Shown: one piece after another, positions 1-43,181 of the stretch
Position numbering within the stretch: position 1 is the first letter of the stretch
How the letters are laid out: each line of letters opens with the position of its first letter
Source of the DNA: Candidatus Methylacidiphilales bacterium
GTDB lineage: Bacteria; Verrucomicrobiota; Verrucomicrobiia; Methylacidiphilales; JAAUTS01
Reading direction: 5' to 3'
DNA: 43,181 bases
Assembly: GCA_028713655.1 (NCBI GenBank)
Contig: JAQTNW010000029.1
Span: 1-43,181, forward strand
Made by a program: the position numbers and the translations under genes
The notes under the pieces: model-generated
Databases searched by the model: none
What the model saw: the letters and a program-made list of their open reading frames with translations, nothing else
Told to the model about the DNA's origin: nothing

Positions 1-140
1 AGACAAATAGCCTTCGAAAATGGGGAGCAAACTCATTGCGTAACCACTTTACAATCAAACAATTAACGCCTGTTTTCGGTTAATTTCGCATCTGGCCCGT
101 TTGAGACAATTAGGACGCGAAGATTCACTCGCCGCAAAAG

Positions 141-216
141 TGGCGACCCTAACGGGATTCGAACCCGTGTATCCACCGTGAGAGGGTGGTGTCCTGGGCC
201 ACTAGACGATAGGGTC
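141..216 (-). tRNA. tRNA-Glu (CTC)
   Basis: A full cloverleaf reads on the minus strand. The acceptor arm GACCCTA pairs with TAGGGTC, and the T-loop is TTCGAAT. The anticodon stem CCACC/GGTGG closes the loop CTCTCAC, giving anticodon CTC (Glu, codon GAG). The 3' CCA is encoded (141-143). No gene lies close enough to be obviously cotranscribed. Confidence 0.95.
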
Positions 217-359
217 GTGGCGACTCAGCATATTGCCGCTTCCCATTTGCCTGAAAAGCTCAATCTGAAAGAAACAGCGCTCAAAAACTTCAAATCCGGG
301 AACTGGTACGAGGTTGAAAAACTCTTACCTTTACTGAAAAACCGTGATAGATTGCCTGT

Positions 360-554
360 ATGAAAACGGAAATCGTGGGAATTCCCGCAACCGTCCTCTC
401 ATCCGTCGAGACGCTGGACGAACTACAGGACTGGCTCACCGCGCAGAATGCTGAAGTTATCGCGGAATTGCGGTCGGCACGACGGGAGGACTTGACTGGC
501 AAATTCAAACCTTGGAAACCCCGCCACCTGCCGTGTCCTACCAAGTCGAAATAG
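360..554 (+). CDS. putative antitoxin of a RelE/ParE-type pair
   Basis: This ORF encodes 64 residues. The middle stretch, around LDELQDWLTAQNAEVIAEL and then RREDLTGKFKPW, resembles the acidic helical C-terminal part of small Phd/RelB-like antitoxins that sit just upstream of RelE/ParE toxins. It overlaps the following toxin reading frame (start GTG at 533) by 22 bases, as expected of a toxin-antitoxin operon. The last 15 or so residues look unlike the family, so the 3' end may have shifted frame. The toxin is broken, so this may now be an orphan antitoxin. Identification rests on context plus a modest motif resemblance. Confidence 0.5.
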   Translation: MKTEIVGIPATVLSSVETLDELQDWLTAQNAEVIAELRSARREDLTGKFKPWKPRHLPCPTKSK

Positions 555-808
555 GCGACAAGGCCGACGCTCAACTCGCCAGGTTGGATGCCTCTATTGG
601 CGAAAGCGTGGAGAGCAAAATTTAATGGCTCTCTGAAAATGCCGCTGGAATGGTACATCGTCGGCTTGTCGGAATGCCGAAGGATTTGGCTGGACTCTGC
701 AAGCTCCGCGTTGGCGATTACCGTTTACTCTACTGGATTTATCCTGCAAAAAAGCTCGTCCGCATTTATCGCATCCAGCATCGTTCAGAAGTCTATCGTC
801 AACTCTGA
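533..808 (+). pseudogene. RelE/ParE-family toxin, interrupted by in-frame TAA
   Basis: The frame from GTG 533 to TGA 808 has 91 sense-codon positions with one in-frame TAA at 623-625 (codon 31). Both sides read as one RelE/ParE-fold toxin. Before the stop is a YQVEIGDKADAQLARLD-type N-terminus ending ESKI. After it comes WLSENAAG, then KLRVGDYRLLYWI, then KLVRIYRIQHRSEVY, which is the usual RelE core beta strands and C-terminal basic His-Arg segment. Length matches the family (about 90 residues). A single nonsense substitution, with no frameshift, explains the break. As written the toxin would be a 30-residue fragment. Readthrough or a sequencing error are the alternatives. Confidence 0.7.
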
Positions 809-871
809 AGCTCACTCGCGATGCATATCGGAGTTGTGGTTCTTGGCTTGGGCGAGAGGATGCTGGAACCC

Positions 872-2845
872 CTAAATCTCCGGAGCAAAGCGCCCCAGCG
901 GCGCCCCGTCCTTTTTCGAGGCATCCAGCACCAGTTGCAGAAGCTTTCCGACTGATTCCTCCTTCGTTTCCTCATCAGTCTTGAGCGTGAGATCCGGCTT
1001 TTCAGGCGCTTCATAGGGCGAATCGATCCCGGTAAAGCCCTTGATCTCGCCCGCTCTGGCCTTTTTATACAAATCTTTCGGGTCGCGCTGTTCGCAAACC
1101 TCCAGAGGCGCATTGACAAAGACCTCCACAAACGGAATCCCTGCGTTGTGGCAAATGTGGCGGACCATGTCGCGGTTTTCACGGAAGGGCGAAATCAGGG
1201 CGCTGATGACCACCAGCCCCGCCTCGGCCATCAAGCGGGCCACCTCGCCCGCCCGGCGGATGTTCTCAACACGGTCCTCACCGCTGAAACCCAGGTCGGA
1301 ACAAAGCCCGTGGCGCAGGTTGTCGCCATCCAGGATAAAACTGGAGACGCCGCGCTGCAGCAGGCTGGACTCCATGGCGACCGCCAGAGTCGATTTTCCT
1401 GAGCCTGACAATCCTGTAAGCCAAATAACCGCGCCGCGATGGCCAAAATGCTCGGCACGGATCTCACGGTTCACCTCACCTGTCGTCCATGAAATATTCG
1501 AACTCTTCACCGCCGTGGCACCGGGTTGTATGTAGTCGGCGCTGTGAATAATGCCGCCGCCGCCGATCCGGTCATCCTGCAGCAGGATAAAACGGCCCGT
1601 CGAGGTGATGCGGTCCGCGTTGTCGAAGGCCAGGGGCTTGCGCGTGCGGATGACAACTTCAGCAGCCTCGTTCTTTTCAATCCGGTCGCGGTTTTCTCCC
1701 GCCAGTTCCAGGGTGGAGGAATCAATCACCCGATGGATTTTGACAAGCCGGGCTTCGACGCTCTGCGTGCCCAGTTTTAGCGTGTAGGGCTGGTTGACGT
1801 AGAGCGGCACGTCGTTCAACCAGAAAAGATTGGCCTGAAATTCCCGGCTCTCAACCAATTCCTGGCCTGCGAGGCTGCCTATCTGGCCGCGCTCGACAAA
1901 AATCTGCTCCTCAAGCGTGACCGCCACGGATTCACCGGCGAGCGCTTCCGTCTTCGGCGTTTTTGATCCCCAGGCCTCAAAACTTTTGATCCGGCTGCGC
2001 TTGCGGTCGGGCCAAAAAACAAGCTCATCCCCCACCTTCATGGCCCCGGTTTCCAGGCGTCCGGCCAGGATGCGCCGTTCATCAAAGCGGTAAATGTCCT
2101 GCAGAATAAAACGCGCCGGCAATCCGGTATCGGTCGAGGTGGCCTGGAACGAGTCCAGCGCCTGGAGGATGGATCGGCCCTTGAACCACGCCAGCTCCTC
2201 ACACCCACCGATGATATTTTTTCCCAGCTTCGCCGAAATCGGGATGAAAAACAGAGGCTCCACATGGACTTTCCTGAGAAATTCACGGTATTCGGCCTCG
2301 ATCCGCTCAAACACCCGCGGGCTGTAATCCACCAGGTCCATTTTGTTGACGATAACGGCGACCTGTTTGATTCCTAACAATGAAAGGAGATAGCCATGCC
2401 GCTTGGACTGTTCCTGCACCCCTTCGTTCGCGTCGATCAACAGCAGCGCCGCATCGGCATGGGCCGCCCCGGTGATCATGTTTTTCAGGAATTCCTTGTG
2501 CCCCGGGGCGTCAATGATGATGTAGCCGCGGCGGTCCGACCGGAACTGGATCTGTGTCGTGTCAATGGTGATGTTTTGCTCCTGCTCCTCCAGCAGCGCG
2601 TCGAGCAGAAACGCATATTCAAATTCCATCCCCTCGGCCTCGCACGCCTTGCGGATGCTCTCCACCTTGCCGTCAGGCAGCGAATGCGTGTCGTAAAACA
2701 AGCGCCCGATAAGCGTCGATTTGCCGTGGTCCACGTGGCCGACAATCACGATTTTGAGGCGTTCCTGCTCGGGCAGATCGGCAGGCGCGGCAGCGGGCTG
2801 TATGGTCGTGTGCATGGATGAGGTGCGGGTTGATAAACTGTTCAC
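872..2845 (-). CDS. cysNC: bifunctional sulfate adenylyltransferase large subunit / APS kinase (CysN-CysC fusion)
   Basis: This 657-residue protein makes APS with CysD (GTP-driven ATP sulfurylase) and then phosphorylates APS to PAPS. An EF-Tu-like GTPase module comes first: P-loop GHVDHGKS at residues 36-43, DAPGH near 112 and NKMDL near 167. Beta-barrel domains follow. The APS kinase domain begins near residue 470, with P-loop GLSGSGKS at 478-485 and DGDN near 506. The fused form is known from NodQ and many CysNC proteins. The start is a GTG overlapping the cysD stop as GTGA, which implies translational coupling; an ATG at 2815 is an alternative. cysH is divergent upstream of cysD, so the three genes cover sulfate to sulfite. 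No sulfite reductase gene is in the window. Confidence 0.95.
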
Positions 2846-3675
2846 ATGAATCCCTTCGCCCGGAGCTTTTGCATCGCGTTTCTCTCGTAGTGGTCCTGGG
2901 CGCGGCCGGCCCGTTCCGAGGTCTTGGTGTGTTTCAATTCCTCGATGATTTCATCAATGTTGGCGGCAGCGCTGGCGATGGGTTTTGTGATGGGCCAGCA
3001 GCCCAACGAACGGTACCGCTGCATTTTCCCATCCGCCTTGCGGGCAAAATACATCTGGGGTATCGGAATTTCCTCCCTTTTGATGTATTGCCAGATATCA
3101 ACCTCGGTCCAATCGAGCAACGGCTGCACCCGGATATGTTCGCCGGGCTTGATTTGCGTCGTGAATTGGTTCCAGAATTCCGGAGGCTGGTCGCGGTAAT
3201 CCCATTCAAACTCCACGTTGCGCGGTGAAAAATACCGTTCCTTGGCCCGGGTCGAATCCTCATCGCGCCGGATGCCTGTTATCAGGGCGTCCCATTTGTA
3301 TTCGGCCATGGCCTGTTGCAAGGCCACGGTTTTCAACTCATGCGTCACCGTGACCGGGTCATGCGTTTCGTAACCAATGGATTCCTTATAGGGAGCCTTG
3401 CCCTGGCGGGCGTTTTCGTTGATCTTGACGATCAACTTGAGATCATACTCCTTTACGGCCCACTCCCGGAATTCCAGCATTTCCTGGAATTCATAGGTGG
3501 TATCGATGTGCAGCACAGGAAAGGGCACCTTGCCGCAGAAGGCCTTCTTGGCCAGCCAGATCAGGACGTTGGAGTCCTTGCCCATCGACCACGGCATGGC
3601 GGGACTCTTAAAAGCATGGTATGCTTCCCTGAAGATAAAAATACTTTGCGCTTCGAGCTTGTCTAAATGTGTCAT
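2842..3675 (-). CDS. cysD: sulfate adenylyltransferase small subunit
   Basis: This 277-residue protein is the catalytic subunit of ATP sulfurylase and forms the adenylyl-sulfate bond in partnership with CysN. The N-type ATP pyrophosphatase loop appears as [18 protein letters not shown] near residues 29-46, where most CysD proteins have a YSxGKDSxVxLHL version. The later sequence ([40 protein letters not shown]) is the CysD signature. It ends in a GTGA overlap with cysNC. The start ATG at 3675 faces cysH, with 63 bases to the preferred cysH start, so promoters for both genes must lie in or near that gap. Confidence 0.95.
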
Positions 3676-3738
3676 AAGTTGATAGACTTAATGGGAATAG
3701 AAAAGAAAGCAGCTTGTTTTCAGTTTAGCAATAGAAAA

Positions 3739-4506
3739 ATGAAGGCTACCCACACCTCAGAACCACCGAAGCAGGATCAATCCCCTCCTTCGGCCCAGAA
3801 CATCGAAATCCTCAAGTCTGCCAATCTGGATCTCGCGCCCCTGACCGCGGAAGACCGGGTGGCTTGGGCTCTGGAAAAGTTCGGTGATCGCCTGGTGCTC
3901 AGTTCCAGCTTTGGCATCCAATCCGCCGTGATGCTGCATTTAACCACAAGGCTGGCCCCCGGGATCCCGGTCATCCTGATCGATACCGGCCATCTTTTCC
4001 CCGAAACCTACCGGTTTATTGATGAGCTAACGAATCGCTTGAACCTTAATTTGAAGGTGTATCGTCCTCTCCATTCCCCCGCATGGCAGGAAGCCCGGCA
4101 TGGAAAACTTTGGGAACAAGGGATCGAGGGCATCGAACGTTACAACCAAATCAACAAGGTCGAACCCATGCAGCGCGCGCTGAATGAACTCAGCGCGGCG
4201 GCCTGGCTGGCTGGATTGCGACGGGAACAATCCACCAGCCGGCAAAAGCTCAATGCCGCCAATTTACAAAATGGCAGGCTCAAAATCCATCCGATCATCG
4301 ACTGGAACAACAAGCGGGTGCATGAATATCTCAAAATACATGACCTGCCCTATCATCCTCTTTGGGAACAAGGTTATGTTTCGGTCGGTGATGTTCAGAC
4401 CACGCGGAAATGGTCGGAAGGCATGAGCGAGGAGGAAACGCGGTTTTTCGGCCTCAAACGGGAATGCGGGCTGCATGAAGGCGTCACGGGCGACTTTTCA
4501 ATCTAA
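3739..4506 (+). CDS. cysH: phosphoadenylyl-sulfate (PAPS) reductase
   Basis: This 255-residue enzyme reduces PAPS to sulfite with thioredoxin or glutaredoxin. It tracks the enterobacterial CysH closely: [14 protein letters not shown] nucleotide-binding loop, [35 protein letters not shown], then TTRKW, and a catalytic ECGLH near residues 242-246. The CC and CxxC iron-sulfur cysteines of APS reductases are absent, so PAPS is the expected substrate, in keeping with the APS kinase next door. The frame stays open upstream to ATG 3667, but that start would overlap cysD; ATG 3739 begins where the family begins. No strong ribosome-binding site is seen. Confidence 0.93.
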
Positions 4507-4715
4507 AGGTCTATGCCGTTCACCTTAATATCATTTGCATCCGCCTACCCTTCGTGTGTAGAATCACCCCTTTGGCAAGGTCCCTTCGGACCCGCTAGAG
4601 GAAGCAAAAACGAACAGTTACAGGTATAAGTTATCCATGACCCCCTCTCTAGCCAGCTTCTATCCATGTCCTACCCCGGCTATTCGGTTGTGCCTGGGTT
4701 AATATCCGCTGGAAT

Positions 4716-6215
4716 ATGAACTTGAAAAATACGATCTTCCCCCAAGTGATTCAAGGGGGCATGGGTGTGGGCGTTTCAGGATGGCGCCTGGCTCGCGCAG
4801 TTTCCATGACCGGGCAATTGGGCGTTGTTTCCGGGACCGCCTTGGATGTCGTGTTGGCGCGCGAACTGCAGTTGGGAGACCCGGACGGCAATTTACGCCA
4901 TGCCCTTGATGCCTTCCCCTTCCCTGAAATCGCGGAACGCGTGCTCAAGCGGTTCTACATTCCCGAAGGCAAGGATGCAGTCGCCGCCTTTCGCAACACT
5001 CCGGTTCACAACGCTGAATCTCCTCACTCCCTCCTGGAACTCACCATTGTCGCCGCTTTCGCCCAGATTTTTCTCGCCAAGGAAGGGCATGAAAATCCCG
5101 TGGGATTGAATCTCCTGGAAAAAATCCAGATCCCGACCCTGCCCTCCTTGTTCGGCGCGATGCTGGCAGGAGTCGATTACGTGCTGATGGGCGCCGGCAT
5201 CCCCCGCCAGATCCCGGGCATTCTGGACAAATTTTCCGAAGGGCAGGCCGCCGAGCTCAAATTGGATGTGGCCGGGGCGGCACCTGACGATCCTGTAGTA
5301 ACTAAATTGAACCCTGCCGATTTTTGCGGCAATCCGCCCCCGGTTTTGAAGCGTCCCAGGTTCCTGGCCATAGTCTCCTCTGCGGTCCTGGCCCTCAACC
5401 TGAAGCGCAAGGCAAGCGGGAACATCGACGGTTTTGTCGTCGAAGGCGCCACTGCGGGAGGCCACAACGCTCCGCCTCGGGGCCCGATGCAACTCACCGA
5501 CGCCGGTGAACCGGTCTATGGCCCCAAGGACCTTCCTGACTTGGAAAAATTCAGGGAGCTGGGCCTTCCCTTCTGGCTGGCGGGCGGCTACGGACGCCCA
5601 GGCAAGCTGCAGGAGGCGCTCAAACAAGGCGCCGCAGGCATCCAGGTGGGTACCGCCTTCGCATTTTGCCGGGAATCCGGTTTGACGCCCGAACTGAAAA
5701 CCTCGGTGCTCCGCCAGGTCAGGGAGGGCAAACTCAGAGTATTTACGGACCCTTGCGCGTCCCCCACGGGCTTCCCCTTCAAGCTTGTGCAATTGTCAGG
5801 CACGCTATCGGATGAAAAACTTTCCCAGGAACGCCCCCGCCTTTGCGACCTCGGCTTCCTCCGCCATCTCTACCGCCGCGAAAACGGGAGCATTGGCTAC
5901 CGTTGCCCGAGCGAACCCATCCATGACTACATCAGGAAAGGCGGCGTTGCGGATGAAACGCGCAACCGGAAATGCATCTGCAACGGGCTGCTGGCATCCA
6001 TCGGACTCGGCCAGGCCCGGGGGCCCGGCAATGTCGAACTCCCTGTCGTGACCGCCGGGGATGACGCCGCCCTTCTCTCACAATTTTTGCCTGACGGGCA
6101 GGAAAGCTACTCCGCCGCTGAAGTTGTCAACCGACTGTTAGCAGACAGTGCGCAGGCGGATCCCCGGAAAACCGAGCCCTATATTATTCATACCGCAGCG
6201 CCTCAATCGGCTTGA
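4716..6215 (+). CDS. nitronate monooxygenase-like FMN enzyme (2-nitropropane dioxygenase family)
   Basis: This 499-residue protein has a TIM-barrel FMN oxidoreductase layout. The N-terminus carries VIQGGMGVGVSGWRLARAV, the usual start of 2-nitropropane dioxygenase/enoyl-reductase-like proteins. In the middle are VEGATAGGHNAPPRG (the conserved Gly-Gly-His phosphate-binding region) and LAGGYGRPGKLQEAL...GIQVGTAFAFC. The C-terminal 110 residues, with RCPSEP and RKCICNGLL, are an extension typical of the longer (about 460-500 residue) members, whose substrate is unknown. The 3' end overlaps the convergent macB-like gene by 32 bases. The substrate could be a nitronate or an unrelated electron-poor compound. 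Confidence 0.8.
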   Translation: MNLKNTIFPQVIQGGMGVGVSGWRLARAVSMTGQLGVVSGTALDVVLARELQLGDPDGNLRHALDAFPFPEIAERVLKRFYIPEGKDAVAAFRNTPVHNAESPHSLLELTIVAAFAQIFLAKEGHENPVGLNLLEKIQIPTLPSLFGAMLAGVDYVLMGAGIPRQIPGILDKFSEGQAAELKLDVAGAAPDDPVVTKLNPADFCGNPPPVLKRPRFLAIVSSAVLALNLKRKASGNIDGFVVEGATAGGHNAPPRGPMQLTDAGEPVYGPKDLPDLEKFRELGLPFWLAGGYGRPGKLQEALKQGAAGIQVGTAFAFCRESGLTPELKTSVLRQVREGKLRVFTDPCASPTGFPFKLVQLSGTLSDEKLSQERPRLCDLGFLRHLYRRENGSIGYRCPSEPIHDYIRKGGVADETRNRKCICNGLLASIGLGQARGPGNVELPVVTAGDDAALLSQFLPDGQESYSAAEVVNRLLADSAQADPRKTEPYIIHTAAPQSA

Positions 6216-8178
6216 GCGCGGCCGCCTTCTGCGCCGGCCACAAGCCGAAAATCACCCCAATGCTGGCGGATGAAAAAGTCGCCAGCAGCACCGCCCACCA
6301 CGTCACCGGCATGGCAAAGCCAAAGAACTCCGAACAAATCACTGACGCCAAGGATCCCAGAATGACTCCGATCACACCGCCGCCCAGGCTGACAATCAGG
6401 GCTTCAATCAGGAACTGGCCGAGAATGTCGCTGCGCTTGGCGCCAACCGCCTTGCGCAGGCCGATCTCCCGCGTCCGTTCCGTCACCGAAACCAGCATGA
6501 TATTCATGATGCCGATGCCGCCAACGATCAATGAAATGGCCGCAATGGCCCCCAGCAGATAGGAAAGGACATCGGCGACCTGCGCAAAGGCCTGCTGGAT
6601 CATGGCATAATTATCGACGCGGAACAGCCCGAGGGTGTGCTGCGAGAGCGGCGGCGAATGCAGCCGGTTGATCAAATTCTGCACGTCATCCTGCGCGGCA
6701 AGGATCTGGTTGGCGTCGGTGATATGCATATCAATCTGATCCACGTATGTTTTTCCCATGACCCGGTGCATGGCCGTGGACAGGGGAATCAGGATGACAT
6801 CGTCCTCGTCCCGGGGGCCGTTCGCGCCCTTAGCCGGCAAAATGCCGATGACCTGGAAAATCACCTTGTTGATTTTGATATACTCGCCGATTGGATTTTG
6901 ATCGGCAAAAAGCCCGCGCACGACCGTCGGCCCCAGCACGGCCACACGGGCCCGCTCGCGCTCCTCACGGTCGCTGAAGAAGCGCCCCGCCACCGGCGTA
7001 TCGGCATGAATCGTCATGAAATCAGCAGTGGAACCGTCCACCTCGGTATTGACATTCTGGTCCTCGAACGTGACCTGGACGCGGGATCGAACAACAGGCG
7101 CCACGGTGTCCACCGCCGGAATGTTGTCCTTGATGATCTGGGCATCCTCAATCGACAGGCGGGTGACAGCGCCGGCCTGCAAGGCCACGCCCGCTGCAAG
7201 ACGAGGCGCGGGCCGGAGCACCAAAAGATTGGAGCCCAGCGATGCAATGGTGGATTGAATGGACTGCTGTGCGCCCACCCCCAGTGCCAGCGCGCCGATG
7301 ACCGCCGCAACTCCAATAATGATGCCCAGAGTGGACAAAACAGTACGCATCTTGCTGGCCTGAAGGGCGCGCAAGGCCTGATGGACATGAGATAAAAATT
7401 CCAGGAAAATAAAGTGCCGGTTCGAAAACCATCGGTTGATGGCGGACGCTTGAACTTCGGTCTTTGCGGCCGGGGGCGTTTTTTTTGAAACCCGGAGCGG
7501 GCTGGAATCCTTTGTTTCATCGCTCTGCACGACGCCGTCCCTCATGCGGATGATCCGGCGCGCATGTTCCGCAATATCGGGTTCGTGAGTCACCAGAACA
7601 ATCGTGATGCCCTGCTCGTTCAAAGCGCCGAGGATGCCCATGATCTCGTCGCCGCTGGCCGAATCCAGATTTCCAGTGGGCTCATCTGCGAATAAAATGT
7701 TAGGCCTGTTGACCAGCGCCCGGGCGATGGCCACGCGCTGTTGCTGGCCGCCCGAAAGTTCATTCGGCTTGTGGTCGAGCCGGGTTCCGAGCCCCACGTT
7801 CTTCAGCAACGCCTCGGGATCATCCCCGGCGGCCCCTCCGTTCTTCCGGTAAATCAGCGGCAGCGCCACATTGTCGTACGCGGACGTGCGCGCCAGAAGG
7901 TTGAATTGCTGGAAAACAAACCCGATTTGATCGGAACGTTGCCGGGATAATTCATCCTCGCTGAGCCCGGCCACCTCATTCCCAAGCAGCTTGTAGGAAC
8001 CCGAGTCGGGAGTATCGAGCAGGCCCAGGATGTGCATCATCGTGGATTTCCCGGACCCGGAAGGCCCCATGATCGCCACAAACTCGCCCTGCTTGATCTT
8101 GAGGGAAACGTCCCGCAACGCATGGATCAGCGTGTCCCCCATGCGGTACGTTTTTGTAATGTGGGACAACTCAATCAT
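6184..8178 (-). CDS. macB: MacB-like ABC exporter, fused ATPase and permease
   Basis: This 664-residue inner-membrane protein exports a substrate through a MacA/TolC-type channel. The ATPase comes first (1 to about 225), with Walker A GPSGSGKS at 38-45, Q-loop FVFQQFNLL, signature LSGGQQQR and Walker B ILFADEP. A linker of about 40 residues leads to a first membrane segment around 290, then the periplasmic MacB core domain and the C-terminal FtsX block with three membrane segments, ending [16 protein letters not shown]. Family length is about 650. The start ATG shares one base with the stop of the adaptor gene. The substrate (antibiotic, lipopeptide or lipoprotein) cannot be told from sequence. 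Confidence 0.9.
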
Positions 8179-9158
8179 CAGCGCGGCGTGGTGGAGGGCG
8201 GGTTCGGATTGCGCTTCACTGTCGGCACCAACGGGTTTCCTTTCGAGGCGGACCCAGCCCCGGATAATTGGAATTTGGGCATCAACACCGTGTCGCCTTC
8301 CTTCAATCCCGATAGGATCTCGGTTTTTTTGCCGTCGCTGATCCCGACTTCAATCTGCCTGGACACTGCCTGGCCGTCATGGTCCGGGTCCTGGACAAGG
8401 ACAAAGCTTTTGCTTTTGTACTGCCGGATCGTCGCTGCGGGTACAAACAAGGCGTCTTTCTTTTCCGCCACAAGAAACTTGGCAACAGCCGTCATGCCGC
8501 TGCGGATGAAATCAGGCACTTTATCCGGAAGCACATCCACTTCATAGGTCGTGACACTGTTCACGATGGCGGCATTGAAGGCAATCCGTTCCACAGCGCC
8601 TGTAAACTGCACATCCGGATATGCGTCCACGGCCAATTCAACGCGTTGTAGAAGTTTTATTTTGGCCAGATCCGTCTCATCAACGATGGCGGCCACAATC
8701 AAATGGTCCGACATGCTGAAAACCACATCGGAGGAAGTCACCACCTGGCCCGGATTCAAATTTTTTGAAATGATGGTCCCGTCCAGTGGAGCAATCAGGG
8801 CGGCTGGCTTGTAATAGTCCTCCCAGTGCGCGAGTTCGTCCGCGCCCTTGGTTCGCGCGGCGTCCAGCAACACCGCGCGGTCCGTCGAACTCATCCAGGC
8901 CAGAACCTGCCCTTTTTTGACTGCGTCGCCAATTTGCACCAGCACACTGTCAGCCCTGCCGTTGATGGGCGGCTTGATATCGAGCTTGTTCTCAGGTTGC
9001 ACGGTGCCGTTTGACAAAACCTGGCTCCGGATCTCACCCCGCTGCACGGGATATGAGTCGTAAGACGAATTCTTAGGCTTGCACCCGTGGCAAAGCAACG
9101 CGAGTAGAACAAGAGGCAAAGGGCCGGTCAGCGGCCGTATCAGAATTTTTATTTTCAT
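8178..9158 (-). CDS. MacA/HlyD-family periplasmic adaptor
   Basis: This 326-residue adaptor couples the MacB-like pump to the outer-membrane channel. It has an N-terminal hydrophobic segment ending LLALLCHGC, which could be a non-canonical lipobox or a plain signal anchor. A short biotinyl-lipoyl hairpin region follows (PPINGRADSVLVQIGDAVKKGQVLAW, then LIAPLDGTIISKNLNPGQVV), then beta-barrel and membrane-proximal domains. The coiled-coil hairpin between the lipoyl halves is very short, suggesting a small or missing helical hairpin. It overlaps the TolC-like gene by 4 bases (ATGA), so all three are one operon. Some homologues are annotated as efflux RND adaptors; the adjacent MacB-like gene favours an ABC pump. 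Confidence 0.87.
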   Translation of the reverse strand: MKIKILIRPLTGPLPLVLLALLCHGCKPKNSSYDSYPVQRGEIRSQVLSNGTVQPENKLDIKPPINGRADSVLVQIGDAVKKGQVLAWMSSTDRAVLLDAARTKGADELAHWEDYYKPAALIAPLDGTIISKNLNPGQVVTSSDVVFSMSDHLIVAAIVDETDLAKIKLLQRVELAVDAYPDVQFTGAVERIAFNAAIVNSVTTYEVDVLPDKVPDFIRSGMTAVAKFLVAEKKDALFVPAATIRQYKSKSFVLVQDPDHDGQAVSRQIEVGISDGKKTEILSGLKEGDTVLMPKFQLSGAGSASKGNPLVPTVKRNPNPPSTTPR

Positions 9159-10468
9159 GGTATGTCTCCGGATCCTTGCGCCAGTTCCCAGTTGGCCTCG
9201 GCTATGACCGCATCCCGCCGGGTTTGCAACTCGGTTTTCTGTATGCTGATCAGGCTGTTTTGAATCTGGTCGTAATCCTGAAAGGAAGCCAGCCCGTTGG
9301 CGTACAATCCTTCCGCGATTTCCGCCCGCACCTGGTTTGCTTTCAACAGTTGCTGGTTGACCTCCACCACCTCAATGGAATTGAGCAGGGCGTTGTAGGT
9401 CTGCTCCAGCGTGAAAACAATCTGGTCGTCCGAACTCTGCCGATTCGCCAGCGATTGCCGGTATCGCGCCGACGCCGAGCGGACATCAAAATAGTTCAGC
9501 CCTCCATCGAAAATCGGCAAAGACACGTTAAGCCCCGCCTCCCAACCCTCACTTCTCGGCAGGACCGTATGCCCCTGCTTGAAGGCCGAGCCCGTAACGC
9601 TCACGGTAGGCATAAACTCGCTGCGCGCAATCGTGATCCCGGCCTTGGCGGCTGCGACATTCATATCGCTTTGAAGATGGATCGGCGTGCCGGCGGCCAT
9701 GTCAAGATAATCCGGTTCCTTCGCGGGCGGCTTTTTGGTTTTCAGTTCCCCGGTCACATGAATGTCGATTGCCGTGATTCGTCCCAGTACCTGGGCAAGC
9801 TGGCGTTGCGAAACCTTGATGTTGCGCCTGGCCTGTGATTCTTCATAAAGCGCCTGCCGGTAATTTGCCGCCGTCAGGAGATAGGATCCCTTGTCTTCCT
9901 GCCCACCCTCGTATTTTAGCTCCACCTGTTGGGCTTCCTGTTTTCGGGCGGCCGCAATATGCTCGGCCAGTTTCAACTGCTCCTGCGCATACAAAAGCTG
10001 CGCAAAAGCGGTTTTTAGCGAAAAATGGACCGTGGACTTTTCAATCGCCTCTCCCATCAACGATACCTGGTAGTTGGCCGAGGATTGGTCGATTTGGCCG
10101 TTGGTTTTAAAACCGTCGAAAATCATCTGATCGACGTTCAATTGCGCGGAGTATTGGTGGGTGGTGGTGGTGCTGGAAAATGAGCTCTCTCGGTTAATGG
10201 TGTGCGTGTCCGTACCGTTGGCGCTGGCCGAAATCTGTGGAAACAGGCTGCTGAAACTGCCCTTGAACTGGGCTTGGAAATTAATCACATTTTCACGCGC
10301 ACCCCTCAGATCGGGATTGTTTTCCGCAGCCTCTTTCACACACCGTTCCCAATCCAGTTCGCGCGGAAGATGCGACTCCTCGGCAGCCAACCCGGATATC
10401 AGGTACGGAGTCAGTGACAACAAAGCGAAACAAGCCGTGGTTGTGGCAATTCTTTGAGTAAAACCCAT
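9155..10468 (-). CDS. TolC-family outer membrane channel protein
   Basis: This is an outer-membrane efflux protein of about 437 residues. The ATG at 10468 begins a signal peptide (MGFTQRIATTTACFALLSL...GLAAEES); a longer frame reaches 10549 but adds no homologous sequence. The mature part has two outer-membrane-efflux repeats with long heptad-like helices (WERCVKEAAENNPDLRGARE at the start; LLKANQVRAEIAEGLYANGLASFQDYDQIQNSLI in the second repeat). It is first in the operon with the adaptor and ABC gene, so it likely provides the exit duct for that pump. Confidence 0.88.
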   Translation of the reverse strand: MGFTQRIATTTACFALLSLTPYLISGLAAEESHLPRELDWERCVKEAAENNPDLRGARENVINFQAQFKGSFSSLFPQISASANGTDTHTINRESSFSSTTTTHQYSAQLNVDQMIFDGFKTNGQIDQSSANYQVSLMGEAIEKSTVHFSLKTAFAQLLYAQEQLKLAEHIAAARKQEAQQVELKYEGGQEDKGSYLLTAANYRQALYEESQARRNIKVSQRQLAQVLGRITAIDIHVTGELKTKKPPAKEPDYLDMAAGTPIHLQSDMNVAAAKAGITIARSEFMPTVSVTGSAFKQGHTVLPRSEGWEAGLNVSLPIFDGGLNYFDVRSASARYRQSLANRQSSDDQIVFTLEQTYNALLNSIEVVEVNQQLLKANQVRAEIAEGLYANGLASFQDYDQIQNSLISIQKTELQTRRDAVIAEANWELAQGSGDIP

Positions 10469-10615
10469 AATCTTGCAGCAAAATGGCAACAGAAAAATCA
10501 GCTTCCCCTCCATGGGAAACCAAGGATTTGAGCATTCCTCCCCGCTCATGCCAACAATAAATAAAAGCAGCCTGTTACAGGGTAGATAACCCTGGCTGAG
10601 TCAAAAAGTTGCGGA

Positions 10616-10680
10616 TTTTCACAAAGAGACCGTGAAGAGCACAGGTTTACAGGAAGAACGCGAAGAAACGCAAAGAAAAG
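10616..10680. repeat. degenerate ~10-bp-period intergenic repeat
   Basis: This stretch between the TolC-like gene and the small secreted protein is built from degenerate units around AAGAACGCGAAGAAACGCAAAG. It belongs with the other roughly 10-bp-period arrays of this window but is the least regular of them. Confidence 0.4.
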
Positions 10681-10773
10681 ACAGTTTATCCGGAGATAAA
10701 GACAGATTCACATTTGGCTCGCTGCTTTCCCCCGCATCGCCATCATGAATCGAACCCGGAAAGAACCCCCCAC

Positions 10774-11145
10774 ATGAAAATTGCATCCCTCATCTGTGTC
10801 GGCATCCTTGCCGCGTTTGCAACAGCACAGGCAGCCGAACCTCCTTCCGACGCGCAGGCCGCGTCAAACAAATTGCTCTCGGCTCTTGTTTCAAGCGATT
10901 ACGCAGCATTTGTTGCCGACGGCGACACCGCATTCAAAGGACTTAAGAAGGAAATGTTTGATTCCGTGGCAGCCCAACTCGCTCCGCGATTCAAAGCGGG
11001 CTATGAGGCCGTTTATCTTGGAGAGATGAAACAGAAGGGATACCAGGTCACGTTGTGGAAACTCAGCTTTAAGGACGGCGGCGACGATGCCCTCGCCACC
11101 CTCAGCCTCAAAAACGCAAAAATCGGCGGCTACTGGATCCGATAA
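10774..11145 (+). CDS. small secreted protein, unknown function
   Basis: The ORF encodes 123 residues from ATG 10774; an in-frame upstream ATG at 10714 would put sequence before the signal peptide. The N-terminus MKIASLICVGILAAFATAQAAEPP is a standard Sec signal with an AxA cleavage site. The mature part has a helix-rich start (ASNKLLSALVSSDYAAFVADGD) and later strands (YQVTLWKLSFKDG, ALATLSLKNAKIGGYWI). This order is seen in NTF2-like/DUF3887-type periplasmic proteins and resembles each half of the duplicated protein at 35339-36193. No catalytic residues are recognisable. It converges on the sigma factor gene. Confidence 0.65.
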   Translation: MKIASLICVGILAAFATAQAAEPPSDAQAASNKLLSALVSSDYAAFVADGDTAFKGLKKEMFDSVAAQLAPRFKAGYEAVYLGEMKQKGYQVTLWKLSFKDGGDDALATLSLKNAKIGGYWIR

Positions 11146-11239
11146 AACGTTTTTCCTACCGTCTTTTGCGCCTTTTTGCGGCCAACTCGTTCCTTTGATT
11201 CTCAAAATCTGTGTCAATCTGTGAAAACCTGCCCATCTG

Positions 11240-11983
11240 TCACGACGCAAATGCTCCGAACAGCGACCGCAGTTCCTCCTCCACCTGCGACGGATCGGAA
11301 AGGGTTTGTGCGATCTCATCCCGCAACAATATCCGGTACCGCTTGCGCAGACGATGTGCCGCCACACGCAACGCGCCTTCGTCCTGGCCGAGTTGCAACG
11401 CCGCCTGTTTGTATGACTCCCCGCTTGTCCCGGCGCTGAGAAAGCCTTTAAGTTCCGCAAACTGTTTTCCCCTCCCTTCCGCCTCGCATTCCTCTTGCAG
11501 GCGATTAATGACCTTCCCCAGCAATGCCACGGCCCATTCCCGGTCGAAGATTTTTTCCGGACTCGATTCGTTGGAAGCGGCCACCTGAAACTTTGTGTCC
11601 GCCGTTTGCCAGTCCAGGGAAAAATGCGCCGCCCCTCCGCCGCGCTTCTGGCGCTGCGATTTGTCCCATTCGTTCGCAAGAAAATGTTTCAGCGACGCCA
11701 GCAGGAATGCGCGGAAGCGCCCGCGCTCGGCGCTCAAGCCTTCGAGATAATTTTTTTCCAGGAACCGCGCAAAAAAATCCTGCGTCAAATCCTCGGCCTC
11801 CTCCTTCGTGTGGCCGCGTCGCCGGACATACGCGTAAAGCGGGAACCAATACGTAGCACACAATTGCTCCAACGCAGCCCGCGCCTGCGTGTCCGATCTG
11901 CGCCCGGCTGCAAGCACAACCGTCCAGCGCGTCGTGACAAAGATGTCGCCCGGCGCCGGAGTGGAGTATATTAAACTTGTCAT
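11240..11983 (-). CDS. ECF RNA polymerase sigma factor, planctomycete/verrucomicrobial type
   Basis: This is a 247-residue sigma-70 family factor of the extracytoplasmic-function class. Region 2 carries FVTTRWTVVLAAG, LYAYVRRRGHTKEEAEDLTQDFFARFLEKNYL and RFRAFLLASLKHFLANEWD. Region 4 carries SYKQAALQLGQDEGALRVAAHRLRKRYRILLRDEIAQTL. ATG 11983 is chosen because the family starts there; the frame is open to 12223 but the added 80 residues are repeat-derived. In related phyla such sigma genes sit beside Ser/Thr kinases that begin with a four-cysteine ribbon. Here the upstream same-strand genes are a PH-domain protein and a ribbon-DUF4019 fusion, with no kinase. No anti-sigma gene is evident. Confidence 0.88.
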   Translation of the reverse strand: MTSLIYSTPAPGDIFVTTRWTVVLAAGRRSDTQARAALEQLCATYWFPLYAYVRRRGHTKEEAEDLTQDFFARFLEKNYLEGLSAERGRFRAFLLASLKHFLANEWDKSQRQKRGGGAAHFSLDWQTADTKFQVAASNESSPEKIFDREWAVALLGKVINRLQEECEAEGRGKQFAELKGFLSAGTSGESYKQAALQLGQDEGALRVAAHRLRKRYRILLRDEIAQTLSDPSQVEEELRSLFGAFAS

Positions 11984-12037
11984 TCTAAGAACACATTTTA
12001 AACCATGAAAGACAGGAAAATTACGAACGGAAACCGA

Positions 12038-12068
12038 ACCACGGATGCACGCGGATAAACACGGATTA
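12038..12068 (+). repeat. ACGGAT-type 10-bp-period repeat, copy 1
   Basis: It reads CCACGGATGCACGCGGAT followed by AAACACGGATT: three ACGSGGAT-like units spaced about 10 bases apart. The close match at 17859-17890 is in the same orientation, and the reverse complement pattern occurs at 12229-12284, 30267-30350 and 31894-31933. Confidence 0.8.
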
Positions 12069-12144
12069 GATAGCAAGGCTTCACGCAAAGGAAGCAGCGC
12101 GATGAAAGACGTATCATCCTGGACATAAGACTTAAAACATGAAT

Positions 12145-12179
12145 ATCCCCCTGACAAGGGGGAAGCAAAGGAGGTTTTG
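12145..12179 (+). repeat. CCCCCT-GACA-AGGGGG hairpin element, copy 1
   Basis: This 35-base element starts with a perfect hairpin ATCCCCCT-GACA-AGGGGG and continues GAAGCAAAGGAGGTTTTG. It matches 17941-17975 at 32 of 35 positions. In both places it lies just downstream of an ACGGAT-type array. Confidence 0.8.
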
Positions 12180-12228
12180 TTAGTCTCAAAATGTGCAAGA
12201 GCGTCTTGGGTTTTAAGCTCCAATTTTT

Positions 12229-12284
12229 CATCCGTGTTTATCCGTGTCCACCTGCTCGCGACGGATGTCGGAGTCCGTGGTTCA
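12229..12284 (-). repeat. ACGGAT-type 10-bp-period repeat, reverse orientation
   Basis: It reads CATCCGTGTTTATCCGTGTC followed by CACCTGCTCGCGACGGATGT and GTCCGTGGTTCAA. The units are the reverse complement of the array at 12038-12068, so the two arrays face each other across the hairpin element. Confidence 0.7.
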
Positions 12285-12311
12285 ATCCAAATTTAAGTCA
12301 TACTTGGAGGC

Positions 12312-12797
12312 TCATCCCATCAGTGCGCGGACAAATTCCTCCGGCTCCCCGGGCGATACGACGATCGTCCGCCGTTCATAATGCAGCACGACAGTCCGGC
12401 GGTGGTCGGTGACGAAAGCACGGTAGGACTTCAACGTTTTGTTCCAATAAAACCCGGTGAAGGAAAAGAAGCCTCCATTCCCGCAGGTACGGATGCTTTT
12501 GCACATGATGCCCGGCTCGAAGGTTGCGGATTTCAATCCCGCGCGCGGCAAACGTGTTGACCAGAACAATCGATGCACAAGGATCGCATCCGCTGTGATG
12601 GCATATCCGCGCACGATCGATAATGCACAGATGGGCACGAGCAACAGCGGCAGCCAGCGCAACCATAACACAATCTCGCTCCCGTGTTTTGGCAAAGGGA
12701 GAAACGCAAGCCAAACTACAAGCCCCAGAATCAAGAGCGTGGCCAGTGTGGACATGACAATGAGCAGGGTGCTCCAGGGAGCTTTGTAGGTTTTCAT
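12312..12797 (-). CDS. small membrane protein with bacterial PH-like domain
   Basis: This 161-residue protein has two adjacent membrane segments (about 11-33 and 42-62) followed by a soluble domain. The soluble part begins YAITADAILVHRLFWSTRLPRAGLKSATFEPG and ends TVVLHYERRTIVVSPGEPEEFVRALMG. This is the layout of bacterial PH (bPH/DUF304-like) domain proteins, where the last strand and helix read (I/V)V(V/I)SPxxPEEF. The function of the family is not established; roles at the membrane or as a signalling partner are guesses. It lies on the same strand as the ribbon-DUF4019 gene upstream and the ECF sigma gene downstream. Confidence 0.7.
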   Translation of the reverse strand: MKTYKAPWSTLLIVMSTLATLLILGLVVWLAFLPLPKHGSEIVLWLRWLPLLLVPICALSIVRGYAITADAILVHRLFWSTRLPRAGLKSATFEPGIMCKSIRTCGNGGFFSFTGFYWNKTLKSYRAFVTDHRRTVVLHYERRTIVVSPGEPEEFVRALMG

Positions 12798-12956
12798 AAG
12801 CTAGTGATTTTAATGTGCTTCGTGTAATAAGTCGCAAGTCCAATTCTATTTTTGCGTTTCTTGCGCATTTTCGCGGCCACTCTAAATTTCGTGTCCTACG
12901 CGGTTATTTTTTGCTCTCTGTTCGCACTCCAAACCAATCCGTAAGGGTGGGAATCT

Positions 12957-13568
12957 TCACTTGATGAAATACCCCACAGCACGCCAATGCCCATCTTTTT
13001 CCAACATGAACGTGACAGTCTCCACCGCGCTTTTCTTTGCAGAAAACGAAGTATCGAACTGCATCACAACATACTCGCCATCCGGCGCGCCTGGAAGCGA
13101 CTTGGCTGCCTGCGCCTTCAGCAGCTTGCGCGAATTCGCCTCGCCAAGCGGCTTGCGGTAAGTGTTCATGGCAGATGTCCAGCCTGGCTCCGTCACCGCG
13201 GCTTTGAAATAGACTGAGGCTTCCTGCCAACTGTGCGCGTAGTCTTTTCGATCCACCGCGACCAACCAACCCTGCGCGTCGCCAACCACTTGGTTTTCTA
13301 CGCTTCGACCTCGACTAAGCGAGAGCATCCGGCTCTCCTTGTAACCTGCCAGTTCCCATACGGAATCAGGTCGTGCTATTTCGCAAATTTTGCAGAGCGC
13401 TTCCAGCGCCGAAATGTCCACCAGTTCGCCCAGGGTATCCCCTGCCGCCCCCAGTTTGAGCAGGCAGGCCGGACAAAGCCCGGCAAGCGCGCCCGATTGC
13501 AGGGGCGTGCCGCATTCGGGGCATTTGCGGACATCTTCGGGAGCTGGAGGAGGGTTTATGTCGGTCAT
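12957..13568 (-). CDS. zinc-ribbon / DUF4019 fusion protein
   Basis: The ORF encodes 203 residues. Residues 16-35 hold four cysteines in CPECG...LCPACLL spacing (C16, C19, C32, C35), a ribbon that in Verrucomicrobiota and Planctomycetota usually starts Ser/Thr kinases. A linker with no kinase motifs follows. The last 107 residues match DUF4019: WLVAVDRKDYAHSWQEAS, YRKPLGEANSRKL, PGAPDGEYVVMQFDTSF, ETVTFMLEKDGHWRAVGYFIK. There is no signal peptide, although many DUF4019 proteins are secreted. It is the first of three same-strand genes leading to the ECF sigma factor. The kinase may have been lost by deletion, or the ribbon may act as a separate docking module. Confidence 0.8.
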   Translation of the reverse strand: MTDINPPPAPEDVRKCPECGTPLQSGALAGLCPACLLKLGAAGDTLGELVDISALEALCKICEIARPDSVWELAGYKESRMLSLSRGRSVENQVVGDAQGWLVAVDRKDYAHSWQEASVYFKAAVTEPGWTSAMNTYRKPLGEANSRKLLKAQAAKSLPGAPDGEYVVMQFDTSFSAKKSAVETVTFMLEKDGHWRAVGYFIK

Positions 13569-13687
13569 ACTAGGCTCAGAAGCAAATCCGGAAAGATGTT
13601 ACACGTAATTTTTGGATAACCAACGAGCATTGACCCGCGCAACACACGAAAATCCCTCCATCAAAAATAATCCGCGCCGTGCGAGGA

Positions 13688-14797
13688 TTAAGACATTTTC
13701 GCCGCGCTGATGATCGCATCCAGATTAACGCTCTCCTCGATCAACTGCTGGATCAGCCCGATTTTCTCGCCATCCCCGGGCTCGGTTTTCACGGTCATCC
13801 GGTTGATTTTGCTGGCCACTTCATAACTCTCGTGAGGCACGGAGATAAACGGGATGTTGCGTGTTTGCATGATCTTCACTAGGCCGGGCTGCGGCAGCAT
13901 CCCGTGCGTGAGCACCACGCCGGCCACCTGGGAAATTCCGCCTTCCGTGATCGCGCCCAGCACCGCAAGGATCATGTCCTCGCGGTCGCCCGCGGTGATA
14001 ATCAGGCTGCCGGGCTCAAAATAAACCTCGGCATTGCGCGATGTGGTGATTGCGATGGCCACGCGGCTGACACGGCGGCGCTTGGCCTTTTCACCGGCGA
14101 TAAATTTGCCTTTGAGCTCCTCGCAAACCTGGTTGACCGTGGGCTGGCGCAGGGTGTTGTTCAAAGGCACAATACCTAACAAAGGCAGGCCGAGCTTGGC
14201 CAGGCCCTTTTCCGCATACGGCCACAGGTCGGCGATACGATCGGGGATCACCTTGTTCATGATCGCGCCGATCACCGGCACCTTGAATTTTCGGAACAGC
14301 GCGAGATTCAGCGCGATTTCGTCTATCGGCCTGCCCACGCCGCCCTGGCTGACAATGATCGCCTTGCTTTTCAAAAGCGCCGACACCTGAGCGTTTGACA
14401 TATCGAAGACACTGCCCACCCCGGCATGCCCCGATCCCTCGATCACGACAAAGTCCTGCTCCCATGCGGCGCGGTTGAAGGCGTTTTCAACCCGGCTCTT
14501 GAGCTCCTCCGGATCGCCTGCATCCAGGTATTGGCGGGTGAAATGGGGGTCCACCGCTATCGGGCTCATCGCCTCCAGCGGCAGGCCGGGCTGGTAGGTG
14601 TCGTTGATCAGCACCGTGTCTTCATCGACCTTCAGTCCATCAACTTCAACATAGCGCTGGCCTATCGGTTTGATATAGCCAACTTTCCCGAAACGCTTGC
14701 GCAAGCCGGCGACCAGGCCAAGCGCCGTCGTGGTTTTACCGTCGTTCTGGCGTGTGGCCGCGACGAAAATCCGCGGTGTGATTTCGTTTGTCAGCAT
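13688..14797 (-). CDS. P-loop / DRTGG-domain protein (phosphotransacetylase N-terminal-like)
   Basis: This 369-residue protein resembles the non-catalytic N-terminal half of long Pta enzymes. An N-terminal BioD-like NTPase has P-loop ATRQNDGKT (14-22) and FVVIEGSGHAGVGSVFD, and a DRTGG domain lies in the C-terminal part (about 215-330: PTVNQVCEELKGKFIAGE, LIITAGDREDMILAVL, GVVLTHGMLPQPGLVKIMQ). In the long enzymes this half senses metabolites and shapes the hexamer. The catalytic protein is encoded immediately upstream with an 18-base gap, so the two products may assemble as a split Pta. Start ATG 14797 fits the family. Confidence 0.85.
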   Translation of the reverse strand: MLTNEITPRIFVAATRQNDGKTTTALGLVAGLRKRFGKVGYIKPIGQRYVEVDGLKVDEDTVLINDTYQPGLPLEAMSPIAVDPHFTRQYLDAGDPEELKSRVENAFNRAAWEQDFVVIEGSGHAGVGSVFDMSNAQVSALLKSKAIIVSQGGVGRPIDEIALNLALFRKFKVPVIGAIMNKVIPDRIADLWPYAEKGLAKLGLPLLGIVPLNNTLRQPTVNQVCEELKGKFIAGEKAKRRRVSRVAIAITTSRNAEVYFEPGSLIITAGDREDMILAVLGAITEGGISQVAGVVLTHGMLPQPGLVKIMQTRNIPFISVPHESYEVASKINRMTVKTEPGDGEKIGLIQQLIEESVNLDAIISAAKMS

Positions 14798-14815
14798 GGA
14801 CGCAACCTCACCGGG

Positions 14816-15877
14816 TTACTCCGCGGGGTGCCAGGCATCGTGGTCCTGCTCGGGATACAGCTTCCGGTATTCAATGGCCTGCAAGGCCACAAGCGCCGCC
14901 ACACCCAGGATATCATAGGCCGCCGCTCCGCGTGAAAGCTCGGCCGCAGGTTTGGAAAGCCCCAGCAAAATCTGGCCATAGGCCGTCGCTTTCGACAGCC
15001 GTTGCACCAGTTTGACCGAAATATTCCCGGAGTTCAGGTCGGGAAATATCAAAACATTCGCCTTGCCGGCCACCATGCTGCCAGGGGCCTTCAACGCCGC
15101 GATCTCCGGCAACAATGCCGCATCCACCTGCAGCTCCCCGTCGATCTCAGCCTTCAGCCCCTGATCGCGCGCTTTCTGCCGGGCCAGCGCGGTGGCGGCA
15201 ATGATCTTTTCCGTGTCCTGGGTCTGGGCGCTGCCTTTGGTGGAATAGGAAAGCATGGCCACCCGCGGCACTTCACCCGTCAACTGGCGGCGCAGCCGCG
15301 CTGTTTCAACCGCAATGTCGGATAGTTGCTCCACTGTCGGGTTGGGGATCACTCCGGCGTCCGCAAAAAACATGACTCCATCGTCGCCATAGGCACAGTC
15401 GGGTATGTCCAGGATCATGCAACTGGAAATGGTTTTGACTCCGGGCAGCGGTTTGATCAGTTGGAACAGGGGCCGCAGGATGTTGCCGGAAAACTCGCTC
15501 GCGCCAGCGACCAGCCCGTCGCACTGGCCGTTTTGCAGCATCATGGCCGCGAAATAATTGGGGTTGGTCAGGATCTTGGCCGCCTCGGAATCCTTGATGC
15601 CGCGGTAACGCTGGAGCGACTCCAGCCGCCGGACAAAAAGAGGCAGGTCCGCCGCCGTCTCGGGATCAATGACCAGAATATGGTGGAGGGAAATTCCCCT
15701 GGAGGCCGCCAGGCTCTCAACAGCCTCCTTTTTGCCAAGCACAACCGCGGGGCCCAATCTTAAATGCACATATTCGGAGGCCGCCTGCAAAACACGGGCG
15801 TCGTTGCCTTCCGGGAACACAATCCGCTTCGGATGGCGCCGCAATTTTTCGTAAATTGATTCGATGAACTTTGACAT
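14816..15877 (-). CDS. pta: phosphate acetyltransferase, catalytic protein
   Basis: This 353-residue protein interconverts acetyl-CoA and acetyl phosphate. It is the short PTA/PTB type: RIVFPEGNDARVLQAA near the N-terminus, LVAGASEFSGNILRP in the middle, MLSYSTKGSAQTQDTEKI, and FPDLNSGNISVKLVQRL with GPxxxGLxxPAxxLSRGA-like sequence near the end (GQILLGLSKPAAELSRGAAAYDI). ATG 15877 is preferred over an in-frame TTG two codons upstream. No acetate kinase gene is in the window. The partner DRTGG protein is 18 bases downstream. Confidence 0.92.
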   Translation of the reverse strand: MSKFIESIYEKLRRHPKRIVFPEGNDARVLQAASEYVHLRLGPAVVLGKKEAVESLAASRGISLHHILVIDPETAADLPLFVRRLESLQRYRGIKDSEAAKILTNPNYFAAMMLQNGQCDGLVAGASEFSGNILRPLFQLIKPLPGVKTISSCMILDIPDCAYGDDGVMFFADAGVIPNPTVEQLSDIAVETARLRRQLTGEVPRVAMLSYSTKGSAQTQDTEKIIAATALARQKARDQGLKAEIDGELQVDAALLPEIAALKAPGSMVAGKANVLIFPDLNSGNISVKLVQRLSKATAYGQILLGLSKPAAELSRGAAAYDILGVAALVALQAIEYRKLYPEQDHDAWHPAE

Positions 15878-15898
15878 ACGCAAATCTTTATAAAGAGG

Positions 15899-16219
15899 CT
15901 AATACCGTTTTACACCCGTATCCACTTCAACTGACCACGCATCAATGCCGCCTTGCAGATGGCGAACCTGCTGATACCCGCTTTTGAGTAAAAAAACGCC
16001 CGCCCGTTCCGAACGGACGCCATGGTGGCAGTATAAAATGATGTCCTCCTCTTTGCCGATTTCGTCGAGCACTCTTGATGCAAACTCCGATAATGGAATA
16101 AGTTCAGCATTCGGCAAGCGGCAAATTTCCCACTCGTCGCGCTCCCGTACATCGATCAGGCGCGGCCTTTTTTCAGGCTTCAACAATTCCGCCAGCGCGG
16201 ATGGAGTCAGGGCTGTCAT
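15899..16219 (-). CDS. single-domain rhodanese
   Basis: This 106-residue rhodanese-fold protein moves sulfane sulfur to a thiol acceptor. RLIDVRERDEWEICRLPNA is the CH2A motif and ILYCHHGVRSERAGVFL is the active-site loop with catalytic Cys64 followed by HHGVRS. It ends HLQGGIDAWSVEVD. There is no signal peptide, so it is cytoplasmic. It sits between pta and holA on the same strand, 21 bases upstream of pta. Its physiological acceptor is unknown. Confidence 0.9.
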   Translation of the reverse strand: MTALTPSALAELLKPEKRPRLIDVRERDEWEICRLPNAELIPLSEFASRVLDEIGKEEDIILYCHHGVRSERAGVFLLKSGYQQVRHLQGGIDAWSVEVDTGVKRY

Positions 16220-16249
16220 GGCTTTTTAGAAGCAGGTAAGGCATCCGGG

Positions 16250-17350
16250 TTAGATCTGGCATATCCTCAAAATAGCCGTCTCCAGTAATTTTTCAGGATC
16301 TGTCGCGGAGGACACCATCCGTAAATTCGTCTGGTACAACACATCCAGGGCCTCAAACCATTTCTGCGGCGGCTTCCGGCGCGCCTGCTCCACAATCCGC
16401 GCAATCCGGAACGGCTTGGGCTTTTCCCCCTTTTTGTTCACCGGCAAAAAATCGATGCCTTCCTGGGTCAAATCCGCATTCAGGAAAGTACCGCTGCGCG
16501 AAAGTCGCAAACGCCTGGTCTCGAGCAAATGTGTGCCCAGCGCCGCAAGCCGCACCTGGCCGGCCAGCAGGATCAGAATGCCGACCTCCGACTCATTCTG
16601 CGCCAGCAACTGGCGCAACATGTGAACGGACTCAGCGGAGTCGCCGGCAATCACCGCATCCAACAAGTCCCAAACCATCAATTCCCGATTGCCCGAGACC
16701 ACCTGTTTCAAATCTTCCTCGCTGATGTCTCCATGCGGATGCGCGAAGAGCGAAAGTTTTTCAACCTCGCTGTGCAAGGCGCGGCGGTCATTCCCCACCA
16801 CCTCGAACATCCGCTCCACCACTCCGGGACCCGGTTTCAATCCGGCCTGGATCATCAGCTTCTCGATTTCACCCATCCAGGCTTCTTCGGCCCGCGCGCC
16901 CTGGATCTCCGGCAAATTGAACAGCTCGACCATGCCCAGTTTCTCGAACGATTTGTAAAACGCCTTTCGCCGGTCAATCGATACGGCTGTCATCACCAAT
17001 TGTACGCTCGACGGTGGAAGCTTGCCGATCAGTTCTGTCAGCCGCAGCAACCGCGAAATCACCGCCTCGCTGTTGGCGGTCACACTGTCGGCCAGAAAAT
17101 TGCAATTTTTGAAAAAGACCAGTTTCGAATCCGCAAGAAATGGCAGGGTCAAAAGGGATTCGACGAGCGAATCCAACTGCCTGCAGGCCTGGTCCACGGA
17201 ATCGACTTGTCCGTCGATGGTCTCCAGGTTCATCGGGTCTTCCGGCGCGAGTTCCCGCAAGAGGCTCTGGCCGCGCTCCTTGACAGAAAATTCATCGGAA
17301 CCGGCAACCAGAATATGCTTCGCTTTCAGCTTGCTCTCCGTTTTGGCCAT
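16250..17350 (-). CDS. holA: DNA polymerase III subunit delta
   Basis: This 366-residue clamp-loader subunit opens the sliding clamp. The layout is that of HolA: an N-terminal AAA-like fold (LETIDGQVDSVDQACRQLDSLVESLLTLPFLADSKLVFFKNCNFL), a middle lid, and the C-terminal helical collar (ELMVWDLLDAVIAGDSAESVHMLRQLLAQNESEVGILILLAGQVRLAALG). ATG 17350 begins the family sequence; the frame runs on to 17539 without support. Only 15 bases separate this start from the divergent HIT gene start. Confidence 0.85.
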   Translation of the reverse strand: MAKTESKLKAKHILVAGSDEFSVKERGQSLLRELAPEDPMNLETIDGQVDSVDQACRQLDSLVESLLTLPFLADSKLVFFKNCNFLADSVTANSEAVISRLLRLTELIGKLPPSSVQLVMTAVSIDRRKAFYKSFEKLGMVELFNLPEIQGARAEEAWMGEIEKLMIQAGLKPGPGVVERMFEVVGNDRRALHSEVEKLSLFAHPHGDISEEDLKQVVSGNRELMVWDLLDAVIAGDSAESVHMLRQLLAQNESEVGILILLAGQVRLAALGTHLLETRRLRLSRSGTFLNADLTQEGIDFLPVNKKGEKPKPFRIARIVEQARRKPPQKWFEALDVLYQTNLRMVSSATDPEKLLETAILRICQI

Positions 17351-17365
17351 AGGTCTAATGCGCCT

Positions 17366-17851
17366 ATGGAACACCTTTGGGCCCCCTGGCGCAATAGTTA
17401 TGTCACCGCCGACAAAAAAACCTCGGCAACTGTGTTTTACGACATCGGCCAGTCCTCCAATGACGCTGAAAACTTTGTCATCTGCCGCAGCAAAACGGTT
17501 TATGTGGTTCTCAACCGCTTCCCTTATAATACGGCGCATTCGCTGGTCATTCCCTACCGCATGGTGGCCGACTTAAGCGATCTCACAGAACCGGAAGGCG
17601 CCGACCTCTGGGATCTGGTCCGGAGGACTGTCGCTTCCATCCGCTCGGTCTATAATCCGCACGGCTTTAATATTGGCATCAACCTGGGCGAAAGCGCGGG
17701 AGCGGGCCTGCCGGATCATTTGCATGTCCACGTGGTCCCGCGTTGGAAGGGCGACACCAATTTCATGGCCACGACCGCCGAGACCCGGATTCATCCGTCG
17801 GACCTGCCCTCGGTTTACCAGCATCTGAAAGCGGCATTTGAAAAAAACTGA
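17366..17851 (+). CDS. HIT-family hydrolase
   Basis: This 161-residue histidine-triad protein is a nucleotide hydrolase or transferase of the branch that starts MEHLWAPWR. The triad reads HLHVHVV (H118, H120, H122), preceded by GFNIGINLGESAGAGLPDH. NRFPYNTAHSLVIPYR is the conserved core strand. Members act on AMP-linked dinucleotides such as Ap4A; the exact substrate here is unknown. The start ATG at 17366 lies 15 bases from the divergent holA start. Confidence 0.9.
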   Translation: MEHLWAPWRNSYVTADKKTSATVFYDIGQSSNDAENFVICRSKTVYVVLNRFPYNTAHSLVIPYRMVADLSDLTEPEGADLWDLVRRTVASIRSVYNPHGFNIGINLGESAGAGLPDHLHVHVVPRWKGDTNFMATTAETRIHPSDLPSVYQHLKAAFEKN

Positions 17852-17858
17852 ACTGCTG

Positions 17859-17890
17859 AACCACGGATGAACGCGGATCAACACGGATTC
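17859..17890 (+). repeat. ACGGAT-type 10-bp-period repeat, copy 2
   Basis: It reads ACCACGGATGAACGCGGATC followed by AACACGGATT, near-identical in layout to 12038-12068. It sits just after the HIT gene stop and ahead of an AT-rich tract at 17900-17929 (ATTTCAAATCTCAAAATTTC) and the second CCCCCT hairpin element. Confidence 0.8.
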
Positions 17891-17940
17891 AGCGCAAAAT
17901 CGATTTCAAATCTCAAAATTTCAAATCAAAGCCGGCATCC

Positions 17941-17975
17941 ATCCCCCTGACAAGGGGGAAGTCAAGGGGGTTTTG
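17941..17975 (+). repeat. CCCCCT-GACA-AGGGGG hairpin element, copy 2
   Basis: This 35-base element differs from 12145-12179 at 3 positions, all in the 3' half. The hairpin stem CCCCCT/AGGGGG is unchanged, and the element ends GGGGGTTTTG. It lies 50 bases upstream of hisG. Confidence 0.8.
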
Positions 17976-18025
17976 CCAACTTCATTCTTTACATCGGGTG
18001 CGTGTGCTTTCAGCATTTCTTCCCC

Positions 18026-18907
18026 ATGAAAACCAGAAAGCCACTGCGAATCGGCCTGCCCACGGGCAGCCTGCAGGAAGCCACGCTTGAGCTGTTCAAG
18101 CGCGCCGGCTTTTGCATCCGCGTCTCCAGCCGGTCGTACAAACCGTCCATCGACGACCCGGAGTTGGAAGTCCGACTGCTCCGCGCGCAGGAAATCGCCC
18201 GCTATGTCGATGAAGGGTTTCTCGATCTGGGAATCACCGGACGCGATTGGGTTGCCGAAAACCGCGCGAAGGTGAAAGTGGTCCAGAATCTTGCCTTCAG
18301 TAAAGCAACCAAGTCGCCTGCCCGCTGGGTTCTGGTCGTGCCGGAAGAATCCAAAATCACCAAACCCGCACATCTCAAGGGGAAACGCATTGCGACCGAA
18401 GCGGTCAACATCACCCGGGACTATCTCGCACGCCACAAGATCAAGGCTCATGTGGAATTTTCCTGGGGCGCAACCGAAGTGAAGGTGCCGGAATTGGTCG
18501 ATGCCATTGTCGATATCACCGAGACCGGCTCCTCCCTGAAAGCCAACAAGCTGCGGATTGTGGATACCCTGATGGAATCCTATCCCCAACTCATTGCCAA
18601 TCCCCGCGTGTACCGGGATTCGTGGAGTTGCGCAAAGACACAAAACCTCGCTCTGCTGCTCCAAGGCGCGCTGAATGCGCGGGACAAAGTCGGCCTGAAG
18701 ATGAACCTGCCCTCCGGCAAGCTGGACAGCATTTTAAAACAGCTTCCGGCCCTGCGCAATCCCACCGTCTCGCCCCTGGCCGGACGGGACTGGGTGGCCA
18801 TTGAAACGATCATCGATGAAGTCATAGTCCGTGAAATCATCCCGCGGCTGAAGGCCTTGGGCGCGGAGGGGATCATCGAATATCCGCTGAATAAGGTTGT
18901 CTATTAA
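18026..18907 (+). CDS. hisG: ATP phosphoribosyltransferase
   Basis: This 293-residue enzyme joins ATP and PRPP in the first step of histidine synthesis. [22 protein letters not shown] starts the catalytic domain, [10 protein letters not shown] follows, and the PRPP loop reads [19 protein letters not shown]. Its length and extra C-terminal domain ([45 protein letters not shown]) make it the long, ACT-like regulated form, which is usually inhibited by histidine and needs no HisZ. No other his genes are nearby. ATG 18026 is the family start. Confidence 0.95.
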
Positions 18908-18941
18908 AGAATATCGGCTTTAATCCGTTCCTTCCAAAATT

Positions 18942-19046
18942 ATGGGTTCCATCAAAAAGAAGAGAAAAGAAAAGATCGCGAAACACAAACGCCGCAAGCG
19001 CCGCCGTCTGAACCGGCATAAGAAGCGTCTGCGCTACAAGTCTTAA
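18942..19046 (+). CDS. AURKAIP1/COX24 (mS38-like) small basic protein
   Basis: This ORF encodes 34 residues, half of them Lys or Arg. It starts MGSIKKKRKEKIAKHKRRKR and ends RHKKRLRYKS. This matches the small bacterial AURKAIP1/COX24-domain proteins, related to mitochondrial ribosomal protein mS38, whose hallmark is MGSxxKKR then MxKHKRRKR-like sequence. By analogy it would bind the small ribosomal subunit. It follows hisG by 34 bases and is closed by a strong hairpin 10 bases after its stop. Confidence 0.85.
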   Translation: MGSIKKKRKEKIAKHKRRKRRRLNRHKKRLRYKS

Positions 19047-19056
19047 GCGGTTTCGC

Positions 19057-19087
19057 GCCGGGCGAATGGGGAACCCCCTCGCCCGGC
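19057..19087 (+). terminator. strong GC hairpin after the mS38-like gene
   Basis: GCCGGGCGA pairs perfectly with TCGCCCGGC over 9 bp, with a further GGGG/CCCC pair inside. It lies 10 bases beyond the stop codon. No T-run follows, so it is either a transcript-stabilising hairpin or a terminator of the non-canonical type. Confidence 0.55.
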
Positions 19088-19115
19088 CATTCACACCGTC
19101 TGCACCAAAACTGGA

Positions 19116-19145
19116 GGGATGGCCTCTGTGCCGTCCCATTTGTTT
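19116..19145 (+). terminator. hairpin with T-rich tail (GGGATGGC/GCCGTCCC)
   Basis: An 8-bp stem with one G-T pair closes the 6-base loop CTCTGT and is followed by ATTTGTTTTG. The element after valS at 39167-39196 has the same plan, the same CTGT loop end and the same TTGTTTTG tail, so this is a repeated terminator-like cassette. It separates the mS38-like gene from tRNA-Arg. Confidence 0.6.
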
Positions 19146-19211
19146 TGATTCCACGTTCAAACTTCAGGCTCGTCGAAGCACGGCGCTTCGTTATGCTTTT
19201 TTGCCATCCAG

Positions 19212-19285
19212 GGTCCCGTAGCTCAGATGGATAGAGCAGAGGTTTCCTAAACCTTTGGTCGGCAGTTCGACTCTGCCCGGGACCA
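19212..19285 (+). tRNA. tRNA-Arg (CCT)
   Basis: All four arms form: acceptor GGTCCCG/CGGGACC, D-stem GCTC/GAGC, and T-arm GGCAG-TTCGACT-CTGCC. The anticodon arm GAGGT/ACCTT encloses TTCCTAA, giving anticodon CCT (AGG). The discriminator is A and CCA is not encoded. higBA converges on it from 85 bases away. Confidence 0.95.
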
Positions 19286-19369
19286 TACCCCCATCGGCAA
19301 TTTTAAGCTGCCATTGGCCTGATCCCCAACCCCGGTCACCCATTCGGTTTGCTCCGTCGGTCGGAGGCT

Positions 19370-19795
19370 TTAATCCAAAAAAATCCCTGGATTCACTGCA
19401 AAATGTTTCGCCAATTTTGAGATGTGTTCCGCTGTCAAGTACCGTTCCCCGCGCACAATTCTGGCTCCCAGGCTGCGGTCAACTCCAAGCAAGGCCGCAA
19501 GTTGGCTGGCATTCATACCGTTTTCTTGAAGCAGATATTTAAGCGCCTCCAATGGAGCCATCTTCCTAACTTTAACAGGAGCGCACTCCTCCTCGTAATC
19601 TGCAATGATGTCGGAAAGCAGATCGAGGTAATCTTCCTGCTCCACATTAAGCTTGTGTCCCGCCAGGAGATCCACCATTTCGGTGGAGTTTTCCAACTCC
19701 ATCTTGTCATGAATAGGGCGGGGCAGGAGCAGAAGGCACAGCCCTTCGTAAGTCTTGGGAAGTTCGTCAAATGAGAGCGCGGCGATTTTTTTCAT
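19370..19795 (-). CDS. higA: HigA-type antitoxin
   Basis: This 141-residue antitoxin has an N-terminal toxin-binding half (MKKIAALSFDELPKTYEGLCLLLLPRPIHD) and a C-terminal XRE helix-turn-helix (LKYLLQENGMNASQLAALLGVDRSLGARIVRGERYLTAEHISKLAKHF). Such proteins neutralise HigB and repress their own promoter. ATG 19795 overlaps the toxin stop as ATGA; an in-frame start at 19810 would add five residues. The toxin-first gene order is typical of higBA. Confidence 0.9.
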   Translation of the reverse strand: MKKIAALSFDELPKTYEGLCLLLLPRPIHDKMELENSTEMVDLLAGHKLNVEQEDYLDLLSDIIADYEEECAPVKVRKMAPLEALKYLLQENGMNASQLAALLGVDRSLGARIVRGERYLTAEHISKLAKHFAVNPGIFLD

Positions 19796-20100
19796 AAGGT
19801 TTCCTTCCATTTCTCCTTGTCATATTCAGCATGTGTCATGAATCGTAATACAAATACTTTGTGTCGGTCATAATGAATTGCCGTAATGAGCCTATAATCG
19901 TTGCCTCCGATGTTGAACACCACCACGTTCCGTTCGGAATCCACCCGAACTTGATCGGCATGGCCATACGTTTTTCGGACATCATCAAACCGTTTCCAGT
20001 CAGCAACTCTTACAGTCGCCAGCCATTTTTCCAACGGGCTTTTGGCTTTCGGATAGGTTGGCCAATACCCACGTATCCGTGATTCCTTAATCACCCGCAT
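19792..20100 (-). CDS. higB: HigB-type mRNA interferase toxin
   Basis: This 102-residue protein has the HigB_toxin layout: MRVIKESRIRGYWPTYPKAK, PLEKWLATVRVADWKRFDDVRKTYG, VFNIGGNDYRLITAIHYDRHKVFVLRFMTHAEYDK. HigB toxins cut mRNA on the ribosome. The RLITAIHYDRHKVFVLRFMTHAEYD block holds the usual basic and His residues, and no break is seen. ATG 20100 is preferred; the frame extends to 20181 without family support. The operator for HigA should lie in the 125-base gap to the divergent ATP-grasp gene. Confidence 0.9.
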   Translation of the reverse strand: MRVIKESRIRGYWPTYPKAKSPLEKWLATVRVADWKRFDDVRKTYGHADQVRVDSERNVVVFNIGGNDYRLITAIHYDRHKVFVLRFMTHAEYDKEKWKETL

Positions 20101-20225
20101 GTGGACAATTTGTCCTACTCCCTCCAAATTGTCAATAGCAGTACTTGGGAGCTCCTTCATCCCCAAGCACGGAAATTTCATTTACAAGCCACCGGAGTCG
20201 TCCATTTTTCCCCCTTACTCATATA

Positions 20226-22769
20226 ATGGCCGTCAGCAGAAAACATTTCTCCGCCTCCGAACCGCTGTCCGAGCCCGCCTCGGCCGACACGGCCGATTTT
20301 CTCCGAAGCTTGCGGAATTTGCCCCCATCCGAACTGCGCAAACGGCAGCAAAAAATGGAAGCGCTCGCGCTGGACCTCGGCATCCATTTCAGCCTGAACG
20401 GGCAATCCGGACTCCTCGACCGCCAGTGGAAATTCGACATCATCCCGCACATCATTCCGCAGCAGGAATGGAATCTGATCGAAGCCGGCCTCATCCAGCG
20501 CACGCGCGCATTCAGCAGGTTTCTTTCCGACCTGTATTCGGAACAAAAAATCCTCAAGGAAAAGGTCATCCCCTATCATCTTGTTTTCGAGGACCCATCC
20601 TATCTTTTCGAATACAGCAACATCCCCACCCCGCGGGACATCAACATCCTCATCGGCGCGGTCGATCTGGTCCGCGGCACGGACGGACGCTGGTTCGCCA
20701 CCCAAAACCATTACTCAACGCCCTTCGGCATTTCCTTCATCCTCCAAAACCGGCGGATGCTGACCCAGGCATTTCCGGAGATATTCCAGACTTTCAATGC
20801 CTGCCCGGTTTCCTCCTTCAGCACGGAATTGGTCGAACGCATTTCCTCGCTTTCGGACAAGCCGAACCCGCACATCGTCCTGTTGAGCCACAGCACCACG
20901 CTGGATAATTTTTTCGAGGAAAGCTTTCTCGCGCGCCGCATGGGCGTGGCCATTGTCAAGCCCGCCGACCTCATCGTTCGCGAGAACTGCGTCTATCTGA
21001 AAACGATCCGGGGCCTTGAGCAGGTCGATGTCATTTACCGGCGCCTGGAAAGCCGCTCCATCGATCCCATCGCGTTTCGCGGCGCCTCGCAGCAGGGCAT
21101 TCCGGGTCTGGTCAACTGCGCGCGCCAGGGCAAGGTGGCCATCGCGAACGCGCTGGGCTGTGGCGTTGCGGACAACAAGGCGCTGCTCCGGTATTCGGAC
21201 TCGATCATCCGTTTCTATCTTCAGGAACAACCGCTGCTCCCCACGCTGCCCACCTATAATTGCCGCGACTACGACCAGCTCGAATATGTAAAAGCCAACC
21301 TCGGCAGCCTTTTGTTGCGCCCGGTCCAGCGCCAGGACAGCCATCAGCGCTGGGTGTTGCACAAGCCCCGCGATGCCTACGAAGGCGCAATGGAAAAAAT
21401 GCTGCGCGAAAATCCAGCTTCCATCGTCGCGCATCCCAAAATCGACGTGACGGGAATTCCGCGCTTTGAAAACGGGCGGATGATCCCACGCCCTGCTTTT
21501 CTACGCGCTTTCCTCCTCATGGGTGAAAACCCGCTGGTTCTGCCCGGGGGATTGACGCGGCAAAGTCTGCCGTCCGACAACCGCCACATCGTGGCCAACC
21601 TCGCATCGGGCGTGAAAGACACCTGGGTGCATGGCGGAAATGAACGCCCGACAAGCAGCGCCTCCCGGACGCGCAACGCCTGGGCGCCTCGCGAGTTCAA
21701 AATTCCCAGCCGCGTCGCGGAAAGCCTGTACTGGATCGGACGCTACACCGAACGGGCGGAAAACACATCCCGCATGCTGCACGTGCTTGAAGAACTGGGT
21801 TGGTCGCAGTTGGGCCGCCGCGAACGCCGCAATGTGTGGCCGCTCTGGCAGGCTGTGGCGTCCTCCACCGGCCAGAATGATTATCTCAAAATCAAAAGCC
21901 CTCCCGCCCAGGTCTCCGGCCTGAGCCGGCGCCTCATCAGCGGGCGGGACAACACCGCCTCCGTCTTTTTTTGCATCACCCTGGCCAACCAGAACGCCCA
22001 AGACATCCGTGAATTCATCACGCCCGAGGTTTGGGCCGTCCTCAGCCGTTTTATGCGCCGGCTGGAACAACGCTGCCAGGACAACACGGCGCCGGCCTTG
22101 TCACTTCAGGAAATCTGCCAGGCCAGCGTCGATGAAATCGCCTGCCTCAACGGCACCATTCTCCGGACGATGCCGCATGATGACAGTTGGGAGTTCTACC
22201 GCCTCGGCACGCTTCTGGAGCGCGCCATCTGCACCGTGACGGTCCTCGACATCGTTCTCAGCAGCGCCTTGAAAAATCTGGACCCGTCCGGAGGACAGGA
22301 CCCAGACCTGACTTCGCTCCTCCGCCTCCTGAGTTCGCTTGACGCCTACCAGCGCGAATTCCGCTCGCGCACCTATGTCGGCCAGGTGGCCGAATTGCTC
22401 TGGCGAAAATCCGAGGCGCCCAGTTCGGTCGCGTACTGCTGCAAACACATCCTGTATGCGCTGCGCAGCGTGCTGGGCGCAGGCGAGACAGATCCGGGTT
22501 CCCCGCTCCACCACGCGCAAACGGTGCTGGAGCACATCGGCAACATCCGCTGTGAAACGCTTTTTCCGCGGGACGCGTTCGAGGCCGATGTGGCCGGGCC
22601 TTCAAACCTGCCCAACATCCTCCAGTTGCAGGCCCGTGTGAAACAGGAGAGTTCCTACCTGGAACAGCATCTCCTGCGCCTCCATGAATTGGTCGAGGAC
22701 CGTTTTTTCAGCCACCAGATGGACTATCCAAACGGAGGAAATAACGGCGCCCTGCCGCGTGATCCATGA
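20226..22769 (+). CDS. circularly permuted ATP-grasp / alpha-E fusion protein
   Basis: This 847-residue protein is two proteins in one. Residues 40 to about 480 are a circularly permuted ATP-grasp (DIIPHIIPQQEWNLIEAGLIQRTRAFSRFLSDLY, RDINILIGAVDLVRGTDGRW, ANALGCGVADNKALLRY, PGGLTR). Residues about 495-835 are an alpha-E (DUF403) helical domain (RVAESLYWIGRYTERAENTSRMLHVLEE). In many genomes these are separate adjacent genes. ATP-grasp enzymes form carboxyl-amine bonds; the alpha-E partner has no proven function. The stop overlaps the next start as ATGA. It begins the cassette that includes two transglutaminase-like genes and DUF2126. Confidence 0.9.
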   Translation: MAVSRKHFSASEPLSEPASADTADFLRSLRNLPPSELRKRQQKMEALALDLGIHFSLNGQSGLLDRQWKFDIIPHIIPQQEWNLIEAGLIQRTRAFSRFLSDLYSEQKILKEKVIPYHLVFEDPSYLFEYSNIPTPRDINILIGAVDLVRGTDGRWFATQNHYSTPFGISFILQNRRMLTQAFPEIFQTFNACPVSSFSTELVERISSLSDKPNPHIVLLSHSTTLDNFFEESFLARRMGVAIVKPADLIVRENCVYLKTIRGLEQVDVIYRRLESRSIDPIAFRGASQQGIPGLVNCARQGKVAIANALGCGVADNKALLRYSDSIIRFYLQEQPLLPTLPTYNCRDYDQLEYVKANLGSLLLRPVQRQDSHQRWVLHKPRDAYEGAMEKMLRENPASIVAHPKIDVTGIPRFENGRMIPRPAFLRAFLLMGENPLVLPGGLTRQSLPSDNRHIVANLASGVKDTWVHGGNERPTSSASRTRNAWAPREFKIPSRVAESLYWIGRYTERAENTSRMLHVLEELGWSQLGRRERRNVWPLWQAVASSTGQNDYLKIKSPPAQVSGLSRRLISGRDNTASVFFCITLANQNAQDIREFITPEVWAVLSRFMRRLEQRCQDNTAPALSLQEICQASVDEIACLNGTILRTMPHDDSWEFYRLGTLLERAICTVTVLDIVLSSALKNLDPSGGQDPDLTSLLRLLSSLDAYQREFRSRTYVGQVAELLWRKSEAPSSVAYCCKHILYALRSVLGAGETDPGSPLHHAQTVLEHIGNIRCETLFPRDAFEADVAGPSNLPNILQLQARVKQESSYLEQHLLRLHELVEDRFFSHQMDYPNGGNNGALPRDP

Positions 22770-23644
22770 GATTCCGCATTGTCCACCACACGGAATATCT
22801 CTACCGCATGCCGGCCTCCGAGTCATATGCGGAATTGCGCATTTGCCCCCAGACCTGCGAAACCCAAACGGTCCTGTCCCACAAACTTGAAATCACCCCG
22901 CATGCCTCCGTGGGCCATTACACGGATTACCTCGGCAACATTGTGGAATTCTTCTCAATCCCCTACCGGCACAACCGGCTCATCGTCCGCGCGTCGGCGG
23001 AAGTTGAAACGCATGAAATCACGCCGCCTGCCAACGCGCTGGGAGTCACGGTCGCGGAAGCGCTGCAAATCTACCGCAGCCAGATGCTCCCCTTGTATCC
23101 CTATCTGCGGCCGACCGACCGCGTCCCGCTGCACCAGGTGCTGCTCCCGCTGCGCCGGGATTTCATCAAGCCCGCGCAAAACCTGGGCGAGGCGATACTC
23201 GATCTCAACCGCTGGGTCCGCAAACATTTCAAATACAAACCCGGCGCCACCGACGTCGGCACCCCGCTTGCAACCTTTATCCGGCAACGGCGCGGCGTCT
23301 GTCAGGACTTCGCGCATCTCATGCTCGGCATCCTGCGCACCTACGGCATCCCGGCGCGTTATGTCAGCGGTTATATCGAGGCTTACGATCCCTCCACAAA
23401 CGCCGATAAACTCGTTGGCGCCACCGCAAGTCATGCCTGGGTGGAGGTTTTTCTGCCGGGCGGATTCTGGTGGGGCCTTGACCCGACCAACAATCAGGAG
23501 GCCGGGCCCCGGCATGTGAAGGTCGCCGTCGGGACCGACTATGTCGATGCCGCCCCGCTCAAGGGCACCTACAAGGGCGACCGGGGTCAGGAATTGGAAG
23601 TCATGGTGTCGGTAAAACGCAAAAAGAAACAGGTCACGGCATGA
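22766..23644 (+). CDS. transglutaminase-like cysteine protease family protein, first copy
   Basis: This 292-residue cytoplasmic protein has the bacterial transglutaminase N-terminal beta domain (MRFRIVHHTEYLYRMPASESYAELRICP) and a papain-fold catalytic domain. The triad is Cys179 (RRGVCQDFAHLMLG), His223 (ASHAWVEVFLPG) and Asp239 (WGLDPTNN). There is no signal peptide. Bacterial members often cleave rather than crosslink peptides. It overlaps both neighbours by 4 bases (ATGA), implying fixed stoichiometry with the ATP-grasp/alpha-E protein and the second copy. Confidence 0.92.
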   Translation: MRFRIVHHTEYLYRMPASESYAELRICPQTCETQTVLSHKLEITPHASVGHYTDYLGNIVEFFSIPYRHNRLIVRASAEVETHEITPPANALGVTVAEALQIYRSQMLPLYPYLRPTDRVPLHQVLLPLRRDFIKPAQNLGEAILDLNRWVRKHFKYKPGATDVGTPLATFIRQRRGVCQDFAHLMLGILRTYGIPARYVSGYIEAYDPSTNADKLVGATASHAWVEVFLPGGFWWGLDPTNNQEAGPRHVKVAVGTDYVDAAPLKGTYKGDRGQELEVMVSVKRKKKQVTA

Positions 23645-24507
23645 AACTAAACGTCCAGCACAGCACCACCTATCAATATGACGAGAAAGTCGCTTTCACG
23701 CCGCACAAAATCCTGCTCCGGCCGCGCGAAGACCCGCACATCCGCGTTTGTGAATTCCATATCCAGACTTTTCCCCAGTCCGATCTCAAATGGTCCCGGG
23801 ACGCGTTTGAAAACAGCATCGCCACGGCCTATTTCACGGGTGAATCCCGGCAGTTGCTGATCCAGGCGGGAATGACCGTCGAACTGCTCCAGGACAACCC
23901 CTTCGACTTCATCATTGAGCCCTATGCGGCCACGCACCCGTTTCAGTATAACGGCGACGAGCTGGAGGCCCTGCAAGGGTACTTGAGCAACACAGGCATG
24001 GAATGTGCTTCTCTGGATGCCTGGATCCAATCCACCATGACAACCCTGCCGGATCAAACGTTGCAACTGCTGACCACGCTCAACCGGGCCATCTATGAAA
24101 AAATCCAATACCGGCGCCGGGAGGAAAGCGGCGTCCAATCGCCCGATGAAACTTTGCGCCTGAATTCCGGCAGTTGCCGGGATCTTGCCAGCCTCTTCAT
24201 GGCGGCCTGCCACAGTCTTGGCCTGGCCACGCGCTATGTCAGTGGTTATCTGTATGCTCCGGAGGAACCGGGTAAATCCAGCAACCGCGCCGCGGGTTCC
24301 ATGCACGCCTGGGCCGAGGTGTACCTTCCAGGGGCCGGATGGAAAGGATTCGATCCGACCAACGGTGTGCTGGCCACCAACTTTTTTATCCCCGTGGCCG
24401 TTTCAACGCGCCCGGCCTGGACCAGCCCCATCCAGGGCGCTTACAGCAAAAGCCATCCGGTGGACAGCCAACTTATCGCCGAAGTGTCCGTCACCCGCCT
24501 CGAATAA
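23641..24507 (+). CDS. transglutaminase-like cysteine protease family protein, second copy
   Basis: This 288-residue paralogue has the same plan (MKLNVQHSTTYQYDEKVAFTPHKILLRPR) and an intact triad: Cys179 (SGSCRDLASLFMAAC), His222 (SMHAWAEVYLPG), Asp238 (KGFDPTNG). It is clearly diverged from the first copy, so the two probably see different substrates. In many genomes a transglutaminase of this type is fused to DUF2126; here DUF2126 is the next gene, 8 bases on, so this copy may be the unfused equivalent. Confidence 0.92.
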   Translation: MKLNVQHSTTYQYDEKVAFTPHKILLRPREDPHIRVCEFHIQTFPQSDLKWSRDAFENSIATAYFTGESRQLLIQAGMTVELLQDNPFDFIIEPYAATHPFQYNGDELEALQGYLSNTGMECASLDAWIQSTMTTLPDQTLQLLTTLNRAIYEKIQYRRREESGVQSPDETLRLNSGSCRDLASLFMAACHSLGLATRYVSGYLYAPEEPGKSSNRAAGSMHAWAEVYLPGAGWKGFDPTNGVLATNFFIPVAVSTRPAWTSPIQGAYSKSHPVDSQLIAEVSVTRLE

Positions 24508-24515
24508 CATCCGCA

Positions 24516-26690
24516 ATGAAAAAAAGCCGCAGCCCCTTGGAGACTCCCTACAGCCGCCCGGTTTGGAAGCAAATCCGGAACTGCGCCCGAAAAGTCGAAG
24601 CTGCAGTGAAAGACTCCGGCGCCCTGCTGACCATGGGAGGAGAACCCACCTTTGTGCCGCTGAACCCGGAAGGCGCCGAATGGAACGTCGATGCCCTCGG
24701 CCCCACAAAACTTTCCTACGCCCGCAGGTTCGCACTCGAGTTTATCCGGGAATTTTTCCCCGGCGCCCTGCTCACGCAGACCTACGGAAAACTTTACCCC
24801 GGCGAACCGCTTCCACGCTGGAGCCTGCTGGTCCATATCCATCCCAATCGCCGTCTCTGGAACGAGCCCGAACGCCTGCTCGCCGGCCCGCCGTCCGCGG
24901 ACAATACAATCGAATCAGCCAGACACTTCGCCCAAAAACTGGCCCAAAGAATCGGCCTTCAAACCTATCTTTACGAAGCCGCCAATCCGGAGACGCCCGC
25001 CACCGCCCAAGGCTGCGTATTGCCATTGGATTACACGCACGACAACTGGATCAGCGGCAAATGGCCCTATCGGGATGATGAATATATCGTACTCATACCC
25101 GGAGACAGTTCCATGGGATTGCGCCTGCCGTTGAACCTGCTGCCGGAGAGTTGTCTGAAGCAAGCCTTGACTGTTGAAATCAAGGACGGGGGGCTGGACG
25201 TCTTCATCCCCCCCCTCAGCCTTGAACCCTATCTGAACCTGATCGGGCACATTGAAGCCCTGGCTGCGGAGCTTGACGTGCAGGATCTGGTCATTTCCGG
25301 CTACCCGCCCGGCAAAGACGAGCTGCTCGAACGCTACGCCTTCACCTCGGACCCCGGCGTGATTGAAGTCAATCTCCCGCCCGCCGGCAATTGGTCCGAA
25401 CATGCCCGGCAACTGAAAATGCTCTATCACGCGGCGCACAAAAGCGGGCTCTGCGCGCACAAACTCCATTTCAACGGACGGGCGGTCGCCACCGGCGGCG
25501 GCGCGCACATTTGTTTCGGCGGGCCAAAACCCGAACTCAGCCCCATCTTTCACCTGCCGGATCTGCTCCCCAGCATCCTCCGCTACTGGCAGCATCATCC
25601 TTCGCTCAGCTACCTTTTTTCCGGCCAGTCCGTCGGCCCGGGCTCGCAGGCGCCACGGATCGACGAGAGCACCTATGACGCCCTAACAGAACTTGAAATT
25701 GCCTTTGACGGGTCGGCAAGCCTTTCCCACGACCCGGATTTATTCGGCATGCTGTTCCGGGACCTGATCACCGACCGCAGCGGCAACACGCACCGGGCCG
25801 AGATCAGCATCGACAAGCTGTGGAATCCATCCCAACCCAACGGCACCTGTGGTATCCTGGAATTCCGCGCCTTTGAGTCCCAGCCCGACTGCGAGCGCGC
25901 GGCCGCTGTCGGACTTTTTATTCGCGCCATCATCGCCATGCTCGCGCGGAACCCGTTCAAGAAAAATCTCCTGCGCTGGGGACAAGCCCTGCACGACCGC
26001 TTTTTTCTGCCCTCCATTCTCTGGTTGGATCTTGGCGACGTGGCGGCGGACTTGAGAAAGGCCGGCATTCCGTTCGATGTCTCCTGGCTTCGGCCCCATT
26101 TCGATTTTCGCTTCCCGACGGCCGGCCTCATGCCCGCGGGCAAGGAAACACTGACAGTTCGTTATGCGATAGAAGCCTGGCCCCTGCTGGGCGAACAGCC
26201 CGCCGGCCCGTTGACAGTCCGCTCCGTGGATTCCAGCACCGAGCGCATCGAACTGTCCCTCAGCTCTCCCAAGGCGCTCGACAAGGGGCTGCTGCAAATC
26301 AACGGAATTCCCGTGCCGTTTAAAGTTGAGAAAAAACTGGCGGTGGCCGCGCTGCGCTACCGGGCCTTCCATACCCTCCCTTCACTCCACCCGCACATAC
26401 CCGCCCAGACCCCGTTGTTGCTGGAATGGGTCAGCCTGAAAAACGGCCAGGTCCAATCCGCGGTCAAATGGCACAGTTGGCAGCCCAACCACCAACCCTA
26501 TCCGAGCCGTCCTGCGGATTGTGAGGAGGCGCAAAATCGATGCCGGGAACGCTGGGTCCCCCAACCGGATTTGATTGGCTCAAAACGCAAAATTCCCAGG
26601 AAATGGGACGGGCAATCAAAAACATTCACCACCGATTTGCGCCGTTTGCACAGTGATATCTCAAATTTGAAATCTAAAACAAAAATTTGA
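24516..26690 (+). CDS. stand-alone DUF2126 protein, predicted COOH-NH2 ligase
   Basis: This 724-residue protein corresponds to the region usually fused behind a transglutaminase in proteins of about 1,100 residues. Recognisable blocks are TMGGEPTFVPLN (about 39-50), TGGGAHICFGGPKPE (about 325), THRAEISIDKLWNP (about 424) and CGILEFRAFESQPD (about 444). As I recall, the family has been proposed to be a glutamine-synthetase-fold amide ligase; no activity is proven. The last 13 or so codons lie in an AT-rich inverted repeat that also appears in other gaps, so the native C-terminus may have been replaced. Start ATG 24516 follows the previous gene by 8 bases. Confidence 0.87.
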   Translation: MKKSRSPLETPYSRPVWKQIRNCARKVEAAVKDSGALLTMGGEPTFVPLNPEGAEWNVDALGPTKLSYARRFALEFIREFFPGALLTQTYGKLYPGEPLPRWSLLVHIHPNRRLWNEPERLLAGPPSADNTIESARHFAQKLAQRIGLQTYLYEAANPETPATAQGCVLPLDYTHDNWISGKWPYRDDEYIVLIPGDSSMGLRLPLNLLPESCLKQALTVEIKDGGLDVFIPPLSLEPYLNLIGHIEALAAELDVQDLVISGYPPGKDELLERYAFTSDPGVIEVNLPPAGNWSEHARQLKMLYHAAHKSGLCAHKLHFNGRAVATGGGAHICFGGPKPELSPIFHLPDLLPSILRYWQHHPSLSYLFSGQSVGPGSQAPRIDESTYDALTELEIAFDGSASLSHDPDLFGMLFRDLITDRSGNTHRAEISIDKLWNPSQPNGTCGILEFRAFESQPDCERAAAVGLFIRAIIAMLARNPFKKNLLRWGQALHDRFFLPSILWLDLGDVAADLRKAGIPFDVSWLRPHFDFRFPTAGLMPAGKETLTVRYAIEAWPLLGEQPAGPLTVRSVDSSTERIELSLSSPKALDKGLLQINGIPVPFKVEKKLAVAALRYRAFHTLPSLHPHIPAQTPLLLEWVSLKNGQVQSAVKWHSWQPNHQPYPSRPADCEEAQNRCRERWVPQPDLIGSKRKIPRKWDGQSKTFTTDLRRLHSDISNLKSKTKI

Positions 26691-26707
26691 GATTTCAGAT
26701 TTCAAAT
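26658..26707. repeat. AT-rich inverted repeat across the DUF2126 stop codon
   Basis: ATCTCAAATTT (26658-26668) pairs perfectly with AAATTTGAGAT (26683-26693). A second pair, ATTTGAAATCT (26665-26675) with AGATTTCAAAT (26697-26707), overlaps it. The same CAAATCTCAAA-type sequence appears at 17903-17928. Confidence 0.65.
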
Positions 26708-26728
26708 GGCGCTCGCAGAGCGCACCCC

Positions 26729-26802
26729 TGGCTACCCGACATGGATTCGAACCATGACTAAAGGAACCAAAATCCTTTGTGCTACCGTTACACCATCGGG
26801 TA
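26729..26802 (-). tRNA. tRNA-Gln (TTG)
   Basis: The minus strand folds fully: acceptor TACCCGA/TCGGGTA, D-stem GTGT/GCAC and T-arm CATGG-TTCGAAT-CCATG. The anticodon arm AAGGA/TCCTT has loop TTTTGGT, giving anticodon TTG (CAA). The 3' CCA is encoded (26729-26731). It stands between the DUF2126 gene and purN with no close operon partner. Confidence 0.95.
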
Positions 26803-26916
26803 TGAGATGGATAAGGGGAAATAAAATACCATCGAACCGGGAGCAGGCAATCTATTTAGCCTGCATATTTCATGCTGATTTTGAGAATCGAGCTATTGAC
26901 GGTGAAACATCCGGGT

Positions 26917-27513
26917 TCAAGGTGAGGGAATAATCCCCTGCGCAATCCGTTGCAAGACCGAGGGCAGTAGCGCGTGTTCCGCCACCTGGATTCGTTGGTG
27001 AAGCGTTTCCGCCGTGTGACCCGGCAACACCGGCACGCGCGCCTGATCGATGATTGCGCCGCCATCGACTGTTTCATCCACCCAGTGCACGGTGCAGCCG
27101 GTTTCACGCACCCCTGCTTTCAAAGCCTGTTCCCATGCGTGGAGCCCCGGGAAAGCCGGCAGCAAGGAGGGATGAATATTAATAATCCGGCCTTTAAAAG
27201 CCTGGAGCAGCGGTTGTTTGACTACCCGCATGTAGCCGGCGAGCACAACCCAATCAACCCCGGCCTTCTTCAAAGCTTCGGACAATTGTGTTTCAATCCC
27301 GGGCTCCAGCCTGGTCTTAAATGCGCTTGCAGGGCACTGGTAAACCGGCAGGGAACGCTTGCGGGCTTCCTCGAGAATCAGAGCGGAGGATAAATCACTG
27401 GCCACGAGATTGATGCGGGCGGTTAATTTTCCGGAGGCGATCGCATCCGCGATTGCGACAAAATTCGATCCGCGGCCCGAGCCGAGAATGCCCAGATTCA
27501 CGGGTTCGCTCAC
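26917..27513 (-). CDS. purN: phosphoribosylglycinamide formyltransferase
   Basis: This 198-residue enzyme moves a formyl group from 10-formyl-tetrahydrofolate to GAR in purine synthesis. Catalytic residues are visible as Asn112 and His114 (IINIHPSLLPAFPG) and Asp150 (HWVDETVDGG). LGILGSGRGSNF binds the phosphoribosyl group. It starts with GTG in a GTGA overlap with rfaE2, so the two are translationally linked although their pathways differ. Confidence 0.95.
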   Translation of the reverse strand: MSEPVNLGILGSGRGSNFVAIADAIASGKLTARINLVASDLSSALILEEARKRSLPVYQCPASAFKTRLEPGIETQLSEALKKAGVDWVVLAGYMRVVKQPLLQAFKGRIINIHPSLLPAFPGLHAWEQALKAGVRETGCTVHWVDETVDGGAIIDQARVPVLPGHTAETLHQRIQVAEHALLPSVLQRIAQGIIPSP

Positions 27514-27989
27514 AAGGTCCCACCGGCTTTTTTTATCATGGCCGAGGTGGATTTCCCGGGCACCAGTGGGAGGATGCGGATCACCCCGCCGGCTTTTTTG
27601 ATGACAGCCACCTCGTCCCGGTCAAGCTGGTCTTCCGTGTAATCCCCGCCCTTTACATAGATATCAGGCTGGACCAACTCCAAAAAACGCACCGCGCGGG
27701 GTTCTGGAAAAATGACCACGGCATCCACCGGTTTCAAGGCCCCCAACAGCTCGGCGCGGTCCGCTTCGGAGTTAAGAGGGCGGGAAGGGCCTTTGAGGGC
27801 GCGGACAGAATCGTCGCCATTAATCCCCACAATCAGGACATCTCCCAGTTGACGGGCGGCGCACAAATAGCGTAAATGGCCGGTATGAAGCACGTCAAAA
27901 CAGCCGTTGGTCACGACAACCCGGCGGCCGAACCGTTTCTGCTCCTGTCGCCAAAGTGGCAATTGTTCTAAGGAAATGGTAAACTGCAT
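27510..27989 (-). CDS. rfaE2: D-glycero-beta-D-manno-heptose 1-phosphate adenylyltransferase
   Basis: This 159-residue nucleotidyltransferase makes ADP-heptose for LPS inner core. VVVTNGCFDVLHTGHLRYL carries the HxGH motif at residues 35-38, IVGINGDDSVRALKGPSRP follows, and the C-terminal part has the ISTxxx-like PGKSTSAMI. The length matches the stand-alone C-terminal half of HldE, so the kinase half must be encoded elsewhere. Its presence implies an outer membrane with heptose-containing LPS or a similar glycan. Confidence 0.93.
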   Translation of the reverse strand: MQFTISLEQLPLWRQEQKRFGRRVVVTNGCFDVLHTGHLRYLCAARQLGDVLIVGINGDDSVRALKGPSRPLNSEADRAELLGALKPVDAVVIFPEPRAVRFLELVQPDIYVKGGDYTEDQLDRDEVAVIKKAGGVIRILPLVPGKSTSAMIKKAGGTL

Positions 27990-28092
27990 TTTACAAATAA
28001 TCTTGACCCTTAAAACCTAAGCAGCAACATGCGCTTTTGTGCAACCTGAAATTTTAAAAGGAATCGGAATCATATCCGTCTGATTTGCTACT

Positions 28093-29568
28093 ATGCTCGG
28101 GATTCTGTGGTTAATTACATATGGGCTGGTCGTAACGGGGCTCTCGCTTTACGGGATGCACCGGTTCTGGATGATTTTTACCTATTATCGCCATAAAAAG
28201 CACAGCATTAAACCGCTGGGCAAATTGCGCGAGCTGCCCGTCGTCACAATCCAACTCCCGGTCTATAATGAAATCTATGTCGTGGAGCGCTTGATCCGCT
28301 CGGTGGCGGCCATCGGGTATCCGCAGGAAAAACTTGAAATCCAGGTCTTGGACGATTCAACAGACGACACGTCGGATGTGATCCACAAGCTTGTCGAAGA
28401 GTTGTCCCAGCGGGGATTTGACATCAAACACCTGCACCGCAGCAATCGCTTTGGATTCAAGGCCGGCGCGCTGCAAAATGGCCTCCAGACCGCGCGCGGC
28501 GAATTCATCGCCATTTTCGACGCGGATTTTATTCCCCCGGAAAATATTCTCCGCGACACCATCCAGTATTTCAGCGATCCCCAGGTGGGAATGATTCAAA
28601 CCCGCTGGGGGCATATCAACCGCGGGTATAATCTCCTGACGCGGGTGCAGGCTCTCCTCCTGGACGGCCATTTGCTGATCGAACAAACTGCCCGCAACCG
28701 CAGCGGACGATTTTTTAATTTCAACGGCACGGCCGGCGTCTGGCGCAAAACCAGCATTGTGGACGCCGGAGGCTGGCAGCATGACACGCTGACCGAGGAT
28801 TTGGATTTGAGCTACCGCGCACAATTGAAGGGGTGGAAATTTATTTTCGTGCCCGATGTGGTGACTCCCGCCGAACTGCCGGTCGATATGAACTCCTTCA
28901 AAGCGCAGCAGCACCGCTGGGCCAAGGGCGCCATCCAGACCTGCCGCAAATTACTGCCTGAAATCTGCCGGAGCAAACTGCCTTTTAAAACCAAACTGGA
29001 AGCCATTTTTCATCTGACATCCAACTTCGCCTACCTGTTACTGGCGGCTCTTGCCGTGCTGGTCCAGCCGGACCCCGCTTATTCGGGATTCCATTGGAAG
29101 TCCGTGCTGGCCGTTGATGTGCCGATTTTCTGCATGGCGTCGCTCTCCATTTTTGTCTTTTATGGCGCGGTTTTGATCGAACTGAAAAAACAATGGTACA
29201 AGATCCCGTTCTACATCCCCATGCTGATTGCCACCGGGATCGGGCTTTGCCTCAACAATGCACGGGCTGTGCTCGAGGCCTTGTTCAACCGCCAGTCCGA
29301 ATTCACCCGCACACCCAAGTACGGGATCCGCACCGGAGTCGAAACCTGGTTTGGAAAACGCTATATCGCGGGAAAATCATTCCTCCCACTGCTGGAGCTC
29401 ACCTTGTCCGCCTATTACGGCTATTTTATCTGGTTTGCCATCCGGCACCAACTTTGGGTTTCCCTCCCCTTTTTCTGGCTGTTTTTCCTCGGTTTCGGCT
29501 ATGCTGGCCTCCTCTCATTGGCTCAATCCCTTCCGTTTTCACTTTCCTCCCTGAAAGTGAAGGTGTAA
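28093..29568 (+). CDS. cellulose-synthase-like family 2 glycosyltransferase
   Basis: This 491-residue membrane protein has one N-terminal membrane segment (2-20), a cytosolic GT2 catalytic domain and about four C-terminal membrane segments. Processive-type motifs are DDSTDD (87-92), DADF (143-146), TEDLD (234-238) and QQHRW (272-276). Such enzymes build and extrude beta-linked polysaccharides or glycosylate lipids. No PilZ domain or other polysaccharide genes are adjacent, so the product is unknown. A 103-base gap separates it from the divergent rfaE2. Confidence 0.9.
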   Translation: MLGILWLITYGLVVTGLSLYGMHRFWMIFTYYRHKKHSIKPLGKLRELPVVTIQLPVYNEIYVVERLIRSVAAIGYPQEKLEIQVLDDSTDDTSDVIHKLVEELSQRGFDIKHLHRSNRFGFKAGALQNGLQTARGEFIAIFDADFIPPENILRDTIQYFSDPQVGMIQTRWGHINRGYNLLTRVQALLLDGHLLIEQTARNRSGRFFNFNGTAGVWRKTSIVDAGGWQHDTLTEDLDLSYRAQLKGWKFIFVPDVVTPAELPVDMNSFKAQQHRWAKGAIQTCRKLLPEICRSKLPFKTKLEAIFHLTSNFAYLLLAALAVLVQPDPAYSGFHWKSVLAVDVPIFCMASLSIFVFYGAVLIELKKQWYKIPFYIPMLIATGIGLCLNNARAVLEALFNRQSEFTRTPKYGIRTGVETWFGKRYIAGKSFLPLLELTLSAYYGYFIWFAIRHQLWVSLPFFWLFFLGFGYAGLLSLAQSLPFSLSSLKVKV

Positions 29569-29577
29569 GTAATCCCA

Positions 29578-29850
29578 ATGGAATTTGACTGGAGCATCTT
29601 CACTCCAACGGGCACTCATCCAGATGAAGTGGCTGAAAGCTTTGAAGACCCCTTTTCCCTGAGACTAATGCCGGACGCCGGGGCGATTGCAGACCAGTCC
29701 CGTTTTTTTTGTCTGGGAATGAGTTTGCGGAAAAAAGCCCTGTTTTCCGTGTATAGTTCGGACGGCAAACAAATCCGCATCCTGGCCTCCCGTGAAATGA
29801 CGGAAGAGGAATTGTTTTTCTACAATCGCAAAACCCGGGAGTCGTTATGA
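29578..29850 (+). CDS. brnT: BrnT-family toxin
   Basis: This 90-residue protein fits the small RelE-fold BrnT ribonuclease family: MEFDWSIF at the start, a VAESFEDPFSLRL block, SRFFCLGMSLRKKALFSVYS, and IRILASREMTEEELFFY at the end, the usual IRIISAR(K/R)AT region. The N-terminal KxxxNxxKHGV motif of many members is replaced (TPTGTHPDEV), so it is a diverged member. It overlaps the antitoxin gene by 4 bases and follows the glycosyltransferase by 9. Confidence 0.8.
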   Translation: MEFDWSIFTPTGTHPDEVAESFEDPFSLRLMPDAGAIADQSRFFCLGMSLRKKALFSVYSSDGKQIRILASREMTEEELFFYNRKTRESL

Positions 29851-30128
29851 CGCTCAAAATCGTCTCCCACTGGGATGAAGTCCCGCACTTTGCCTCCCCG
29901 CAGGAGGAGGCTGATTTCTGGCAGGCGCACCAGTTGGACGGCCGTTTGATGCAGGCCGCCTGTTTCAAGCCGGATAACACCGAATCGACCACCATCACGC
30001 TGCGCATGGATCCGCGCATGCTTGCAAGGCTCAAGCGGCTTGCCAATCAACGGTATTTGAATTACCAGAGCATGTTGAAACAATGGGTGGCCGAACGGCT
30101 CGAAAAGGAAATGGAAGGGCGCTCCTGA
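29847..30128 (+). CDS. brnA: BrnA/CopG-family antitoxin
   Basis: This 93-residue antitoxin starts with the SHWDEVPHFASPQEEADFWQAH box seen in BrnA-like proteins and ends with a ribbon-helix-helix DNA-binding region (TTITLRMDPRMLARLKRLANQRYLNYQSMLKQWVAERLEKE). Toxin-first order with an ATGA overlap is usual for brnTA. It should repress its own promoter, which would lie inside or just after the glycosyltransferase gene. Confidence 0.85.
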   Translation: MTLKIVSHWDEVPHFASPQEEADFWQAHQLDGRLMQAACFKPDNTESTTITLRMDPRMLARLKRLANQRYLNYQSMLKQWVAERLEKEMEGRS

Positions 30129-30148
30129 CACTCACAAATACAATGTTC

Positions 30149-30174
30149 ACCGCAGAGTCGCAGAGGACGCAGAG
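30149..30174 (+). repeat. CGCAGAG-type periodic repeat
   Basis: CCGCAGAGTCGCAGAGGACG followed by CAGAG gives three CGCAGAG units about 9-10 bases apart, then a run of T. It lies 20 bases after brnA and belongs to the same general class as the ACGGAT-type arrays. Confidence 0.65.
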
Positions 30175-30266
30175 TTTTTTTGAATTTATATCCTCCCTAG
30201 ATCTATTTTCCGCACAAGATCGCATGTGCACTTCATGGGACACGAGCCCCCGTATTTGTTTTTCCC

Positions 30267-30350
30267 ATCCCGTGAATCCTGTTCATCCTGTCAAAATGTG
30301 TTTTGTGCTGCCTTTCCATCTGTGTTTATCCGTGCCATCCGTGGTTCAAA
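30267..30350 (-). repeat. ACGGAT-type 10-bp-period repeat, long reverse array
   Basis: Successive units read ATCCCGTGAATCCTGTTCATC then CTGTC, and CCATCTGTGTTTATCCGTGC then CATCCGTGGTTC. It is the reverse-complement orientation of 12038-12068. The 298-base gap 30129-30426 holds this, the CGCAGAG repeat and no supported gene. Confidence 0.7.
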
Positions 30351-30426
30351 TGTTTTGCTTTGCGTTAATGCTCGTATGCCCCCGCTTTGCGGTTTACAAA
30401 CCCCAAAATCGGAATAGATTTAAATT

Positions 30427-31005
30427 ATGAGCATTGCATTAAAGTTCCCCCATTTCCGCCGGGGTTTCACGCTGATTGAGCTTCTGGTCGTCATCACGAT
30501 CATCGGCATCCTGGCAGGTCTGGCATTTCCGGCCATCCAAGGCGCACTGAATGCCGCCAAAAAGACCCAGGCGTCCAACATGGTCAACCAATTACGCACC
30601 GCCATGACCAGCTACCAGACCGAATACGGTACCTGGCCCAGCACGATCACCGACGAAAACCCTTTTGACCCGGGAATCAAACTCTACAAAATGCTCATCG
30701 GCCAGGATAGCCCGGTTGGCACCAATCCGCGGCAAATTGTCTTCATGGAATTCAATCTGAAGGATTTAAGGGCATCATCCAGCGCTACAGCGCCTCCGTC
30801 GGATGCCTCGACTGCCACCACCTTTGTTGATCCCTGGAACCAGGCCTACCAGATGGAACTGGACACCAATTACGATAATCAACTGGCCATGCCTGGAGGA
30901 ACTGGAGGAACCATTAACGCCGCGATAGCCGTGTGGTCCACCGGTCTTCCGGTAAATGGCGCCGCCAATACCGATACCACAAAATTCCTAAGCAGTTGGA
31001 AATAA
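30427..31005 (+). CDS. type II secretion/PVC-type pseudopilin, first
   Basis: This 192-residue protein carries the prepilin motif RRGFTLIELLVVITIIGILAGLAFPA, where cleavage follows RRG and leaves an N-terminal Phe with Glu5. The helix continues to about residue 60, followed by a GspG-like globular part (TAMTSYQTEYGTWPSTITDENPFDPGIKLYKML...DPWNQAYQMELDTNYDN). In PVC bacteria many such proteins occur outside secretion operons and their roles are mostly unknown. The stop TAA shares its last A with the next start. Confidence 0.88.
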   Translation: MSIALKFPHFRRGFTLIELLVVITIIGILAGLAFPAIQGALNAAKKTQASNMVNQLRTAMTSYQTEYGTWPSTITDENPFDPGIKLYKMLIGQDSPVGTNPRQIVFMEFNLKDLRASSSATAPPSDASTATTFVDPWNQAYQMELDTNYDNQLAMPGGTGGTINAAIAVWSTGLPVNGAANTDTTKFLSSWK

Positions 31006-31673
31006 TGTCGATGAAGACAGGACGCTTTGCTTTTACTTTGATTGAGCTGCTGGTGGTGATCACGATCATTGCCATTTTAAGCGGGCTCGTCCTCGGCGTG
31101 GCGGGTAACGTCAATAGAAAAGCCGGCACCAGTCGCGCCAAGGCCGAAATCATGGCCATCGACCTGGCTTTGGAACGCTATAAAACCGACAATGGAGATT
31201 ATCCTTCAACCAGCTTCATTACCATCAGCAATGGCATTTATACAGGCAACCCAAGCGCATATATTGGAACAAGCCCCACTCTGGGAGCAAGCACACCCGG
31301 AGGCTCGGGGGGATGCCTTCTCTTTACCTACCTGATGGGACGATCCAGTTTTCAAACGTCTTCCACCAGTCAGACATCTGTAACTTCCGGTTATACACAG
31401 TACATGGAACTGAAGTCGAACCAAGTCGGTGCTCCTATGGGCAGTTCCTACATTCAGGACCCCTTCGGGTATGCCTACGGTTATTTTTACAAATATGACG
31501 CTGCTATACCGGGTGATTCAAATGCTTCGGACAAATCCCTCTTCAATTCAGTTCAACCCGATGTCTGGAGCACCGCCGGGCAAACCGCCACAGCTTCCAG
31601 TACCGTCGCCAGCGGCACCGCCACAACTTACGCGGTCTATCTGAATTGGGTGAAAAATTGGGGCTCCCAGTGA
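31005..31673 (+). CDS. type II secretion/PVC-type pseudopilin, second
   Basis: This 222-residue protein starts MSMKTGRFAFTLIELLVVIT, a prepilin leader cleaved after an Ala or Gly-like position (here RFA before FTLIE, where most have G). GspG-like RAKAEIMAIDLALERYKTDNGDYPS follows, and then a Ser/Thr/Gly-rich variable part. The unusual Ala at the cleavage point could slow processing. It is translationally coupled to the first pseudopilin, and its stop codon lies inside a perfect palindrome. Confidence 0.88.
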   Translation: MSMKTGRFAFTLIELLVVITIIAILSGLVLGVAGNVNRKAGTSRAKAEIMAIDLALERYKTDNGDYPSTSFITISNGIYTGNPSAYIGTSPTLGASTPGGSGGCLLFTYLMGRSSFQTSSTSQTSVTSGYTQYMELKSNQVGAPMGSSYIQDPFGYAYGYFYKYDAAIPGDSNASDKSLFNSVQPDVWSTAGQTATASSTVASGTATTYAVYLNWVKNWGSQ

Positions 31674-31703
31674 ATATTTTCACCCATGGGTGAAAATATT
31701 CAC
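31670..31703. promoter_or_regulatory. perfect 34-bp palindrome
   Basis: GTGAATATTTTCACCCA is followed at once by its exact reverse complement TGGGTGAAAATATTCAC, with the dyad axis between 31686 and 31687. It includes the stop codon of the second pseudopilin (31671-31673). No spacer makes it a cruciform-type or protein-binding site as readily as an RNA hairpin. Confidence 0.85.
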
Positions 31704-31706
31704 ATG

Positions 31707-31733
31707 CTTCGGCGCGAAACCACGCCGAAGTTT
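31707..31733 (+). terminator. hairpin CTTCGGCG/CGCCGAAG with short T tail
   Basis: A perfect 8-bp stem with loop CGAAACCA is followed by TTT. It starts 4 bases after the palindrome, so transcripts of the pseudopilin pair would end in two consecutive hairpins. Confidence 0.55.
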
Positions 31734-31893
31734 CCCGGCACACCTTCATCCGCAGATTGAACAGATTCACGCAGGTTTTCAGAACTAAAACCTTCTGTTC
31801 CATTTTTACTCTTCCTGCTCGCGACACAGGTCGGAGTTAGCGGCCAATCTTCTACCGGTTTCAGGTTTTTAGTTTCAAGTCTCAGATTTTGGC

Positions 31894-31933
31894 GTTCCTT
31901 ATCCGTATTTATCCGTGTCCATCTGTGGTTCTA
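31894..31933 (-). repeat. ACGGAT-type 10-bp-period repeat, reverse orientation
   Basis: It reads CTTATCCGTATTTATCCGTG followed by TCCATCTGTGGTTC. The units are those of 12229-12284 and 30267-30350. It lies 13 bases from the end of the convergent aminotransferase gene. Confidence 0.7.
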
Positions 31934-31945
31934 TCGAATCTATTT

Positions 31946-33136
31946 TTATATTTCCAGTAACTCAGCCAGAATCCGGATCCCTTTTTCCAAATCCGATTCC
32001 TCCGCCCGCGCGCAATTCAAACGCAGGCAGCCCCGCCGCGCAGGCGATGTCAGAAAAACCTCGCCCCGCGCAAAACTCACACCCCGGGATTTTGCACGCT
32101 CGGACCATGCGGCCGAATCCAGTTTGTACGGCAACTCCACCCAGAGCAAAAATCCACCCTGCGGATCCGAGACTTTCGTGCCCGCTGGAAAATGTTGCAA
32201 CACGGCACGGCGCACTGATTCCCGGCGGCGGCGGCATTGGGCGTGAAGTTTTGCCAGGTGCCGCTCCAACCCGCCCCGCTGAAGAAATGCGCACAGGGTT
32301 GCCTCTGCAACAACGGAGCTATGCAGGTCGGAATTGCATTTCAGGCGCGCCACGCGCTCAAACCATTTTCCGGGAAGCATGCAGCCCACGCGAAGCCCGG
32401 GGGAAACCGACTTGCAAAAACTGCTCACATAAATCACATGGGAGCCGTCGTCATAGGCCCTGACCGGATTCGGCGCCCCGCCGTCGCACAGTTCCCCATA
32501 AATGTCGTCTTCAATCACCACGATCCCCAGTTCCCCGCACAGGCGGGCCAGATCCTTGCGCTTAACAGGCGAAAGGGTCGCCCCGCTTGGATTGGAAAGC
32601 GAGGAACAGACCACCAGGCACTTCGGACGGTGCTTTTTCAGCAACAGCGCCGCCACGTCAAGAAGCAGGCCTGAGTTCATATCGACCGGCAACGGCAGCA
32701 CCCGGGCCCCCGTCGCGTAAATTTGCTCCAGCATGTTGTAATACCCGGGGCTTTCACAGGCCACAAGGTCGCCCGGCCCGGTCAGAGTGGAAATGGCCAG
32801 GTGCAACGCCTGGGTGCAACCCGTTGTCAACAGCACATCTTCAGGCCCGGCCCGGACGCCGCGTTTCACCAGATTTCGCGCGATCTGACCCCTCAATCCG
32901 GCGTGGCCCTCCGGCCTTTGATACGCCCACATCTCGCGCCCCTCAAGCGCCGTGGCGGAACGAAAAGCCTGCTTCAACTCCTCCACAGGCAAAAGGGAGG
33001 GGGACGGCACACCCGCAGCCAGATTGATCAACCCCGGCTTTTCGACCTGCCGCATGAATTCCAATAAACCGGTTGGCGGGCCGTATCGTACCGGCCTGCC
33101 TGTGGCGCATAATCCGGTTTTTTCAGACAATTTCAT
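31946..33136 (-). CDS. PLP-dependent class I/II aminotransferase (MocR-domain type)
   Basis: This 396-residue fold-type I enzyme has Asn182 (LSNPSG), Asp210 and Tyr213 (VVIEDDIYGEL), Schiff-base Lys242 (SSFCKSVSPGLRVG) and a carboxylate-binding Arg near 377 (GCLRLNCA). FAYQRPEG-like MWAYQRPEGHAGLRGQIA and the KSVSPGLR box match the aminotransferase half of MocR regulators and LysN/2-aminoadipate-type transaminases. No GntR DNA-binding domain is present, so it should be a plain enzyme. The substrate is unknown. gcvT is divergent, 109 bases away. Confidence 0.85.
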   Translation of the reverse strand: MKLSEKTGLCATGRPVRYGPPTGLLEFMRQVEKPGLINLAAGVPSPSLLPVEELKQAFRSATALEGREMWAYQRPEGHAGLRGQIARNLVKRGVRAGPEDVLLTTGCTQALHLAISTLTGPGDLVACESPGYYNMLEQIYATGARVLPLPVDMNSGLLLDVAALLLKKHRPKCLVVCSSLSNPSGATLSPVKRKDLARLCGELGIVVIEDDIYGELCDGGAPNPVRAYDDGSHVIYVSSFCKSVSPGLRVGCMLPGKWFERVARLKCNSDLHSSVVAEATLCAFLQRGGLERHLAKLHAQCRRRRESVRRAVLQHFPAGTKVSDPQGGFLLWVELPYKLDSAAWSERAKSRGVSFARGEVFLTSPARRGCLRLNCARAEESDLEKGIRILAELLEI

Positions 33137-33245
33137 TCATTCCTTGTTCTGCTTTTTTTACTCATGTCAAGTGTGAGATCTCCAGCCGAAAACTTCAACT
33201 CCAACTGCGTTGACATCCGGCGTATCGTCTCCATACCATTTCCTA

Positions 33246-34352
33246 ATGTCTGAGACCACAAATCTCCTTCGAACCCCACTCGCAGACGTGCATCAGGAAC
33301 TCGGCGCCAAAATGGTGGAGTTTGGAGGATGGCTCATGCCCGTCCACTACACGAGCATCCTCCAGGAACATAAGGCCATCCGCAGCACTGCCGGACTGTT
33401 CGATATCTCACACATGGGCGAACTTGTCGTCAAAGGAACCGGTTCGGAGGCCTGGGTCAATTCCCTCTTCTGCAACGACATCCGCAAGATTTCCCCAGGC
33501 TGGGGCCAATACACCCTCCTTCTCAATGAAAGCGGCGGCACAGTCGATGACTTGATTATCTATCGCCTGGCCGACCAGGAATTTCTGCTCGTCGTCAATG
33601 CCTCCCAGATCGAGAAGGATTTCAAGTGGCTGGAACGCCGCCTCGGCCCCAATGTTACCATTGAAAACCAAAGCGAGGAATTTGCGGCTATTGCCCTCCA
33701 AGGCCCCAAATCGGAGGGCGTCTTCCGCAAACTATTCGACTCGGAAAAACGCCCTCTCAAACGAAACCAATTCATCGAAACACCTTACAAGGGGAAGAGT
33801 GTTCTTGTCGCCCGCACAGGATACACGGGGGAGGACGGTTTTGAAATATTCCTGTCGCCCGAACTCGCCACTCCCCTCTGGAAGGATCTTCTAAAGCACG
33901 GGGAGCTTGTCTCATGCGTCTCTGCCGGACTGGGCTGCCGCGACACCCTCCGCCTCGAAGCCTGCTACCCGCTCTATGGCCATGAACTGTCCCAGTCCAT
34001 CTCGCCGCTGGAAGCCGGGCTGGACCACTTTGTTTCATTCGACAAACCGGAAAAATTTGTCGGCAACGAACCCCTTCGTGAGCAAAAGGAAAGCGGCATC
34101 ACCCGCTCCGTGGCCGCGTTTGAAATCACCGGGCCTGGAGCGCCTCCGCGCGCGCAATATCCGGTTTTTGCAAAAAACAACCAGATCGGTGAGGTGACCA
34201 GCGGCAGCCACTCCCCCACCCTGAACAAAGGCATCGGCCTCGCTCTGATCGCCAGGGATTTCGCCAAGCCCGGTACCGAGATTGAAATCGAAGTGCGCGG
34301 CAAACGCCAGCCGGCCCGCGTCGTGAAAAAACCCTTTTACTCCAATTTATGA
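33246..34352 (+). CDS. gcvT: glycine cleavage T protein (aminomethyltransferase)
   Basis: This 368-residue enzyme takes the aminomethyl group from lipoyl-H protein to tetrahydrofolate. GAKMVEFGGWLMPVHYTSILQEHKAIRSTAGLFDISHMGE is the diagnostic N-terminus; RTGYTGEDGFEIF and LGCRDTLRLEACYPLYGHEL hold the folate-site Asp and Glu regions. ATG 33246 is the family start; the in-frame start at 33210 lacks support. It overlaps gcvH by 4 bases. No gcvP gene is in the window. Confidence 0.96.
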   Translation: MSETTNLLRTPLADVHQELGAKMVEFGGWLMPVHYTSILQEHKAIRSTAGLFDISHMGELVVKGTGSEAWVNSLFCNDIRKISPGWGQYTLLLNESGGTVDDLIIYRLADQEFLLVVNASQIEKDFKWLERRLGPNVTIENQSEEFAAIALQGPKSEGVFRKLFDSEKRPLKRNQFIETPYKGKSVLVARTGYTGEDGFEIFLSPELATPLWKDLLKHGELVSCVSAGLGCRDTLRLEACYPLYGHELSQSISPLEAGLDHFVSFDKPEKFVGNEPLREQKESGITRSVAAFEITGPGAPPRAQYPVFAKNNQIGEVTSGSHSPTLNKGIGLALIARDFAKPGTEIEIEVRGKRQPARVVKKPFYSNL

Positions 34353-34729
34353 GCAATATCCCCAATAACTTGAAATACACCGACACCCACGAATGGGTAC
34401 TGGCCGAAAACGGCATTGCAACCGTCGGGATCACCGACCATGCGCAATCCGAGCTGAGCGATGTGGTCTATGTCGAACTGCCGGCCGTCGGCAAGGCCTT
34501 CAAAGCAAAGGAGACCGTCGCCGTGGTCGAAAGCGTAAAAGCCGCTTCCGACATTTATGCGCCGGTTTCCGGAACCGTGACCGAGGTGAATAAAAACCTC
34601 TCGAATGATCCCGGTCTGGTCAATCGCTCGCCCTATGAGCAGGCCTGGATGTTCAAGCTCAAGCTGTCAGATGCCGGGGAACTCAACAGCCTCAGGGACG
34701 CAGGGGCTTACAAGTCCAAAATCGGATAA
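34349..34729 (+). CDS. gcvH: glycine cleavage H protein
   Basis: This 126-residue lipoyl carrier has its lipoylation site at Lys64 within VAVVESVKAASDIYAPVSG. The front end YTDTHEWVLAENGIATVGITDHAQSELSDVVYVELPAVG is typical. It shuttles the aminomethyl intermediate between P, T and L proteins. The stop is followed 10 bases later by the metallo-beta-lactamase-fold gene, which therefore seems to belong to the operon. Confidence 0.96.
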   Translation: MSNIPNNLKYTDTHEWVLAENGIATVGITDHAQSELSDVVYVELPAVGKAFKAKETVAVVESVKAASDIYAPVSGTVTEVNKNLSNDPGLVNRSPYEQAWMFKLKLSDAGELNSLRDAGAYKSKIG

Positions 34730-34739
34730 CCCGCGCGCC

Positions 34740-35342
34740 ATGCCGGAAATCAGCCTAACACGAATCGACCCCACGCTGCTTGAATGGTCCGCGTTCGATC
34801 CCCAGGTCAAAACCCTCCTCACCTCGCATGCCATCTGCAATGCCGGAAAAGTGGTGTTGATCGACCCTATTCTGCCGGACGCCGCCGTCATGGCCGCCAT
34901 TTCCGAAATGGGCATGCCGTGCGGCATCTTCCTGACAAACGGCAACCATGAACGCGCCAGCAAAAAGTTAAGCAAGCTGCTGAACATCCCCGTGGCGTCG
35001 CCCGCTTTCGCCGTGAAGGAATTTTCCTTCAAGCCCGACATCATCCTCGACGGCCTCACCCAGATTTACGGATTCAAACCCATCGCAATCCCGGGCGCCG
35101 CCCTTGGCGAACACGCTCTCTATTGCCCGAAAACCCAGACACTTTGTATCGGCGATGCTCTGATCAACTTCCCCTCCACCGGTTTGGCCATCCTGCCGGA
35201 TAAATACTGCCTCGACCCCGCTTTGCTGAAAAAATCACTGCGCCCCCTCACCCTGCTCAAAATTCAAACCCTGATTTTTTCCCACGGCAGCCCGATGCAC
35301 CATCCCATGCCCGCCTTGAAGAAACTGATTGGGGCATCATGA
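34740..35342 (+). CDS. diverged metallo-beta-lactamase-fold protein
   Basis: This 200-residue protein keeps the fold pattern but not the usual metal ligands. The first ligand motif HxHxDH appears as NGNHER (residues 67-72), so both His and the Asp-His pair are replaced. IGDALI (Asp139) and FSHGSP (His182) sit at the third and fourth ligand positions. Either another metal set is used or the protein is no longer a hydrolase. It overlaps the next gene by 4 bases and follows gcvH closely, suggesting a role tied to glycine cleavage or one-carbon units, but no function is known. Confidence 0.65.
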   Translation: MPEISLTRIDPTLLEWSAFDPQVKTLLTSHAICNAGKVVLIDPILPDAAVMAAISEMGMPCGIFLTNGNHERASKKLSKLLNIPVASPAFAVKEFSFKPDIILDGLTQIYGFKPIAIPGAALGEHALYCPKTQTLCIGDALINFPSTGLAILPDKYCLDPALLKKSLRPLTLLKIQTLIFSHGSPMHHPMPALKKLIGAS

Positions 35343-36193
35343 AAAAAATTCCCGTGTTCGTTTTGCTGCTGTGCTGGGCCGCCGCTTGCCCCGCCCAGGA
35401 GAACCGCCTCAAACCCTCGGATAGCGCCGTCACGCAACGCCTGAAGACACCGGGCCAAACTGAGACACCCCAAAAAATCACAAACCAGCTTGAGAAATTC
35501 TTCAACACGATTCAAGCCGGCGACGCCAAGCTGGCTTTCTTCGGCCTCTTTGAGGGCAGCAAACTCGAAAAGGAAGGCGAAGTGGTGGACAAATCCGTGA
35601 GCATCACCGAGAACACCCTTCAAAAATGCGGGAGGCTCGAATCCTACGATCCCATGGAATCACGCCTCTACGGGACCCGGCTCCTTTCCGTATCCTACAT
35701 CACCGTGCATGGCGACAAATTTTTCCGCTGGGCCTTTATCTACCAAAACCCCTCGGGCAATGATTGGAGCCTGATCAAGTTCAGCGTGGACAACATGAGG
35801 GACTTTCTGCCCGCCTACCCGATCGCCACAAACCCGCCCGACAACATCCAACTCAAACTCGAAAAATTCTTCCTCGCCCTCGAAAGCGACCGCACGGACG
35901 ACGGGTTTAACGATTTGGTGAAGGATTCCGTCCTTCAAAATTCCACGGACCAGGTCAGCGCCTTCGTCGCAAAAACCAACGAAGCGCTCAAGGGCTATGG
36001 GAAAATGAAATCCTACGAACTGTTCGACAACCGCCAGATTTGCAGAAAACTGCGGCTCCTGACCTACATCAGTTATCTCGAACACAAGCCCCTGCGCTGG
36101 CAGTTTGTTTTTACAACCGCCAAGGATGGGAAGTGGTCGCTCCAAAACGTGCGCGTGGACGACCAGCTCGAAGAAGCCATCGCGGGGCAATGA
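35339..36193 (+). CDS. secreted protein with two tandem NTF2/DUF3887-like modules
   Basis: The ORF encodes 284 residues. MKKIPVFVLLLCWAAACPAQENR is a Sec signal, possibly with Ala-Gln cleavage. Two related modules follow: about 46-158 (ITNQLEKFFNTIQAGDAKLAFFGLF...FRWAFIYQNPSGNDWSLIKFSVDN) and about 166-278 (IQLKLEKFFLALESDRTDDGFNDLV...LRWQFVFTTAKDGKWSLQNVRVDD). Shared landmarks are LEKFF, a YE/D-type middle, (F/L)RW(A/Q)F and WSL. The fold is probably NTF2-like; the ligand is unknown. It closes the gcv operon, with a terminator 84 bases after its stop. Confidence 0.7.
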   Translation: MKKIPVFVLLLCWAAACPAQENRLKPSDSAVTQRLKTPGQTETPQKITNQLEKFFNTIQAGDAKLAFFGLFEGSKLEKEGEVVDKSVSITENTLQKCGRLESYDPMESRLYGTRLLSVSYITVHGDKFFRWAFIYQNPSGNDWSLIKFSVDNMRDFLPAYPIATNPPDNIQLKLEKFFLALESDRTDDGFNDLVKDSVLQNSTDQVSAFVAKTNEALKGYGKMKSYELFDNRQICRKLRLLTYISYLEHKPLRWQFVFTTAKDGKWSLQNVRVDDQLEEAIAGQ

Positions 36194-36276
36194 ACCTGGC
36201 CTGGCTTGCGCTGGCAGAGCTTTGCCTTGCTTCTGACTCCTGAATTCTGACCTCTGCCTTTTCTCCACGTCCTTCG

Positions 36277-36303
36277 CGATCTTCCTGTAAGATCGTGTTT
36301 TTA
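36277..36303 (+). terminator. intrinsic terminator of the gcv operon
   Basis: CGATCTT and AAGATCG pair over 7 bp around the loop CCTGT, followed by TGTTTTTAA. It lies 52 bases before the valS start, so valS must use a promoter inside that short gap or read through. Confidence 0.75.
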
Positions 36304-36354
36304 ATCTTATCCCCCTTGCCTGCCACCCGGAAGGCTGTAGAGTCTTTCTTTCCT

Positions 36355-39153
36355 ATGCCTGAACTCGCCAAAGCGTACGACCCCTCCCTCGTGGAGGACA
36401 AACTCTATGCCCGCTGGCTGGAGCAGAACAGCTTCCACGCCGACCCCGGCAGTTCCAAGCCGCCGTATTCCATTGTCATCCCCCCTCCCAACGTCACTGG
36501 CGTGCTCACCATGGGGCATGTGCTCAACAACACCATCCAGGACATCCTCATCCGCCGGGCGCGTCTCCAGGGCAAGGAGGCCCTCTGGCTGCCGGGCACC
36601 GACCACGCCGGCCTCGCCACGCAAACCGCCGTCGAAAAAGCCCTCCGTAAACCCGCTGAACTCCCGGCCAACGTGCGCGAGGTTTTGGAGTCCCTCGACC
36701 ATGTCTGGGACAAGGCCGCAGGCAAACCCAAGGCCCCGCTCACCCGCCACAACATCGGGCGCGAAGCCATGCTCAAGCTTGTCTGGGCTTGGACGAAGGA
36801 CCGCGGCGGCATCATCATCCAACAGTTGAAAAAACTCGGCTGCTCCTGCGATTGGAAACGGGAACGTTTCACCATGGACGAAGCCTATCACCGCGATGTG
36901 ATTAACGCCTTCATCACCCTCTACAAAAAGGGCTACATCTACCGCGGCAAACGCATGGTCAACTGGTGCCCCGCCTCCCACACCGCCCTCTCCGACGAGG
37001 AGGTCATTCCCACCCCGCAAAAAAGCAAGCTCTACACCATGCGCTACGAGATCGCGGAACTGCCCGGCCAATTTTTGGAGATCGCCACCACCCGCCCGGA
37101 AACCCTCATGGGTGATTCCGCCGTGGCCGTCAATCCCACCGACGAACGCTACAAGCATCTCGTCGGGAAACATTGCTGGCGCCCTTTCCCCCGCGCCCAA
37201 ATCCCCATCATCGCCGACGCGCATATCGACCCGGCCTTCGGCACCGGCGTGCTTAAAGTCACCCCCGCGCATGACAAGGCCGACTTCGAGATCGGCCAGC
37301 GCCATCAGCTCCCGATCATTGATATCCTGCACTGCGATGGAAAAATAAATTGCCCGGCGGTACCGGAACTCGACGGTCTCGACCGTTTTGATGCCAGGAA
37401 AAAAGCCGTGGAAATGCTCCAAACCGGCGGCGCATTGGTGAAGGAAGAAGCCTACGAGAACAATATCGGCTTCAGCGAGCGCGGACAGGTGCCGGTCGAG
37501 CCGCGCCTTTCCGAGCAATGGTTCCTCGACTACCGCAAGATGCTTAACGGCCGGATGATCGAGGAGGCTCTCGCAACCGTCCGGGACAAGGTCATTCGCT
37601 TCTATCCGGATCGCTGGGAAAAAGTCTATGCCCACTGGCTGGAAAACATTCAGGACTGGTGCCTCTCCCGCCAGGTCTATTGGGGCCATCGCATCCCCGT
37701 TTGGTATCATTACCCAGGTAGCTCTAGTATTAGACCAGACAATATATCTATTCGTGATTACATGGACAGACCGGATGCTGGCAAATTACAAGAAATACGT
37801 GTACAAATGGACTCGCCAGGGATAGATTGGATACAAGATTCCGACTCGCTCGACACCTGGGCTTCCTCCTGGCTCTGGGCCTATGCCACGATGGACACCA
37901 AAACCCGGAAAAAATTCTATCCCACCAGCACGCTCGTCACGGGCCCTGACATCATCTTCCTTTGGGTCGCCCGCATGATCATCGCCGGCCTGGAATTCAA
38001 CCCAGCGGAATCCGCCGCCGCTCCCGGAAGCCCCGAATACGCGCAGGCCAACCGGGCCTTCCAGGATGTTTATTTTACCGGCATCATTCGCGACCATCAG
38101 GGCCGGAAAATGTCGAAGTCGCTCGGCAATTCCCCCGATCCGCTGGATCTCATCGCCAAGTATGGCGCCGACGGACTGCGCTTCGGCCTGATGCGCATCG
38201 CGCCGCAGGGTCTGGACATCCGCTTCGACGAAAAACAAATCGAGGAAGGCCGGAACTTTTGCAACAAACTCTGGAATGCCTGCCGCTTCCGCGCCATGCA
38301 GGGCCCCATCGATCCCAAGGCCGATCCGTTCGGAAAAAAGCTGACACCCTACTCGGCTCATCTGCTGGCACGGCTCGACAAACTCATCGACACCGTCGAA
38401 GCCGGATTTGAAAAATACGAGTTCAGCGCGGTCGCTTCGGCCATCTACGGATTTGTCTGGGACGATTTGTGTTCGCGCTTTCTGGAAACCGCCAAGGCCG
38501 ATTTCGCGGATCCCGCATCGCCCACACGGGCAGGAACGCTCGCAACCATCGACCATGTGTTGTCGCAAGTCTTGCGCCTGCTTCATCCCTTCGCGCCGTT
38601 CATCACCGAGGAAATCTGGATCGAACTCGGCTTTGCCACGGAAACCATCCAGTTCACGGATTGGCCGGTTAAATCCGGCAAAGCGATTGACTCCGTCGCA
38701 GTTGAGTATGCGGACAAGACCTACGCGCTCATCGACGCCTCGCGCCGCCTGCGCGGCGAGTTCCAGATTCCGCTGGGCAAAAAATTGGATTTCAAACTGC
38801 ACAGTGAAAAGGCTCTTTCACAATCGGAACTGGCCCTGCTCAGTCCGTTGCTCGGCGCGCAATCGCTCGAAATCATCAGCGCACCCCTGGCAAAAACACC
38901 CGTCGCGCTCACGCCGTTGGGCGATCTCTATCTGCCGTTGACCGGGCTCATCGACGTCGAAAAAGAAAAGCAGCGACTGGAAAAAGAAATCGCCAAGGCC
39001 CAGGCTTCGCTGGAACGGGAATCCAAAAAACTCGAGAACACCGCCATGCTCGCCAAGGCCCCGCCGGAGAAGGTGGAAGAATGGCGCGCGCTCAAAGCCG
39101 AGGCCGAATCGCAACTGGCAAAGTTCCGAGAGCAACTCGTTTCGCTGGGTTGA
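36355..39153 (+). CDS. valS: valyl-tRNA synthetase
   Basis: This 932-residue class I synthetase has its HIGH-type motif as HVLN (55-58, in TMGHVLNNT) and KMSKS near 585-589. The editing domain carries TTRPETLMGD, and CSRQVYWGHRIPVWY-like LSRQVYWGHRIP precedes the second half-motif. The C-terminal coiled coil (LIDVEKEKQRLEKEIAKAQASLERESKKL) is that of ValRS. Residues about 452-496 (37708-37842) use codons unlike the rest (AGA, ATA, TTA, CAA, AGT) and depart from the family. The frame is intact. A hairpin terminator follows the stop. Confidence 0.96.
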   Translation: MPELAKAYDPSLVEDKLYARWLEQNSFHADPGSSKPPYSIVIPPPNVTGVLTMGHVLNNTIQDILIRRARLQGKEALWLPGTDHAGLATQTAVEKALRKPAELPANVREVLESLDHVWDKAAGKPKAPLTRHNIGREAMLKLVWAWTKDRGGIIIQQLKKLGCSCDWKRERFTMDEAYHRDVINAFITLYKKGYIYRGKRMVNWCPASHTALSDEEVIPTPQKSKLYTMRYEIAELPGQFLEIATTRPETLMGDSAVAVNPTDERYKHLVGKHCWRPFPRAQIPIIADAHIDPAFGTGVLKVTPAHDKADFEIGQRHQLPIIDILHCDGKINCPAVPELDGLDRFDARKKAVEMLQTGGALVKEEAYENNIGFSERGQVPVEPRLSEQWFLDYRKMLNGRMIEEALATVRDKVIRFYPDRWEKVYAHWLENIQDWCLSRQVYWGHRIPVWYHYPGSSSIRPDNISIRDYMDRPDAGKLQEIRVQMDSPGIDWIQDSDSLDTWASSWLWAYATMDTKTRKKFYPTSTLVTGPDIIFLWVARMIIAGLEFNPAESAAAPGSPEYAQANRAFQDVYFTGIIRDHQGRKMSKSLGNSPDPLDLIAKYGADGLRFGLMRIAPQGLDIRFDEKQIEEGRNFCNKLWNACRFRAMQGPIDPKADPFGKKLTPYSAHLLARLDKLIDTVEAGFEKYEFSAVASAIYGFVWDDLCSRFLETAKADFADPASPTRAGTLATIDHVLSQVLRLLHPFAPFITEEIWIELGFATETIQFTDWPVKSGKAIDSVAVEYADKTYALIDASRRLRGEFQIPLGKKLDFKLHSEKALSQSELALLSPLLGAQSLEIISAPLAKTPVALTPLGDLYLPLTGLIDVEKEKQRLEKEIAKAQASLERESKKLENTAMLAKAPPEKVEEWRALKAEAESQLAKFREQLVSLG

Positions 39154-39166
39154 TGCACACTATGGT

Positions 39167-39196
39167 GGGACGACCGCTGTGTCGTCCCGCTTGTTT
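39167..39196 (+). terminator. terminator-like hairpin after valS
   Basis: GGGACGAC (39167-39174) and GTCGTCCC (39181-39188) form a perfect 8-bp stem with loop CGCTGT, followed by GCTTGTTTTG. It is the same kind of element as 19116-19145. Confidence 0.7.
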
Positions 39197-39252
39197 TGGG
39201 CTGGAACCAGCCGCATCGACCCCCCTGGCAAGTTCCCCATTATACACAAGTA

Positions 39253-39406
39253 CTGGATCGCCACGCCCCGATACCCGCCGTAGGCGGCGTGATCAGGGCT
39301 CGCGATGACGCACAGCCCGGGTCCGCATGCTTGGCTGGCACTATGCCTCACGCACCCGCGTTCCGCCGCGGCGGACGAGGAGCGTAGCGACGCGGCAATC
39401 CAGAAG
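39253..39406. repeat. ~150-bp dispersed repeat, copy 1
   Basis: It begins CTGGATCGCCACG, contains GGCTCGCGATGACGCA and CTGGCACTATGCCTCACGCA, and ends GAGGAGCGTAGCGACGCGGC followed by AATCCAGAAG. The blocks recur in the same order at 41664-41812. Outer ends are inverted copies of each other (CTGGATCGCC / GGCAATCCAG). The stretch 39154-39587 holds this, the hairpin above and the upstream part of the next ORF. Confidence 0.8.
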
Positions 39407-39587
39407 TCCTATCCATCCCTTCTGCTCCGAAGTATTTCGATGTTAATCCTGTCATATCCCAGCACTGCCGGATTGCATCCCGCCCCAGGCCGTATTAAAT
39501 TCAGACACGAACTTCCTCGCCCCCATCCATATCTTTGCCGGCGTTTCAACGGAAGCGCTGGATTTCCTTGAAAGTCTCGCCCGCCCG

Positions 39588-39947
39588 GTGGAACTTCAAC
39601 CCGGCGACTTCGTCTTTCACGAAGGCGAAATCAGCAATGTCTTTTATGTCATCGACCACGGAAGCGTCGAAATCATCAAGGACGCCGATTCCGCAGCCCC
39701 GACGCTCATCGCGACGCTACGCGATGACGATTTTTTCGGTGAAATGAGCATGCTGGAATGCCTGAAACGTTGCGCCTCGGCGCGCTGTGCGACTGCCGTC
39801 AAGTTATACGCCCTACACAGCACCGACCTGCACAAGCTCTACCATCGCTGGCCGGACCAATACGCGATTGTGATCCTGAACATCGCGCGCGACCTCTCCC
39901 GCCGCCTCCACGCCCTGGACGATATCTTCGCCGCCCGCGCGCATTAA
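39588..39947 (+). CDS. cyclic nucleotide-binding domain protein, start unclear or truncated
   Basis: From GTG 39588 the frame gives 119 residues of a CRP-type sensor domain: LQPGDFVFHEGEISNVFYVIDHGSVEIIKD, then LRDDDFFGEMSMLECLKRCASARCATAVKLYALH. The FGEMSML...RCASARC segment is the phosphate-binding cassette with a Cys-rich variation. The same frame continues upstream to 39447 as a proper domain N-terminus (HIFAGVSTEALDFLESLARP) but has no ATG, GTG or TTG before 39588. So the gene may use a rare start, may have lost its start by mutation, or may be frameshifted from the ATG at 39440. There is no DNA-binding domain. Confidence 0.65.
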   Translation: MELQPGDFVFHEGEISNVFYVIDHGSVEIIKDADSAAPTLIATLRDDDFFGEMSMLECLKRCASARCATAVKLYALHSTDLHKLYHRWPDQYAIVILNIARDLSRRLHALDDIFAARAH

Positions 39948-39956
39948 AAGGCAAAC

Positions 39957-41501
39957 CTAGCTTTGCGGCGCTGCAAGCTCAATTCTCGGAAAAAGCGGCT
40001 CAGCCTTGCCTACCCGCGTGCCCTGCGGAATCGACGGCCACACCGGCGCACTTCTTCCCGGCAAAACCGGCAAGCCGCCCAATTGCAGCAGGATTTTTTC
40101 CACCGTGCCGGGCAGGATCGGTTCCAACTCGCCCGCCAACAGATAAATCCCCGACGCGAGTTCGCCCAGGACCACGTCCAGCCGCCCCGATAATGCGGGA
40201 TCTTTTGCCAGCTTCCACGGGGCCGACTCTTCGACATACTGGTTGGCTCGGGCGACGCCCTTCCACAATTCCATGATCGCAACGTGGATCTGCAACTTGT
40301 CCATGTTGGAGCGATAGGATTCCACAGCCGCCAGGATATCACCACGCAGGCTTTGGTCTGCGGGAGTAATGGCCTCCTGCTTGATGGACGGAACAACTCC
40401 TTCGCGATAGCGGGTAATCATCGAAACCGCCCGGTTGACCAGATTACCAAGGGTATTGCCCAGTTCGCCCTGGTAACGCAGGTGAAATTGTTCGGCTGAA
40501 AAATCCGCGTCGTAGCCCAACGCCATCTCGCGCATGACGAAATAGCGGAAGGCGTCCACGCCGTAGCTCTCGATCAGGTCCAACGGATCCACGACGTTGC
40601 CGACCGACTTGCTCATTTTTTCCCGATTCTGCGTCCACCAGCCGTGAACGAGCAGGAGCCGCGGCAACGGAAGCTTGAGCGCTTTTAGCATGATAGGCCA
40701 GTAGATGGCATGGGCCGGGACCATGATGTCCTTCCCGATCACATGCACCGCGGGCCAGCGCTCGCCGACTTTTTCACCGTCGTAGCCGATGATGGAAATA
40801 TAATTGATCAACGCGTCAAACCACACGTAGGTCACCTGCTCCGCGTCGAAGGGCAGCGGGATGCCCCAGGCCAGCCGCGATTTCGGACGCGAAATACAAA
40901 GGTCGGGAATGGGCGCTTCCAACGCACCGAGAACTTCCTTGGTGCGGAAGGAGGGGTAAATCCAATCGGGATTCTTTTCCAATTCCCCGCGCAGCCAGTC
41001 CTGATATTTCGCCAGCCGGAAGAAATAAACTTTTTCCTCAAGTTCGATCACCTCGCCGAATGATTCAGGAAATTTTCCGCTCACACGGTCTTTTTCGGTC
41101 AAAAACTGTTCCTGCCGGGTGCTGTAAAAACCTTTGTAAACATCCGGATAAATTTCGCCGTCATCGTACAGCTTTTGCAGGACGCGCTGGACCACGGTCT
41201 TGTGCCGGGGCTGCGTCGTTCGCACAAAATCGTCGAAGGAAACGTTCAGGCGACGGTACAGGCTTTCAAAACGACCGGCCATTTCGTCGCAAAATTCCTG
41301 CGGCTCCCGACCCTGCTTCTGGGCGCTTTGCTGGACTTTGATCCCGTGCTCATCGACTCCGGTCAGAAAAAAAACGGATTCGCCACGGCGGCGATGGTGG
41401 CGCGCCAGGACATCGGTCAGCACCTTTTCATAGGCATGGCCGAGGTGCGGGTTGCCGTTGACGTAATCGATGGCGGTGGTGATGTAAAACCGTTCGGGCA
41501 T
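39957..41501 (-). CDS. metG: methionyl-tRNA synthetase
   Basis: This 514-residue class I synthetase has HLGH (19-22) and KMSKS near residue 296. TGVDEHGIKVQQSAQ and the CP insertion YSTRQEQFLTEKDR lack the zinc-knuckle cysteines, so this is the zinc-free MetG subtype. The C-terminal EMAP-like tRNA-binding domain is absent, as in other short forms. The start ATG 41501 is unambiguous. It converges on the cyclic-nucleotide-binding ORF with a 9-base gap. Confidence 0.96.
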   Translation of the reverse strand: MPERFYITTAIDYVNGNPHLGHAYEKVLTDVLARHHRRRGESVFFLTGVDEHGIKVQQSAQKQGREPQEFCDEMAGRFESLYRRLNVSFDDFVRTTQPRHKTVVQRVLQKLYDDGEIYPDVYKGFYSTRQEQFLTEKDRVSGKFPESFGEVIELEEKVYFFRLAKYQDWLRGELEKNPDWIYPSFRTKEVLGALEAPIPDLCISRPKSRLAWGIPLPFDAEQVTYVWFDALINYISIIGYDGEKVGERWPAVHVIGKDIMVPAHAIYWPIMLKALKLPLPRLLLVHGWWTQNREKMSKSVGNVVDPLDLIESYGVDAFRYFVMREMALGYDADFSAEQFHLRYQGELGNTLGNLVNRAVSMITRYREGVVPSIKQEAITPADQSLRGDILAAVESYRSNMDKLQIHVAIMELWKGVARANQYVEESAPWKLAKDPALSGRLDVVLGELASGIYLLAGELEPILPGTVEKILLQLGGLPVLPGRSAPVWPSIPQGTRVGKAEPLFPRIELAAPQS

Positions 41502-41551
41502 AACCTGTCGATTCTAATGCGGGGCCGATAATTGGCAAGCTCTTGAAAATT

Positions 41552-41580
41552 TAACCACGAAGACACCAAGACACGAAGGA
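41552..41580 (+). repeat. CACGAAG-type periodic repeat
   Basis: AACCACGAAGACACCAAGAC followed by ACGAAGGAA gives three CACGAAG/CACCAAG units 8-9 bases apart. It is another member of the short periodic class seen in the intergenic gaps of this window. Confidence 0.7.
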
Positions 41581-41663
41581 AAACCTTTTTGAGTTAAAAC
41601 CAAAACCGGTTTACTCCTGCTCTTACTCTATCTTCATCTATCTCTATCTCGAATGGCTGAAAG

Positions 41664-41812
41664 CTGGATCGCCACGGCCCAACTCCGACATGCGTCGCGA
41701 ATGTTCCAGATGGGCCTCGCGATGACGAAACGTGTGGAGATCGACGCCCGCTGGCACAATACCTCACGCACCGCGTCATTGCGAGGAGCGGAGCGACGCG
41801 ACAATCCAGAAG
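41664..41812. repeat. ~150-bp dispersed repeat, copy 2
   Basis: The same blocks as 39253-39406 occur in order: CTGGATCGCCACGGCCCA, CCTCGCGATGACGAAA, CTGGCACAATACCTCACGCA, then GAGGAGCGGAGCGACGCGAC and AATCCAGAAG. Here the right end also has GTCATTGC before GAGGAGCG, the fuller version of a palindromic motif found in many bacterial intergenic repeats. Confidence 0.8.
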
Positions 41813-41893
41813 ACTCATTTTTTAATTGGAATTTGAATACTTTTTACAGGAAGTACGCAAAGGTTAAGGAATCCGAGCGCTGAAGGCGCGGAT

Positions 41894-42409
41894 TTATATG
41901 ATTTTTAGAATTAATTGGAGCATCAACATGCTCGACCATAGGAACGAACCCATTACGATTCCAGCAAACATACGAAAAGGGCTGCGGACAGGATGCGGCT
42001 GAAAAACACTCTTCCTCACCACAACCGCTTTAGCCCAGACATCACCGTATCCCTGTTGAAGCGGCCCCTCTTTCATCGACATGTATCCGATATGGCCAAA
42101 GAACAGGACATCTATATGGTAAGGCAAGTCACGGATAGTTGACCCTTTTAAGGTTGCCGGACTCCCGTCCGTTTGAACAACTCGCAAATCAGTTTTCCGA
42201 TGGTGACGGTGCCAAACCCCTCGGAAGCTGCATGGTAAAGGAATGCTCCAAAAATACTCAAACCAAACCCTGTGAATTTGTGCTGGCTTATTAATTGGAG
42301 CCAGTCCGGCGTAAGCAACCCGCGGCGATTGAGAACAATAAATTTGCCGGACGCAAACGCCAGTCATAAGCACCATCAAGCTGCATATAAAGCCCAATCG
42401 CGTTATCAT
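41894..42409 (-). CDS. hypothetical small membrane protein
   Basis: I do not recognise this 171-residue protein. It has an N-terminal hydrophobic segment (LGFICSLMVLMTGVCV) and a C-terminal one (MFAGIVMGSFLWSSMLMLQLILKII), so a soluble middle of roughly 110 residues would lie between two membrane passes. The middle contains LRVVQTDGSPATLKGSTIRD and GYMSMKEGPLQQGYGDVWAKAVVVRKSVFQPHPV. Base composition is visibly more AT-rich than the neighbouring housekeeping genes, which hints at recent arrival or a non-core gene. ATG 42409 is chosen over a TTG four codons upstream. It may be a real gene, but evidence is only frame length and the two membrane segments. Confidence 0.5.
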   Translation of the reverse strand: MITRLGFICSLMVLMTGVCVRQIYCSQSPRVAYAGLAPINKPAQIHRVWFEYFWSIPLPCSFRGVWHRHHRKTDLRVVQTDGSPATLKGSTIRDLPYHIDVLFFGHIGYMSMKEGPLQQGYGDVWAKAVVVRKSVFQPHPVRSPFRMFAGIVMGSFLWSSMLMLQLILKII

Positions 42410-42471
42410 GGTTTTTATCAACGTCTAGAGTTCAGGCATACGGGACAACCAGCGTGAGCCGCGAAGCGGAA

Positions 42472-42514
42472 CTGGCCTGTCCTCCATAGCCCCAGCGACG
42501 GAGGAAGCGGCCAG
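42472..42514. repeat. imperfect palindromic intergenic element
   Basis: CTGGCC (42472-42477) pairs with GGCCAG (42509-42514) and TCCTCC (42480-42485) with GGAGGA (42500-42505), around a loop ATAGCCCCAGCGAC. The TCCTCCATAGC...GGAGGA plan is one I recall from many bacterial intergenic repeats. It lies between the divergent hypothetical gene and the esterase. Confidence 0.6.
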
Positions 42515-42600
42515 GAACCAGAGGTGCGGCGACATCCGGGCTACAAGCAGAGAATTTCCGTGACCGGTGTGAAGTAAGCAGGTTAGCTTGATAAACCATT

Positions 42601-43181
42601 ATGAAGATTCTTTCCGGACTTTCGGAAGGCCAGGTTTTGCAACGGCAGGGCTCCAAGGGCGCCTCTCTCAAACTATCTGGTACTTGCGCCAAACCCGGCC
42701 CCCTCACGATCACGATTGCCTCAAAAAAAGGCGCTCTCAAAGGTTGGAAAAATCGGGCCGCAGGCCGCGCCGTAAAAGGGAATTTTACAATCCGCGTCGC
42801 AGGCATTCCAGCGGGTGGGCCTTACCGGCTGGAGTTGCGTTGCAACAAGGCCGCAACAAGCATCCGGGAATTTTTCGCGGGCGATGTCTGGTTGCTCGCC
42901 GGACAAAGCAACATGCAGGGTGTCGGCAACATGTCGGAAGCACCCCGTCCGCATCCCCTGATCCAGAGTTTTTCGATGCGCTGCGAATGGATGCGAGCCG
43001 CTGAGCCCTTGCATGTGATGTTGGAATCACCCGATTTTTGCCACCACGGCAGCAAACAATGCACGGCGGAGGAATCGAAAAAGATCCGGCGCACAAGCTA
43101 CAAGGGCGTGGGGCCCGGCCTGTGGTTTGCACACGAAATGCTGCGGCGCACGGGCGTACCCCAGGGCTTGATTTGCGCCGC
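42601..43181 (+). CDS. sialate O-acetylesterase-like SGNH protein, 5' part only
   Basis: The frame from ATG 42601 is open to the window end (193 codons). After a roughly 90-residue beta-rich N-terminal region comes FFAGDVWLLAGQSNMQGVGNM, the block I SGNH motif with catalytic Ser103. GVGPGLWFAHEML follows later, as in the carbohydrate acetylesterases of this family (SASA domain). It would remove acetyl groups from sialic acids or plant/algal polysaccharides. No signal peptide is seen at this start, so either the true start is elsewhere or it is cytoplasmic. The remaining catalytic His lies beyond the window. Confidence 0.85.
   Translation, partial: MKILSGLSEGQVLQRQGSKGASLKLSGTCAKPGPLTITIASKKGALKGWKNRAAGRAVKGNFTIRVAGIPAGGPYRLELRCNKAATSIREFFAGDVWLLAGQSNMQGVGNMSEAPRPHPLIQSFSMRCEWMRAAEPLHVMLESPDFCHHGSKQCTAEESKKIRRTSYKGVGPGLWFAHEMLRRTGVPQGLICA

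Follow-up and report, generated by a model that had tools for sequence, protein, structure and literature searches.

We identified a four-gene operon in the window, the 43,181-nt contig of a Candidatus Methylacidiphilales bacterium, that is likely to be the split form of the DUF2126 module found in Verrucomicrobiota. In this module a DUF2126 ligase would act with a transglutaminase-like protein (TG2), a pseudo-ATP-grasp fused to an Alpha-E domain would be their partner, and the working ATP-grasp would come from a second locus of the same genome. The family is widespread, and an Alpha-E / circularly permuted ATP-grasp / glutamine synthetase (GS)-like ligase / Anbu system was reportedly proposed by Iyer et al. 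in 2009 (Mol BioSyst 5:1636). The system itself is already known; the notable point is the consistent active-site loss of its fused ATP-grasp in the relatives examined.

The operon spans positions 20226-26690 on the forward strand. Its first gene, g1 (20226-22769, 847 aa), encodes a degenerate circularly permuted ATP-grasp fused to Alpha-E, as assigned with Pfam (CP_ATPgrasp_2, 2e-112; Alpha-E, 3e-56) and by a match to PDB entry 3n6x (5.9e-86). Two transglutaminase-like (TG) cysteine peptidases/amidases follow, g2 or TG1 (22766-23644, 292 aa) and g3 or TG2 (23641-24507, 288 aa), with Transglut_core (9e-25 and 1e-20, respectively) and Bact_transglu_N domains in both. The last gene, g4 (24516-26690, 724 aa), encodes a short, stand-alone DUF2126 protein (Pfam, 653 bits), a putative ligase of the GS fold. 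The fused ATP-grasp/Alpha-E protein and a stand-alone TG thus share an operon with DUF2126 here. A search of the cassette against NCBIfam returned 0 matches. ATGA stop/start overlaps join g1 to g2 (22766-22769) and g2 to g3 (23641-23644), and an 8-nt gap (24508-24515) separates g3 from g4, confirming the tightly coupled run and the domains that had been claimed from the sequence alone. The identical four-gene order is found in further families of the order and class; the arrangement is therefore not due to chance. The view of one co-made cassette is supported. Beside the cassette we found no conserved substrate-peptide gene among families of 60 aa or longer, none of which is shared outside local synteny.

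We modeled DUF2126 with AlphaFold2 (mean pLDDT 72) and compared the model with the PDB using Foldseek. The top 50 matches all belong to the GS superfamily, with YbdK-type ligases first and with glutamine synthetases, GmaS and the depupylase Dop also represented, which supports the GS fold put forward in the sequence-only reading. The best E-value is only 5.5e-3 and none lies below 0.001. Such weak values might be expected because the fold is permuted, if a proposal said to have been made by Iyer et al. in 2009 holds. Sequence searches returned no solved relative of DUF2126. Across 104 long-form and 37 split proteins, Glu-284 (in the motif DPGVIEVN), Asn-286, the TGGG-H331 motif, Arg-381 and the E449-x-R451 pair are invariant or nearly so, with rare exceptions at Thr-326 and His-331; these residues were likened to GS motifs by eye. 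DUF2126 is most likely the ligase of this operon, paired with TG2.

Both TG proteins retain all residues of the Cys-His-Asp triad, as had been noted before: Cys-179, His-223 and Asp-239 in g2 (Cys-179 codon at 23300-23302), and Cys-179, His-222 and Asp-238 in g3 (Cys-179 codon at 24175-24177). The presence of two transglutaminases had also been taken for a special feature, which our trees do not bear out. A tree built from 237 TG sequences strongly supports the division between TG1 and TG2; g3 groups with the TG domains that are fused to DUF2126 elsewhere (support 99-100), and g2 groups with stand-alone TGs. The two proteins are therefore exactly the usual, standard TG domains of a DUF2126 module, without an extra TG duplication. 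TG2 is the neighbour or fusion partner of DUF2126 almost everywhere.

We next compared the cassette to known systems. The system of Iyer et al. (see PMC6376114, PMC5666114) is reported to be a neighbourhood of ATP-grasp, Alpha-E, TG and GS-like ligase with a proposed function in peptide synthesis or tagging. The window brings the same four components together in one neighbourhood. It differs in that its genome lacks Anbu, in that TG2 and DUF2126 are separate genes, and in that the ATP-grasp of the cassette is degenerate, with an intact ATP-grasp/Alpha-E pair at another locus. The type A fused module (TG-DUF2126 fusion, ATP-grasp/Alpha-E fusion, TG) corresponds to the cassette one-to-one in its five domains and shares the loss of the ATP-grasp motifs. 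In type A, however, TG2 is fused to a longer DUF2126 and this gene usually comes first, whereas in the window the two are split and a shorter DUF2126 comes last. The Anbu operon of Yersinia bercovieri and Pseudomonas putida (PP_2685-2688) contains homologous ATP-grasp, Alpha-E and TG proteins, but its ATP-grasp and Alpha-E are separate, Anbu is present and DUF2126 is absent from its four genes. In Yersinia, the ATP-grasp, which is of the separate type, liberates Pi from ATP, and neither peptidase activity nor a complex was found for Yersinia Anbu (PMC6376114). RloABC / RimBK also combine an ATP-grasp with a peptidase and a TG-like partner, but in an arrangement of their own, with a RimK-like ATP-grasp, an inactive TG with seven transmembrane helices and a retropepsin (PMC12239564).

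The sequence-only reading had found no Anbu in the window. Our searches with the PF00227 proteasome profile and with an Anbu-specific profile agree and extend this result to the whole assembly. The specific profile was used because PF00227 is weak for Anbu, scoring only 20-36 bits and missing a copy in one genome. With it, Anbu was found in 1 of 34 genomes with a split-type cassette, on a different contig from the cassette. The accompanying remark that Anbu belongs to such clusters elsewhere conflates subtypes: a minority of the DUF2126 neighbourhoods that we examined contains Anbu, which in operons is usually accompanied by a separate ATP-grasp and a separate Alpha-E.

Homologous clusters have been linked to nitrogen supply. 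When nitrogen is limiting, NtrC and sigma-54 switch on a Burkholderia cluster that encodes ATP-grasp, Alpha-E and TG together with a large TG protein (PMC5491218), which we infer to be a TG-DUF2126 fusion; the P. putida Anbu operon is up-regulated under the same condition (PMC3325844, PMC8050072). By analogy only, the system in the window might be induced by nitrogen limitation as well. These reports are also an argument for a degradative system, in which TGs and ligases would scavenge or remodel amide-linked nitrogen (e.g. isopeptides or amides) during nitrogen starvation instead of building a tag. We regard this as unlikely for the window: DUF2126 keeps its candidate ligase residues, the cassette comes without a transporter or deaminase, and upstream of g1 we found neither a sigma-54 site nor an enrichment of such sites.

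We favor the split-module interpretation. The ATP-grasp half of g1 has a single relative of solved structure, 3n6x, which belongs to the separate type and retains all motifs. Separate ATP-grasps share the motif V-L-E-D-N-x-R-x-P-S-G, a D-D-K triplet and a loop resembling K-x-A-N-E-x-G-G-Y-G. We take the E-x-N pair to bind metal, and the Lys/Gly-rich loop presumably binds the ATP phosphates; both assignments come from general knowledge of the ATP-grasp superfamily, not from a ligand-bound structure of this family. In g1, the E-D-N metal-binding motif is replaced by Q160-N-H162 (20703-20711), in a region that aligns without gaps, and D-D-K reads D-N-K. The phosphate loop is replaced by RPVQRQDSHQRWV (residues 365-377, 21318-21356), with PVQRQDSHQRW at the loop position. 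This pattern is not peculiar to g1. In a comparison of 130 ATP-grasp domains, 57 of 57 separate proteins contain E-x-N, against 0 of 72 fused ones; the Lys/Gly-rich loop is kept in 57 of 57 versus 1 of 72, and D-D-K likewise is found in the separate proteins and missing from the fused ones; a 58th 'separate' row, which looks like a broken fused gene, was set apart.

The cassette had been read as encoding two ligases, and loss of ATP-grasp active-site residues on alignment had been named beforehand as a finding that would refute it; this is what we observe in g1. With E-x-N, D-D-K and the loop lost, the cassette therefore contains one plausible ligase, DUF2126, and not two. That g1 and DUF2126 are both active ligases, and that the cassette suffices to produce a peptide tag or metabolite, would be in line with the very high Pfam CP_ATPgrasp score of g1 and with the many other conserved ATP-grasp columns that it keeps. 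The motifs, however, are missing from g1 and from essentially all of its fused relatives, and we consider this alternative very unlikely. The ATP-grasp half of g1 is, judged from its motifs, probably a pseudoenzyme, and one that may have gained another activity. Its Alpha-E domain (21663-22730) retains the conserved residues of the family, including the ER motif, and is predicted to be all-helical (AlphaFold2 pLDDT 91); a search with the model found no fold relatives in the PDB (best E 0.47). A fusion of ATP-grasp to Alpha-E had been called unusual, but it is common in our survey of gene layouts, which covered 80 named genome contigs plus ~60 loci from related genomes. In the ATP-grasp and Alpha-E trees, three groups are resolved, namely fusions from split cassettes, fusions from fused-type cassettes and separate proteins; with the tree root not fixed, a single fusion and loss in the distant past would fit this grouping.

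An intact ATP-grasp is present elsewhere in the genome of the window. At a second locus (G000:C19, ~26.3-28.8 kb), a separate ATP-grasp (496 aa) and a separate Alpha-E protein (334 aa) are encoded in tandem (positions 8298-10792 of the extracted locus, L224), and the motifs VLEDN, ADDK and VVKAANEAGGYG are kept. This pair is unlinked to the DUF2126 cassette, and no TG or Anbu gene lies beside it. A separate Alpha-E is found in 34 of 34 genomes with split DUF2126, 31 of which also encode the fused protein; in the remaining 3, DUF2126 occurs without a fused g1-type protein. In a second genome set, each of the 29 genomes that encode a fused ATP-grasp encodes a separate one as well. We never found the fused protein without a separate partner in the genomes sampled. 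The dependency in this sample is one-sided: DUF2126 occurs without the fused protein, and the fused protein never occurs without the separate partner. In two families (f10 and f25), both modules lie within one operon.

In the mechanism that we propose, DUF2126 with its GS fold and TG2 would form the ligase unit of the operon. The ATP-grasp half of g1 would not perform canonical ATP-grasp chemistry; together with Alpha-E, it would probably be a subunit with a role in binding or regulation. An active ATP-grasp with its own Alpha-E would be supplied by the second locus, so that the two loci jointly would provide two ligases building an amide-linked product. The two TGs, as cysteine amidases/peptidases, may trim or rearrange this product, without Anbu. 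The motif loss in the fused protein and the intact separate copy show which protein to assay for ligation and which one is the partner. Both loci would have to be provided together in experiments, and the motif loss corrects database names that suggest ATP-grasp activity for the fused protein.

We then investigated how the split arrangement of TG2 and DUF2126 is distributed. The usual layout, in the 80 contigs and ~60 related loci, is a TG-DUF2126 fusion followed by the ATP-grasp/Alpha-E fusion and a TG. DUF2126 occurs in 70 of 388 sampled genomes of the phylum; within these 388, the short stand-alone form (mostly ~700-740 aa) is confined to the class of the window, and the long fused form is found in this class plus other classes. 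In a 141-row DUF2126 tree, a long branch separates all 37 split sequences of Verrucomicrobiota, among them g4 and its closest relative (a member of the same family), from 104 sequences that are mostly fused and come from many phyla. The split genes form a deep group covering at least 10 families of Verrucomicrobiota, and the fused copies of this phylum are intermixed with those of other phyla. Four 'split' genes fall inside the fused clade and may reflect contig ends or frameshifts. Four genomes of the same order hold both kinds of DUF2126; two of them contain split-type cassettes without TG2. At another Verrucomicrobiota locus (L056, 10001-13100), DUF2126 precedes TG2, opposite to the order at other split loci. 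In family f12, TG2 and DUF2126 sit in a conserved neighbourhood, with the fused ATP-grasp/Alpha-E protein encoded elsewhere in the genome.

What had been described as an unusual gene fission is an old lineage trait of Verrucomicrobiota in our trees. The TG2 tree (rooted on TG1) and the DUF2126 tree both suggest that the fused clade arose beside or inside the split grade; a fused-from-split origin is a tentative reading, given an AU test p of 0.25 and a root trichotomy in the TG2-DUF2126 concatenation. Recent fission in the lineage of the window, for which the prevalence of fused forms in other phyla could be cited, is highly improbable given the deep split group in at least 10 families and, within the limits of that AU test and trichotomy, the placement of the fused clade. 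As a tentative generalization, which we think is more doubtful than the split-module interpretation itself, the fused ATP-grasp/Alpha-E protein could be an obligate pseudo-ligase subunit across bacteria, controlling the intact pair and DUF2126 as one two-ligase machine, and the split operon of Verrucomicrobiota could represent the state before TG2 and DUF2126 were fused.

A strict confinement of split DUF2126 to Verrucomicrobiota was considered and rejected: 1 of 299 Pseudomonadota genomes encodes TG2 and a split DUF2126 that are 67% identical to, and nested in, Verrucomicrobiota family f10. This pair was apparently transferred horizontally.

There is no obvious sign that the cassette was imported recently, because its GC3 of 0.71-0.75 is similar to that of the adjacent hisG and pta genes. 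A divergent higBA-type toxin-antitoxin pair (19370-20181) is located 44 nt upstream of g1; this pair looks recently acquired, because its GC3 of 0.49-0.55 is far below that of its neighbours. Genes for tRNA-Arg(cct) (19212-19285) and tRNA-Gln(ttg) (26729-26802) flank the cassette together with higBA.

What the first reader, a model, noticed from the sequence alone, without database searches (positions are those of the whole stretch)
37708..37842. Foreign-looking codon patch inside valS
About 45 codons use AGA, ATA, TTA, CAA, GTA and AGT, which are rare in the rest of valS, and G+C drops to an estimated 42% against well over 55% around it. The patch sits between the CP region (LSRQVYWGHRIPVWY) and DTWASSWLW. 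The frame is intact. It suggests gene conversion from a distant valS, or an inserted segment.
Basis: seen in the sequence. Interest (0 to 1): 0.5.

Follow-up and report, generated by a model that had tools for sequence, protein, structure and literature searches.

The report
AT-rich insert in ValRS hotspot loop
The odd patch is a short extra segment, written in unusual codons, inside a variable loop of the essential enzyme that loads valine onto tRNA; in related bacteria the same loop has taken in other DNA of many kinds, in two cases a whole transposase, with the enzyme's reading frame kept open.

Summary
Bases 37708-37842 are 41.5% G+C against 60.3% and 58.5% on the two sides, and synonymous choice is extreme (GC3 10 of 35 codons in the insert, 26.4 expected). 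Of 125 native-like ORFs of at least 300 aa in 443 kb, only valS has such a window. The patch coincides with about 25 extra codons in a loop between RIPVWY and LDTWASS; the commonest length of that loop is 23 codons. A homologous AT-rich insert occurs in G001 (same family, other genus). It is absent from the genus that the rest of the gene joins to G000 (AU test against G000+G001, p 0.011). So it is an in-frame insert; gene conversion from a distant valS is not shown, and no donor was found. In class Verrucomicrobiae the loop is very variable: 170 distinct loops of 23 to 266 codons, among them heptanucleotide repeats, palindromic repeats, two RAYT transposases and two LPD3 domains. In some families it is long but stable. 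Short intragenic REPs are known; whole RAYTs nested in frame in essential enzymes (ValRS, LeuRS, CarB, PriA, ClpB) I did not find in print. Whether the window's own patch is a mobile-element scar is unproven.

The parts
36355..39153 (+). valS, valyl-tRNA synthetase, 932 aa (start MPELAKAY)
   Evidence: ORF; Pfam PF00133, PF08264, PF10458; best PDB match 1gax ValRS
37666..37704 (+). conserved left flank SRQVYWGHRIPVW
37705..37848 (+). variable loop, 48 codons here; 23 codons is the commonest length among the loops read
37708..37812 (+). insert proper: GC3 10 of 35 codons; about 25 of these codons are extra relative to 23-codon loops (exact ends not resolvable by alignment)
37813..37842 (+). end of the AT-rich patch, over the conserved SPGxxWxQD segment (4 of 10 codons GC-ending)
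37849..37878 (+). conserved right flank LDTWASSWLW

Best explanation
The patch is an in-frame insert of about 25 codons in a permissive loop of ValRS, at the place where Thermus thermophilus ValRS aligns a CxxC...CxxC segment. In this class of bacteria the loop repeatedly takes in-frame inserts of many kinds. The insert came from AT-rich DNA that was not native valS sequence, and it keeps unusual codons. Shown: the extra codons, the codon anomaly, similarity of the insert to that of G001, absence from G002 and G003, variability of the loop. Inferred: that the peptide is made and tolerated as a surface loop without a catalytic role, and that its source was AT-rich non-coding or mobile DNA. Not known: the donor, and whether G000 kept it from the family ancestor or got it more recently. 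The first three rivals are alternative histories of the same insert, so the odds overlap.
For: AT-rich codons coincide with the extra residues. G002 and G003 of the same family have a 23-codon loop with normal G+C. Over 170 distinct loops the length runs from 23 to 266 codons; six of the eight genomes of genus g13 could be read and have 23, 24, 33, 41, 43 and 56 codons, and five genomes of g70 have 23, 32, 33, 35 and 259. Some long loops of recognisable repeat origin are also shifted to AT-ending codons (heptamer loop of G291 down 29.0 points), and G000 is the most extreme of the 170 (down 40.9), G001 second (down 29.6). Insert similarity G000-G001: z 5.3, 0 of 2000 shuffles. T. thermophilus ValRS aligns a CxxC...CxxC segment here.
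Against: No copy of the insert was found elsewhere in the genome as DNA (best other match E 1.4) or protein, nor in phages and plasmids, so the source is unproven. The insert has no period-7 repeat (z 0.2), no unusual hairpin (z -0.73) and no Pfam domain of its own (one sub-threshold hit, E 0.055). If it was inherited from the family ancestor it should have drifted to native codons: four-fold sites G000-G001 are saturated (38.9% identical, 38.0% expected by chance). A long loop need not be an insert: Akkermansiaceae keep 44 codons and family f20 keeps 40, without period-7 repeats where tested, and the mean GC3 shift of the 70 loops of 33-60 codons is only -7.9 points against -2.2 for the 64 of up to 25. 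The ancestral length was not reconstructed. Loops were found by reading one frame between the two anchors, so a loop out of frame would have been missed. No structure prediction could be run.
Confidence: 0.7

Rival explanations
1. Local exchange: G000 received the loop by homologous recombination from an unsampled, AT-richer relative carrying a G001-type loop. Crossovers lay in the conserved SRQ..RIPVW and LDTW blocks.
For: The rest of the gene joins G000 to G002/G003 (91/97 in the careful tree) and rejects G000+G001 (p-AU 0.011; group chosen after the first tree was seen), yet of these only G001 has a similar insert. The codon anomaly in G000 is too strong for an old native segment when synonymous sites are saturated. 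In residues 486-515 G001 is the most similar sequence (82.2%).
Against: No donor among the listed matches from 384 class genomes. Similarity to G001 is not raised in 501-530 or 426-455. The G000 and G001 inserts are themselves strongly diverged. Loss in the G002/G003 genus explains the distribution too; G000 and G001 also share about 7 extra residues near 554-560 that G003 lacks.
Confidence: 0.25
2. Old inherited loop: present in the family ancestor, lost in genus g3, with AT-ending codons kept by selection or by a local bias (for example slow codons at this point).
For: G000 and G001 inserts are similar beyond chance and both loops are AT-rich (41.7% and 37.8% G+C); a second shared longer loop. 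Weaker similarities of the G000 insert to G010 (z 3.6) and G039 (z 2.5) and of the G001 insert to an f20-type loop (z 3.0) would fit an older long loop.
Against: In G001 much of the AT-richness follows from the residues (13 GC-ending codons of 32, 18.7 expected, P 0.02), so a maintained codon bias is weakly supported there. Short loops of the order show no comparable drop. The RNA of the patch folds no differently from shuffles.
Confidence: 0.25
3. Scar of a mobile element: the insert is the decayed remnant of a REP/RAYT or repeat element that landed in this loop.
For: The same loop holds heptamer repeats, palindromic repeats, RAYTs and LPD3 domains in other members of the class; G000 has 4 Y1_Tnp matches.
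Against: No repeat copies, hairpin or period in the insert. G000 has no member of the nested RAYT subfamily at E 1e-30.
Confidence: 0.2
4. Assembly or chimera artefact.
For: The genome is a 90-contig assembly.
Against: Frame intact on both sides, and a similar insert at the same place in another genome.
Confidence: 0.02

Closest known systems
Rickettsia palindromic elements (RPE) and other intragenic REPs, including those of Opitutus terrae (PMC3733652: passages and section 15 read)
   Same: Short extra DNA inside protein genes, more than half of the inserts encoding 20-30 residues; reported in a verrucomicrobium and, in other bacteria, in tRNA synthetase genes
   Different: The window's insert is not a repeat in its genome, shows no palindrome and is AT-rich
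REP-associated tyrosine transposases (RAYT, TnpA-REP; Pfam PF01797)
   Same: In G271 and G092 a RAYT flanked by repeat-like peptides occupies the same ValRS loop in frame
   Different: Nothing of a RAYT is recognisable in the window's patch; RAYTs are usually described as separate genes (recalled)
ValRS of Thermus thermophilus (1gax), CxxC...CxxC segment
   Same: Same place in the enzyme, between the RIPxWY and DTW blocks
   Different: No cysteine pairs in the window's loop

Membership tests
Gene conversion from a distant valS | A donor-type valS with the same segment exists | tested here: not met
Gene conversion from a distant valS | Tree of the tract differs from the tree of the rest | tested here: inconclusive
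   insert shared with G001, rest rejects G000+G001 (p 0.011), but loss in g3 also explains it; the tract is too short for its own tree
Intragenic REP/RPE element | In-frame extra segment within a conserved gene, absent in close relatives | tested here: met
   absent in G002, G003; a similar one is present in G001
Intragenic REP/RPE element | Multiple copies in the genome | tested here: not met
Intragenic REP/RPE element | Palindromic structure | tested here: not met
   folding z -0.73
RAYT (Y1_Tnp) insert | Y1_Tnp domain | tested here: not met
   no PF01797 in the window's ValRS; met in the loops of L071 and L209 (E 4.1e-8, 1.4e-6)
Heptanucleotide tandem repeat insert | Period-7 self-match | tested here: not met
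   z 0.2 in G000; z of 3 or more in 18 of the 30 long loops that I chose to test
Intein | Splicing blocks, at least about 100 residues (recalled) | tested here: not met
   insert is about 25 codons; no intein family in the Pfam scan

The most novel reading that the evidence does not exclude
The patch marks a landing site in ValRS used by a system of mobile elements that live inside the reading frames of essential proteins. In Verrucomicrobiae a RAYT subfamily with stop-free repeat ends inserts in frame into loops of ValRS, LeuRS, CarB, DinG-type helicase, PriA, ClpB and others. The transposase is then made as part of a working housekeeping enzyme, which shelters the element from loss. Short inserts such as the window's would be non-autonomous relatives or scars.
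Probability: 0.2. Interest if true: 0.8.

Novelty: new variant of a known kind. Interest (0 to 1): 0.5.

Why it matters
An essential enzyme loop that takes in unrelated DNA again and again, from a few codons to whole transposases, with the frame kept open is a natural domain-insertion experiment. It shows where ValRS tolerates additions, and it gives a directly testable case of selfish DNA inside essential proteins. It also warns that a codon-usage outlier inside a housekeeping gene need not mean transfer of that gene.

Tried and rejected
Repeat origin of the window's insert: no copies in the genome (DNA, protein), no tandem repeat there, no period 7, no unusual hairpin. Period-7 repeats in 443 kb of G000: none over the threshold apart from a run of N. 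Phage or plasmid origin: no match. Pfam hit fvmRadSAM-pep on residues 461-496: E 0.055, 14.1 bits against a cut-off of 27, not believed. Homology of the G000 insert with other loops: G010 z 3.6 (P 0.003) and G039 z 2.5 (P 0.015) in 10 comparisons, not taken as proven; G051, G036, G045, G030, an Akkermansiaceae-type, an f20-type and the L212 loop not above chance at P 0.1. Relaxed codon choice at variable sites as the whole explanation: other variable sites have GC3 65-70%. Structure prediction: the machine was busy on every try.

Coverage. Loops were found with a pattern for both anchors in one frame. Ten valS loci did not fit it and are not among the 170 (L124, L128, L129, L137, L141, L166, L250, L254, L274, L276); read they are in frame, 51-84 residues from SRQ to the end of the DTW block. 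Eighty of the class rows that one search listed without a locus were fetched; the other listed rows, and the rows cut from that list, were not. G004, G005 and G006 of the same family gave no ValRS stretch over the loop. In one search, 19 of the 20 regions fetched gave a frame of at least 700 aa with the HUH-like motif; L311 did not.

Full report
What is in the sequence. valS lies at 36355-39153 on the + strand, with one match in the assembly at E 1e-60 or better. The patch 37708-37842 is 41.5% G+C, against 60.3% and 58.5% on its two sides. It is the lowest 45-codon window of valS in GC and GC3. In 443 kb of this genome, 1 of 125 native-like, mechanically called ORFs of at least 300 aa has a window this low in GC3, and that one is valS. 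Choice among synonymous codons is the anomaly: 10 GC-ending codons of 35, where 26.4 are expected from the residues and the rest of valS. Noncoding DNA in the same sample is 51% G+C, and 7.8% of its 135-base windows are at or below 40%, against 0.5% of coding windows.

What it coincides with. By its named relatives the genome belongs to Methylacidiphilales or near it, in class Verrucomicrobiae (inferred and matching contig lengths). ValRS of the relatives has a loop between RIPVWY and LDTW, most often 23 codons. G000 has 48, G001 (same family, other genus) 45, and G002 and G003 (same family, third genus) 23 with ordinary composition. G004, G005 and G006 could not be read there. The anomalous codons start with the extra residues and fade over the conserved SPGxxWxQD segment (4 of 10 GC-ending). 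T. thermophilus ValRS aligns a CxxC...CxxC segment at the same place.

History of the insert. The G000 and G001 inserts are similar beyond chance (z 5.3, 0 of 2000 shuffles). A tree of ValRS without the loop puts G000 with G002/G003 (98 in the quick tree of 46 rows; 91/97 in the careful tree of 13 rows) and rejects G000+G001 (p-AU 0.011; the group was tested after the first tree had been seen). So the insert was either present in the family ancestor and lost in one genus, or was exchanged locally, or was gained twice. Synonymous sites between G000 and G001 are saturated (38.9% identity at four-fold sites, 38.0% expected by chance). An old native segment should therefore have acquired native codons in G000, and it has not. 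In G001 the shift is weaker once residues are allowed for (13 of 32 against 18.7, P 0.02). This favours a more recent arrival or exchange in G000. But no donor was found: none in its own genome, none in the listed matches from 384 class genomes, none in phages and plasmids. Sliding identity gives no clear conversion tract: G001 is the most similar in residues 486-515 (82.2%; G003 71.1%) but not in 501-530 or 426-455.

The loop is very variable. Over the loci read there are 170 distinct loops of 23 to 266 codons; the search read one frame between both anchors, so out-of-frame loops would have been missed, and 10 valS loci that missed the pattern proved in frame on reading. Six of eight genomes of genus g13 have 23, 24, 33, 41, 43 and 56 codons (two not readable); five genomes of g70 have 23, 32, 33, 35 and 259. 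Eighteen of the 30 long loops that I chose to test are heptanucleotide tandem repeats (z of 3 or more at period 7; three units of 7 bases make 7 codons), with different heptamers in related species. L090 and L107 carry the palindrome GCAGGCG-TGT-CGCCTGC, visible. G030 has the peptide VAVDLRAT in this loop and again in a second ValRS loop. Two loops, in G271 and G092, hold RAYT-like transposases (Y1_Tnp, E 4.1e-8 and 1.4e-6), and two, in G133 and G147, hold an LPD3 domain (E 2.8e-18 and 5.8e-11). Against a simple 'insert' reading of every long loop: Akkermansiaceae keep 44 codons and family f20 keeps 40, without period-7 repeats where tested, so in parts of the class a long loop is stable, and I did not reconstruct the ancestral length. 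The mean GC3 shift of the loop against its gene is -2.2 points for the 64 loops of up to 25 codons and -7.9 for the 70 of 33-60. G000 has the largest drop of the 170 (-40.9), G001 the second (-29.6), the heptamer loop of G291 the third (-29.0); by total G+C, G001 is first and G000 second.

A wider pattern seen on the way. With the ValRS-nested RAYT of G271 as query, 75 of 286 class genomes match at E 1e-30 or better; of the 150 matches listed (the list was cut), 47 lie in open frames of at least 700 aa, 14 in 400-699 and 89 under 400. I read 24 such long frames (5, 19 of the 20 regions), picked by frame length and by the PNHxH motif. Twenty-two of the 24 also have Y[IVL]xxN[PA] (motif meaning recalled). 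Of the 24, 16 were scanned with Pfam: 15 show Y1_Tnp at 1e-5 or better, and 13 of those have host domains on both sides of it (not L300, L301). Hosts: LeuRS (4, each time the editing-domain match stops at profile position 143-146), CarB (3, after the truncated oligomerisation-domain match and before the second half; L317 is the one without a Y1_Tnp hit), ValRS (2), DEAD/Helicase_C_2 helicase, DinG-type (2), PriA, ClpB, HsdR, a DNA methylase, and L301 with only a sub-threshold second hit and a masked tail. DnaE (L293) and a further DinG (L294) were recognised by eye only. Genomes and cases were partly chosen for being nested, so these are not rates. In an earlier listing by the Pfam model over 141 class genomes, which shows only the strongest matches, just one listed match lay in a frame over 700 aa; the nested copies score lower against that model.

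Known and not known. PMC3733652 (passages and section 15 read) reports REPs inside genes, with the highest number of GTAG-type ones in Opitutus terrae (Verrucomicrobia) and of CGTC-type ones in Rickettsia conorii; [quoted passage not shown] So short intragenic inserts in this phylum are a known kind. I found no report of whole RAYTs nested in frame in essential enzymes, nor of the ValRS loop as a hotspot, in the listings of nine searches of the open library and in passages of PMC6006769; most subscription papers are not in that library.

Verdict. The reading 'inserted segment' is supported; 'gene conversion from a distant valS' is not shown. The window's patch itself is an AT-rich, in-frame loop insert of unknown donor. 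Its interest comes mainly from the variable loop in which it sits.

Noticed in passing
L295 (G271), L296 (G092), L292, L293, L294, L299-L310, L312-L318: A RAYT transposase subfamily sits in frame inside large host proteins (ValRS, LeuRS editing domain, CarB, DinG-type helicase, PriA, ClpB, HsdR; DnaE by eye); 47 of 150 listed matches lie in open frames of at least 700 aa.
   Followed up: partly
L297 (G133), L298 (G147): LPD3 domain (PF18798) in frame in the same ValRS loop in two genomes of different families.
   Followed up: partly
L109-L111, L113, L114, L116, L118, L119, L121-L123, L126, L131, L155, L158, L159: Heptanucleotide tandem repeats in frame in the ValRS loop of Chthoniobacterales/Spartobacteria-type genomes, with different heptamers in related species.
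   Followed up: partly
L021 (G030), L018 (G051), L298 (G147): A second ValRS insertion site near residue 232 of the window's protein; in L021 both loops carry VAVDLRAT.
   Followed up: no
L006 (G001): The ValRS match of G001 contains two in-frame TGA codons: assembly error, frameshift or a broken gene.
   Followed up: no
G013:C12:171589-173826: The best ValRS match in this same-order genome is only 31% identical to the window's, which suggests a different valS there.
   Followed up: no
window 36232-36259: Upstream of valS the intergenic DNA has, by eye, a weak heptamer-like run (TCTGACT CCTGAAT TCTGACC TCTGCCT), like repeats in valS loops of relatives; the period-7 scan did not report it.
   Followed up: no
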